Shown in pieces: positions 1 through 64,000 of a stretch of DNA of 64,000 nt. The stretch is taken from NCBI GenBank assembly GCA_030141605.1, contig JAQGDQ010000265.1:30001-94000 (forward strand), given 5' to 3'. The DNA comes from Tubiluchus corallicola. Taxonomy: Eukaryota > Priapulida > Priapulimorpha > Priapulimorphida > Tubiluchidae. The translations under genes were made by a program, and so were the position numbers. Every line of letters begins with the position of its first letter. The stretch's first letter is position 1. The notes under the pieces are model-generated. The model was not told where the DNA came from. It did no database searches and saw nothing but the letters and a program-made list of their open reading frames with translations.

Positions 1-1258
1 ATCACGTTGTTTGTCAGTTCGTAAACAAAGTCACAAATATTTTTCAAATGGATAAATCTTTTGATAGATACAGACACGATATAAACAAAGCATAAAGAAA
101 ATTTCACGTTAAATTCGCGTTAGTTATAAATAATCAACTTTATGCCTGTTTATAATCCCAATTTAGATAGCATTTAATGGCTTGTAAAGAAGTACCAGAG
201 GATACTGCTGGCCTTTGTACTAATTTTCTAGCTACGGTGATGTTTATTTCTATTTCTTTTTTACTAAAACAACAAGAAAAAAGCTACAGGTTACACTGTT
301 AATGTACCCGTCAATTTAATATTTCCATAAAATAATCCATGCTATCCTTCAAATGCGTGCATTATAAGCCTTCGCGTAATCTGAGTTTTATTAAGCAAGA
401 AAAATTCTTTTTCCGTCATCCAAGCATGTTCCGTCCCATTCTCAGTAGCAAGTTAATTTAGAATGTTATATTTCTTACCATTTTTTGATTAGATTCCATC
501 GGCAGAGTAGACGTGATTACGAAACACCACGTGACCATGATAAACGCGGGAAGCTGATAAAAGCTGATTCGTTTTGCCGGCTTCGCGCCCATTGCTAATC
601 AGTTTAGCTGCAACAATTTGCCGGTAATTTGACAGCCAAAATAACGGCTCGTGTAAGCAGTATATTTCTGGTTTATATCAAATTTGAAAAGTCACACTCT
701 TACATCAACAGGCTTTATATAATTCAGGCTGTGAAGTTTGTCCCATGTTATCATTCATGTTTCTATCATTTATAGTTGCGCAAAATTTCAGTAGTTATCA
801 ACAATTTTTAATTAATTATTTTGATTATGCGTATGCTTGATCGATCATACTTTGCAACATTGTCAATTCAAGTAACAACATTGCATAGCACGTGATTGTA
901 ATACTACTCCACCGTCTCCGATTATGTCTCTTCCGGCATCACTACAGAAACTTAATTCATTGCAGAAACGTCATTCAGCCCTTTTTCCCATTCACATGAG
1001 TCTTCACTTGCACACTTCGCAGGGTTTACGATTAGTACATTGATAAGAACGGCTCAACGATTTGAAGACTAAGTTTATTCACCATGATGCACCAGTTTAT
1101 ACATGGCGTGAATTTACGGCATCGGCATTGTCTTATACGGCACACTGTACTTGTGTTTACAATAACGTAATAACACGTACCAAAAGCACAAATTCAATCT
1201 ATGCCTTTATAAAAACTGCCTACATTCATGACTTGATTCTAACTTTTTCTAATTCATA
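1..1258. other. No gene recognised (window start)
   Basis: AT-rich sequence with no long open frame resembling a known protein and no clear repeat. It could be intergenic DNA or an intron or UTR of a gene to the left of the window. Confidence 0.5.
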
Positions 1259-2240
1259 GTGCCATTCTTGGCACGCAGTATGAACACACAGCAAAGTTTG
1301 CAACTCACTACACGGCACAGCATCTACTACCTGTTCTGTAAAGAAGCCGGCTTTGTGCGAAGCCACGCAGCAAGCCACGTGAAGCATTCAAGTGTTGCCA
1401 GGATTTCAACTCCACTGAGCCGCTCATATCGATCCTTTTCGAATATCAGGAAGCTGACGATCTTACCTTGTAGAGGTTCTGTGTCATTAGCTGCTGTGCA
1501 CGTTGCACAACTTGAGAGATATTATACGCACACAGATCCCACGGGGTGGCTGTTATTGTCCTGGAAACAACCTGGCAAGTACTCTCATGAGACGAGGCTT
1601 CGCGTATCATTAGGTTCATATGATGCAATCAACCTGCCGAACAGTAATGAAATAAGTCTAATGAATTATAGTCATCTGTGTTGCACATGTCAATTGTTCC
1701 TTATAATACATTACTGGTGTGGATAGTTTTCGTTAACAAGAGCACGTGTTTATACTTATTAATTATTAATACGTGTTTTATTAAGTGTTTGTTTATTAAT
1801 GCGTGTTTTATTTTTTATTTCCGATTTAATGAACTTCACTACAATGGACAGCTAAATACTTCTTTAGAATTTTTATTTGGTTGCGTAACACGAGCACATA
1901 GTAATCAAAAATCATAATCAAGTTGCATTATGAAAGCGAGCACTTTCATAGGGAGGGTGCTTTTGGTAGCCTACACCCAACAGTTGATAGGTTACAAAAA
2001 GCGTAACAGTTCTTCCAATATTCCTGAAAGACTAGCTTTTGTTAGGGACTTCGCGGTTATGTGCGTAAATTCTCCAAGCCTTGGATTTGGTCCATATTTT
2101 GGCTTAATTATTTTCTTCTTAAATATTGTAATTCTTGGGATTATTTAGGTTGTGTAGGCCCTCTATTTACTACGGATCTGCGTGATGATGAGTCCATGAA
2201 AGCGCAGTTAGAAGAACTTTACGTAAGGGCAAGTACCTCA
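1259..2240 (+). other. Unrecognised open frames, possible exons or transposon relic
   Basis: This stretch looks less AT-rich than its surroundings and holds several overlapping open frames on the plus strand: 155 codons at 1259-1726, 72 codons at 1930-2148, and an exon-like block at about 2149-2220. That block starts after an AG (…ttatttag) and ends at a GTAAG donor, and encodes an acidic segment containing DLRDDESMKAQLEELY. I recognise no domain. It could be exons of an unknown gene or a decayed mobile element. Random open frames cannot be excluded. Confidence 0.2.
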
Positions 2241-2621
2241 TTAGTTAAGTTTTCTATATGTTGTGTAAATAAGATAATAACTTTGTTCACATCGCATTAG
2301 CTTCAATTTATTACATGTGCCTTGTGACGTAACTTCTTCCCGTGCAACTATACTGTGTTAAAGGTGGCTCCAATAACGCGTTTCGTAGGCTCTTCAACTT
2401 TTTGGGAATATGTACTACAAATGAAAAATTTGTCAGCTTTAATATTTCTAACCATGATGTCATTACAAGAAAGATAACTGTAGCGGGCTGACAGAGCTTT
2501 CTAATGATGTAATTGGTAAACTGTATTTTTACTGTTCATTTCATGAAACAAATATATGGACCTATTGGTACAGATATATATATATGTGCTGTGTTCCTCT
2601 ATGTATTGTATATTTTACTGA

Positions 2622-2628
<7 letters not shown>

Positions 2629-2661
<33 letters not shown>
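2629..2661. repeat. (ATGT)n microsatellite
   Basis: About eight uninterrupted ATGT units, preceded by short TA runs from about 2572. No function is inferred. Confidence 0.9.
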
Positions 2662-2664
<3 letters not shown>

Positions 2665-4048
2665 GTTTTAAGTAGTTTCCATTGTAATTTTTATATTATT
2701 CTGTATAACTGAGTGTATAAATTCTTTATAATGTTATGTACTTTTAAAGGTATGAATTTTAAATAAATAATAAAACGCCACAGAAGCTTATACAGGCATA
2801 AAATATGGCACTGACAAAAATATACTGGGTTATGGTATTTTCTTTCGGTTTTCTGGGATGTTGGGGTTGTAAGCCACATGAATGAGTTGCCATTCCCCTA
2901 TTCGCGTCTACTAAGTCGCAGCCACGATCACGTCTATAGAAATCCCTGAGTACGCCTACGCCTTATAACTTAACACATCTCAACAGCCCAAGGCAGCTGG
3001 CACGAAGAATAACAAAGTGCTTCAAAGTCTCACAGCTATACAACCTTACAAGTGTCACTTAAACAAACAGAGAAAGGTAAAAGCTAAGAACACGATCAAT
3101 TTGCCTTTAGTTTAGAAGCATATCATAGCCATAGAATATAGAGTGTACCGTGCTCGTAAGGCATTGGCAAGCAAATTTCTATTGACACAGTGATGTATAT
3201 GTCTGCATTATGAAAAAGTAACGGATGTCTTTACTATTTTTCTTGCTTTTATACCTCACCTAATGCTCACACGTACGGCAACATCGGTACTTCATTGACA
3301 ATTTATTACTTAAAAGCGATGACAACTGTTTTACAAAAATAGCAAAATAATGAAAAGATACTGCTGTTGTGCATTACAAGAATAATACAGCACTTCACTT
3401 ACCACTGTTAAATACAAGTAATTGCTACTGTCCCGTAGTTGATTGAAATTTCCATTTCAAATTTGCAATTTGATGCAGCTTTCGCCGTCTCCAAATCTTA
3501 TATTTTAGTAACTAGTTCGCATTCACATTAAAAATATTAAAAGGCTGTACTGTTGCCATTTACTAAAATAAAAATTAGAAAAGTCTTACTGTGCCGTTCA
3601 TGTTTTGCATGTATGTGAACGAAACTCTACTTGATTTCAATGAGACTATCAATCATGCAGCTGCAGCAAACAAACGTGCTCGCATAGAACTTATTCGTGC
3701 AGCTAATTAATAGAACTTAAATTATGCACAACTTAGCGCCACCTTGGAGCCTTTCACTTACGTTCAGACAACGAGTTCCGCTATTTTAATTTTACAAAAC
3801 CCATTTACTTTATATTACTGTAACCTTCAGCATAAATTTCATGTAAACCTTATCAACACAAAATGAAAAGGTAAAATAACTAAAGCAAATATAATGAAAT
3901 AAAAAAAGAACAACGAAAGACCAAAGGGCGCCAGTCAGTTGCCCTTTTTATGGTGATGCATTTACACAACAAAACGAAACGTAAATTATTTTCATTATTA
4001 CAAGACACTAATAGTTAGGTATTATAAGATTCCAATTCCTACTCAGCT

Positions 4049-4620
4049 CCAGGGGCTGATTAACCATTAGGGTAATAAGGCTATAGCCTTTTGCCCTAAA
4101 TCTTGATAGGCCCTTGGTGTACGGAGACGGATGGTCAGTTAAAGCAAGATAATGTTATTTATAAAAAACAGGATAGCAAATTTATTAAAACTGAACTTGG
4201 TAAAGACAAGTACATGTGTATATTAAATTCAGCAGTTCAACACATTGAATAGAACGAGCGTCCAAAAAATGTTCCCCAAATTCACTTGCAATCCTTCATC
4301 CTGGTAGAGGCATTTGTAAAAGAGACCTGTTTCCCGGTTCTCCCTCTTTTTCCCTAGGATGCCGCTAGGACATTTTTCCTACATGATGTTCCTCGAATGA
4401 GCAAATTATGGCAATTTTCGAAAAAAATTTCGCCTGCCATTGTAATTTGTAAAAAAAACGTTTTATTGGCACGTGGTTGGGGTCTTGGAGAGAAATTTAT
4501 AGCTCTTTTCAAAGGAGAATCCGAGATACATGAACATGTGTGTTTCTTTTACATCGTGAGATTTGAGGCCCTTCATTTGTTGATAGCCTTAGGCCCGCAC
4601 GTGAGACTTAATCCAGCCCC
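4049..4620. mobile_element. Possible non-autonomous hAT-like element
   Basis: The left edge reads ccaggggctgattaac and the right edge reads ttaatccagcccc, so the ends are imperfect inverted repeats around GGGGCTG(G)ATTAA. The 8 bases outside are actcagct (4041-4048) and actcagtt (4621-4628), a 7/8 match that fits an aged hAT 8-bp target duplication. The 95-codon open frame inside (4397-4684) runs past the right edge and looks fortuitous. The call rests on end structure alone. Confidence 0.4.
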
Positions 4621-5941
4621 ACTCAGTTCGTTCATATTTCTGTTTAAAGAATTCAGTAAGCCATGTCTAATTAAACGATATTAGACGAATGACCAACAAG
4701 GAAGCCCCTGCACTGTGACCCGATGAGTCGTCCCAAATTTTATACGGTCACGGCATCATTCTACATCCTACAAACCATAATAAAACACCCAAAAGCCGGG
4801 CCTGCTTAATTTGATGGTTGTGGCTGAACCAGAATCTAGATGATTATCAAGGCTAGTTCTTCAAAACGAGCCTAAACTTGCCACATTCAAATGCATAACA
4901 TAAATGCTTGGCGTTGTTTAACTTTGGGATCAGTGAGCATGCTTCAGCGCCGTATATCATTAACTATAGTCTATTTTAGTCCGTTGAGACAAAATTATTT
5001 ATGAAATTACTGAGCACGTCTAAACCATTTTTATCTGGTTTTTAGCCTTTATTTGCTTAATTATTTAAATGAAATAATTGAAAAAAATAACGCCTTTGGT
5101 GTGCATATATTCAAGTCTGCTCAGCGAATCACTCCGATGACTGGACGAAAATACGACAACAAATAAAAATGACCTAGCTACATTTTGAAAAACTCAATTT
5201 AAATGCGCATGCACCAGTGGGATAAATCAGGCTGCCGGAATTTTAACAGACTAGATGGTTCGTCTACGAAGTGCCTCGCATTTTTATGCACGTGCTTCAT
5301 AATATTTTGAACTTCTCAAAATTTTAGCAAAATTGTAGAACACCAGCTTGTTTTTTTCAAATACCAAGCTTATAAAATAAACCATGACATGCTATTAACA
5401 GAAACACAACACATACTTCAATGGTTTATATCACTATTTTAATACTTTTCTTATGCGCTTTAATTTAGGCTTTTCTTAAACAATTATAGTGATTTCATGC
5501 AATGTCAAGAATCTCCAATACTTATACCAAGTACATTTATTACTTTTTGAAAGTGCTTTTCAAAGGTCATAGATGAAGATCACAAAGAATTTTTTACAGA
5601 CAAGAACACATAGAAGCCAGTGAACATAGCACATTTAATGCTGTAATAAATAGATTCATTAATAGATTATTATTTTGAATATTACAAATGTGTACCTGTT
5701 TGTTTTATGACATGCGTTTATTGTAATTTTGATCACAAATGAACACTACTACTACCATTAAAACGACAGTGGAGCTCCTACTTTATATACCATAAATACA
5801 GGAAACCTACAACTTCAACAACATTACAAATAGGAAAACTGTCCATATTGTTCAAACACGTGTGTCAACTTTTACTAGTAAATTACAGCAGGCATCATAC
5901 AAAAGTGTAGCTGTAATACGAGACTTCAAACATTATGCAAC

Positions 5942-5947
5942 TTTATT
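5942..5947 (-). promoter_or_regulatory. Candidate poly(A) signal of the CREB3-like gene
   Basis: AATAAA on the minus strand, the first I see after the stop codon at 6747. It would give a 3' UTR of about 0.8 kb. Position-based inference only. Confidence 0.35.
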
Positions 5948-6746
5948 TCTAAATAAAATTCTTTAAATCATGAAAAAAATTAGTTGACGCATAAAGCTTA
6001 ATACGAAGTGGTCTTTCAGACATCATCATAACAAAATGCCACCTCAGCAAAATTGACCGTTTCCCTTTAAATTACGGAAACTTCTAAGAAGTGACCACAT
6101 GCACCCCCTTAACCTTATTTACAATATTTACAGAAACCAAATTTAAGTTAGCAAATACTAACACTTCTAGTAAAAAAACTGATCATGAGTTATTCTGTAA
6201 ATTTCACCAATCAAAATTTAATGCTCTTATATAACACGGAGGCAAAAGTAGTAACAGAATAAATGAAAAATAAATTAAATAGCAACACTATCCCCCCAAT
6301 AACGGTTAGTTTAAGAAAAATCTATGACTGAAACAAGTTAACAGCATCGAAAGTAGTACTACAACTCTGCCAAAGTCTTATCACTGTTAATTTGAAATGG
6401 TACAGTTTCTTGTGCTAACTTTCTTAATATATCACACACATATACAAAAGCAATTATTTCAACTGATTAAATTAATTACACCTCACTTTATCCTTTAACA
6501 TAAATATTATACAAGTACAAGATCAAAACTTTGCAAATATTACAGAATATATGAAAAATTATAAGACAAAAATGATGCCTGTTTCCACTCAGAGAAAGTA
6601 AGCGAAAGATAAGCGTCAGCTGAATAACTCAAAAGAAGAATTAGATGGGACTCATGAAAGCATTTAAAAGCCGAAAAATGCTAAAGTTGCACAAAAATAA
6701 AGCTTATGACATCAGGTACTGCAGATAGAAGGGCGATGCACTGTCC

Positions 6747-9700
6747 TTACAAATCATGTTTCAATGCTTCTGGCATTCTCTTGCCCTTGTAAACTGTACG
6801 TGATAGATTCTGCAGCTTTGCAGAATGTAGATCATCCTCCATTAGCTTCTCTGGTGAAGCAGGCGGCGTCGGTTCAAACATGTACCCAACTGCCTTGCTG
6901 TACGAGTGTTCGGTGAGAATCTTTTCAGTCGGAGTGATGCGTGCCACGTTGTCATCATCATCTACCATCTCCACATCGATGATCTCATCCTTTACATTTT
7001 TGCTGAATAGAGGAGCTGTCTCCATGAAGTGCAGGTCGCCATCGTCGGCAACGTACGGATCGGAAAACTGAGGACTATTATTAGCCTGAAGCAAACTTCT
7101 GGAGCGCCCTGCAAAACAGATACAAAATTGCAGATGATAGCGTAAAAGCTTTATACTAGAAGACACAAAAGACAACCAAATGAACAATAGTAAACATCAA
7201 ATAAAAATACATAAGAAAGCTAAACAAAATTGGCCTATGCTGTGAGCTTTCTTGAGCAAAGTACCTATGTACTTTCACTAATATCTTAACTCATGGTAGC
7301 TAATCAAGTTTCTATAGCTCGACTTTTAACTTCAATATGAAAGCCAGCAAATTTCACTTAGCAGTGTGCAGAAACTGATTGTAAAACACATACACATTTT
7401 AGAACATTTATAAAAAAGTACAGTAAGATATTATCAAGGCAGGAAGAAGGTAACGACCTACGAATAAGACATCTTTTTAAAAGCACCTCTTTGCTTACTA
7501 AAACAATTATGAAACCACTTTTAATCAAAACTCTTTATTACAACATTACACTTTTATCATAATTTAATAATTAATTTATTGAATATTTAATGCATTTAAG
7601 ACATACTCTCAACAGTGCTTGAAATTTCACTGAATGCACTTTTTCAATGTGAGTTTCATCTAAAGATAATTATTCAGCAATCTTTTTAAACTATGCTTTT
7701 CAGGTAAGATCTGTCCAATGTTCATCCAGCACAATCCCAATCACTTTGTATTTTCCAACTGGACAGCTTAATTTGTTTTTAAGTATTGGAACTTTATTAG
7801 AATAGGAATAATCTAAGTAAAAGTACTAACCTGACATGGTAAATGTTTCATCATCTACGTTTGCTTTCTTTAAACTTGTCTTGCTGTTAAATGGACTATA
7901 ATTTGGAATCAGCAGCAAAGCGAATGAAATTGCTAACACCTACAAAAGGTAACGAAATTCCAACTAAATAAAATTATTTGCAAAACTTATAAATTATACA
8001 AGTATTTACAGTATACCCCACATATTAACATATTACTACATGTTACTTATACTTATTTCTTACTTAAAATACTATTAATCTTACTAATAACGTGGAAAAC
8101 TGTAATTTTGGATATAAAATACACTCACTTAGGAACATAAATTACTTATATTCTACAAGTAGCAGTTAACTACACAGAGTGCCCAGATTTTTTTCAAGTT
8201 CACATTTATGATACTGTGCCAGGTAAACTACAATGTGTAAGATTCAGGCAGAACAAAATAGCTGTAATCTGACAGTCACTACTTTGGTCTCCAAGTTCAC
8301 TGGAAAACGAAAATTTATATATGCAATGTATGCAAAACAGAACCAATACCTTATCTTTGAGGTACGTGTGCTGTCCAAAACAAGCCGTATTACAAATTCC
8401 AAGACAAGAAATGCGGAAAATGTGTTAAAAAATTCTGAAATGTGCATAATGCAAAACATATTGTTGTTAAAACCTACCATGATACATGTACTACTTTGTG
8501 CAGACTTATTTGTAGTTTTTGTGACAAGAGCTTGCAATTTACGCAGCTGTGACACTAGAGAAAGGTTCTGCTTGGTCAGGTTTTCCACTTTTTTCTGAAG
8601 TGCAATGTTTTGATCTGTACATTGTTTTACTCTGAAATGTAAAACAACGATAATCTCAGATGAAGTCAGTAAAATAACAAGTGAACTAAGCTAAGCTAAA
8701 AATTAAGTTAAATTACAAGAAACTTAGAAAAATAGTAAAATGTCAGTAAGTTGACACTACATACTAAAGGTTAGTAAGTTGACCTACATTGATAAAATGC
8801 AAACAAACTAAGGTCCTCATGATTAATGTAACAGCTGGCAAAAGTCTCACGACCTCTATTACCATAGCAAAGTTTACAGATACGTACGGATCACTGGCGT
8901 ACATTTGATTGTGATATGATTAATTTTGTTGTTGATAAGTAAACTATCATTAATTAACGAGCAAGAAAAGAGTTCTTTAACATAAAGTTTCAGAAAAATT
9001 GGCTTACACATTTGTATTACTTAGTAGCAGTCTTAATAGCAAATGGTAATGGTATGCACAGTGTGTCCCATACTTTTATGAGTAACTTTTATTGATTTTT
9101 TTATATTCGTTGGCCCTTTAGTTATTCAGTATTGGTTCATTGATACATATTCTTGTAGAAAATAGTGATAGCTCCCCAGTCCGTGATTAGCGCTGCAAAA
9201 ATGGGGTCTACTTTGAAACGTCAAAAGTGGGCCCGTTTTCGAAGCGCTAATCACGGACTGGGGAGCTATCACTATTTTCTACAAGAATATGCATCAATGA
9301 ACCAATACTGAATAACAGACACACCTTAAAAAAATTTGTGCTTTAACTGAGGGAATAATGCTGAGTCTTGAAAAATGTGAACAACTATTGTTTAGTGTGC
9401 TTGCACTTTGTAAAGAAGCCTGCAAACTGCAAAACATGCCATATATATGCATATAAAGTTCTAATTTCATAAAATGTAAACACTAGTCCACTACGATAAT
9501 TTATTTCCAGGGTTTTTTCCAGTAGAGACAACCTTCTGCTGTGTCTGATGACATGTTGTTGTGTTAAGCTCATTTGAATTTACTTTAAAAATATTTTATA
9601 GAAGATGGTTAGTATAAAACAGAAATGGGCGAGGGGGAAGGAGAGGGGTCATTTTTAGTGCTTTATTATGTCAGACTTTTAGTCGGCAGATACCCGACAA

Positions 9701-12700
9701 ATATTGTTTAAATAACTAAAGATGTGTACAGTAACAGACCGCTACACACAGTGTACAACAAATTAAGGCCGATTATACATTAACATTATACATGTATGGG
9801 TGCGAGGCATCATACATTGTTAGTCTCTGACAGTTCCGTAGGAAGATTTAAAATGCAAATAAATGGAAATTCCTCATAACGCAGCATCATATTTGCAAAA
9901 AATCGCCAATTGTCAATTTTTTAAAATTTACTTTAACACACTTTTCTTGTCCTTTAAGTTTAGTTAACTTTAATAAATTACCATACGAAAACCATAATGC
10001 ATGTGTTTGGTTAAACAAAAGGCAAGATGGGGCAAGTTACCATTGAGGCATAATGATCTGAATATTTCCTATAATCAACTGAAACTTTTTTAAGGTTTAA
10101 CTATACACATAATATTGGGTTTGAAAGCACTTTATACGAATAAAACATTTTGATAAATGTTAACCTAACGTATCTAACAACTATTTCTCAATTTCAAATT
10201 ATTAACATCATTTTATTTCAAATATATTTTACATAAGTAATTCATCAAAAAGTGTTATCAGTCAAGATTATTTACAAGATTAGTAATAAAACAACATAAT
10301 GATAAGTAAAAAAGATTAATGGGTATAGTATTTCTGATAAAATCTATAAGCAGTATATTTTTGCAAACTAACATGTAACAATATAATCTAGAATTGATTG
10401 CAGCTGTGCTGTGTTAAAAAAACTAAAATCGTTACATCCTAAGCATTCGATGCAGTCTCTAGCCATGTTAGCAATTACCTGTTGGTTTCCTATCAAGGCC
10501 TTTTTCTTCACTGATCTTGCCAAAATATTATATCCATTTTCAAACTGATAATTACTGCAGTTCAATGTGCAACATATATGTCGTAAATTAAAAGCTATTG
10601 CTGATTTAACAATAAACAAAGGTTGGTGTGCCATAAACTTAATAATAGTGTTACTACTTTGTTTACAATTAACGCAGTATTTATTAAAATGCTTGACAAA
10701 CTGTTGACTTGAAAATACAATATTTACAATATAAAGTAATATATAAATAAATTCGAAACACCCTATCATCTAGTAAGACTACAATCAACTTAATTTGCAG
10801 TTTCAAAATTATGAGGTGCTTTTTAAAATAAATGAATACTTTGCCATTACCTTTCTTCAAGGCTATCCAAGTACACCTTTTTTCGTTTTCTCGAGTCTTG
10901 TGCAGACTTCTTATTCCTAATTTTGCGCCTGACTCTTTTTAAGATACGTTCCTCTGCCTAAAGATAAACATTTGGTTAGCTTTAGTAGACAAACTTTAAA
11001 ACTTTAAAAGGGAAGAAAATGCAATTTTACAGAATGTCCCAAAAAACTTTCCATAAGAAGAAAATCCTTAGTAATATAAAATGTTTATGCTAACTGGTAA
11101 AACGTCACTGACTCGCCTTCCCAGTGTGCACCACTGATTCACCAAAAATACATTATTAATTTTACTGACAACATAAAGTAACATATACTTTTGCTTAGTT
11201 AATGAATGAGTGTGCTATGAATGCTCTGAATAATTTTTTAAGCATTACGAAACGCTATCATAACTCGGTTCCAAATGACGTGTCGTCAAAATGGCTGCGC
11301 CTAACGGCCATCGCAAGAGTTTAAATTTACAAGTTTCATAGAGTGTTACTGCTAAATACATGCCATGTGGTCAATAAGACAATAACTAGGCGGCACAAAA
11401 TTTCAAAGTTTTTACTTTTAATACCTTTATTTAAAATGTTATTCAAAATTCATAATATATGTATTACCTTTGTTAAAGCCATATTTTCAGGTAATGTGGC
11501 TCCCTCTAAAGCTAGTAATTTCTTTTCTTCCGCTGTTAATTTAACTCCTTCACACTAGAAAATGCACATGCATAAATGAAACAATCACAATTATGCACTA
11601 TTGATGTATATCAATTACTTTAGCAAAAACGAATTAACAAAAGAAGGCGTACTTTTTGTACTATCAGGATTTAAGATTAATCTTACAGACACCGATGTAC
11701 TTTGCTTGGGACATGCTAGCCCTACATGTGAAGTAGTAGAACAAACTTACTTTGTAACTGCGTCGAGCAGACTGAGCAGGAGGGGTAACCAATATAGATG
11801 TATCTGCACTAGATAAGGGTAATGACTGAATTTCCAGCTCTTGATTTAGTTGTTGTTCACTGCATATTTCTTCTGCAATGTAAAATGTAATCATAAATCA
11901 TGGCAGCCTGTCACTTATATATAGCTCCTTAAATTTTCTTGCAAAAACATGCAAAATTTGACAAAATGCTTTAACGAAACTACTATTTTACAGATGTATG
12001 TACCTTGTTCATCATTTAATACTTCATTTAAGACATCCCAATTCTAAAAAAAGGCTACCTTGAGACGGGCTTAGCATTAACAGGACAATCCCCCTACCCC
12101 TTAAAAAGACTTTCTAGCATGTAAAAATATTTTTTATTTTTATCCCTTGATGTACGAAGAAAGTTCAAATACAGAAAGTTTACAAAGACCATACCCCAAT
12201 GCATATCATATTTTAGGTAGTATTGCCAAAGGTCACTGAACTGCAGAACATTTGTGTCTCCTATCGATTCAAGAACCAACCATGTCAGCCCTAACCTCAA
12301 CTGCTAATCTACGGTAAATGAAAAGTTTGCAAAATTTATAGCACTAATTTTCACAAACCAGAATTTTTTAAGCAAAATTCTATTATTGCTCTGTTTTTAG
12401 CTGTTTCAGCTGGTTAACTCACCACTTAAAATTTCATCGGAGGTAGCATCAATGTCAGACATGTCAACCAACGTGTGAGAAATGTCATCTGTGATGCTGC
12501 TGGCCATGTCTTCAACAGGAATGTCATCCAGGAAACAGGGATTCAGGACATCCAAATCAAGTGCATCTAATTGCATTCCTGACAATGGATTCATTGCATC
12601 TCCAGAATGATCGCTTTCTGAATTTGACCTGAAAAGCATAATACATGTATATGTACTAGGTCTGTCATTACGCTACAATCAGTAAAACAGAAGAAGTGTA

Positions 12701-15386
12701 TTGACCCACTTTGCCAGCAACTAGTTATTTATTTGGAATTGTAATTTAGCTCAACCACCGACCTGTTACGTGTGGTTAGCGTTAACGGCATCTAGTTTTA
12801 AGTGTGACTGAAATAGTAAACGTTTAAGCTACTTTCAAAAATCCTTTAACACAGTATACCCAGTTTATGCAAATTTTAAGTTCTTTTATGGTTTTGATAA
12901 CCAAAAGTTTACAAATAATCTATGCACAAAAGTAGTATATTAGGCAAAACTGTACTATGTCTTTCAATTCTTTTAAAATAACCAAACATTTAAACTGTTG
13001 CAGGTGACTGACATTTGCTAAATTAAAAACAAATCTTTATTAATACTCGAAAGCATAAAAATTTGTAATAAAATCTACCCCAAGTTCATAGGAAAATAAT
13101 TACAGTGCGACATAATGCTTTAACCAGGCAACCATTCTTTACATTAATTCAGTTAATTAAAAAGTTTCTGCATGCAGTCAAAAAATTTACTGCACAAATG
13201 GTTTCAGATCATTAAATAAACTTCGAAGAATATATGAAATGTGGCATAAACTACCTACAGAAATTTGATATGCAACTATACATACATGTGTATTATGGAC
13301 ATATTTAACAGCTAATCATTTATTTACATAAACCTATATAAGCCTTCCTCAGTACAAACTCAAAACTTCAGGAACTTTTAAATAGATTCAAAAAACATTA
13401 ATAACCTTTTAAGAATAATAACATAATTTAACGACAATCCACTAAAACAAATGAATGTGAACAATGACCTACCTATATAATTACTAGTGACTTATAGCTT
13501 ATGGGTCTAGAATTATGAACTGCAACAATAACCAGACACCTAGAACTGTCACACATTGACCTAGTTCAATGAAAGCATAACAGCTTAACCAACATCGGAG
13601 CTCTTAGTGCTAACATTAATTTAACGGGCAACATTTACTTAGTGAAACAGTATAAAATTTGTTTTGACAAACATCATAATCACGTAAGAATACATAACTA
13701 GTGCATGCGAGAAACATCATGAGAAAAGCTAAAAAAGTAATTTTGTTTACAAAAAAACTATGCGATTAATAACAAGTCACAGATTGCTGATGTAAACACC
13801 GTTTTTCCTACTAAAAAATTTGCTAACAATGTAAAAAATATTCTGTGGCAGGAATATAATGTAAAAAAACCTTATCACAAAAAATATCATATACAGGCAG
13901 TCGTCGACTTACGACCACAATCGGTTCCTGCGAATTGGTCGCAAGACGACATGGAGGCAAGTCGGACTTGTATGTTCAAATAGTGCGCCCCCGACACGCA
14001 AGACATGCATATGCACATTAAGTATGGCGGCGTCTACGGATGAATCTGTCGCAACACTTACCGAACTAAAATTTTCTAGCTCAAAAAGAAAGAAATACGA
14101 GTTATTATTCAGACTCAGATTCATTTTATTTTCCCTTTTGTACATATCACACTTATAGTTATTACTAAATTAAAAAAATACAATTCAAGGGAAGGGTGGC
14201 GAAAAACTAACTAGTTGTTTAAATCAGCCACCCTTATTAAATTAGTAAAATTTGTTAAGTTAGCAAATGAGTATATAATTTTACATTATATATGTAGTGA
14301 ATCTAATGCAAATTATCAAATCAAAAATATACATAAATGTAAAGTAAAACAAAAGTAAAAAGAAATTATAAATTTCTAAGAAGAGATTGCTACCATGCTC
14401 CATCTAACATGCAACATGCTGTTATTAGTTTTGTGTAAGTAAGTAATTAAGTTGTGATCGGGGGTCGTAAAGTTGAACAGTCGTAGACAACTACGTATAC
14501 ACCCTAACTTTTCATTTGCTTTTATACAGTGCTCCCGTAACATTGGGAAACATGTCAGACATTGGGAAAAATAGTCTTATAAAATAAATGTACCAAATAA
14601 ATTTTAATTCTAAATCAGATTCAAGAAGCCTATAGTATTTGAGTCGCCACTGTTGTGCCATACTGACCAGCATGACTTTTTAACAGACTTGAATTTATTT
14701 AGAAACTGTTTTATCAGTCACTTCAGAAGTATCAATATTTAGTAAACTTGCATCTAAGGTCTCGAATTAATTACCAATTGCGTGTGATAATTTTTTTGTA
14801 GAAAAAATGATTCAGAGCATTCAATGTTTAGCCAAGACTTGTATTTATGAAAAAAGAAAGCAAATATTGATATCAGCATTTGGTAAACATTAAACATACG
14901 CCACGCACCTAGCAGGACTAGAAGAAGAGATTCCACTATCACTGTTGCCAGGGGAACAGAGTGGCTGCTGTTCTGCTGAGTTCAGGTTGTCCAGGCCATT
15001 AAGTTCATCACTGGCCGTCACTTGCAAAAGTCTTGTCAAAAAATCATCTGTAAAATTTTCCTAAAAAGCAAGCAAAACAATGCTCAGTTTTTATCATTAT
15101 CACAATTATATTAATAATATTATTATAATTATGGTTCGAATCAATTTAATTTTATCTAAAGTTATGCACGTTAAAACATTAACATTAAAATTCAGATCAA
15201 CCACCTTGGCAGATATGTGCAAAAGCTCACCTTTCCACTTGACAGATGTGCGTAAATATCGTCCAAACTCTTTGAACCTTCAGTATCATCAATTAGCATT
15301 TGTGAATTACTGTCAATCCCCAAGATTCCATCTTGTTTGTCAAACAACAAGTCTAAAACACCGTTTGGGTCTAACAACGTTTCCAT
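6747..15386 (-). CDS. CREB3-like ER-tethered bZIP transcription factor
   Basis: Nine exons on the minus strand: 15386-15231, 15060-14909, 12628-12423, 11872-11751, 11554-11468, 10957-10851, 8631-8478, 7939-7831, 7108-6747. All phases agree and give 484 aa. Residues 1-230 are acidic (activation region) and include DSGISS at 93-98, a match to the DSGxxS phosphodegron pattern. A CREB3-family block precedes a basic region around 248-269 ([13 protein letters not shown]) and a leucine zipper to about 310. A hydrophobic segment at about 324-341 (…[15 protein letters not shown]) is the expected membrane anchor. Just beyond it, RSLL (368-371) fits the RxxL site-1-protease pattern. Family members sit in the ER membrane and are released in the Golgi by S1P/S2P to act in the nucleus on secretory or stress genes. 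The gene diverges from the plus-strand neighbours. Which CREB3 paralogue it is (CREB3/CREB3L1-4) is unresolved. Confidence 0.93.
9121..9316. repeat. Long near-perfect palindrome (74-bp arms)
   Basis: Arms 9121-9194 and 9243-9316 are reverse complements with one mismatch in 74 bp, separated by 48 bp. The spacer is itself weakly palindromic (gcaaaaatgggg… against …gggcccgttttcg). It lies in the intron between exons 6 and 7 of the CREB3-like gene, so its transcript would fold into a very long hairpin. It encodes no protein. Candidate explanations are a foldback MITE, a recent inverted duplication, or a hairpin RNA source. Confidence 0.95.
13894..14495. mobile_element. TA-flanked MITE with CGACTTACGACC ends (copy 1)
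   Basis: The left end is caggcagtcgtcgacttacg with TA in front. The right end, reverse-complemented, is a degraded version (cgtagttgtctacgact…tttacgacc), also followed by TA. The TA duplication suggests the Tc1/mariner-pogo superfamily. A related copy with clearer ends is at 45235-45548. The interior is non-coding; the 78-codon open frame at its left end shows no protein similarity. Confidence 0.55.
14150..14240 (-). mobile_element. 3'-end fragment of a LINE, related to the one at 16.4-17.7 kb
   Basis: Read on the minus strand this has the same inverted-repeat structure (aagggtgg … gtttttcgccacccttc) as the 3' UTR hairpin of the plus-strand LINE at 17555-17603, followed by a similar T-rich stretch and a tail containing ttagtaataa. 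It is probably a severely 5'-truncated insertion of the same family, nested inside the MITE at 13894-14495. Confidence 0.6.
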
Positions 15387-16449
15387 TTCAAATGTACAAT
15401 GTGCTGACTTAAAACAGTTGAATCTCTAAAGCCAAATTACATTACATTAGCCTGATTAACCACGCAGGCCCAAGTACCATACTGTTATAACAGTACACAG
15501 ATTTCTGCTCAGTAATTATATCATTCAATGAAACAACCGCTCTGATAATCGGTCAGACATAGAGTAAAAAATCTAACACTGCAAGAGAAAATACATCACT
15601 TAGGTTGTTAAAACTGAGCTGTTTCATTACAAACGACAACACAAGCAGAAAACAAACTGATGAAACATCTGCTACTAAGTGCCAGCGAGACAAAAATGAC
15701 GTCATCAAATAAGTAAACCGGAAGCAAACTTATCAAATTATTTGAAAATATTTTGTTTCATTCTGCCCAGTAGGTATGAAAAAATATTTGCGAGTCAGCA
15801 GTAAGCATGGAAATAATTTCAGTGATATTTAACAGGTTAGAAGAAAAATTATCATATGACGGCACTGCTATAGTCAATTTCGTATTTTTATTGCTGCTAG
15901 AATCAAACATGTCAGCTCTCTTGACATGCAGGCAGTGCCAGGCACTGATATTTTATCGGCAATAATATATAATATATATAGATATAAGGTTTGTGACTAT
16001 GTCTGACATAAATGACTTCTTCAAATAGCATAGGTACCACTGTATTGTACACTGGTGTTCTTCTTTTCAAAGTTCGCTGACTGCAAGTTATTATTGAAGG
16101 ACAGTCTTCCGTGAAATTAATCCTGGTGTTTTCAACGGTTCTCCTGGTACTTCACCACAATGTCCTATTAGGCAAAAGTTCTGTTTTTTAAGGTCACACA
16201 CGCTAATGCCGCGTTTCTACTGCGTCCGCACTGACACATACCTAGCTTGAAGGACATTCTTTTCCAAAACCATATCATATTACTGTATTACTATTACTTG
16301 TCTTTTTTTGTACCGAGTAAATTAATTTTAGTGTTTCTTTGGGTTAGGTGCAAATTTTTGAAATAGTACTGCCTTGCAGATTTACTATCGGGTCAATACA
16401 AATTAGCTTTATCTAGATGTTTTTCACTATAATAATGGTGGGTCACATT
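15387..16449. other. 5' flank of the CREB3-like gene; no gene recognised
   Basis: Contains the presumed promoter and 5' UTR of the minus-strand CREB3-like gene, but I see no clear TATA or initiator element. Around 16205-16245 is a short motif (gccgcgtttctactgcgtcc) that resembles, in opposite orientation, sequences at 18865-18998, possibly transposon ends. Confidence 0.4.
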
Positions 16450-17694
16450 GGGTCTGGGTTACTGAAAAGCTAACTTGTCCTTAAGCTTGTCACTAAGGTG
16501 TCTGAAAGCTAACAAACTGTCTATTAACTATAAAAAGACAAAATACATGCTGATTACGCCTGGCCGCAAAACAGACGCATATGAAAATTTCCAGATTTCA
16601 ATGAATAATCAAATATTAACTAGGTCTAAAGAAATTAAATACCTCGGTATGTTCATTGATGATAACTTAACATGGTCTACACAAACAAAACACATAACCT
16701 ACAAAATTAGCAAAATCAAGGGCATAATTGCGAGGATAAGACACTACGTAAATACAGATGTACTAAAACTAATATACCATGCTTTGGTTTATTCTTATCT
16801 TCACTATGGGATTCTTTCCTGGGGCACTGCATCTTCAAATACTTTAAAACCGATACAAACTCATCAAAACATTATAGTTAAGCTGATGACATTTTCTGGT
16901 AGACGGGAACATGCAACGCCATCCTACATTAAATTGGGCCTCTTAAAACTGAATGATATCTACAAACTCGAGCTTGCAAAATTTGTATACAAATTTAAGA
17001 ATAACTTACTACCAGAATTGTTTCTAAATTACTATACGCCAGCATCCGATATTCACAGTTACAACACTAGGTTTTCTACTAACAGTTCTTTCTTTATCGA
17101 ACGATTTAATACATCTAAGGGTCAAACGTCGTTAAAATATCAGGGATCAGTATTATGGAACTCTCTACCTGCTCATATAACTTCTTTACCTCTGCATTCG
17201 CTAAAAAAACAGTACGCTAAGGCACTTCTTGAAGCTTACAAATAAATCAGTTTTTTTGTCTGTTAGATGTACATTCTTATGGTAACTTTTGCTTAAAAAC
17301 ATTTTTATGAGGTGCAAACTCACTTTTTCGCTGTTGTATTTTTGTTTTTGTATTTCTGTACGTTTGTGTATTTATTAGATGTATTTATCAGAAACAATTG
17401 TAAGGTATTTTGCTTAGTAGTTCGTAAATTTGTCATGGTTTTTGATTTTTGTCTTTTGCTGTTGTATTTTTGTTTTTTGTATTTCTGCACGTTTATGTAT
17501 TTTTTAATATAGCTGTGTCTACTGTCCTTAGCGTCCTTTTGTTTACTGTCCTTTGAGAAGGGTGGTTGACTCGATAACCTTTGGTTTTTCGCCACCCTTT
17601 CTCCTATGTTTGTTTGTATTTTTGTGTATTTTATTGTCAAATTATTGTATATGGAGGAAAATAAATTACTATTACTATTACTATTATTACTACT
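16450..17694 (+). mobile_element. 5'-truncated non-LTR retrotransposon (CR1/L2/Jockey type)
   Basis: The open frame at 16475-17245 (256 codons) is the C-terminal part of a non-LTR reverse transcriptase. It begins in the thumb region with LKANKLSINYKKTKYML, continues with IKYLGMFIDDNLTW, and ends with the C-terminal block NTRFSTNSSFF … LWNSLPAHI. The endonuclease and the catalytic YxDD region are missing, so this is a 5'-truncated copy. The 3' UTR contains a hairpin (17555-17603) and the element ends in a short tandem TTACTA tail (about 17665-17694) rather than poly(A), as in CR1/L2-type elements. The open frame is otherwise uninterrupted, suggesting a fairly young copy. Exact clade not determined. 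Confidence 0.85.
17555..17603 (+). other. 3' UTR hairpin of the LINE
   Basis: gagaagggtgg pairs with ccaccctttctc across a loop of about 26 bases. The same hairpin arms recur in the fragment at 14150-14240, so the structure is conserved within the family and may be recognised by its reverse transcriptase (inference). Confidence 0.7.
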
Positions 17695-19337
17695 GAATTT
17701 GTTACTGTGATGTTTTCGCACTGTGCAGTATTTAAATCTGTGACCTAACAATACTGACTCCGCGTGTTTCTAATTCTAATTTTTGATTGTTTCCGTTGTC
17801 ATTCTCTTTATTAATATCTATGTTTTATGTTGATGTACCTGGATTTCTATCTAGTAGAAATAACAAAAAACAGTACACCATTATGCGTGTTGCCGAACTA
17901 CTTTATTTACAATGCGTTCTGACGCCTTAATACATAACAGTCCGCACGTTTTACATCCGCAAAAGTTGTTTCCATTGGGACCGCACTCATTCCGTACATA
18001 CGTCATAAATACTCCAAAATTTCAACACGAAGTTCTAGACATGAGACTTTCTAGAAGAAATAAGATTTTTATTTTGCTGTGGTGGTCAAAACACAAGACA
18101 AGTAGGTGATGGATGGTAAAACATCATTTTTGAATAAACCCAATATTTGAATATTTTATTCTTTTTCATTTCTCTTCTCTATTTCTCCTGCTGGCTCAGT
18201 GACCTGGCAGCAGCAAAGCATTGGTCGACTTTAACTCGATAATATTTCACTTGGTGGTAAAGACAAACACATGGCAGTTTCAATGAAATCTTGTGCGAAG
18301 CCTTAAAAAATGTACTGCACCTTTTCTCCTCCTTATTACTATGCCTATATGATTGCAATTTTTACAGCATTTTCTAACGGAATTTAAAAAGCCCTAGTTG
18401 TGTTCACTTCAGATAAAAAGTGGCCTTTATTATAAAGCTAGCAATGTTTTCAAGCTTACAATTTTCTTTGCTATAACAGCTCAAATATGCAATGGAATTT
18501 TTGGGACAAAGTCGAAATACTGTGGCAATGGCAATAGCATGTCATAGTACAGATTACAAATTTAAAAAAGAATGCATCCAATAGAATCACAGAACCAGGC
18601 CTAAATTTACAGAAATGTTAAGTTAACAACAAACACTAAATATACATATATTTTACCTTCAGTATTAGCTTCAAAGACTACTTCGACACATAGTTATCTT
18701 GTAAAGTCTCAGTGACTATTTTCGGACTTCTTTTGTCATATAAAGCTGGTTTAATTTGTATAGTCTGTATTATTTGTTCGTTTCCGTTACGAAAATGAAC
18801 TTGTCTGTTCATACAAAAAAGGTTTGACTATTAAAGTGCAGATCTGTACGCATGCAAGGTTTTCCGTGCGGACGCAGTGAAAACGACAAACACGGACAAC
18901 AATGATTTGCAATGGCACATTGTTGCTTCAGTTTCTTTCTGTGTGAGTTGTTTAGAAAAAATCCGTGTCTGTATAGGCGCAGTGTAAACGTGGGCTTAGT
19001 CATGCTTGAAATAGATCTGATTGGGTTTTGTTGTTGCGTCTCGTGATTTTATTCAGCCATGCGTAGATGCAGAACAGCTGCTTATAAACCTTTTCCTTAC
19101 TCAGAATTATTTACATGTTGTTTACAACCTCTCTTGCGTCAAAAAGAATGTCAACTGATACTTTCTATCCCTAGAAAATTAGTTATAAGAATTCTACATT
19201 ATCTGCAACTTTACTCGTATATCATATTTTCACTTTTTAAGCGTGGCTTCTTACCTTGAGTGGCTGGTGGCATCAGTGGGGCAATTTGTATAAAAAGTAT
19301 TTTATTTTGCAGATTTTTCTTTTGCAAAGCCTCAAAT
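17695..19337. other. Spacer upstream of snurportin-1, possible MITE remnants
   Basis: No gene recognised. At 18865-18900 and 18950-18998 are two variants of a motif, gcggacgcagtgaaaacg and ggcgcagtgtaaacgtgggctta, which resemble in inverted orientation the motif near 16205. They may be ends of a non-autonomous transposon. The last part (about 19313-19337) follows a pyrimidine-rich AG and may be a 5' UTR exon edge of snurportin-1. Confidence 0.4.
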
Positions 19338-22300
19338 ATGGCTGAGGCAGTTGAGCCGTATTCTCTTCAGCCAGGAATGCCTGATTCATTTGACTTTCAG
19401 GCAAATGTTTCTGGTCACAAAAACAGAAACCCTTTGGCTAGAGCAGTTGAAGCTGCAATTACTCAGGAGGTGCAACTGTCTGCTGTAGATGATCTTACAG
19501 CTTCCCTAGCGACATCAGTCCAGGTGACTAAAAGCATGAATTCCACAGCAGCTCCACATCCAAGATTTGCCCAGTATAAAGTGAAGCTTGGCAAGTACAC
19601 ACAAGAAGAGAGACGTAGACGGCTGCTAGAAATTCAAAAGAAGTATATTTCCTCATTGTATTTTTATTCAATTAGATGTAAATCATTTGTAAACAATGGT
19701 GCATTGTAAAAATGGCTCAGGTTAGGCTGTCGCCAGTAATAATGGCACAGTAAATAAACAAACATGTACAGCATAGAAAAAAGAGCACATATGGAAAAAT
19801 CCAAAAGTTCCTGAGCATGTGACTGAAGTTATGATGGCAAGTGACTGAAGTTAAAACAAATTTGCAATTTACCAAGTAAAGTAGAACAAGAATTTATTTT
19901 TACACATTAGTCAAATTACAAACACATTAGCGTAGAAAGAGCCAGTGTTTTCATAATGGTCCATGCGTTTCTAAACTTAGAAAGCACGGTGTTATTAAAA
20001 AATCCTAATAGCAAAATTATTAGGTTAATAAGACTTGATTAATAGAATTAGTATGCAGTTTCCAACATTGTATGACTTTACATGTGAAGTTATTGAAATT
20101 AAAAAACTTTAAATTGAATTTTTTACATTCCTTAAAGAAAAAGATTAGATTACACAAATCACATGCGAAGACTAATGGAGAATGACTGGAGCAACATGAG
20201 TGAAGATGAAGATGAAGAAAAATCAGAATCTCCAACAAAAGAGGTCCTTATTAAATTCTAATCTCTGCATTTACACTATTTTGACCTGAACAATCTAAAT
20301 ATTACCATTTTTGTTGCAACTATAAATATTCGCACTATTATACAAATTATTTTCCAAAATTAGAGGAATTTGATTTGGGAACTTGTTGCTTTTTTAGCTA
20401 GTAAGTGTAAATCATCTGTCCAAATGAATGAGTTTACAATGTTTTGCACTTTGTTGTTACTTGTTTGTTTAAACTGAACATTGTGCTTGATGTCATAGAT
20501 CATTTGTGACCGTATTTTGTGAAAGGTTCTTCCTTTCCATTCTTCACTTCCTTGAATTGTTCTACATTTTACATGTGTACCACATTCTGTTTCCTTTTCA
20601 CAGAAAGAAGTTGAAACTAAGCAGCAAGTACAAATGGAGGGAATCATGCAGTTTCAAAAGTCACCTCTTTCTCAAGATTCTACCAAGCAGAAGCAAAAAC
20701 CAATAAGGTTTGAACGACCAACACCTCCCAGAAAGAGAACCGAGTCTGAAGAAGCTATGGAAGTTGACCGACCGGCAAGACCAGGTCGCTACTACAAGGA
20801 TCAGTTAATGTACTCAGAGTGGTTAGTTGATATTCCAGATGACTTTGCAGCTGAGTGGCTGGCTGTTCCGTGTCCAATTGGAAAAAGGGTGTTGGTTATT
20901 GCTGCCAAGGTAAGGTTGCTACTTCATGTTTGCCTAATCCTAGGTGATGTTCCCTTTCATTAGATATTACTGGTAACTGGTTTGCTCATTAACATTACTC
21001 ATTAACACTCCAAATGAACTGCAGTGGCACATTTCTGTTATTTTGCACAAGAATGCAGATCAAGGTAAAATTGATATGTCTGATCAGAATCACTTTTTTC
21101 TGTCTCCCTTTTGGTAAGTGAATAACTTGTTTGATCCTGTCCAAGTCCTTTTACTATTTTACTAATGGGTGAAGGGCAAGCCCAACATTGCATTTAAATT
21201 TCAGAAATAGAAATCTTGCATTTCTACATTTTAAAAAACTTAGTTTGTTAAAGTTGATTACCTCAATTGTTTTGCGAGAGTTTATACAAGTAGTCTAATT
21301 GCCATGTAATATGCATTTCAGGGAGAAACTGCTTCGTATTCAAAAGCTGGATACTGTTTCAATCGATTCCCATCCTGTCTGCCAAGTGGAAGCTTGCATA
21401 CCCTTAAAAAACAAACAGGTAAGTTCGTTTGGTAATTGAAAAATAATAGAGTGCATAGAACTGGATTTTATAAGTTTTAAAAAATTTTCAACGATTATTC
21501 AAGGATCACTTGAGTTTTTGTGATTACAGCTTTATGTTTGTTGGTCAAGCACGGCACCCATTTGAATAGTGCAATACATCACCATATGCTTTAGTAGCAA
21601 TTCTCTAAGTTATTGCAAAGAACAAAAAGAACACTGTATATACAGTGTGCTATATAATCTTTTGCTAGGGAGCACAGGAACAAAGAGTTATAGTACAGAA
21701 CAATTTATTGCATAGAAGTACTGCCCAAACAATAACAAATCTGAAGGCCTTGTACGTCTTGCAAAACCTGTTATCTTGAGATGTATGATTGAAGCAGTGA
21801 CTTGAAAACTTAGGTTAACTTTTTTATTGAACTGAGTGGCCTGGAAATTCATTCACCTCCAACCAAACGCAGTAGAGTTATTTTGAATGACAGAGTTAAG
21901 ATGATAAAAACATGCCATTGGTCTGTATTCACTTGTGAGACATCTACAAGACGTGTTGGAGGATCTTGAGCTCTTCTGCTCACTGATCCAATCAGCCAAG
22001 CAGATTTTTAGGTATTAGTGACAAATGTTCACTATTAAGCCACAGAAGCTATTTCTCTATTAGAATTGAGTTTTAAACGATTTTCTAAAAAAACTAAAGT
22101 TCCTGAACTGCCTTAAATAGAAAAGGAAGGTAGCATGTAAAAATTATTCTTAGCAAAAGGTAAAAGCTTTCCACTTGGAAAATTATTTGAAGTGAATGAT
22201 CAAAATAAATTTTTTGAAGCTCTCCTTCAAAATCATGTGTATGGTTTAACTGCATCAGAGTGTCTGACATCGCTTGAATATTTTTATACGCTTAAATGAT

Positions 22301-25300
22301 AGCGACAACATTTTTTATTGTTTTTTGTGTTTTAAAGTTGTTGTGAAGCCTAGATCATACTTTTCAAATAGGGGTGCCTGCATCTTCATTGTGACCAAGT
22401 TTCAAATTTGATCCAGCACGAAATTTTACTTCAATCTTGGTTCATCATTTTTATTTCATACAATGGAACAAGTGAAGGTACAATCACAGATTGTTTATCA
22501 AGTCATATGTTATACAAATAACTGTTTTACCAATATCAGTCACAACTAACAAATGTTAACATGTCATCTATTTATTCTATTACACATTGTTCAAATGAGT
22601 GCTGTGTTTACTGCTTTTTCTTGCAGTTTGTACATGTTTTTTCGAATTCTGGTCTAGTGCAATGCCAATTTACAGGTATCTTATTTTATCCAAGCAAAAT
22701 TATATTTTGTTAACATTATGCCAGGCTTTATGCTTAACTCTAATAAACATCAAAGTTATAATTCTATCTTATGTGAAAGTTAAATGATTTAATGATTCAG
22801 TTGCTTTTCCTTTTTGAAAATTTATGAAATTGTCAAATTAGGAATACATGAGAGAAAATGTGTTATAACTAGTGACGAATTAGCTTTAACAGTTTAAGTT
22901 TTGTGCCATTGTTGTTTCAGATTGTACACTTCTAGATGCAATATATTGTGAAGCAGCCCGTACTTACTACTGCCTAGATGTGTTGAGTTGGACTAGCCTG
23001 CCAGTTGTAGACAGTGAAGTATGCTGAATTTTTTTTAATAGCTGAGTTTCCTGCCACATCTATTGCATTTGTCATTTCTTTAGTGGTATCCTGGTGTTAC
23101 AACATTGGCGGAAATGTTATCTTTGTGCTTTATTATTGCTAGTATTGCTTGATCTATACAAATAAAAATCAGTGCCTTAAGGAATTTCATAGAGCAAGAA
23201 CATTGAACAAGTTTTTTGTTTGCAAATTCTACAAAAAATGTTAAAATGAAGTTTGCTTGAATACTGCAACATGTTTGGAGGGCATTGAGCTCTACTAGAA
23301 CTGCTAACTGTACAAATGTCGTTGTCCTCATAAGTTGGCCTATTATAGCGATGCAGTAATTCAGGGTATGTCACTCAGAAGTTCTAGAGTGTTTCCTGTC
23401 AAGAAAAGTTCACCTATCATTATTACTAGTTTTTTGTAACTGATTTGATTGTAGAACGTTTTGATCTTTATCCTTAAAATGCACGACTGTATTAATTGTT
23501 AAATGATTAAAAATATGGTTTTCAAGCACACGGGTATATATTCTAGGAATAAATGGCGATTTATTAAATTAATTGTGGCACTATTTAGCGCGTATTATGT
23601 GCAATGTGAATTATTGTATTAGAAGTTCTTCTGTTATTTGTATCAAATCTTAAAAACTTTTTTTTGCAGACTGATTTTCGCTTTTTCTGGCTACGTAGCA
23701 GACTTGATGAGACTCCACATGTAGCTAAACAAACTAGGGGCAACCCAGTAAGCTTTTGTTATTTATTTTGCTAATGATAATAATTACTTAACGAAGTGAA
23801 ATAAATGGCTAGATATGAGTTTAATTCCTAGTATTAAATATTTGTTTTTGGACTATAAGAAGATAGTTATTTGGATCTAGAGTAGTGCTCCTAGGACTCA
23901 ATTTATTAGTAGAAAATTACCAAAAAAACCCTGGCGATTTGTTCCTATAGTTATTTCTCTTTGCCAGACATTCGCACTGCGCATAATATTTGTCATATTT
24001 TGAAGAAATTTTGAGCAATGGCCTTTTATTGCTCTCTGCTTTAATCTGGTAGTCTGAGACCTGGAGTCTTCTACACTTGCTTGATATTTATTTGGCAGTT
24101 TGCAGTGATGTGTTGCACAAGAGCAAATGTATTATGATGTATATGTTTTTATGGTTTGATTTCGATAATCTACCACATGAAATTCCTTCCAAGGTCTTCC
24201 AGTAATCAACAAAATAACACTGCCAATTCACTGCAATACTTTATTGTGTTGATTTTGTGCAAGTTTGTGACATGGTGTCTTTCTTGTAATAGCTCACCTG
24301 TGTTATGACCTGTAGTAAACTACATGTTCCTTGCGAGCATATGGTATATTAAAATGCCAGGTAAGATCAAAAATATTAGTAGATGGTTTTGCCTCCTTCA
24401 GACAAGTGGATAATCTGTGACATGTTTCATGTCTTGTATGTATCTCCCTTTATCTCCTCTTACATTGTGACACTTTAATTTTGCGTTTCTGTGCTTATTT
24501 TGGATTATAAAAACTGTGTGACCTTTTGTCTTTGTCATCGATAATGATATAAGGTCCATTACATTATGTTCATACTTATTTGGGTGGTGTATTTTAGTCA
24601 AATCGCTTATATATGAGCCATGTTTTTGCATTTGATATAATATGTGATGCATTTAGTGTTTTGCATGCCTTTCTGCTTATATTTTGGATCTTGAACAACC
24701 TTTTGCCTTTGCGCTAACATGACAACCTGGTGTCATTACCGTATTCTAAGTTCCATTTGGTGTATTCTAGTCAAATGGTGTATTTGCACAGGTACTATTT
24801 TTGCATTTTTGCATGCTTTGATCAAAATGCGCAATATTTTTATTTAGGTAACACCACATTCGAGTGCTACATTATTTAGTCAAAACTGACCTAAAAATCT
24901 CAGGGAATGGCTAAAGCTAATACCTTTGTCTTGGTTTGCCCAGCAAAATGCACTTTTACTGGGAATTCTGCCGTGTGTCATCATTATTTTTTTACCAGAA
25001 CTCATTAACAACATTGAAATTAATAAAGCAAGTGAAATTATAAAATAAATTGCCTAGTATGTTGAAGTCATATATGAATTCTTACAGAGTCCATAATTAT
25101 CACAAGTTTAATTTAAATCAAATTAACATTGTTGAAGTTATTTCGACTCCATCACTTTTCTGAAGTTGTTTAATTTTAGTTAGTCAGAGCAACAACATAA
25201 AATTAGTCATTCTGTGGCACTACAGAAAAATAGCCAACCATTCAAAAATAGTTTTTATGTACTGGCATGGTTTATTTTGTGTCCTCTTCATGTGATACTG

Positions 25301-28300
25301 CTGTATGCTACGTGTAAGTGTTTTTGACGCGCTTGTAGTGTGTTACTGATGTCTTTGTATCCCGTTATGCCACAGTCCAATTAACAACGAAATACAAAAT
25401 AAACATTTTCTTACTCATTATTTTTTCAACTTTTTATAGGCTCATTTTAATATTTTCTTTTAATTTTTACAGTACAAGTTCATTTCACTGCCATATTATC
25501 CGTGCACATCACAAGGAATAACTGCTCTTCTGACAGATAACGTGTCATTTATGGTACGTATTTTCTATACTTGCTGTACTGTTTGTTAACGAAAACCTTG
25601 AGTTTGTTTTAAAATCATTGCTAATACAGTCAAATCCTGGTAATGTGATTTTCAAGTGACCAAAACATTTTTTCGTATTGAGGGGGTTTTGTGCTATCCA
25701 TTACACAGGTTTTCACAAACACATATTATGTATTACTACTACTGTAAATAGTTATTAATGGACGTGTAGTCTGTACATTGGTTTTCTTTTGATCAGTGAG
25801 CATAACTTAAGTTTCTTTGAGCTTTATGCTTTTGCGTAAGTACAAACTGCAAAATTATTTCAACATGTTGACAGTGTTTTAGTCTAAAGCAAGCCTGCTA
25901 GCAAGGCGTTAGCAGTGTCAGAGAGTCTGCGGTATATTGCTTTTTGCTGCTGTAGTATACTGATAAATAATGTACAGTCAGCAATATAATATGATCACAA
26001 TGTTAAATGTCCACCCACCCAATAAAATGTTACTAGAGCCACTCCTACTGTTTTATTCCAACTGGATACATGTAAGTGAGGCCTAGCTGTTTAGGAATGG
26101 CAAGACAGGCAGTAACAAATACATGTATAGACATTTTAAACTGTAAAGGCGAATTTACCACAGTATGAAAGCATTTTGGAAATCAGCAATTTCACTGCAG
26201 ACAGTTGTTTGTATGCTCATTTCAATGATTAATTTAAATTATCAACATTTGTAACCTGAAAAATCTGTCAAAGTACAAACGTGCTGTAATTAACTCACTC
26301 ATATTTTATTACTTGAAGAAATCAGTAACTTTGCTCTGTTTCGCAGTCTTACAAGCAAAATTAGTAATAAAGCCGCTTAAACTTTCCACCGAATGTTGAA
26401 TATCTGGTTGAATGTTGTTGGCGTGAACTTCTATGAAGTGTTGCAGTCTTTCGACATAAAACTTCGCTTCATGGGTGGTGGGTGCTATATCAGGCTCTGG
26501 ATCATCATCATCATCATCTTCATCCTCGCCAGTAGCTGGTACTTGACAAAACTGAGAATTAATTTCATTTTCAGTAGGTTTATCCACTGTCAGCACATTA
26601 TTGTCTGCTGAAATGAAATCTTCGACTCCTGCATCAAAATTCATGAGATGCTATAGTGCAGTAAAAATATTCCGATCTTCACAGGACATCAGTAACGGCC
26701 GCATAACTCATTTTCGATACTTCATGTTAATAGCTTTAATTATCCCCATATCACACGGCTGTAACAAGGCTATTGTATTTGGTAGAAAAACTGGAAAAAG
26801 AGTAACCCGGTCTTTACTTTTTCTTCCGCCTTTGCGTGGATCACCTTTAAACGTTATGTGTGTGCTTGCAAACCAGTACCGTCCATAAGTCGGCCTAGTT
26901 AAAACTACGTTATGATGCTTCAAAGTAGAATGCACCCAAAATTTGGTATAATGTCAATTTGTTTTTTTTTATAACAAACTCCAAATATATTGAATTTTTA
27001 TATTTCAGCATCAAATTATCAAGAAAATGTTCAAAATGTACTGAAAATCTAATTTTATAACCCCGTATCTACTTTTCTGGTTAGAAACTAGTACTGCAAT
27101 TGTAAAAAAAAACTTGTATTTTCAAACTCCGATAGTAGCTTGTGGAAACAGTCATTTTGCCTCGGGTTTCTCCTGTTGCCAAGCCCAAATCTTTATCATG
27201 AAGAGCCATCTAATGGATTTAAACATAACTTCAATGTGTTTTTGCAAAAACCATTGCAATCAACATTTGTGCAGTTGCTAAGCGTTTTGTAGAAATGCGA
27301 CAAAAAACAAAAGCAATTTTCTCAAAGTTATGTTTTTCTGTGTGTAGCCTGCACCTCAACTTCAATGTGGATTATTTCAGCGTAGAAATAACATAGAGCG
27401 ATGAGCTTGGTATCAAAATGATCCTCAAGAAATGGAGATTCAGGATATGTGAATAACTAGAAAAGCTTAATTGCCAACTTATCTCAACTTCAACATGGAT
27501 TACTTCAGCTTAGAAATAACATTGAGCGATGAGCTTGGTATCAAAATGATCCTCATGAAATGGAGATTCAGGATAATATTATGAAATATCTAGAAAAGCT
27601 TAATTGTCGACTTATGGACAATTTTGCTATGCAGGCACACATATCGCATGGCTCTTAGCATTCAATGAGATGAAGTAGATAAACTTCCTGCCACTGCTTC
27701 ACACAGTCCGGATCAATGTCAGCCGATTCTCTGCACACGCTCTTGAAAACTATGTCATAATGCCCTTTAATTTTGTTGAGCCATCCAGCGCTGGCTTTGA
27801 AATTCTCAATATGCATTTTTCTAGCAAATTATGCCTTTTCCTGTAGAATAAAACCGCTGATTGGAATGTGTTGTGAAAAAGAGTTTCTGAACCAGTCATA
27901 CATAGCCTTCTCCAGACTTTCGTGTTGACCAACCCGCAGACATTTCTTACTGATGATCTTTTAGCATATTTTTCAAGAATTTTTGTTTTGTTTTTCAGTA
28001 TAGTAGCAAGTGTGGATACATTTCAAGACCCAAATGTTTTGCAACAACAATCTTTTTGTCAGCTTTGAGTTTTTGTGCTTCACAAATTATTTGTACTTTC
28101 TGTTCTCAAGAAATTCCTTCTCATTTTATTCCAGGCTTTCAGCTGTTGCCATTGATATTATGTGTGTTGAAAATTTGGGACAATCACTGACTATAAATCA
28201 ACTTAAACCACTTTTAAAGTGCATTACATTATGATGCATAATGGGTTGTAAGAACAATCAACTAAGCTCAGTAAACTGTGGTTAGAGTGGCAACAGGTGA

Positions 28301-29124
28301 ATGGTGTCTAGAGTCTGGTGTGCTACAGCAGAAATCGTATTACAAGTGTTTATTTACATTAAAATTATGTTGGCAGGACTTTGGGAAAACAGCGTACAGA
28401 CGGGGGTTTCATAGTAACGAGTTTCGTATTAAGCATAAGTATTAAGCATTACATGGGTTTTATTATAAGCTTGCCCCAGACATGATAAAATCAGGGTACT
28501 ACTGAAAGTTTCGTTATAGGCTGAATCGTATTACCGGGATTTAACTGTAGCAGAGTTTTTGTTAATACACTTAAGGCAAATGTTAAGGCTCAAGTTGTAG
28601 GATAGTGCATTGGATTGAATTCGTTTGAATATTGTTTCTACACATAGCCAAAAGAAAATTGTTATTTCTAATTTGTTGTAAGAAACACTTGTCATACTAG
28701 CTGAAGGGAGCATTAATTATTAGAAGTCACTTTGTAAAGATGCTTAATGGTATTTCTAATTGAATATGCAAATGTAATTTTAAACTGTGTGTTTTTATTT
28801 TTAATTATGGTATCTTCAGTTTTTATATGTATTACATTTTTCGTCTAGCTTGATGGTCTGCTGTTTTACCACAAAAGGACAAACTACACTTTTGGCACCA
28901 CGCCTCTCGTCGGCTGGCTTAAGCCATTCATGATACAGGAGATGCTGGGCATTCCCGTTCCTGACAAACATCTACAGCTAAGACCAAAGACATACACAAA
29001 CAAAGATGCATTCATAGAAGACTTTAATAAATCTATGGAAAAGAAAATGAGAAAGATTAACCGAAAGACACCTCCAAAAAAGGCGCAAACAGAAGTGCAA
29101 AGAGTAGAGAAAATGATCATGTGA
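19338..29124 (+). CDS. SNUPN: Snurportin-1, snRNP nuclear import adaptor
   Basis: Eight exons: 19338-19642, 20144-20243, 20604-20909, 21322-21418, 22921-23018, 23670-23747, 25473-25553, 28849-29124. Phases are consistent and give 446 aa. Snurportin-1 binds the trimethylguanosine cap of spliceosomal snRNPs and links them to importin-beta for entry into the nucleus, then is recycled by CRM1. The importin-beta-binding region is marked by MNSTAAPHPRFAQYK (67-81), ERRRRLLEIQK and LDYTNH. The cap-binding domain includes SEWLVDIP, CPIGKR, KAGYCFNRF, TDFRFFW and LVGWLKPFM. Trp208 and Trp378 align with the two tryptophans that sandwich the cap in human snurportin (W107, W276). The protein is longer than human (360 aa), mainly through about 50 extra N-terminal residues. 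The start at 19338 is the downstream of two in-frame ATGs; the other is at 19260. The last intron carries a Tigger element. Confidence 0.95.
25627..28547 (-). mobile_element. Tigger/pogo DNA transposon, defective, inside SNUPN intron 7
   Basis: Inverted ends: the left is cagtcaaatcctggtaatg and the right reverse-complements to cagttaaatcccggtaata (20 of the first 24 bases agree). TA lies just outside each end (25625-25626 and 28548-28549), the Tc1/mariner-type duplication. Transposase pieces read on the minus strand. About 27640-27930 is a CENP-B-type helix-turn-helix half (HIENFKASAGWLNKIKGHYD), with an in-frame stop just upstream of it. 26960-26708 has KGDPRKGGRKSKDRVTLF fused directly to FLPNTIALLQPCDMGIIKA, and 26644-26309 is the acidic C-terminal tail. 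The normal catalytic segment between SKDR and LPNT is deleted. The 2.9-kb copy is therefore dead. Confidence 0.9.
27355..27615. repeat. Tandem duplication (about 130 bp x 2) inside the Tigger element
   Basis: 27355-27482 and 27483-27615 are direct tandem copies with few differences (shared core gagcgatgagcttggtatca). The second copy has a small insertion (ataatattatgaaat for atatgtgaat). The duplication lies between the DNA-binding and catalytic remnants. Confidence 0.9.
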
Positions 29125-30239
29125 AAGGATATTGAAATTTTAATAAGTTAAACTTAACTCAGGTTTGTCAGATACATAGGATTAATTTCGCAAAAATGTT
29201 ATTTTAGAATGCACAAACATTTCAACGTAATGATGATTGTAAAGGCAATGCATTTTTGGTGATGTTAGCTTTGTTCAATGGCTTATTTCTTTATGTCTGT
29301 ATGTTCTCGTCTGATGACTTTAGAACATTACAATCCAGAAAAGACGTTTGATTCATTCTATTTAATTGTGTTCATAAATCAGCTTCCTGAACATAATGCT
29401 AATTTTGCTGTAATCGTTTGGCTGGGCAGCAACTGTGCTCATGATAAGTTTGTTGGAGGTAAGCATTACCAGCTTTAGGCTCTGTTATAGGATAAGTGAC
29501 CAGTAGATGATTAATGCCAGGTCAAACTTTGTGTACGTCAGATTGGCTTCCTGACAGATAATAACATTTTGCACGATATCCTCCATGTGTAGACACTTGC
29601 ATGATGTCTGAGTGAGGTTCTTTAACATTCAAACCTATTTTGAGAATAAATCATCTGCGTCAGCTTAGAAAATTAAATTGATGTGTCAGTTTTTCTGCGA
29701 TACGTTCTTTTTCTGTGTCCCATCCTTTGAATACCAAAAAAAATGTTCGCAATATGGATACTAGGTGGCAAGTAGTAGTAAAAACGAGTTTTGATTTTGT
29801 TTCACAAAATTTTAAATTATAGGCTTTTTACCAGCTAAAAATTTAAATTTTCTGTTGTCACGAGTTTGTGTTGGAATTTAGTGAGTAACACTTTGATTAC
29901 TTTTCTCAGCCATTGACATCTGACCACTTTTTCTGTCTTGCAGAGTTACTCTGTCAAAACTGTACTAAAAGTGTGCAAATGATTTTTGTAAATATTGTAT
30001 TATATGTGTTACATAAATTTGTATTTTAGTGTAAGCTTTTAGTGGCATGTTTAACGTGAATTATGTGATATACGTGTAGTTTTACCCAGAACAGCCATTG
30101 ACTACAAATTGTTGATAATGAAAATGAAAAAATAGTTTCTAATAAGTGCTTTAGATGCTTCTTTAAGAGCACTTAATTCTGCAGTAGTTTGTCATTTAAC
30201 TTTAAGTAACCCAAGTAGCTCTGTAAATGTGAGTTGCGA

Positions 30240-30245
30240 AATAAA
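30240..30245 (+). promoter_or_regulatory. Candidate poly(A) signal of SNUPN
   Basis: AATAAA 1.1 kb after the SNUPN stop. An earlier AATAAA at 29645 is an alternative. No transcript evidence. Confidence 0.3.
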
Positions 30246-30358
30246 TGCTTCAATCTTGTATTTCTGTAGCTTCTGTTATAGTGATATAAAATGCACTTCT
30301 CAGTTAAAAAGTCACTCGTAACAAAATACTTCATTTTGAAAGAACTGCGGACCTTTTG

Positions 30359-30359
<1 letters not shown>

Positions 30360-30396
<37 letters not shown>

Positions 30397-30415
30397 TATA
30401 TTAATATATATATAT
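30360..30415. repeat. (TA)n microsatellite
   Basis: Long alternating TA tract, interrupted once by ATAATATATTA. Simple repeat. Confidence 0.9.
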
Positions 30416-30795
30416 TCCAATGATTGTAATTATTGATCTAACTTATATTTGTTATTATTATTATTATTGATTATTATTGTTGTGTTTGCCTTGTTCTTGC
30501 AAGTTCTTTGCTTTCTCAAGTATGGCCCATTGGTTAATGATCCCAAGCCATTATTTTGTGCAATACCATCATGCTTCTGTCGTGTGAATCACCACACCAC
30601 CAGAGCACATGAGAGAAGTCAGTGGGAATTGCATCCTGTTCCAGTGTGTCCTGTGTGGTTTAATTTCCTTGATTAATTGCAACTGTAATAAGGAATATTA
30701 GAATATTCTCTATCAGGTGTTATTTTATTATTTTAACATTAGTATTTCTAATAGTAAATAAAACATTTTGGTATTGCTTCTGCTGTTGCTACTAG

Positions 30796-31201
30796 TAGGG
30801 GTGAGCTCTGAACGTTCGAGTTTGATTCGAATGATCTTCTTTAGTTCGAATCTGATTTGAACACAAAATTATAGATTTGAATAAGTCAGCACTTCAACCA
30901 CATACGTTCTTTATCATTTAAAAGTTTGAAGTATCATGCAACTAGCACAGTTTAGCTATGATTTCTGTGCAAAATTTTTAAACAAATTATCTGTGGTTTT
31001 ACTGCAGACCAGAATCGAGAAATATACAAGAACTTTGTAATATCACTTTTACTGGTGGTTCGAAAACTTGTTCAAAAATCTTTTAAACTCATTTTGAATT
31101 AATTCTGATTCGAAAAACTGAAATTCGGTTCGATTCAAACTAGAAAGTCACAAATTCGATTCAATTCGAATTCACTTTGTGGTAGAGAATGCTCACCCCT
31201 A
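30796..31201. mobile_element. MITE with TAGGGGTGAGC ends and TTCGA-rich interior
   Basis: An 11-bp perfect terminal inverted repeat, taggggtgagc … gctcacccCTA, encloses about 400 bp. The interior is full of TTCGA/TCGAA variants near both ends (gttcgagtttgattcgaatg … ttcgattcaattcgaatt) and makes a long imperfect foldback. No protein is encoded. No convincing target duplication was found. The end sequence resembles hAT-type non-autonomous elements, but the superfamily is uncertain. Confidence 0.7.
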
Positions 31202-31449
31202 GCGTCTTGTAGTACAGTAGCACGTTCGTTTAATGATTAATGAAGCTAATTATTATTTTCATTTCATTGTTATTGAACCTAGCTGCTAGCTTGTGATGAG
31301 TGTTAGACCGTCATTTTCTTTCCGCAATGCCCACATTATTATCAGCAGAATATCGATCTGATTAACATTAATGAAAATTAAAATCCGCAAAATGCCGACC
31401 AGCTATTATTTGATCTTCATCTGGTCAGCATATTTCTTTATTTTTTTCA

Positions 31450-32660
31450 ATAGAATACCTGCAATCCCATTCCAATCCGCAGCAAATCTTGCAGTCTTTG
31501 TCTGATCCCGTCTGCTGTTATGGTCCGCTCATCACTGGCGCAACGCCAAAGCATTGAAAGATCTTTGAGGTTTTGTTTGAAATTTTCTTTGGCCATCTAA
31601 TACCCAAAATGTTTCTGTAATTTCACCATTGAAACGCATCAATTTCAGCTTTATGATTTGCTTTTAATGTTGAGAGCTCAGAGTTATACAGAAATACAGT
31701 TTCAATTAAGGCTGAGAATATTCTAATTTTTGTTTCCAAAGAAATCTTCCTATTCTCAAAAACTTTTGTGAGTTTTGAGTAAGCTGAATATGCCATTATC
31801 TTCCGTCTTGATATGTCGTCTTCTGTTGCCAGCAGACTACCGAGATACTTGCATCTTTGCCATGATTCATCACCATGGCGTGTTATGTGAAACTCTTCAG
31901 TTATATTTTTGTTTACAATGAGGTCCATTCTGTTCAGTGTCTCCTCAATTGAGTTTTTTATTCCGTCTACTCCTTCTTTGTTTCTTGTAATCCATGCCAC
32001 ATCATCAGTATATTGCTGATGTAGTAGTTGACTTACTTTGTAGAGAGCTGTAACTGTGTTCTTGTCTTACTTCATTTGGTATTAATTCAGGATCAAGAAG
32101 TTTGTAGTTGTGATCTTCTAGGTCTTTCAATGATATGACTTTGTCCTCAGTGAGAGCTATGGCAAGACATAAAGTAAAAAGTACAGGGTTTGGGCAGTCA
32201 CCCTGAGGTACTCCTTTGTTTGTAGAAAATGGCTGACTCAATTTCCCTTCACACCTGACTTGAATTAATAAATTTTCTAACATTATACTTATGATGTATA
32301 TTTCATCAGGTTCAAGGATTTCTTCCAGACAGCACGGCAGAGTTTTTCTCCGAACGCAATCAAAGGCCTTTGACATATTGATCATGATAATATACATTGA
32401 GTAATCAGCAGAAGAGATGGCTTTTTTGGCTAGTAATTTACAGGCTTGTACTAATTCAGTAGTGTTCCGTCCTGGTTGATATGCTGCTTTGCTTGTTGGA
32501 ATGTAAGTGTGTGTGACCTGTCATAGATCCTAGTCAACATACATATAGCCAAAACTTTCCTTACTAGTGTAAGCAACATCAATGGTCTAACATTTTCTAT
32601 AGGACCTCGTTTCTTACCTGGCTTGGGTAAAGGGATAAGTATTCCTTTTTGAATACCCTG
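31450..32660 (-). mobile_element. Decayed non-LTR reverse transcriptase fragment
   Basis: Minus-strand pieces give an RT domain in order: LIPLPKPGKKRG, then IPTSKAAYQPGRNTTELV (after a frameshift), INMSKAFDCVRRK (the first catalytic Asp region), GVPQGDCPNPVLFTL, QYTDDVAWITRN (the YxDD box, here YTDD), CKYLGSLLATEDDI and TVFLYNSELSTL. Frameshifts and at least one stop (after DAFQW) break the frame. The clade was not determined, but it differs from the LINE at 16.4 kb. Confidence 0.85.
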
Positions 32661-32898
32661 CCTAAATATGAATGTTTTTTACTACAACCCAGTTCGAATT
32701 GATTAGCTACGTAGTAATATAGATATCTATGGGCCGGCATGAGAGATGTTTAGTATTATTAATGACAGGTGTCAGTAGCCACAACGGCGGAAAATATAGT
32801 TGCACAAATTTGCAAAAATAGAGCACAAAAGTATTTTGTTTGTAGTACGACAATTTAATTGGCGTAGACGTGTCGTAGGCTGGCATTAAGCTGTCACA

Positions 32899-33280
32899 AT
32901 GCAGTTCCCACCAGAACAACTTGAATGGCTTCAGCAGTGGCGGGCTGTGCAACAGCGGCTAAAGCAGGGAAACCTCAATTCGCATGAAGCTGCAAATTAT
33001 TATCGTCAGGCATCTCGTCTTGTTCGTGTTGGAGAAGAAGCTGCAATGTATGTACTAAAATTTAATACTATTGGCTGCTACATTGAATTAAGCATTGTTT
33101 TGTATGTGCAGGGTGCCGTCGTGCCTCAAGCAGCAGACTGGTATAAATTTCTTTATCAAAATGAAATTTCTTTGCAAATATCTTAAAATTCTTATTAACA
33201 TTCTTATATTTGTGTTTTTATATGCTACACTGTTCCGACTGGTTTTATCACCCTTTTGCAACGAGGAAGGATTGGTGTAG
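32899..33280 (+). CDS. Possible small single-pass membrane protein, unrecognised
   Basis: The first exon, 32899-33047, has an unbiased coding look and starts MQFPPEQLEWLQQWRAVQQR. A 64-bp intron (33048-33111, GTATGT … GCAG) restores a second open frame, 33112-33280, ending in TAG. The spliced product is 105 aa: a hydrophilic, glutamine- and arginine-rich N-terminal half with likely helices, then a hydrophobic segment (about 75-95, including LKILINILIFVFLYATLF) and a short tail. Topology would be a single membrane span near the C-terminus. I recognise no family. Without splicing, the first frame would stop at 33186 as a 95-aa protein. Exon 2 could also end at an internal GT (after the codon for Thr in KQQT) and continue elsewhere. 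Confidence 0.5.
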
Positions 33281-34429
33281 GACTGTAGGTACATCAAAAT
33301 GTGGCCATGATGTTTTGTTAGTCAAAAGATTATAATAAAAAATCCGGTTAATCACTTTTAATTCGAAAGTTAATATTTTCTGTCACAGTTTCGCGGAATT
33401 GCCTGTAAAATCAATATAATTATAAGCCTCAATCAACAGTACTTGAAATGGTCAATATTGGTATAAATTCAGCTATGACTAGACCTCATACTATAGTGCA
33501 AACTTTCATCAGCGCAAGACTAGTTCTCGCCTCTTTTTCAGACATTATGTTTTTTAGGCATGAATGGCCAATAATATCAAGCATGTAAAATTTTTGACTC
33601 AAGTTCTTGGGCCTAAAATGCACAGAAGCTGAGTTTTTAGACAGGAACAGCTGTTTGCTGAGAAAGATTCTTAGCGTCTAAACTTGGTTTAAGCAACACA
33701 TACGTCTAATCTGAAATGAACAAAAAAGCTGGAAAGAGTAAATGAGTTAAATATTTACATATGGCCATTACAAGATTTGAATAGCTAAAAGACAATAATT
33801 AGTTAATATGTCACCGTTGAGGTAATATTAGTTGCCATGGAAGTAAGCCTACATCAGACTGTCTTAGTCTGCCTATTGTGACATGATTATTGTGACACAG
33901 CTGCCCTGACACGACTCTGAGTTGCCAAGGATCATCAGCACTTTCAGCACGTTTGCAACTCACTGGTATTACATATCACAACTCCATGTTAACTTGTAAA
34001 TAAATTTGTTGCAGAAAAAATAGCCACTTTTGAGTGTTTTTGGCCTCCCCGATCCTCCCAATGACCCCCCTTTGAAAATTAACCATCAGTGTGGTAAGTC
34101 ATTTTTCATTTGATATGTGGATCGCCAAGAATTGTGCTGTTGTTGGAGATGTGGCCTCGAATCTTGTCCAATAAGTCCTCGCTTAACGACGCTAATGCAT
34201 CGTTAGCGTAAGGCGATTTTTGCTATTAAACCAATCTCCCTAGTATTTATATTCATGAATTCATTTAATTTGGCAATATTTTACATTCAATATTAGTTCT
34301 TTACTGTTTCTCTTTTTTGTCATATTAGTTGCCATGTATTTTGTTTTTTTAAGTTGAAGGTCATCATTTTTTGAGTTTCTGTCTCCCTAAAATTCACTGC
34401 TGCTTTAATCACTGTTCCTGCAGTCCCTA
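33281..34429. other. Spacer with a fragment of a palindromic repeat
   Basis: No gene recognised. At about 34168-34225, gtcctcgcttaacgacgctaa followed by tcgttagcgtaaggcga forms a small hairpin. It resembles the ends of CG-rich cut-and-paste MITEs such as those at 13.9 and 45.2 kb, but is not the same sequence. Confidence 0.4.
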
Positions 34430-35790
34430 CTGATCACACGTCAGCCACATATAACAGGGTGCCAGTTTCTAAATCAGGGCCAAACATTGTCACTGGATGA
34501 TACTGTATATCTATTATATCGTTCATAGTTATCCCACATAGTGTTGGACCTACTGGGGTGCCCTGTCTTACATTTTCAGTTAGTTTAATACTTTTAGTAA
34601 ATCCAATAGGTGTGTTAATTTTGGCATTAGTTTCACAGTTGAGCTTATAGACTAATAATGTGTCACGAGAATTAAATCCTAATTTCCATAATTGATAAAT
34701 GCAAACTTGCAGCCATAATCGGTCAAAACACTTCAACATCACCAAATAATAAGTATAAATCTGTATTCATCATTTTATTATATTCTAATATGGCTCTTAA
34801 TGTAAAAAGGTGATCTGATGTTCCTTTATGTGTATGCGCTCCACACTGTAAGTTACTGATGTTATTGTTTAATATGTCACTGTTTCTTTTTATGCGAATC
34901 CTTTCAAACAATTTGCTAATAGCTGATATTAAGAAAATCCCTCGTCTGTTAACCAGTTCTCTCTTTGATCCGCCTCATTTATACAGCGATTTAATCACCA
35001 TTTCTTCATTAGGTATGCTATTAGGACTGGTGTATATACAGTTGAACATTTTAACAAAACTATCAATTAAGTCATATCCAGCATTCATTAATATTTCATT
35101 TTTCCAATTGTATAAATCTTTTGATTTTCTTTTTTAACGACCTAATTTCATCTACCAATTCATTTTTTGTAATTGTCTCAGAAACTTTATTACACAACAG
35201 TTTTTTCAGTTGACTTATACTTTTATTTACCATTGCTTGAATTTCAATTTCCCTTGGAGTAATAGCATTGATTGGTTTTAGCAGGTGCTCATAATAATTT
35301 TCAAACTCTTTTAGTATTGCAGCTGGGCTTCTATGAGAATTCCATCAGCATTTCTAATTGATACCATATCCTCTTTCTTTTTAACTTTAATCTTTTTGTA
35401 AAATTCCCAAAAGGCATTTGACTTTATTCCATTTTCTTGTCTAATCATCTGAACAGTTTTATTAATTTGATTAACAAATTGAAATTGCTTATATTTAAAT
35501 ATCATTTCGATAATTCTTTGTTTTAGTACTATACGCTATTTTCCGATTTTATGTTCGATTCTTGTTTCAGTAATTGTTTAATTTTTGTTTCATTAGCAGT
35601 CTAACTACTTTCAAATTATTATTTTGTTTTATCTTTCTACATGTTGTAAAACATGTATTATTAATAAGCCATTTTGTGTATTTTGATTGAATACTATCAT
35701 CGTCATCCCATATTTTGCTTAGAGCGCTTCTCTCAGTTAAGTTTTTAAACTTAATAAGATTTGCCTGATTTACTATAGGTGATGGCACAT
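34430..35790 (-). mobile_element. Second decayed non-LTR reverse transcriptase
   Basis: The minus strand, read from 35790 down, contains ERSALSKIWDDDDSIQSKY and AFWEFYKKIKVKKKEDMVSI (linker before the RT). It then has GSKRELVNRRGIFLISAISK and LFERIRIKR (the first RT blocks), CGAHTHKGTSDHLFTLRAI, FGDVEVFDRLW, ENVRQGTPVGPTLCGITMND and LYVADV where YADDV is expected. Stops and frameshifts separate the pieces and the catalytic box is damaged, so it is inactive. It is distinct from the fragment at 31.4-32.7 kb. Confidence 0.85.
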
Positions 35791-36027
35791 AGTGATCGTA
35801 AAATATCCCTTTCGGGTCCCGTGCATCCGTGACCTAACGCGTGAAAATGCGGAGAAAGGAACGAACATGGAGGTGTTTCCTTTTTACAGTTATATACTTT
35901 ATAATGCGTTTATGACAATTTATCTATGTGGTTGTTTAGCACTGCATCGTTTTATAATGATTTGTGGTGATTAACATTATGTACAGTCGAGCATCGGGTT
36001 ACCTGGCAAATCTATGGAATATTAGCA

Positions 36028-38298
36028 ATGACGACTGGTTTTGTTGGCGTGCCGTCTCCTGTCTTGGCGAGAAGCCTTGAGAGAGTATTAGAAGATGCTC
36101 AGTATACTGGATTGCTTAATTTATCTGGTCGGAAGCTCAAGGAATATCCGAAAATTGCAACGAAGTACGATTTATCAGACACAGTGCAAGCAGTGTTGTC
36201 TAAAAATCGTCTTGTTGAATTACCGGAGGAACTCTGTGAATATAGATGTTTGGAAAATATCAGCTGTTCTTGTAACAATATCCGCTCCATCACCGACTCG
36301 ATATCTAATTTAGAGAACCTTACACGTATTAATCTCAGTTGCAACCAGTTATCGATGATTCCCCAGGCACTATGTCACCTGCCTCTTCAAGTGCTAATAG
36401 TCAGTAATAACAAACTAGTCTCTCTACCAGAAAATATAGGAATGTTAAGCAGTCTGATGGAGCTGGATGTTAGCTGTAATGAGATCTCTCACTTGCCTCC
36501 TCAACTATGTGATATAGAATCTCTAGTGGTGCTCAATGTTAGGAAAAATTTACTAATTGATATACCCAAACACATTACCAAGTTAAAATTATTAAAACTT
36601 GACATATCAGAAAATCGTATCTCTCACCTTGACCCAGCCATCCGTTTTATTGATTCATTGGTGGATTTTTCTGTGCAAAACAATCCTTTATTGTCACCTC
36701 CTGCAAATTTATGCATACGAGGTAGAGTTCACATGTTTAAGTATTTTGAAATACTAGTAGCTAGAGAAGCAAGACGGCAGGGTATACAAACTGAGCAAGA
36801 CCTAAGGCGTTCATTTCATAAATCGTCTAGCTTGCAACCTGGAAACAGTGAGACTTCTGTAAAATCGAGGTCTTTGCAGCAAGATAAACTCCAACGTCAG
36901 ATAGTTTCTACTTCTGTAGCTGATTCGGGTTATGCCACAGCTGATAATAATAGTGATAAAAGGTGGTCTAATGAGAGTGATGAAATTGTATCTGGACTGG
37001 ATAGAGATTTAACAAAGCCAGTGCATCTTGTAGCAAGCAGCCCAGCTATTCTAGATCAAGAGTCACAAGATAAATTTACTGCTGAGCTTAACAGACAGAA
37101 AGCTAAATATGAGGAGAGAAAGAAGTTGGCTGAAAAAATTAAACTCTCAATTGGAAAACAGGGTTCTAATAAATCTTCAGAATTTTCTGTAAATGATGAT
37201 GTGCCCACAAAGATGAAACAAACGGGAAGTCTCCAAAAACATGATCATATATCTGATGCAGATTATGGTGATTTTCAGAAAGAACAAAAAGAGGAACGAG
37301 AGGAGGTGCGGCATGCTGGTTTCTCTTTGCATAAAGAGCAAAAGAATTTTATCGACGAGCCATGTGGGGATAACAAAAGGCATGTTATTTTTAAGAACCA
37401 GGAAAACAAGGGACATCCATCACAAAGAGTTGTCGCTGTTTCGGTGACAAAGAAGCAAGCTAATCCAGTGCAAAAAACATCAGCAGCCAGCATTTCTCCA
37501 ATTCCAGTACCAGTTCAACATATTGTTTCAACACCGAATTGTCGATTTGTCAGCAATACTGATAAGTGTCATAAGACAGATAACCAATCTAATTCTAGTG
37601 ATTACAATGAAGAGGAAGTTAAACTGTGCAGGGAGGCATTAACATCTCAAACGCGTCATCATGCAGAGATTACACAACGGCATTTGGAGGAGACACGTCA
37701 TCGTGTAAAGCAAATTCAAAAGGATGCAGTATTAAATTATGTGCGGAGACGTAGCCCAGAAAAATCTGCCTTGAATACTACTTCCGAAAATCTTCGAAAA
37801 CGTCAAAATTCAGCTTTAAGTGACAATGTTCAGAATTCTCTTTCGATCTGTGCAAAATCCGCAACAAGTGCTTTAACTGAAAGCCTTCTAGATGGTAAGT
37901 CTGATGGAAGTTTTACAACTCAGAGGCGCATAAATAATCAGGAATCAAAGCGTAAGCAGATAGAGCAGCTTCGTCTTACTATAGAAGCAAGATTAAAAGT
38001 TTCTCTGCCAGATGACTTATCTGCTGCTTTGACAGATGGTGTTGTTTTGTGTCATTTGGCTAACCATATTTGGCCGCGATCCGTGTCTAGCATTCACGTG
38101 CCATCGCCAGCTGTGCCAAAATTGTCTTTAGCAAAATGTCGCCGAAACATTGATAGTTTTATTTCTGCTTGTCAAAAGATAGGAGTTGCAGAAGATATGC
38201 TTTGTCTGCCACAAGATATTCTGCATGGGAGAAATCTAATACAGGTTGCATTAACAGTAGAAGAAATGATTGAGTGTTCTAAACAAACAGCATGTTAA
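36028..38298 (+). CDS. LRCH protein (leucine-rich repeats plus calponin homology domain), intronless
   Basis: A single uninterrupted frame of 756 aa. Residues about 28-235 hold roughly nine leucine-rich repeats (e.g. LTRINLSCNQLSMIPQAL, LMELDVSCNEISHLPPQL). A capping stretch NNPLLSPPANLCIRGR and FKYFEILVAREARR follow, as in LRCH1-4. A charged, low-complexity middle region comes next. About 640-750 is the atypical calponin homology domain, with SLPDDLSAALTDGVVLCHLA, IHVPSPAVPKLSLAKCRRN and ALTVEEMIE. The length matches vertebrate LRCH proteins, so it looks complete. LRCH proteins associate with the cell cortex and cytoskeleton, and LRCH1 regulates DOCK8. The absence of introns is odd, because vertebrate LRCH genes have many and the neighbours here are split. 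The frame is intact, arguing for a working gene. Confidence 0.95.
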   Translation: MTTGFVGVPSPVLARSLERVLEDAQYTGLLNLSGRKLKEYPKIATKYDLSDTVQAVLSKNRLVELPEELCEYRCLENISCSCNNIRSITDSISNLENLTRINLSCNQLSMIPQALCHLPLQVLIVSNNKLVSLPENIGMLSSLMELDVSCNEISHLPPQLCDIESLVVLNVRKNLLIDIPKHITKLKLLKLDISENRISHLDPAIRFIDSLVDFSVQNNPLLSPPANLCIRGRVHMFKYFEILVAREARRQGIQTEQDLRRSFHKSSSLQPGNSETSVKSRSLQQDKLQRQIVSTSVADSGYATADNNSDKRWSNESDEIVSGLDRDLTKPVHLVASSPAILDQESQDKFTAELNRQKAKYEERKKLAEKIKLSIGKQGSNKSSEFSVNDDVPTKMKQTGSLQKHDHISDADYGDFQKEQKEEREEVRHAGFSLHKEQKNFIDEPCGDNKRHVIFKNQENKGHPSQRVVAVSVTKKQANPVQKTSAASISPIPVPVQHIVSTPNCRFVSNTDKCHKTDNQSNSSDYNEEEVKLCREALTSQTRHHAEITQRHLEETRHRVKQIQKDAVLNYVRRRSPEKSALNTTSENLRKRQNSALSDNVQNSLSICAKSATSALTESLLDGKSDGSFTTQRRINNQESKRKQIEQLRLTIEARLKVSLPDDLSAALTDGVVLCHLANHIWPRSVSSIHVPSPAVPKLSLAKCRRNIDSFISACQKIGVAEDMLCLPQDILHGRNLIQVALTVEEMIECSKQTAC

Positions 38299-41200
38299 AA
38301 GTTGCAGTGGATTGCATTTTAGACTGAAGTTGTTGCAATTGCACTTGCATAACAAGTTATTGCCTGCATGACTATTATTTTTAATATTGTTTTAAAGCTC
38401 AAAGATACCTTTGTGTCAAATGGGCTTTTGTCAATGTTTCATGATTAATTTTAACATATAATCTGACAGCGAGGTACATATAAGTCGGTGTCCATTCATT
38501 GTTATTTAAACCCTGTTAATCTACCCTTTTGTGAATTTTTGTAACATTTGTACATAATGTGTACTTATGTATATAATGAATGATATATAATTTATGCAAA
38601 ACCAGTACTACGAAATTGGCCACTGGAAAAGGAATTAATGATGTCGAATTGTGATATATGCCTATTTTGCCACTGATTAATGATGTACTAATTTAAAAGG
38701 TATACTGTACTTTATTTGCTCCATATTGCATTTTAAGTAATGTACTATATAGTGTATGTGCTCTACTTTGTATCATACTTTATACAGTTATGATTGTATT
38801 TTAGCTCAGTCAGTTTATTTTTAAATTTAGTGGATACCTTGCTGTGCTTCTTGTCCAGTTACAAATTTAAATAATGTCAGTTTTTAAAGGAAGGGCTCAA
38901 AATTCTGCCTTTGGTTTATAATACATGTATAAAGGAGATTTTTTATTTGTTAGCTGGGAAGCACAGTCAGTAAATTGACTGGAAAAGTTGAGCTGTAATA
39001 AATTTCCGTCAATCATTTCTTTGCCTTCAAAACTGTAACTAAAGGAAAAGTCTTACAATAATGAAATTGATATCCTGTTGAAAAAACTGTAAAGTGAAAA
39101 CCGTATAGTTGTTTATAGGTTTGCTGTTTTGATGATCATAATTACTTACGTATTTAGAACATTTTTGGGAAGAACTAGACATAAATTTCTATTGTAGTTA
39201 TTAGCTTTTATACCCCATTGTTTTTATATACCTGGGTACAGATGGTTAAATTCTCTTTGTAAAATGTTAATACATTTACTGTGATGACTGATGAAGGTTC
39301 GTTTGCTTTTAAGGTTAATAAGCAAAATTTTTATGTTCGTCTAGATGTTTAGTGCTTCCTGCATTAATGCTGGGTTGTGTTTTAAAGCACATACTAACAG
39401 TGCTTTAATCGTGAGTATTACTCTACTCGGAAGAGTAAAAGTTTTGCAACACCTCGCGTTCACACATCGAGAAGCTGACCGAAACCTGTACATGCAATGA
39501 TTTGAATTATAATACCAATGGCAACTTAACTACCTTCAGTGTTGCAATTTCATAAAAATATGAATTACAACTGCACAAATGCCCAAGAACTAGTAATTGT
39601 ATATTTGTGCTTTAATTAAATTGCCTATTGTATTGACTGTTAACGTTTTCTTTTCAATTTGACTATGATAATGATTTGTATATTGAGCATAACTTAAAAT
39701 TTTCTAAATCTATTGTGCAACAACAGAGCACTTATTTAAAGTTTCTTACAAATTTTGTTTCTTTCCTTTTCCTAGTAATTACCGAACTTGCTGTTGCTTA
39801 ATTATAGATGGGCTGTTGTCTAACCTATTTACGTGACTTGAGTTTAATTGAGTCACGTAAGCGAGCAAGTTTCATGATGTCTAATCAACGGTCAGAAATT
39901 GTAATCGATTAGGTTTATTCCTGGATTGGAGAACTGCTGAGGCACTTTTATGAAAATATCCATTGTAATTTGTTCAGTCTGTAATGTAAAAATGCTTTAA
40001 TTTGATCGCAACACTGTACCTCTAAAGGCTGCATTTTTAACTTGCTGTATGCTGTTCAATTCACATGTTGGTGTAAAATTTATTGACTTTTAAAAATTGA
40101 CAAAACCTTAGTTTATGCACAGATCATTGCTTTACACTTTGGCATTTTTAATGCAATTGTGATTAGAATTGTTGTTTTAACTTTAGCATAAGCTTTATTC
40201 TGTTCGCTTTCAAATTTCAGTGTGCCTATGAGTAACACAATCGTTTATGCACAAATACACTAACTTCTGTGCTTTAAAAAATAAGACTTATATCAGACTC
40301 CACACATCGGTGAGATGAATAGAATTTTTTTTGCTCTTCAACATGAAACTCGCAGTTAATTAAAATAATCATTCATAATGAAATAGACTTACACAGTGCA
40401 TATGTGATCGTATTTCACTGGTTTTCTCTGTAGTTTTCGTGAGGGAAACTTGATTAGGTCCTACGTGTTCTCATGTTCTGATATTTGATTGTAAAATGGC
40501 TTTCCATAAGCATGCGCTGTTTACTAGTTCAAACTTCTGCAGCCTAAATAATGTTCATGCAAAAATAGCTATCTAGTTTTTTGTAAGAACTCATTATACT
40601 TTTGATGGAAATTAACAGTGCACGACTTTAATTGCACGTGGTGCTTATCACACTTAATACCTAATTCTAACATTTATTGCGAACATTGAAATAAGCCTAA
40701 GTTCCCCGAAGGGTTGGCTATGCAACATCGGTGATACCTTGGCATGGTTTTTGTTGCGCCGCCTGATATATTGCTTTATTTGATTTATTTGTGTGGTGAC
40801 ATTGTGATCGCATACAAATTATCATAACAAATGACTTCCTTTGAGTCTTGTCCTCCTGTTGACATGATGTTTCGTGCAAGAAAAGAATTGTTCTACAAGA
40901 TTATACATCATCAAATTTGCCGTAAATTCAAAATTTCTGCCATTTATAACTACAGCATATCATTTATATAATTTCACCAACCTTTGCAAAACAATACATG
41001 TTATCCGAAAAATGGTTTAATAAAGATTAACATACACTCTTACGGTCACTACTTACATGAAACGATAGAAAGGTAAACAACTGTGCAGAAGTTATGTACA
41101 ATTGCATACTTTGTGTATCTTGAGAGGAGCTAAAAACCCTCTGGAAAAGAACCGATGTTTGTTATATTTATATGCAGATATGATAATCAATATTGGTCTA

Positions 41201-42327
41201 TGTAACAATTTGAACAGATAAAATGTGAAGAGAATCTGAACATACCCTGTACATTCATTTTAGAGCTGTTTGAATTTTATAGCTATTTTCTTATTGCACA
41301 TTGTTTCAACGATGAAAGCTAAGTTTGTACTGTTGTCAGAAGTTAATAGCAAGATATTTTTTTGGGTTAAGCCTGTATCGTTTTTCAGGCAGTTGACATT
41401 TTGTATAGATGATTGCTAACCTCTGTATATATGTCCCTGATTTTGAGCCCCAGAATGTTGTCTGAACCTGGTTAAAAGTAACAATAAATTATCATTTTGA
41501 CAGACAATAATAGCTGGGTTATAATTATTAAATATAATCACGGTCATTTGAACTTCTGGTTTTGCTGTTCTTGGTAATAGTGAGGCATGATCTTGCACAT
41601 CTGTATTAGATCAGCATTATTTGAAGTGAATACACTGTGAAACATTGTTCAAAGTCGAAACACTACAATATTTAAAAAACATGCTTTTGTGTACGTGTGT
41701 ATCATGCATTCAGTACGGGACTAACTATTGTGTGGAAATCAGAGTTCCGGTGAATAAGAAATTATTACAAAACTAAACACACGGATTGTTACAAAAACTG
41801 ATTTACATCACAAATTCTGCAGAAGACTGAAAACGAATAAACTGACTTCTCTGAACTAAAGCAATAATATGTAGTGCAACATAACATTAGCTATATTAGT
41901 GGAGGAAATTGAACTAAAAACCATAATTAATGGAAGATAGAACAAGCTTCATAGTTTCGAACAAAAAAAACTTTTATAAGTTTTGAGATTTTGGATGCAA
42001 AATTTGTTGGTAGAGCGTATTTGTAACTTAATACATATGGCTGTGGTATCTAGAAAATTACCATGAGGCATCTTTGCACATGAGACAACTCTGAACCGTC
42101 ATCAGGCCTGGTGTCCAGCCCATGTCCTGATGGATGTGAAAAAAGGACGTATAAGTAAATCTAAACCATAGTTTCAATACTATGGCACCCCCAGGGGAGA
42201 CATATTTTTTTGGAACTTATTTCCCACAAAATTTGATTTTTTTCAACAGTTTTAAGTACATATTGTTTTTTTAATGTGTTGCTTTATTTTTGTAATTCAT
42301 TGATTTTTTTTATTTGTATTTTTGTAG
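38299..42327. other. LRCH 3' UTR, spacer and unrecognised 5' part of FIGNL1
   Basis: AT-rich with no open frame I recognise. The first coding exon(s) and promoter of the FIGNL1-like gene should lie here, since the exon at 42328 begins in mid-codon, but I could not identify a match to the family's N-terminus. Confidence 0.5.
38997..39002 (+). promoter_or_regulatory. Candidate poly(A) signal of the LRCH gene
   Basis: AATAAA about 700 bp after the stop at 38298, in AT-rich 3' flank. Another AATAAA is at 41019-41024. Confidence 0.4.
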
Positions 42328-45300
42328 CATCAATCAAACATCTGCTAAGAAGCTTCTCGCTGAACTGCTGAAGCAGTTTAACTTAATAAATACAATTGAC
42401 AAATTACCACAGCAGAATAATGAGGAAAAAACACCGGATCAAGGTATGCCAACATAGTTCTTCAGTTTGCTGCTTATAACATTCTGTGTTAAAAAAGAAC
42501 TTGTCATCCTTAGTTGAATTTGCCACTCAGTCTTCAGATTTCCATACATCTTCTGTCAGTGTGGTAAATACTTATGGACAGTATGGCAGAAGAAATCACC
42601 CAGAACTGATATTGAACCCATTGATCTCATATCCATTCACTGCCTAGACTCCATTCACAATTACTACTACACTGTAAAAATTTAAAATCAGTGGTTGTGT
42701 AGTTCATGTGGTGCATGTATTGCAATAGAAATATGTATTGAATGCCACTGCATCAGAACACGTATAAAATTCTACCAGAGTGATCTGATTAGGGTGGGGA
42801 TATCTATTGACATTATTCATACATTGCTGAAGTTTCATAAGTTGTAATATTGGAAAATATAATATTGACCAAATATTGCTGTGATAAAGCAGCTTGATTT
42901 GAAAGCTTTGAGAGTATGGCTGGTATTGTGTAAGCTTACTTAGGAAGTAGGAACTTCTTTAGATGTTTTGAAGTTACTTGGGACATGTCATGCATAATAA
43001 TGCACTCCCTTAACACCTGAAAATGAGTTATGGCAACTCCATTTCATCTCCTAATTTATAGAAGTTTGTTAAATTTTGTAGGTCGTTGTTTGGATGTGCG
43101 TGTTGAAAGTCACGGTCAGTTAGTTGAGCAACCCATCTCTTGCAGCACCTCTGAAATGCACGAAGAACCCAAAATTGATGTGAATAATAAGAAACTTGAT
43201 GTGCATAATGTAGTTGGTGAAGTGGAGCAATGTGAACAACCAAGTTGTAGCAAAATGCTTCAGGATAGCTCAGTTAGTAGGAGTCGTAAGCGCAAGGCAG
43301 ATGACGATGGATTTGGTAAATTGTTCAGTGAACCTGAATGAATTGGCCTTTTTGTTTTACGTTGATCAAATCTAAGTCTTTGGTTAGTTCAGCGTTCAAA
43401 CAGGTATTGACTGGGTCCTTACGCTGTGTGAACAGTCACTTTAAACATTTCTGTAGCTATCAAACAAAAGTTCATATTAAAAACTATCAAAAACAACAGC
43501 TACAAAGCATACATAGAGTGCTTTTATCATTACCATAAATTTTTTTACAAAATGTTTTTCACTTATTGGGTTATTTGTATACAGCTTGTGATGTCAAATG
43601 ATGCCTCCATGTCTATTTCAAAACCATAATGAATAGCAAATGACAGTGCTTCATTAACCAGCTAATGTAGCACTCCATCAGAGTAGTATGTACATATTTT
43701 CAGGCACTGCAGCATGAATTTGTTCGTTTTGTTAACAATTTGACTCAAATTGGTACTGTTTGTGTGGTGTAATAAAGATGTAAATTAGTGTTTCTTATTT
43801 ATCATAGTACCATTATGAATTACTTGATCACACTTGGTCTTATGGAAACTGATTATAGTCCATTTTACATGGCTATTTATCATTTCAGGTACAATATATC
43901 GAGATCAAAATTTTATTTGTTCAAATTACCAATTAAAACAAACTGTTCGAGGGGGTGATAATGAAGAAAACAAACTTAGACATGCTAGTGATGTAAAAGT
44001 AGTGGAATTGTATAACAATGAGGATGCATTGAAAGAAGAAAAACAGTCTAGCAGAGATCGGCCATATTCTGTTTTTAGAACTGCTGGAGAACAATTGGTG
44101 AGAGCAACTGCTTTAGTATGACTTCCAACTGCAAATTTTTGGGGTACTTGCTTGTGATGTGATTCTTATAAACAGATTTTTATTACCATGAAGTCGGCCT
44201 CGTTTTTACTGTAATTCGTTTTACCATTTACCCATTGTGAAGCGAACGATGCATATTTTAAATTTTCACAAAAAATTTAGCTCTGTGACACATGTAACAT
44301 TGTATCTGTTAATAGTTAGTTTATTAACATCATTTCGGGAGCAGAAAACAAAGTTTACATAGAATATTCGTGCATTATTGGTGATTGGCGTGTTTTGTCA
44401 TTTGTGGCCGAAAAAATCTCAGTAAATTAGTAACCCAATGCATAGCATTCTGAACTAGTTAATTTGTTTCATTTCTTGTATTGCCCTCTACTATTTGTTT
44501 CTTTTGGATGAGTTTATATACGTATCTGAATGGCTCTTCAGCTTTTTAGCCAATAGCAGAGAACTGTTTTCGTTCTCTGTGGAACCTGTTCTTTGCCGGC
44601 ATTAAGCACGTTCGAGCGAAAATGTTTTGTGTTTCGTTTGTCATTAGACTAATCTTAAAGAACTAGGCTCGGAACTGTCATGCTTACGATGAAAACAAAA
44701 CGAGCTAATTAACAGAAATCATCAACAGCTTTTTGGCTACCATTTTTTAGTGTGCACATCGATTTATATGTGTGCACAATTTTAAACAAATAACGAACAA
44801 ATGACCCTGCGAAAAATGAGGAAAGGAGGCTGATAGTATTTATTTTGATCAACAAAAGTTAACAGATTGAAGTTGAATGACCATGAGACATCATGGCAGA
44901 ACATTTGGCAGTGTGTCAGCACTCTATGTTGGAAACGAATTTTAGACTAATTGAAGTGCAAGTGTTGAAAATTTATGTTTACGACACTCGTAAGTAATGT
45001 ACTGTTTCACTTGTGTGTGCTTTGTATTGTAGAACTCACATAATCAGAAAAAGGAAAGATCATGCACATCAGGTAGCCCTGGGCTGACTAAACAATATCT
45101 TTATGGAGGCAACTCAAAATCACTTGGGACTAGGTATTTATATAAATGCAAATGTCAAAGAACTGCACCAGCACCATTGACTCGCAGGCTAGATAATATA
45201 TACACATTGTTGCATCATCAAGTATTTGATTATACCGGTAGATGTCGACTTACAGACGTCGGTTTACGACCTATGCGACTTGTGACTTTACGAACCACCC

Positions 45301-48300
45301 GCAACTTGATTAATTATACAAATTAGACTATAACTCGTATATTTCTTTCTATTTTTTTAAATAAACTAACTTTCAGTTGGTATCTGTTTGGCAAATTAAA
45401 CGTAGGCGCCACCAAATTTTGTGAGTACATCAACACACAACATCTTCCGTGTAGTGCACCGCTAGAATATACGGGTCTGACCTGCGTCCAATTCGTCTTA
45501 CGGCCAGTCCGCTGGTCTCGACTGTAATTGTAAGATGACGACTACCTGTACTGCCTGACTGACCAAAATTTGCAAGTAAGGGGCAGAATCATGAGCTTAC
45601 TACTGTTGAGTTCCAAACCTAATAATAAACTTGGAATTTCAATGATTGGTTGTAAAAACATTTGCAAACAATTTTACTTAATCGTGAAGCTTTTGAAGAA
45701 AATTTCTGGAAAATTATAGTATCAAATGTAAACGATAAATGTATTAAAAGACGAGAATCACAGATCAATATTTCAGAAACCTAAAGGTAGCCATTTTCAA
45801 GAATATTTTCAAGTTTAAAGCTTAATGTGAGTCAAGGCTATAATGGATTGAATAACTTTTCTTGATCATTGTTGTTAAGTTCAGTTAACTTATCTTGTTT
45901 CAGGCGAGGATTTGTTCCTCCAGTCAATCGATTGGAAAATGACAGGTATGAAACTTGCTTCAAAATTGTCTACAGTTTTCTTGAGAAGCGTGTTTTTTTT
46001 TGCATGGGAGCCTATGAAATAAGACTTATTCGTTGAGCAATGTGCAAGTAGTGTTTTAGTGGGTTTTCTTTAATTAAGTCAACACAAGAATATTTGAAAT
46101 AGTATTTTGACGTCATTAAATTTCATTTTACATTTTGTTTCTCTGCATGCTAGGCACTTTGGTAAAATACTAGGTTTGTAAGTACATAACTATATTTTTA
46201 ACATATAGTCTATACCAGTAATTATTATAAATCACTTTGCTAAATTGATTAGGTTTTAGGCTCTAAATGGTTTCATAAGTAAACTAATCTGTTTACTAAG
46301 CTAACCAAACAGTTTGCTATCATGTTATTACCATAGAAAGAATACCATACATACATTGCCATTCACTACATACGTTTTGAGATGTAAATGAAACATCACA
46401 ACAGTAGCAGTTCTAAATACTGGTGCAAAAAGTGATACATAACCGTGCCAATTACTTGTACTACAATTGGTTTAATGATTATCAATGAAATTTGATGCTT
46501 GAAAAGTGTTCAGATTTCTAAAGCAGAACCTGTAGCAACAGAACTGCTGCACAGAATGCGTGTCTAGGAATTTGCTCATGTATTTGTAAAAAAAAACACT
46601 GCACAGAAGATTTCTTAGTCATTCGTCCTCATAAAAGATTTTGGTGAAGAGCTGTATTTGTTAGTCATTTTCCAATTGCCAAAACAAATCCAGCTGAAGT
46701 TACAAGTCACAACACCTGTAAACACCTGTTATAAAACACCTGTAACACATTATTGCTTAAGTCATTTAGCTAGACAAATTGCTAGAAAAAAGGCATTGCT
46801 GCATTAACTTATAATATATATGGTAAATATTATTGACAGATTTTTGTGATACCTTTTGGCAACTTAGCATAAATAGCTATAAACAATAATGAAACTTAAC
46901 CATGGGATTCGTGCCTCTGCATTATTGGATTTAACAGTAAAGTGGCATTGTATATCCATAGTTCAACACCGCTGTGTTTCAGTTTTTATTTGGTTATCTA
47001 GAAATGGTTGCATGCTGGTTCGAGACAAACACGAAATAGGAGATGGAGGGAATGAAGAACAGGAATTTGATGAGCGTCTCAAAAATATTGAACCGAAGAT
47101 GATTAGCCGCATACAAGCTGAGGTAGGATTCATCATGCTGGTTTCCTAATAATTGGGTTTGGTGGATTCAAGTGTACCTGTAGATGAGCATATGGTGTTT
47201 TAGTTGTTTTTCTTTCAGTCAACATTTAATAACATCTTTGCATCAAACTGAAGATCAAAAATAACATTTCCACATCATTAAATTTCTTTCGCCATTTATT
47301 TTCTATGCATGCTAGAAAAGCATTCAGATGTATTGCAAGAAGTCTGCAACCTTCGGTGCCAGTTCTCTAGAATTTGCAAAGAACCATAATGGAAAACAAC
47401 AGACATCAGATTTGAGTACATTGTTTTTTCTGTTATTTATTTATGCAACTAACCAAATGAATCTATTGTATTACAATAATTCGAAATAAATTATGTGTAT
47501 AATAAACACAGATACCCAAGCATACATGCAGATGCACATAGGAAACACCAAGTACTGATGCATGAACATGAACACAACTTATGGACCTCCAATTTTCCAT
47601 TTCAAAATTGACCAAATTCTGTTTCAAGGCATGCTCGTCACAGAAATTAAAAGCTGCATGGTCCTATAACTAGAATTTATCATCAATTTATGTAACGTGT
47701 GACAGATTATAAATAAAAAAATAAATTCTTATATGAATTAGCTATGTAGTCTATCAGGCATTTGCGTTTGGCTTTGCAGGACATAAGAACGTCAATATTT
47801 AATTTGCACGTTAACAATATCTCATCATATTTGTATCATCGGGAAATTTCCTGGCTCTTCCCAAGCACACACACACACACATCAACATCACGAGACTGTG
47901 CAGATCGTTTTACTTTTTTGGCTGAACATCACTGGCATCGACCATTTTAAAAGTTGGACTAAACATCCAACATTTCTTGTGTCAAAAAGAGAGTGAAAGG
48001 ACGTAGTGGGTGTGCAAGTTGCATAAAAAACTCCAGGATGAACTTCTAACAAGGTCGAGAAAGGCTGAAAAACTGCTTTGTTTTGCTGAAAAGTAACTAT
48101 TGAAGTAAATTTCCTTTCTAGCACGCGTTGAATTTACGGAAAAGTCCGAAATCAGGCCAATTCCATTTTTCATAGCTATTTTGATCTCACGTGCCCATTT
48201 CCGTGAATTCCGTACATTTTGAATGATTGCGGAAAATCTGAGGCCCTAAACTTAGTGTAGTTCTAATTCTTGTAAATGTATTGGGCTGTTGGCTAAACAT

Positions 48301-51300
48301 CATTGATTCATTGAAACTAATTACGCAACTTTATGGGAGTTATTTTTAATAACATTGTTTTTACTACTAGTGAGAGGCATTCTTGATTTTAAAATTCTGT
48401 ACAATTCTTTGTACTAGCAAAAAACGGTTCTCTAAAACATGCCACTACAGTTGCTATGTAGCACATGTCCAAAATGACTCGCCTAAAACATGGATGTAAA
48501 AGTGTCATCTGAATGTCCAATTGCATTGATTTGTTTGCTCTTTGAAATAAGTATACATCGTGTAAATCGTTCTGCATCTTTTTCTGCTCAAATGTTGTGC
48601 TCTGTTTAAAAGCTTAACTCTTCCATTCAGTTTCCTAACAGTTTCCAATCAAATTGTGCAATATTTTGGCATTTTTCAGTAAGAGCATTAGCATGAAGTA
48701 AATATAAAATTATGTTTGTTACATGCACTTTTGGTAGAACATTTTAAGTGCATCTTTCAACTTGCAGCTTAATTCCATCCTTGGGATATAAAAATCCACC
48801 AAGTTTCATTTTACTCATATCAATGTGTGTATCACTGCATGTAACAAATTTGTACTTTCTCAGTATGTATGCCATGCACATTTTTGCTTCCATTAGTGCA
48901 AATCGGAAACCGATGCAGTTTCGAGGACCCACACCAAATGGTACAAATGTACACGGAGAAATTTTATGCCTTTCTTCTGGGGACCACCTATTAGGATTAA
49001 AAGTGTGTGGATTGGGCCAGTACTCTTCGTCATGGTGGAGTGAGTACACTGGTACAGCAATACTCACACCTTTGGGGAAGTCATACCCGGCCATGTGGAA
49101 ATCCGCTGATGCAACCCTCTCTATTCTGAGAGCAGGTGGATACATCCTTAGAGTTTCATTTGTAACCATATCCAGTACTTCAAGCTGATTTACGTTGTTA
49201 TAATTAATTTCTCCATCACCAATAATATTTTCTATTTCATCATGAACTTTTTCTTGCCATTCTGGATGTACTGCCATGCAGTATGCTAGCCATGCGAGCA
49301 ACGTTCCCGTTGTTTCGTATCCTGCTAGAAAAAATATCACTGCATTGGCCAGTATTTGGTCATCTGTCAAACCTTTTTTCGCAATATCCTCATTTTCAAT
49401 TTCTTTGTGAACATCTAGCATCAGTTGTAAAAAGTCTGGGCGATATTCTTTCTGATTTCTGCGCATTTCCAGAACACGCTTTGTAGATTCATGAAAGAAC
49501 TTGAACGGCTCCGTTGGGAAGAATGAAATCCTGGAAACCTTCGCAATGAAGAATGAAAGGGCCGGAAAAAAGATGAAGATCAGCATATTTATGCTAAACA
49601 GGGAGAAATCAAATGCTTTTTTGGCATGCCGAACAAATGGATTATCAGGATCATCCTGAGAGTTTAGTTGCAAGCCAAACATGGTACTGGCAATAACATC
49701 TAAGGAATAAGAACCGAAAATTGACTTAGCTTCGAATGTTTCCTTTTCGTCTGCTAGTTTGCCAAAGTTAGTGAGCGTAACAGATGAACATTGTGCAATT
49801 AACGGAGCCATCTGTTTGAGCCTCGCTGCAGTAAAAGTGGGTGACAATAAAGAGCGGGCTTCTTTCCACTTTTGTCCCGAAGCATTTGAAAGTGCTTCTT
49901 TGATTATTTTTGTCTCGTCGTTAAATAGCTCTTTGAGTTTCTCGTCTTGTCTGTTAATAAACAAGTCATGAGCTTGTTTGATAAAAACTTGTTTTATGAG
50001 CTCTGGTTCAGCGACCATCAATTTTGGATGACGACCAATGAATGCCCCATACAGCCTGCCATACTTTTTACCCCATTCTTCGTCGATCCTGTGCAAGTTT
50101 TTCCTCATGAATGGCAAGAAATTGCCCACCAATGGATATGGTTTGGGACCATCAATGCCAAGGTCTTTCCAGAAGTTAAGATGCCATTTTGAATACAGGT
50201 AGATCAGAGTCAAAATGATGATTAACAGCAGAAGCCAATCTGATACGTAATAGCCTAGTGCATACATGTCTTTTTCAGGTTTAGCAATCCTTTTGCTTTA
50301 CATGCGTTTTCGGCTGATCTGAAAAACGATACGATATGTACACAAATCGGCTAATGAATAGTTTATTAAAAACATGCTGTTAAATATTATCATAGAACTA
50401 CATTGCTGAATATTATAGTGTGCACCCTGTTCATCTTATCATCTGAGAATTCCTTCCGGTTAGTCTCCTGACTGTAATGCAGGAATGGATAGCAATAAAA
50501 GTAAATATCTTCATTACGTTGTGCAAAATGTTTTTTGTGACACAATTATAGATTTCCATCCAGTGCTCTATTAATACATTAAGGAGTTGTTTCTTTTGCT
50601 GAAAATAGTCAAATCTTTTTTCACATCTAATTGTGAAAACTATAAATATTGTGAATACCCAATTATGGAAATAAAAGCAGTAAATAAGTAATCAAATTAA
50701 GATAATTAAAAGTAGTCATTTCTTTTACTGGAAATAGTCATATTTTCTACATACCTTTTTCTGATCATGGAAACTACAATAATTATGGAAAACTTTTTCT
50801 TTTTTCGATACATATTGTGCTACCTTATAAATATGAGTTGTTTTTATCAGCAAATAAGTAGTGTCTGTCATTTCTACATTGTTCATAGTGAAATTATATC
50901 TAAAAAAACATTTTACTGTTGCCATCTGTTAGTGAAATAAACTCACTGCCATGTGCTTGTCTCATTTTTCATTGCGGATTGTAAAAAAAAACTATTAAGA
51001 TAATTAATAACTCTAGGTTCTATGAAATTTCAGCAGCTGTTTAATGAATCTAATTTTGTTTCACTGAAATCACGGATAAGCAGGAAAACAAAGGTCAGCA
51101 GGTGCTTTTGAAATCATCAAATTCATTGCCATTGTGTTCTTAAATTGATCACATGATAAAGAAATGAATATTATATGTGCAGTTAGTTCATATCTATTTA
51201 TCTTCACCAATTAGCTGCAGAACAGGGGCGGAACTAGGGGGGGAGGGGAAGGGGCGCGCTACCGTCCATTGCACACATAGCAAGTGGACAAACAATTTTT

Positions 51301-54300
51301 TTTGCAGTAGCCCAGTAATATTTTTTATCATTAAAGTTTGTCACCGAGTTAAATTATTCTGACTGTTAATATGTGCCTGACCAGATGTGTTTACCTGAAA
51401 GTCAGGATGTAGTTAATTTGTTTGCATGTAATCTATTCAGGAGGCAGGCAGGAACAGTTAACAAAGCAGCTCGTTTAGTAGCATTAGCGTCTTTGCACAA
51501 AAGACTGTTAGTTAACAAAACGGCTCAGTTAGCACTCGAGCTTCATTCAGCAGTGTGTTATAATAGTGAACAAGTGAAATAATAGAGCGAAAACAATGCA
51601 AACATTGAAGTTATGTTGAGCTACCCTAGTACCAGAGAGTCAGTTTGTCCAGCTCGCCTAGTATCAGAGAGTCAGTTTGTCCAGCTAGCCTAGTACCAGA
51701 GAGTCGGTTTGGGAGATACAAATTGATGAGCCACAGCTCAGCCACCTCGTGATTGGACATTACCGACTCTTTGCTACTCCTTAGCGACTCTTTCCCACGA
51801 GTTTGCTGCATAAAAGGGCGTGATTTTTGAGCAGATTTCATCATTTTTCTCCTGCTAGTAGAATCTCTGCTAGTTTTCGCTGCGATTTCAGCTGTTGTTT
51901 CATCTTGTTGACAAACAGGAATTTTCACGTGATTACATGTTACATCATGTCTGGGAATAGGGAAGACGACAAAGTTGTACCACCTAGAAAACGGCAGAAA
52001 ACTTTAGACTTTTTTATCCAAGGAGGAAGTAAAAAGGAATCAGCATGTAAAGATGCAGAAGACGAGAAACAACCGGAGTCTTCTACTCAGAACATAAGAG
52101 CAAATGACTTGGGGCCTGTGTCTGAGAAACCACGGCAACCACACATGACGAAATATCCGAAAACTGGCCAAGGAAAGAATGCTCGTTCTTTTGAGTATAG
52201 TTGGTTCGGGAAACACTCATGGCTGGAGTACTCAAAGCAGACAGACGCAGCATTTTGTTTTGCATGCAGGCATTTTGGTAAACAAAGACAGATTACTTGG
52301 ACTGAAGTCGGATTTAAAAAATGGAAAGATGCAATGCATGATAGGCAAAAGCACGAAGAGACGGAATCACACAAGGACAGCATGTCAATGTGGGCCGTCT
52401 TCAAAAGCAGTAGCAAAACAGGTGACGTTCAAAAACGGATGGAACTTGCGTGCGCAAAACAGGATGAGGAAAAAAGACAGTACGTACGCAGAATTATAGC
52501 TACTGTAGAACTGTGCGCAAAACAGTGTCTTCCCCTGCGTGGTCACATCGAAACAGAAGTCAGCTCGGCCAAAGGAAATTTTCTTGAACTGCTCGCATAT
52601 CTGAAAAAGTTTGATCCATTTCTGCAAACTTACACTCCACCAAAGAATGCCACGTATGCGAGTGGGAAAATTCAAAACGAGGTCTTAGATATCATGTCTC
52701 ATGAAATTCTGTCAGAAGTGGTTCAAAGAGTGAAGAAGTCGGGGTGTTATGCAATCATGGCAGATGAAGCAAGAGATGGAAGGAGAGAATTGCTAGCACT
52801 GTGTGTGAGATTTCTCAATGTTGACAATGGTAATGTAGAGGAACATTTAGTAGGTTTTGACAGGTTAGAAGCGTTTGATGCCAATTCAATCACGCAGCAT
52901 ATCATGAAGTGCCTTGATAAACTGAAGATTGACGTGGCTACGTGTGTGGCACAGAGTTACGATGGCGCTAGTGTGATGAGTGGCACTGACGGCGGCGTTC
53001 AAGCCAAATTCAGAGAAACTAATGAGGCTGCGGTGTATGTCCACTGTTGCGGACATCAACTCAACTTGGTCATCAGACACACGTGCGAATGTGTTCCGGA
53101 GGTCAAAGACTTCTTCAGTACAATGGAAAATGTATACACATTCTTCAAAAAGTCACTAGTCTGCCACGGAATGTTGGAAGAAGTTAAAAGAGAACTGGGA
53201 TTGTCAGGCGTCGGCGAATTAACACAGATATCAGAAACAAGGTGGGCGTGTCAAATCAGAGCATGCAAAGCAATGAAGAAGAACTACAAGGCGGTAGTTC
53301 AATGTTTGGAAGGAATTGATGAGCCCGTTGCAGTTGGGTTGCTACAAAAACTGACCCGAAAAAAGTTTGTGTACTGTTTGTTTCTTTTTGAGATGCTACT
53401 CGGTACATGTGAAGTGTTGCACAAATTCCTCCAAACAACGGACATCGATTTACTTCAGGCTGAAACGTACAAAAATGACGTGTGCGAGGAGTTGAGATCA
53501 TTGCGTGACGTTGACAAATCAAACGAACTGGTGGCCAATGTCGAAGCTTTTGTCAGTGACCTTGATGTCGAACTAACCACTGATCGCAAACGGCAGAATA
53601 AACCGAGGAGTGGCTTACACGATTTTTTTGTCACTGCAAACATTGGATTTGCAAATAGCGTCTTGGGTGATAATGTAGACCTTCATCGAAACATCATGCT
53701 GCCATGTGTCGATAGAATTGTAGCAGAAATCGAGGCGCGATTTTGTTCACTTGATCCTGAAATTCTCCGTGGAGTATCAGCACTTCACCCAACATCTGAA
53801 AATTTCTTGAGTATTGAGGATCTGACAAGTTTTGCTGAACACTACAATATTCAGACTGACATGCTAAAAACAGAGACTGTGATGGCCAAAAGAGTACTTG
53901 GTCGAGTTGAGGAACCAACAATATTATCCCTTTGGAAGGTGCTCGACGGTGATTTGTTTCCCATTCTAAAACGTGTTCTTCAGATTGGAGTCACTATTCC
54001 AGTCACTAGCTGCTCATGTGAACGGTGTTTCAGTGTTTTGCGAAGGTTGCATTCGTGGCTCCGTCGAACAATGAGGGAGGAACGGTTAAATCATTTGGCA
54101 GTCATTCACATTGAGCGAGATGTGTACGATGAGTGTGTGTCGGAAAACAAAGTCATCGACACGTTTTTAGCAAAAGACCTGCGACGTTAAAATTATGACA
54201 CATACTTAAACTTGACATAATAATGTAATATTTCCTGCTTATTATTTTCTTAAAATTTGTGTATGATAAATTTTTGTAAATAACAATTTAGTAAATAATT

Positions 54301-57300
54301 TTTGTAAATGACATAAAAATTAAACTTAACACAATAATATAATATTTCCTGCGTATTATTTTCTTAAAATTTGTGTATGATAAATTTACCGTTAGGTTAA
54401 CTGAGAGGCCTGCATGCAGTATAAAAGGGGTTAAAAATTGGCTTAACGACTGGGGATACCTCGCCCCCCCCCAGAAAATTTTTGCGCCCCCCCCCCTGCT
54501 TGCCACATCTAGTTCCGCCCCTGCTGCAGAATGTTAGTCACGTTTATTTATGCGACCAGTGTTTCTAATGGAGCGTTCAGACTAGCGAGTTTTCTTGTCA
54601 AGTTAACTCGCCAAGTAACGTGCAAGCATGTTCAGTCTAGAGAGCAAAACTTGCTGCGAGCTACTCTCCGATAGTAAGCGCGAGCTGACACTCACTTCTC
54701 TATTCATTGCGAGAAGAGTTGAGAGTAACTCGCCGAGGCGTTAACACTAGACAGCACCTCGCAACAACTATCGGACAGTTTGCAATAACTTGTCGGCAGT
54801 AATCGCAGAGTATTTCACACTTGTGAGTTTGCTGTCAGAGAGAAACTCATAACAGATAACTCGCTGGTCTGAACGCGCCACTCAGACTATTTAGCTTCTG
54901 ACTAATTACTGTAAATTGCCTAAGTGATTAACTCGTTACAATAGTTAAAAATGTTGCTATTCTAGTTCTAAACAAGTTGTACGGCCTGTACTGTCTCGTA
55001 AGGTCACTTACCTGGATTGATGCTCATTAGCCTCTATTCTCTCTATGCATGCTAACGTTACAAAGCAATTTACACTCTACTGCTTCCTCGCTGGCTGTCT
55101 TTGACATTCAAAATGTGGCTATGTTGGCCATGCAATACAATAAATGCACGCTTGTACACTTAAACATTTCGTATTGTGAACTTTGCACATTCTCTGCTTT
55201 GCGCAACTCTCACACACTTATTTTCAAGCCCACCAAACTCTGCTAGATTTTCAAGGACACATTGCAGTAGCTGCATGCAATATTTATTCTCTATGCATTT
55301 CCTGCTTGCTACGTGTACTAAAGTTGCAAAGCAGACATGGCTCAGTTAGAAAGTGTAAACTATTAAATAGGCGTCTATTTATTTTTTGTAATTTGTATGA
55401 AGTATTATAATAGTATATGTCTGTCCATTTCTGCGTATTCATATAGCATTTTAGCTGCTTGAAATACAACTGATAATAAAAAAAGATTAAGATTAATGTG
55501 TGCTTTACAATTGGCAAATTAAAAACTGTATTATTGTAAAATACTGTTTGGCCTCTACCACACTATTGTAGAATGTCCTAATAGAGGTTATTTCATGCCC
55601 TCTTTAACAGCTCTTTGATTGAATGAATTTGAATAATAATTTAAGAAGGCAACTCAATACAGAATCAAAAAATAATAATTAATTTTCTTTGAAACAATCC
55701 TTTTTGTTGTTATTATATTTGTGTGTATAAAACGCTTGTGTGCTGTGAAAGTAATGTTTTATTTGTAGCAATATAGTCATTATTAATAGAAAGAGATTTA
55801 TTCTTTCTTCAACACACTACCAAAGGAAATTTATTGAAATCTGTGTTAAACCCTGTAGGCAATTCAGTTCTAAAGATGCAGAAAACAAGTCTAGGTGCAG
55901 GGCCTGATACAAGTTAGTCTGGTACCAGTATAGTAAATGACAGAGTTATATTCTTTAAACATTACTTAATTGTTGCAATAAATTGATTAATTAGTTTTAA
56001 TTAAACTACATGTATGTGCATTTGTTTTGTTAGATTATGGACCATAATGCTTCTGTATGTTGGGATGACATTGCAGGGTTGGAATTCGCAAAGAAAACAA
56101 TTAAAGAGATTGTTATTTGGCCAATGCTACGTCCGTAAGTCTTAATGTAATGTATGTAATGTTGTTACATTTATCATTAAAATTAATTCTGCTACAAACA
56201 AAAATTATTGAACATTTTATCAATCATTTCCTAATGGAATTTGCCCTCATTATTGAAATCAAACTTGTTGAAATGAGCTTTCATTTTTTTACCACACCAT
56301 TAAATTACAAGTCACTTCTATGACCACTAAACCACTCGGCTCCGAAATTGCATCATTAATCAGCAAGCTTGAGTTAATTTTTTACTAGATAGCCATTTTT
56401 CATTTAATTTCATATTATATGGTGCACCCATGGCATATAACAATCACGTAAAATAATATGATTAAAATCACAAGTTCATTATATGTATATGGTAGTTTAA
56501 GTAAGAACAAAGTAAAATTTTCATCATTGTGTAGCTAAAACATAAGAGGATTAGTTGTGTGAAAATGGGAAGTGCCACAATAACATAAGTTATCTTTAAT
56601 CTAATCAGTAATTATTATTTTTGCAGAGATATATTCACTGGACTTAGAGGACCACCAAAAGGTTTATTATTGTTTGGACCACCAGGAACTGGAAAAACAT
56701 TAATCGGTAAATGTCCTTTTATTTTAAACAATCATTTGGCCATGTTAATGTATGTAAGGTGATTTAAAACACGTGTTAAAATACAATGCTTTTTCTCTAT
56801 AGAACTGGCATTTTATGATAGCCTGAACAGTGTTTAAAATATATTCATCGTTTGATGACACTACTGAGTATAATTCCGAACGAACATACTGTAGTCTTCC
56901 GTTCAATATAAGGTATTTTGTATATGTATGTATATATATGTATATATATTGATAATTCTTACCTTATTTCAGGCAAATGCATAGCTAGTCAGTCCAAGTC
57001 CACATTTTTCAGTATAAGCGCAGCTTCTCTTACTTCGAAATGGGTATGTCGAGCAGACTGAACTGTTTATATATACATGTAATACACATTTGCATTGCTA
57101 TGCAGTACTTATGTCATATTATATTCCACAGTACTAACACTTTATTACATTGCTGTGAGGCAGTAGATCAACAAGTTTAAAATACATTTTTCCTTTGTTT
57201 TGTTATAATTTACATGAGTTATTTCATTCACTAAATGTCTTTAAAAGGCTAGGAAATAACAGCAGCTATCAAGCATTTCCTATCAGTACCTGGTGGTTTG

Positions 57301-59304
57301 TTCATGAGTATATTGTCTCTCTTATTAAACAAATTACAACTACATTCTTTAAATGATTATTTTTCTGACAGTAGTATTTGCTCAGACACATTTTGTGCAT
57401 TGACATGTAGATAGGTGATGGAGAAAAAATGGTGAGAGCATTGTTTTCCTTCGCCCGCTGCTGCCAACCTGCCGTCATATTCATAGATGAAATTGATGCT
57501 TTGTTATCACAGCGCAGTGATACAGAGCACGAATCTTCTCGGCGGATGAAGACCGAGTTCTTGGTTCAGTTAGATGGAGCCACAACTTCTGATGATGATA
57601 GATTGTTAGTTATTGGAGCCACTAACAGGTGTGTACAATCTTACTTCTCCCACTAGAATTTTGAAAAGTTTACAGTGCATGTTTTGCTCACCACGACTTT
57701 TGCATCATTGCTCACTTCACACGCATACTATTTTTTCTTTCTCTGTCTGTCTCTTTCTCTCTCTGTTCTCTGACTTTCTCTCCCCCTCTCTCTCTCGCTC
57801 GCTCTGTCTGTCTGTATGAAATCTACCATTAAAACTATCAGCATCTAATTTCAAGGCAGTATTTTTGCCATTGTTAATGTCATGCTATTCAAAGCTTTCC
57901 CATGGAAAGAACATCTCAGGCGGAAATGAATTTTCGAAAAACAAATGCCTAGTGGCCATCCTCCAGGGCACAGTAATCAAAACAATGGAACACTCTGCTG
58001 GGCATGCCATATATCTTGAGATCTAGTGTCGGCACATACATATGTGCCTTTTGCTTTGTTACTATTAGATGGTCTGTCTAGCAAGGGTGAATGCTTTTAA
58101 TAAGATATGTGATTTTCTCAGACCTCATGAACTGGATGAAGCAGCAAGGCGGCGGCTCGTCAAGAGGCTTTACATCCCTCTGCCAGAGAAAGTTGCCAGA
58201 GCTCAGATAATGAAAAACTTGATGAAGCAGCAAGCTCACAGTTTGACTGAAGATGAGTTTAACTTTCTGGCAGAAAAAACACAAGGTAACACACGTCTCT
58301 GGCGCATTTCTAATTTTAAAAATAACTTTTACACATGTGCGTGTGGCCACATGGTTGAGATGTTTGGACTGCAGTGCAGCAGTCCATGTGTACCCATTTC
58401 AAATGCTGCTTGTATACCTTAAGCCCCAGAACCACCCTTATTTTTTTAATAAGTTTCCACATTGGAAAAGGGAATTCATTTTTTATTGGATTACCATTGA
58501 ACCCATAAATTCTCCAAGTTGAGTAGTATTCCTATTTAGGCCTTGTAGTATTCATGTAATTTCTCTTTTATTGCAGGTTATTCAGGAGCTGACATGGCTT
58601 GCCTATGTCGAGAAGCAGCTTTAGGACCAATTAGATGCATCAAGGATATTGAAAACATTTCAGTCAATGAGGTAACCGGTTGGTTTTGTTAGAGTTGAAT
58701 GTGTGCCCAGTTTTTATGCTCAGTTGAATGTGTAAGTCGAAGCTCGTTATATAGCAACTCTGTAATGCATAATGCCAGCTTTTTGTCTCGTTCCGATTTT
58801 TGTAACCAACAGGAATTCAAAATATTGGAAATACTGTCACTTACAGCTGATGTGTTAGTTACGTGAAAATTCAACTCGCTTTTCTTATTATAAACCATCC
58901 TTACTAAAGTCAATTATTGTTGCAAAAGCAATGACTCTAGTATCAAAACAAGAACCTTTAAAAATTAAGAGGCTGATTACTGTGTAATTAAATATTTAAT
59001 GCCTGTAGTTGAGCTTGGAAACAGAATTTTTGTCATAGAAAAAAGCTGGTGCTTATCAACATGTGAAATATTACATAGTCAGCTTTGAGGAGATTGCATC
59101 TGTGTTTTGTTCTAGTTATTAATACAGTTTGTTTAACACTATACAATGCATTGTCAGACTAATCATTTTGCTATTACACAGGTTCGGTCAATTAACAAAC
59201 AAGACTTTCTCGATAGCATTGAACAAGTCCGACCTAGCATATCCCAAGAAGACCTGGACATATACGTGAAGTGGAATCAAAAGTTTGGGAGTTGTCAAAT
59301 GTGA
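42328..59304 (+). CDS. FIGNL1: Fidgetin-like protein 1, AAA ATPase (5' exon not found)
   Basis: Exons: 42328-42443, 43082-43315, 43889-44097, 45033-45133, 45904-45945, 47002-47122, 56034-56134, 56627-56706, 56973-57043, 57411-57628, 58122-58285, 58577-58671, 59182-59304. All join in phase, giving 557 aa. About 65-100 N-terminal residues are missing compared with human (674 aa). FIGNL1 is a meiotic AAA ATPase of the fidgetin/katanin group that acts on RAD51 filaments in homologous recombination. The FxxA RAD51-binding motif is FRTA (VFRTAGEQL), followed by RGFVPPV and [11 protein letters not shown]. The ATPase core has Walker A GPPGTGKT, Walker [23 protein letters not shown], sensor GATNR, arginine-finger region [16 protein letters not shown] and [20 protein letters not shown]. 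It ends with [21 protein letters not shown]. The intron between 47122 and 56034 hosts an antisense P450 and a hAT transposon. Confidence 0.95.
45235..45548. mobile_element. TA-flanked MITE (copy 2, same family as 13.9 kb)
   Basis: The left end ccggtagatgtcgacttaca and the right end, reverse-complemented, caggtagtcgtcatcttaca match at 15 of 20 bases. TA lies outside both ends (45233-45234, 45549-45550). It is 314 bp, non-coding, in a FIGNL1 intron. TIR and TA duplication suggest a Tc1/mariner-pogo derivative. Confidence 0.7.
48744..50267 (-). CDS. Cytochrome P450, clan 3-like, intronless, nested in a FIGNL1 intron
   Basis: One open frame of 507 aa, the usual microsomal P450 length. An N-terminal membrane anchor (about 9-27, [16 protein letters not shown]) is followed by the proline-rich hinge GPKPYPLVG. 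The I-helix oxygen-binding motif is AGYETT (315-320). The K-helix ExxR is ETLR (371-374). NPNRW is the PERF-region motif, and [10 protein letters not shown] carries the heme-ligand Cys451. All catalytic landmarks are present, so the enzyme should be active as an ER haem-thiolate monooxygenase. Sequence flavour resembles CYP3A/CYP6/thromboxane-synthase-type clan 3. The substrate cannot be inferred. It lies antisense inside a host intron and has no introns itself, unlike most split genes nearby. Exact family assignment would need phylogeny. Confidence 0.95.
   Translation of the reverse strand: MYALGYYVSDWLLLLIIILTLIYLYSKWHLNFWKDLGIDGPKPYPLVGNFLPFMRKNLHRIDEEWGKKYGRLYGAFIGRHPKLMVAEPELIKQVFIKQAHDLFINRQDEKLKELFNDETKIIKEALSNASGQKWKEARSLLSPTFTAARLKQMAPLIAQCSSVTLTNFGKLADEKETFEAKSIFGSYSLDVIASTMFGLQLNSQDDPDNPFVRHAKKAFDFSLFSINMLIFIFFPALSFFIAKVSRISFFPTEPFKFFHESTKRVLEMRRNQKEYRPDFLQLMLDVHKEIENEDIAKKGLTDDQILANAVIFFLAGYETTGTLLAWLAYCMAVHPEWQEKVHDEIENIIGDGEINYNNVNQLEVLDMVTNETLRMYPPALRIERVASADFHMAGYDFPKGVSIAVPVYSLHHDEEYWPNPHTFNPNRWSPEERHKISPCTFVPFGVGPRNCIGFRFALMEAKMCMAYILRKYKFVTCSDTHIDMSKMKLGGFLYPKDGIKLQVERCT
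51619..51714. repeat. Three 32-bp tandem repeats in the hAT 5' region
   Basis: Units 51619-51650, 51651-51682 and 51683-51714 each contain cctagtaccagagagtcagt with minor changes. They lie between the left end of the transposon and the transposase start, where subterminal transposase-binding repeats are often found (inference). Confidence 0.9.
51947..54190 (+). CDS. hAT transposase (TTF-type zinc finger plus dimerisation domain)
   Basis: The frame is 747 aa from the ATG at 51947 (MSGNREDDK); an in-frame ATG at 51827 would add 40 residues unlike any domain. A basic N-terminus ([12 protein letters not shown]) precedes a TTF/BED-like zinc finger region with CFACRHFG. The RNase-H-like core has blocks typical of the ZMYM/DUF4371 group of hAT proteins: [48 protein letters not shown] and SETRWACQ. 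The C-terminal hAT dimerisation block includes [20 protein letters not shown] and [10 protein letters not shown]. The Asp in MADEARD and the Asp in YDGAS are candidate catalytic residues. No stops or frameshifts, so a functional enzyme is possible. Domesticated relatives exist, but the terminal repeats and target duplication argue for a mobile copy. Confidence 0.93.
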   Translation: MSGNREDDKVVPPRKRQKTLDFFIQGGSKKESACKDAEDEKQPESSTQNIRANDLGPVSEKPRQPHMTKYPKTGQGKNARSFEYSWFGKHSWLEYSKQTDAAFCFACRHFGKQRQITWTEVGFKKWKDAMHDRQKHEETESHKDSMSMWAVFKSSSKTGDVQKRMELACAKQDEEKRQYVRRIIATVELCAKQCLPLRGHIETEVSSAKGNFLELLAYLKKFDPFLQTYTPPKNATYASGKIQNEVLDIMSHEILSEVVQRVKKSGCYAIMADEARDGRRELLALCVRFLNVDNGNVEEHLVGFDRLEAFDANSITQHIMKCLDKLKIDVATCVAQSYDGASVMSGTDGGVQAKFRETNEAAVYVHCCGHQLNLVIRHTCECVPEVKDFFSTMENVYTFFKKSLVCHGMLEEVKRELGLSGVGELTQISETRWACQIRACKAMKKNYKAVVQCLEGIDEPVAVGLLQKLTRKKFVYCLFLFEMLLGTCEVLHKFLQTTDIDLLQAETYKNDVCEELRSLRDVDKSNELVANVEAFVSDLDVELTTDRKRQNKPRSGLHDFFVTANIGFANSVLGDNVDLHRNIMLPCVDRIVAEIEARFCSLDPEILRGVSALHPTSENFLSIEDLTSFAEHYNIQTDMLKTETVMAKRVLGRVEEPTILSLWKVLDGDLFPILKRVLQIGVTIPVTSCSCERCFSVLRRLHSWLRRTMREERLNHLAVIHIERDVYDECVSENKVIDTFLAKDLRR
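54206..54387. repeat. Direct repeat pair in the hAT 3' region
   Basis: About 67 bp at 54206-54273 recurs at 54321-54387 with a few substitutions (shared aatatttcctgc and attttcttaaaatttgtgta). It lies just after the transposase stop. Confidence 0.85.
54569..54880. mobile_element. MITE with GCGTTCAGAC inverted ends
   Basis: The left end, tggagcgttcagactagcga, and the right end, reverse-complemented, tggcgcgttcagaccagcga, match at 18 of 20 bases. The element is 312 bp, non-coding, GC-richer than its flanks, with internal variants of the AACTCGC motif. It sits only 46 bp past the hAT element. No clear target duplication; superfamily uncertain. Confidence 0.7.
57731..57816. repeat. CT-rich microsatellite in a FIGNL1 intron
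   Basis: A polypyrimidine tract of TCTC and TGTC units on the plus strand, downstream of the exon ending at 57628. Confidence 0.85.
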
Positions 59305-59513
59305 CATTAACTTGTTTTTAATGTGTAAATGTATAATTTATTGTATGTTCAGCCATACATGTATTTGTGCACTTTGTAATTTTTGTATTTTATTCAGCTT
59401 GTGCTAGTGTACAATTTTTTGAGGTACTTGTTAAAATACCATTGGTTTATTTATCATAAACATTGTGTGTATAATATTATACTCATAAAAATGAATGTTT
59501 ATCAGATTTGTTT

Positions 59514-59519
59514 AATAAA
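59514..59519 (+). promoter_or_regulatory. Candidate poly(A) signal of FIGNL1
   Basis: AATAAA 210 bp after the stop codon at 59302-59304. Confidence 0.5.
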
Positions 59520-60713
59520 AATACTAGAAAATCAAACTGGTATAAATAGAACACGAATGGAAAATATGTTGATTTGCCCATAGTTGCCCCCAGACTTGAT
59601 AGACTACTATCAGAGTAAGTAATTTGTTGGTTTATGACATCCGAAAAGAGCAAGTAATCACAGCAGATCATTCAAGAAGTACACACCGTTCTAAATCATT
59701 TTTCATATAGGCAACACTAACAGGAAAATAATGCTTAGTTTTAAGCCATAGCTCAAAATAATCCAACATAAGAGAAGTGCAAAAAACTTTCTTTAAGAAT
59801 AGTAGAGAATCACTGTCGTGGAAATCATATTTTGTGAACTCTTCAATGCTGCAAGCTTGCAGGTATGGGTAACAGTGTCTGTTTTTCAGGAAAACGGGCA
59901 CTGTACTGGACGAGCAAATTTTTCGACATTTATGCAAACCAGTCACGATGTCACGAAATTAAACATTATCCAAGCAGCTGTAAAACTGAGTTTTTAAGCC
60001 AATATTTGTAACCGAGAAACGTTTTGGCAATTATAAAATACATGCTTCAGATTAGGTCATAGGTGAAACTGAGCTATTCTCTAAAAGTTGCCTTGTTTTT
60101 CTTTGAATTTACACTAATGTTGAAACCATCCAGGTACTTTGAAACTAGCTGGAGACATGTACGTCAGTCAGTTACTCCCATTGGACACTTTCCAACACGG
60201 GATTCTAGCTTTGTATAGCATGGCATAGCTGGCTAGTAATGCCTTGTTGCTGTACAAAAGATGATTCTCGTCTGCACAGCTGTTGTTGCATACAATCTGT
60301 ACAATGTAATGGCATTGAGAATCAATATGAAACTATACAGAATTTTTTTGAGCTCTGAAGGGGCAGACCTAGAAACCGAAATCTATTCTGTTTGATTTTG
60401 ATGTACCTTTTCAACTATGATACTGCAGTTCAGTGTCAAACACTGAAAATAATTATCAGCAAAACGACAGCCGATTATTTTTACAGGCCCTCTACTGGCC
60501 ACCTCAGTGTCACATCAGATCAGATACATCAGTCTGTAATACAAAATAGTGCCTATGAGGCTACTTAGAAACCCACAATCGCTCTAAAAATGCATACACA
60601 AACATAATAGATGGGTAAATGCATTTAATTACCAGCTTTCAATATTTCTTGTACCATTTTATGCATTATCATTTTTAGCAGGATCTACAGACATCCAATA
60701 AGTAGTGTGTGCA

Positions 60714-60719
60714 TTTATT
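60714..60719 (-). promoter_or_regulatory. Candidate poly(A) signal of the cyclophilin B gene
   Basis: AATAAA on the minus strand, about 360 bp after the stop at 61077. Confidence 0.35.
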
Positions 60720-61076
60720 TTTAGTCTTAGCAACCACTTTACAGACTTTTTCGTCCACAATAAAATAACAACTAAGCCACAAGAAAAAATGTATTAATAT
60801 CACCGTATTATAAGAAGCAATACATTGCCACCAAATTACAAAATACACACAAACACAAACTCAGTTTACTCAATCTAACTTTGACTAAACCAAAATCATC
60901 GACTGACAATTAAACAAATTCCACATAAAAATAATGGTGTTAGCTCTCCTAACCACAGTAACTAAGAGTTCATAATTATCACAATTTTTGGTACTTGAAC
61001 CATTGCAATAGGCATTTGAATCAACCTTGTCAACCTCAACCACGTTACCTAGATGGAAAATAAGCATTCTTGTTGA

Positions 61077-62554
61077 TTACTCATCAGCATCCACCTTTTC
61101 CACAGCAAATGGCTTCTTTACCTCTAACACTCCACTATCAGCAATGACACAGTCCTTTTTAGGTTTGTCACCAGGTCCAGTTTCCGCATTTTCAATTTTT
61201 CGCACAATATCCTGTAATATGGAGATGGAATTTGTGATTTTGTTGACATTTTGCTAAATTGTTCACGCACAGTCAAAAAATTCAAGAAGATAAGTCATAC
61301 GTGTAGCTGTTAAAGCAAGCTTTCTAGTTTCTGATTTCGCCGTTTATATATGTATAGTTTTAGCTGCCTACAGTATTTCTTAGCCAAGGTAGTGGCCTTC
61401 GAGAGTTGTAGACAATAAAGGCAAAACAACCACATGCAAAAATTCTAGTTTTGCACGTAGTTTAATTAAGAATTTTTTATCTTTGGATCATTATTAGTAA
61501 AAAAAGTACCATTCCACTTAAGACTTTTCCAAAAACCACGTGACGTCCATCTAGCCATGGTGTCTTTTTTGTTGTTATAAAAAACTGAGAACCATTGGTA
61601 TTTTTTCCAGAATTAGCCATGGAAAGCCAGCCTGAGCCATAATGCTTTAATTTGAAGTTTTCATCATCAAACTTGGCTCCATATATACTTTCACCTAAAT
61701 ATTAAAATTACTGTATCACTATAATGACGAAATTCAAAATGAATACATAAGATTATATTTAACGTAAAAGGCACAGCTATATGATATACATTTACACGAG
61801 AATGTTGCTACAGCTAGGTTTGAAATACTTGCAAATTTAATTACTTAAATTATAATGATTTTGTAACTACAAGTGTTCTGTTAAAATGAATTTTTGTAAT
61901 ACACTTACAGGTTTACCACATCACACATCACATTTATAAAACAGTATAACAGTCACATAAGGCTGTAAACTCTGCAAATAATTGTCAGGTAACACAACAT
62001 GTCAATCACACTGCTATAATAGTAAAGTTTAAACTCCACTGTTAGACATTTTAGTAAAGCTTAAACTCCACTATTAGACATTTTATCAGTGATGCACTAA
62101 ATTTCGGAGACAACTACGATTCAGGTGCCAAACCGAAACGAATATTTTGGTTCCTTTTGTTTCATTAGCAGAAAAAATTCAATGACGTGTTTGTTTCGGC
62201 GATCATTTTCTCCTGAGAAATTTGATTTTTGTCGAGTACACACCAAAAACTTAATGCCAGAACTTCAGTTTTAATTCGGTTTGTTTAAATGAATTCGGCC
62301 GCGACCGGTAAAAAATTCGTTTTTATTAATTACTCATTTTTACGGTAAACATCCGCAAATATTAGGTTTAGGTAAATAAAATTTTGTGAAATTGGTGAAA
62401 TTTTGTGAAATTTCTATTATAAGAGAGCAAGAATTAAGGTTTAACCTCCAGTTCCATCTCCTCTTGTAAAGTCTCCGCCTTGAATCATGAAGTCTTTGAT
62501 GACTCTGTGGAATTTGCTGCCTTTGTAACCAACTAGCTTACCTTCTGGAGCTTC
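61077..62554 (-). CDS. PPIB: Cyclophilin B-type peptidyl-prolyl isomerase, 3' exons only
   Basis: Three exons, 62554-62446, 61694-61510 and 61211-61077, join in phase to give the last 142 aa. Cyclophilin B is an ER-lumen proline isomerase assisting folding of secreted proteins. Active-site landmarks are present: [15 protein letters not shown] (catalytic Arg, Phe, Met, Gln), [16 protein letters not shown] and [10 protein letters not shown]. The [10 protein letters not shown] and [14 protein letters not shown] blocks and the tail [17 protein letters not shown] point to the B/secretory subgroup rather than cyclophilin A. The C-terminus ends VDADE, unlike the AIAKE end of human PPIB. The signal peptide and N-terminal strands should be encoded beyond 64000, since I found no matching exon up to the window edge. 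It is convergent with FIGNL1. Confidence 0.93.
62089..62330. mobile_element. Possible degraded hAT-like MITE
   Basis: cagtgatgcactaaatttcgg at the left edge, with several CCGAAAC/TTCGG variants inside, resembles the CAGTGATGCACCGAAA-type ends of hAT non-autonomous elements. No matching right end was identified. It lies in a cyclophilin B intron. Confidence 0.3.
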
Positions 62555-62729
62555 CTGCAAATGTAAAAACCTTGCAATGGTGAATTTCATTATAAAAAGC
62601 AGTTGGCAATACTAAATGTGTACATAAACTTAATTAAATTTTTGCAATAGCAAAATCTTCTTGACCTTCATACAATTATTTCCATCTTTATTTATTTAGT
62701 CTCTATAAACATATTTCCCTTAATAACTC

Positions 62730-63272
62730 GTTAGCCTTGCAAGCTGGGGTCACAAAACTCGCTGCACGTTCTGTTAGTTCACATTTCCTACCAGGACATT
62801 TAGTTTTTTCACTTGTCTTTAGGAATTATGTGCCAGCTGTGCACCGGGGGTTTTATAAAAGTGGGATTCCTTAAAGGCGTGTCGGCCTGAGATAGGAGCC
62901 AAGCCAGAAGACAGGGTCATGTCAATAACTCAGTATAAGACCTAGAATCACAAAAACTGCAGGGTAAACTTGTTAGTCTTGCAAGCTGGGGTGACAAAAC
63001 TCACTGCATGGGGGGAAGCACAGTAGTGTGATGACTTCTGGCTACGGGGTCAGTGTTAGCGGCATCGTTCTGTTAGTTCACATTTCCTACCAGGGCATTT
63101 AGTTTTTTCACTTGTCTTTACGAATTATGTGCCAGCTGTGCACCGGGGGTTTTATAAAGGTGGGATTCGTTAAGGGCCTGTCGGCCTGAGATAAGAGCCA
63201 AACCAGAAAACAGGGTCATGCCAATGACTCCATAAGTATAAGACCTAGAATCACAAAAACTGCAGGGCAAAC
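62730..63272. repeat. Tandem duplication, units of 242 and 301 bp
   Basis: Copy 1 at 62730-62971 and copy 2 at 62972-63272 share long near-identical blocks (e.g. ttgcaagctggggt, tgtgcaccgggggttttata, cctagaatcacaaaaactgc). Copy 2 has about 59 bp that copy 1 lacks (around 63008-63066). The unit is less AT-rich than the surroundings. It may be a dispersed or satellite-like repeat. Confidence 0.9.
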
Positions 63273-64000
63273 ACCTGAGATATGTGTTCAATGACAGAGA
63301 ATGGAATAGGAAAGGATTAAAGCACAAGAAAACCCTTCATAAACATAAAGCTTAAAAAATTCGTCTCGAAATTTTATATCACTTACATACTGCCTTTTTG
63401 CATGCAGGCATGCAGTCACGCTGTATAAAACATATAAATTTAAACTCCCGCGTTAGACGCAGCCATTTTCACGACAGGTCATTTGAAACAAGTTTAGATA
63501 ACAATGTGTAAACTTTGAAAAAATAATCAGAGCATTCGTAAGACACAAGTCACTAACTAAGTAAAATTTTAAATTACTGTATCTTCTCAATAAGATTAAA
63601 AATACGTTTTTGGTTAGTGAGTGGTGCACCCCGGAGGGTGAGTCAGCGACATTTTACCAATTGGTGAAAACACTTTACATAATTAAAAATTTTCTTTTCT
63701 AGTTACATAAGTCTTTCCAGCGGGTAAGCGAAAGCTAAGTAATATACATAGATTTGCACGGAAAGTTTTTGACACATAATTTAACATTTTCCTTTGAAGC
63801 CCTGATTTACATTGCGCGTAGGTGACATCATGTAATGGTGCTGTCATTACAGTATTGCGGGAGATTTAAAATGAAAACAACTAAAATTCCTTACAATGCG
63901 AGAAAGATATATGCATAAAATTGCTATAAAGTAATATAATTTTTTAAGACGATTTTTCTGAAACTTCAGGTACCCTTTCTTATCCTTTAAAGGTCATAGT
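63273..64000. other. Probable cyclophilin B intron, nothing recognised
   Basis: The upstream exons of the minus-strand cyclophilin gene are not visible here. AT-rich, no repeat or open frame of note. Confidence 0.5.

Follow-up and report, generated by a model that had tools for sequence, protein, structure and literature searches.

The 64,000-nucleotide stretch of Tubiluchus corallicola DNA analyzed here (the window) almost certainly contains a complete, autonomous-type hAT transposon of a DUF4371 lineage (probably Tip) that entered an intron of the DNA-repair gene FIGNL1 fairly recently, in the sense direction. The element is an ordinary but well-preserved hAT of a well-known superfamily, and this reading relies on (i) its termini and target-site duplication, (ii) an uninterrupted transposase frame with recognizable domains, and (iii) related copies elsewhere in the genome, several of them with duplications of their own.

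Termini and extent of the element

51223-54523, + strand: complete hAT element, 3,301 bp, delimited by terminal inverted repeats, target-site duplication and comparison with other copies
51215-51222, no strand: 5' target-site duplication, CTGCAGAA
54524-54531, no strand: 3' target-site duplication, CTGCAGAA
51223-51237, + strand: 5' terminal inverted repeat, CAGGGGCGGAACTAG
54509-54523, + strand: 3' terminal inverted repeat, CTAGTTCCGCCCCTG
54206-54387, + strand: 3' non-coding tandem repeat with a period of 114 bp (54206-54273 resembles 54320-54387)

The terminal inverted repeats (TIRs) match at 15 of 15 positions and the flanking target-site duplications (TSDs) at 8 of 8, so that the perfect 15-bp repeat and the identical 8-bp duplications claimed in the initial annotation hold to the base. 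Termini and TSD together lie far beyond chance, because five copies with the same ends, and one lacking the 3' terminus, display TSDs of their own. The TSDs at the seven loci comprise CTGCAGAA in the window, ATAGTTGG at C1449, TAGGTCAC at C390, and CCTGTTAT, CACGTTTG, GGCCCTAC and CAAAGATT at the remaining four. The element is richer in G+C than the window as a whole (42% vs 35%). Two units of the 114-bp-period repeat are found in the window element, C1449, C1820 and C611, and apparently one unit in C390, C1641 and C51.

A central TA in the TSD is a trait of Buster-type hATs. In the seven TSDs the central TA is absent, and GT occupies positions 4-5 in four of them. The target preference of the Tip group has been stated to be uninvestigated (PMC3942097).

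Architecture of the transposase

51947-54190, + strand: transposase ORF, 747 aa, single exon (open reading frame, Pfam domains, Hermes match)
52478-52987, + strand: DUF4371 (RNase H-like) domain, aa 178-347 (Pfam PF14291, E=1.9e-15)
53882-54121, + strand: hAT C-terminal dimerization region, aa 646-725 (Pfam PF05699, E=1.8e-11)

The ORF runs from ATG to TAA without breaks, as had been claimed for the 747-codon frame, and both Pfam domains, DUF4371 and Dimer_Tnp_hAT, exceed the cut-off, the PF05699 match scoring 44.1 bits against a cut-off of 21.4. Hermes is the sole solved relative found by sequence; the match is weak (E=0.0027), and the alignment, correctly placed, spans the CxxH, TRW and ERxFS motifs, with E692 of the transposase facing the ERxFS glutamate of Hermes. 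When the window protein is aligned with two transposase-like frames from this genome that are 26-29% identical to it, D273, D339, C367, H370 and R432 are invariant, and E692 is retained in one relative and replaced by K in the other. D273 and D339 in the DUF4371 domain and E692 in the dimerization region are candidate catalytic residues. A single-sequence structure prediction of the transposase (pLDDT 35.8) was discarded.

Genomic context in FIGNL1

43889-44097, + strand: FIGNL1 exon with FRTAGEQL, an FxxA-type RAD51-binding motif (ag before, gtgaga after the exon)
45904-45945, + strand: FIGNL1 exon with FVPP, 42 bp, the last found before the element (ttcag before, gtatga after)
48744-50297, - strand: intact cytochrome P450 gene lacking introns, nested antisense in the FIGNL1 intron that also holds the element
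55859-55912, + strand: likely FIGNL1 exon (GAGPDTS), the first found after the element (tgtag before, gttagt after)
56034-59301, + strand: FIGNL1 AAA-ATPase exons (WDDIAGLE, Walker A/B)

The location in FIGNL1, in sense, given by the initial annotation agrees with the AAA-ATPase exons downstream of the element and the FxxA-type and FVPP exons upstream. In human FIGNL1, RAD51 is bound by an FxxA motif. The FRTAGEQL and FVPP exons, both flanked by consensus AG/GT splice sites, are assigned by motif to the N-terminal half of FIGNL1. Downstream, the exon at 58069-58422 finds its best match in the solved human FIGNL1 structures (3d8b/8r64), above spastin and VPS4. The intron holding the element extends from 45946 to 55858, about 9.9 kb; the hAT insertion is thus intronic and disrupts no exon. 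The description of an essential-type host gene suits the locus, but the coding exons are all unhit.

Two neighbors share this intron. The P450 gene has a paralogue (C1915), 56% identical and likewise a single long open frame, so that it looks like a member of a single-exon subfamily and not a fresh retrocopy. Immediately 3' of the hAT element, positions 54563-54880 belong to a separate repeat family, whose members, at more than 1,000 candidate genomic sites, are 77-87% alike, some of them arrayed in tandem.

Copies elsewhere in the genome and age of the insertion

The genome search scores the best candidates only, and the copy counts are accordingly lower bounds. Among these candidates the transposase core occurs in only four distinct near-full-length loci, together with fragments: (i) the window copy, the only one found with an uninterrupted full-length frame and both ends; (ii) C1449, 98.2% identical over 3,248 bp and carrying in-frame stops; (iii) C390, 97.6% identical, with an open frame; and (iv) C1813, an older copy broken many times and carrying stops. 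The search for copies more than 98% identical, proposed with the initial annotation, thus returns one, C1449. C2290 is the C390 locus again (100% over 6,077 bp), one locus on two contigs. The C390 frame reaches 783 codons because a 54-bp unit of the dimerization region is triplicated in frame.

The C390 copy (C390:5827-8989) is without its 3' end, including the inverted repeat, and its TSD TAGGTCAC directly abuts the shortened element on both sides. It is inserted in a high-copy repeat: once its flanks are joined with one TSD and without the element, the junction is spanned by matches of 90-98% at 40 or more other sites. That the terminal repeat is missing precisely as far as the TSD looks like incomplete repair after excision; abortive gap repair is a known process of this type.

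Many additional copies carry internal deletions or are MITE-like relatives. Perfect 8-bp TSDs of their own were found at C1449, C390, C1820, C51, C611 and C1525, and the last four, which retain both ends, were therefore moved in trans. Five equal-scoring MITE-like copies were considered as evidence that MITEs are active now, and this reading was set aside: the three examined are 100% identical over 660-940 bp (C2212:285950-286900, C2197:388750-389700 and C2100:372320-372980), including sequence outside the homologous part, so that contigs that are redundant, or that were duplicated very recently, fit the trio equally well. No relatives were found in viral contigs, searched with the transposase protein and by alignment.

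Computed outside the G-rich ends, the differences from the window copy amount to 1.33% for C1449, 1.48% for C390, 1.78% for C1820 and 1.85% for the C51 deletion copy. Taken together, the copies make up a burst whose members lie 1.3-2.5% apart, the window copy and C1449 being the closest independent pair, and no copy more than 98.7% identical to the window element was found among the best candidates of the genome search. The youth claimed for the element is borne out in that, judged by these distances, the copies represent a recent burst, yet the window element is not an insertion of yesterday. The pattern of ends, TSDs and copies also shows past mobility of the family.

Selection on the frame and present mobility

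With C1813 as outgroup to polarize private changes, the window copy carries eight private derived codon changes (Q83E, M133R, Y169C, F301L, Y368C, K497T and two silent), and C1449 and C390 have four in common. The resulting 6:2 ratio of nonsynonymous to synonymous changes compares with about 6.3:1.7 expected without selection, the site numbers standing at about 3.7:1. The six replaced residues are all common to every other comparable copy, and Y368C alters a residue within the CxxH motif where the relatives examined have F or Y. Against older copies (C1525, C51, C1338, C5) dN/dS is 0.16-0.34, and the family has therefore been under purifying selection through transposition; against young copies dN/dS is 0.46-0.76. 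Older branches thus display selection for function and the last branch none, as is usual for a transposon copy once it has inserted and opposite to what domestication would leave. The window copy may accordingly now evolve as a neutral passenger, a reading that stays suggestive because eight changes are few.

The youth of the insertion explains the open frame, and openness is not proof that the enzyme works; we consider it possible but doubtful that the window copy still encodes a working enzyme. Somewhat less likely still is that the element is mobile in the population now, with active transposase supplied by the window copy and a polymorphic insertion in FIGNL1. All parts are intact, the frame is the sole uninterrupted full-length one found with both ends, and copies are few and young; on the other hand, no copy was found above 98.7% identity, the private changes are neutral in ratio and strike residues common to the other comparable copies, and the flank is single-copy, with no second haplotype in the assembly. 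No empty allele of the FIGNL1 site was found in the assembly, the joined-flank query recovering just the two halves at the locus, and an empty site is unobtainable there because the 623-bp left flank is single-copy; this joined-flank query covered C2237 and C1449. Of the proposal that the element is possibly active, the presence of all parts stands, but the neutral ratio and the failure to find a daughter copy above 99% identity count against it.

A recent arrival of the family by horizontal transfer, in place of inheritance, would agree with the few full-length copies and the one young burst, and Tip-group elements have been reported to transfer between Drosophila species (PMC3942097). We nevertheless hold it improbable: older relatives of the same family are already present (C1813, C5, C1338 and C51, dS 0.06-0.12), as are many diverged MITE-like relatives (84-89%), and this therefore fits a resident family re-amplifying. 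That the window ORF is instead a domesticated host gene, maintained by selection at the FIGNL1 site, can practically be dismissed: in its favor, the 747-codon frame is open while C1449 and C1813 have stops, but the TIRs and TSD are intact, near-identical mobile copies with their own TSDs lie elsewhere, and the private changes are at the neutral ratio.

Putative PCNA docking

In two of ten related loci inspected over 1.2 kb around the N-terminus, C1143 and C2326, the upstream frame, at the N-terminus of a DUF4371 hAT transposase, opens with MSRQSNLTSFF, a canonical PCNA-binding PIP-box sequence (Qxx[ILM]xxFF) right after the start codon; these were the only two hits, and they count once because they are close relatives of each other. 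At residues 16-24 the window transposase reads RQKTLDFFI, which misses the canonical box by one position: in Q17-K-T-L20-D-F-F23-I24 the last residue is I and would have to be F or Y, and a fully canonical PIP-box in the window element was therefore rejected in favor of a near match. The stretch is conserved in C390, C1449, C1843, C1813, C51 and C5; in C1338/C1677 it is changed. The pogo transposase has a PIP-box and binds PCNA, and the hAT element Ac has a putative PIP-box of unclear function (review, PMC5371812). That DUF4371-type hAT transposases dock on the replication clamp PCNA via an N-terminal PIP-box is, on these motifs, a long shot; if true, the insertion or excision of hAT elements would be coupled to replication, a link that has been proposed for other transposases that bind the clamp.

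Proposed mechanism and significance

By analogy with the hAT family, the transposase would pair both 15-bp ends and cut with D273, D339 and E692, leaving hairpins on the flanks, and the element ends would then be joined to a staggered 8-bp target. Internally deleted derivatives retaining both ends show, by their pattern, movement in trans. The value of the locus lies in a clean specimen of a DUF4371-type hAT with a small sibling set, in which the TSDs of the siblings, the deletion derivatives and the one end-less copy record the movement of the family in the genome. Few hAT elements of animals are active, and those that are serve as useful genetic tools. The importance of the element would be greater if it were active, given this scarcity, or if the PIP-box lead were confirmed.

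Comparison with known hAT elements

The element combines an 8-bp TSD, a TIR within the 10-25 bp of the hAT superfamily (15 bp), a length within its 2.5-5 kb (3,301 bp), and a C-terminal dimerization region, and together with DUF4371 these sustain the hAT identity assigned by the initial annotation; its claim of completeness is matched by both TIRs, the TSD and the uninterrupted 747-aa frame. The hAT superfamily, in which Hermes is the nearest solved transposase, shares the TSD, the TIR, the length, the hAT dimerization region and the CxxH, RW and ERxFS motifs, whereas the window transposase has an N-terminal Cys/His-rich region and DUF4371 where Hermes has a BED finger.

With its PF14291 (DUF4371) match the element probably belongs to the Tip group. 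BuT2, a Tip-group element, has DUF4371 (PMC3942097) and resembles the window element in its DUF4371 and hATC domains, 8-bp TSD and MITE-like deletion derivatives; it differs in a five-exon, 643-aa gene and a 12-bp TIR, compared with the single-exon, 747-aa ORF and 15-bp TIR here. The architecture described for DUF4371 proteins comprises a TTF zinc finger, an RNase H-like domain and hAT dimerization (PMC3985635). The window protein follows the same order, with an N-terminal Cys/His-rich region, then DUF4371, then the hAT dimerization domain, and departs from it solely in that the TTF zinc finger was not detected by the domain model, the Cys/His residues being seen by eye.
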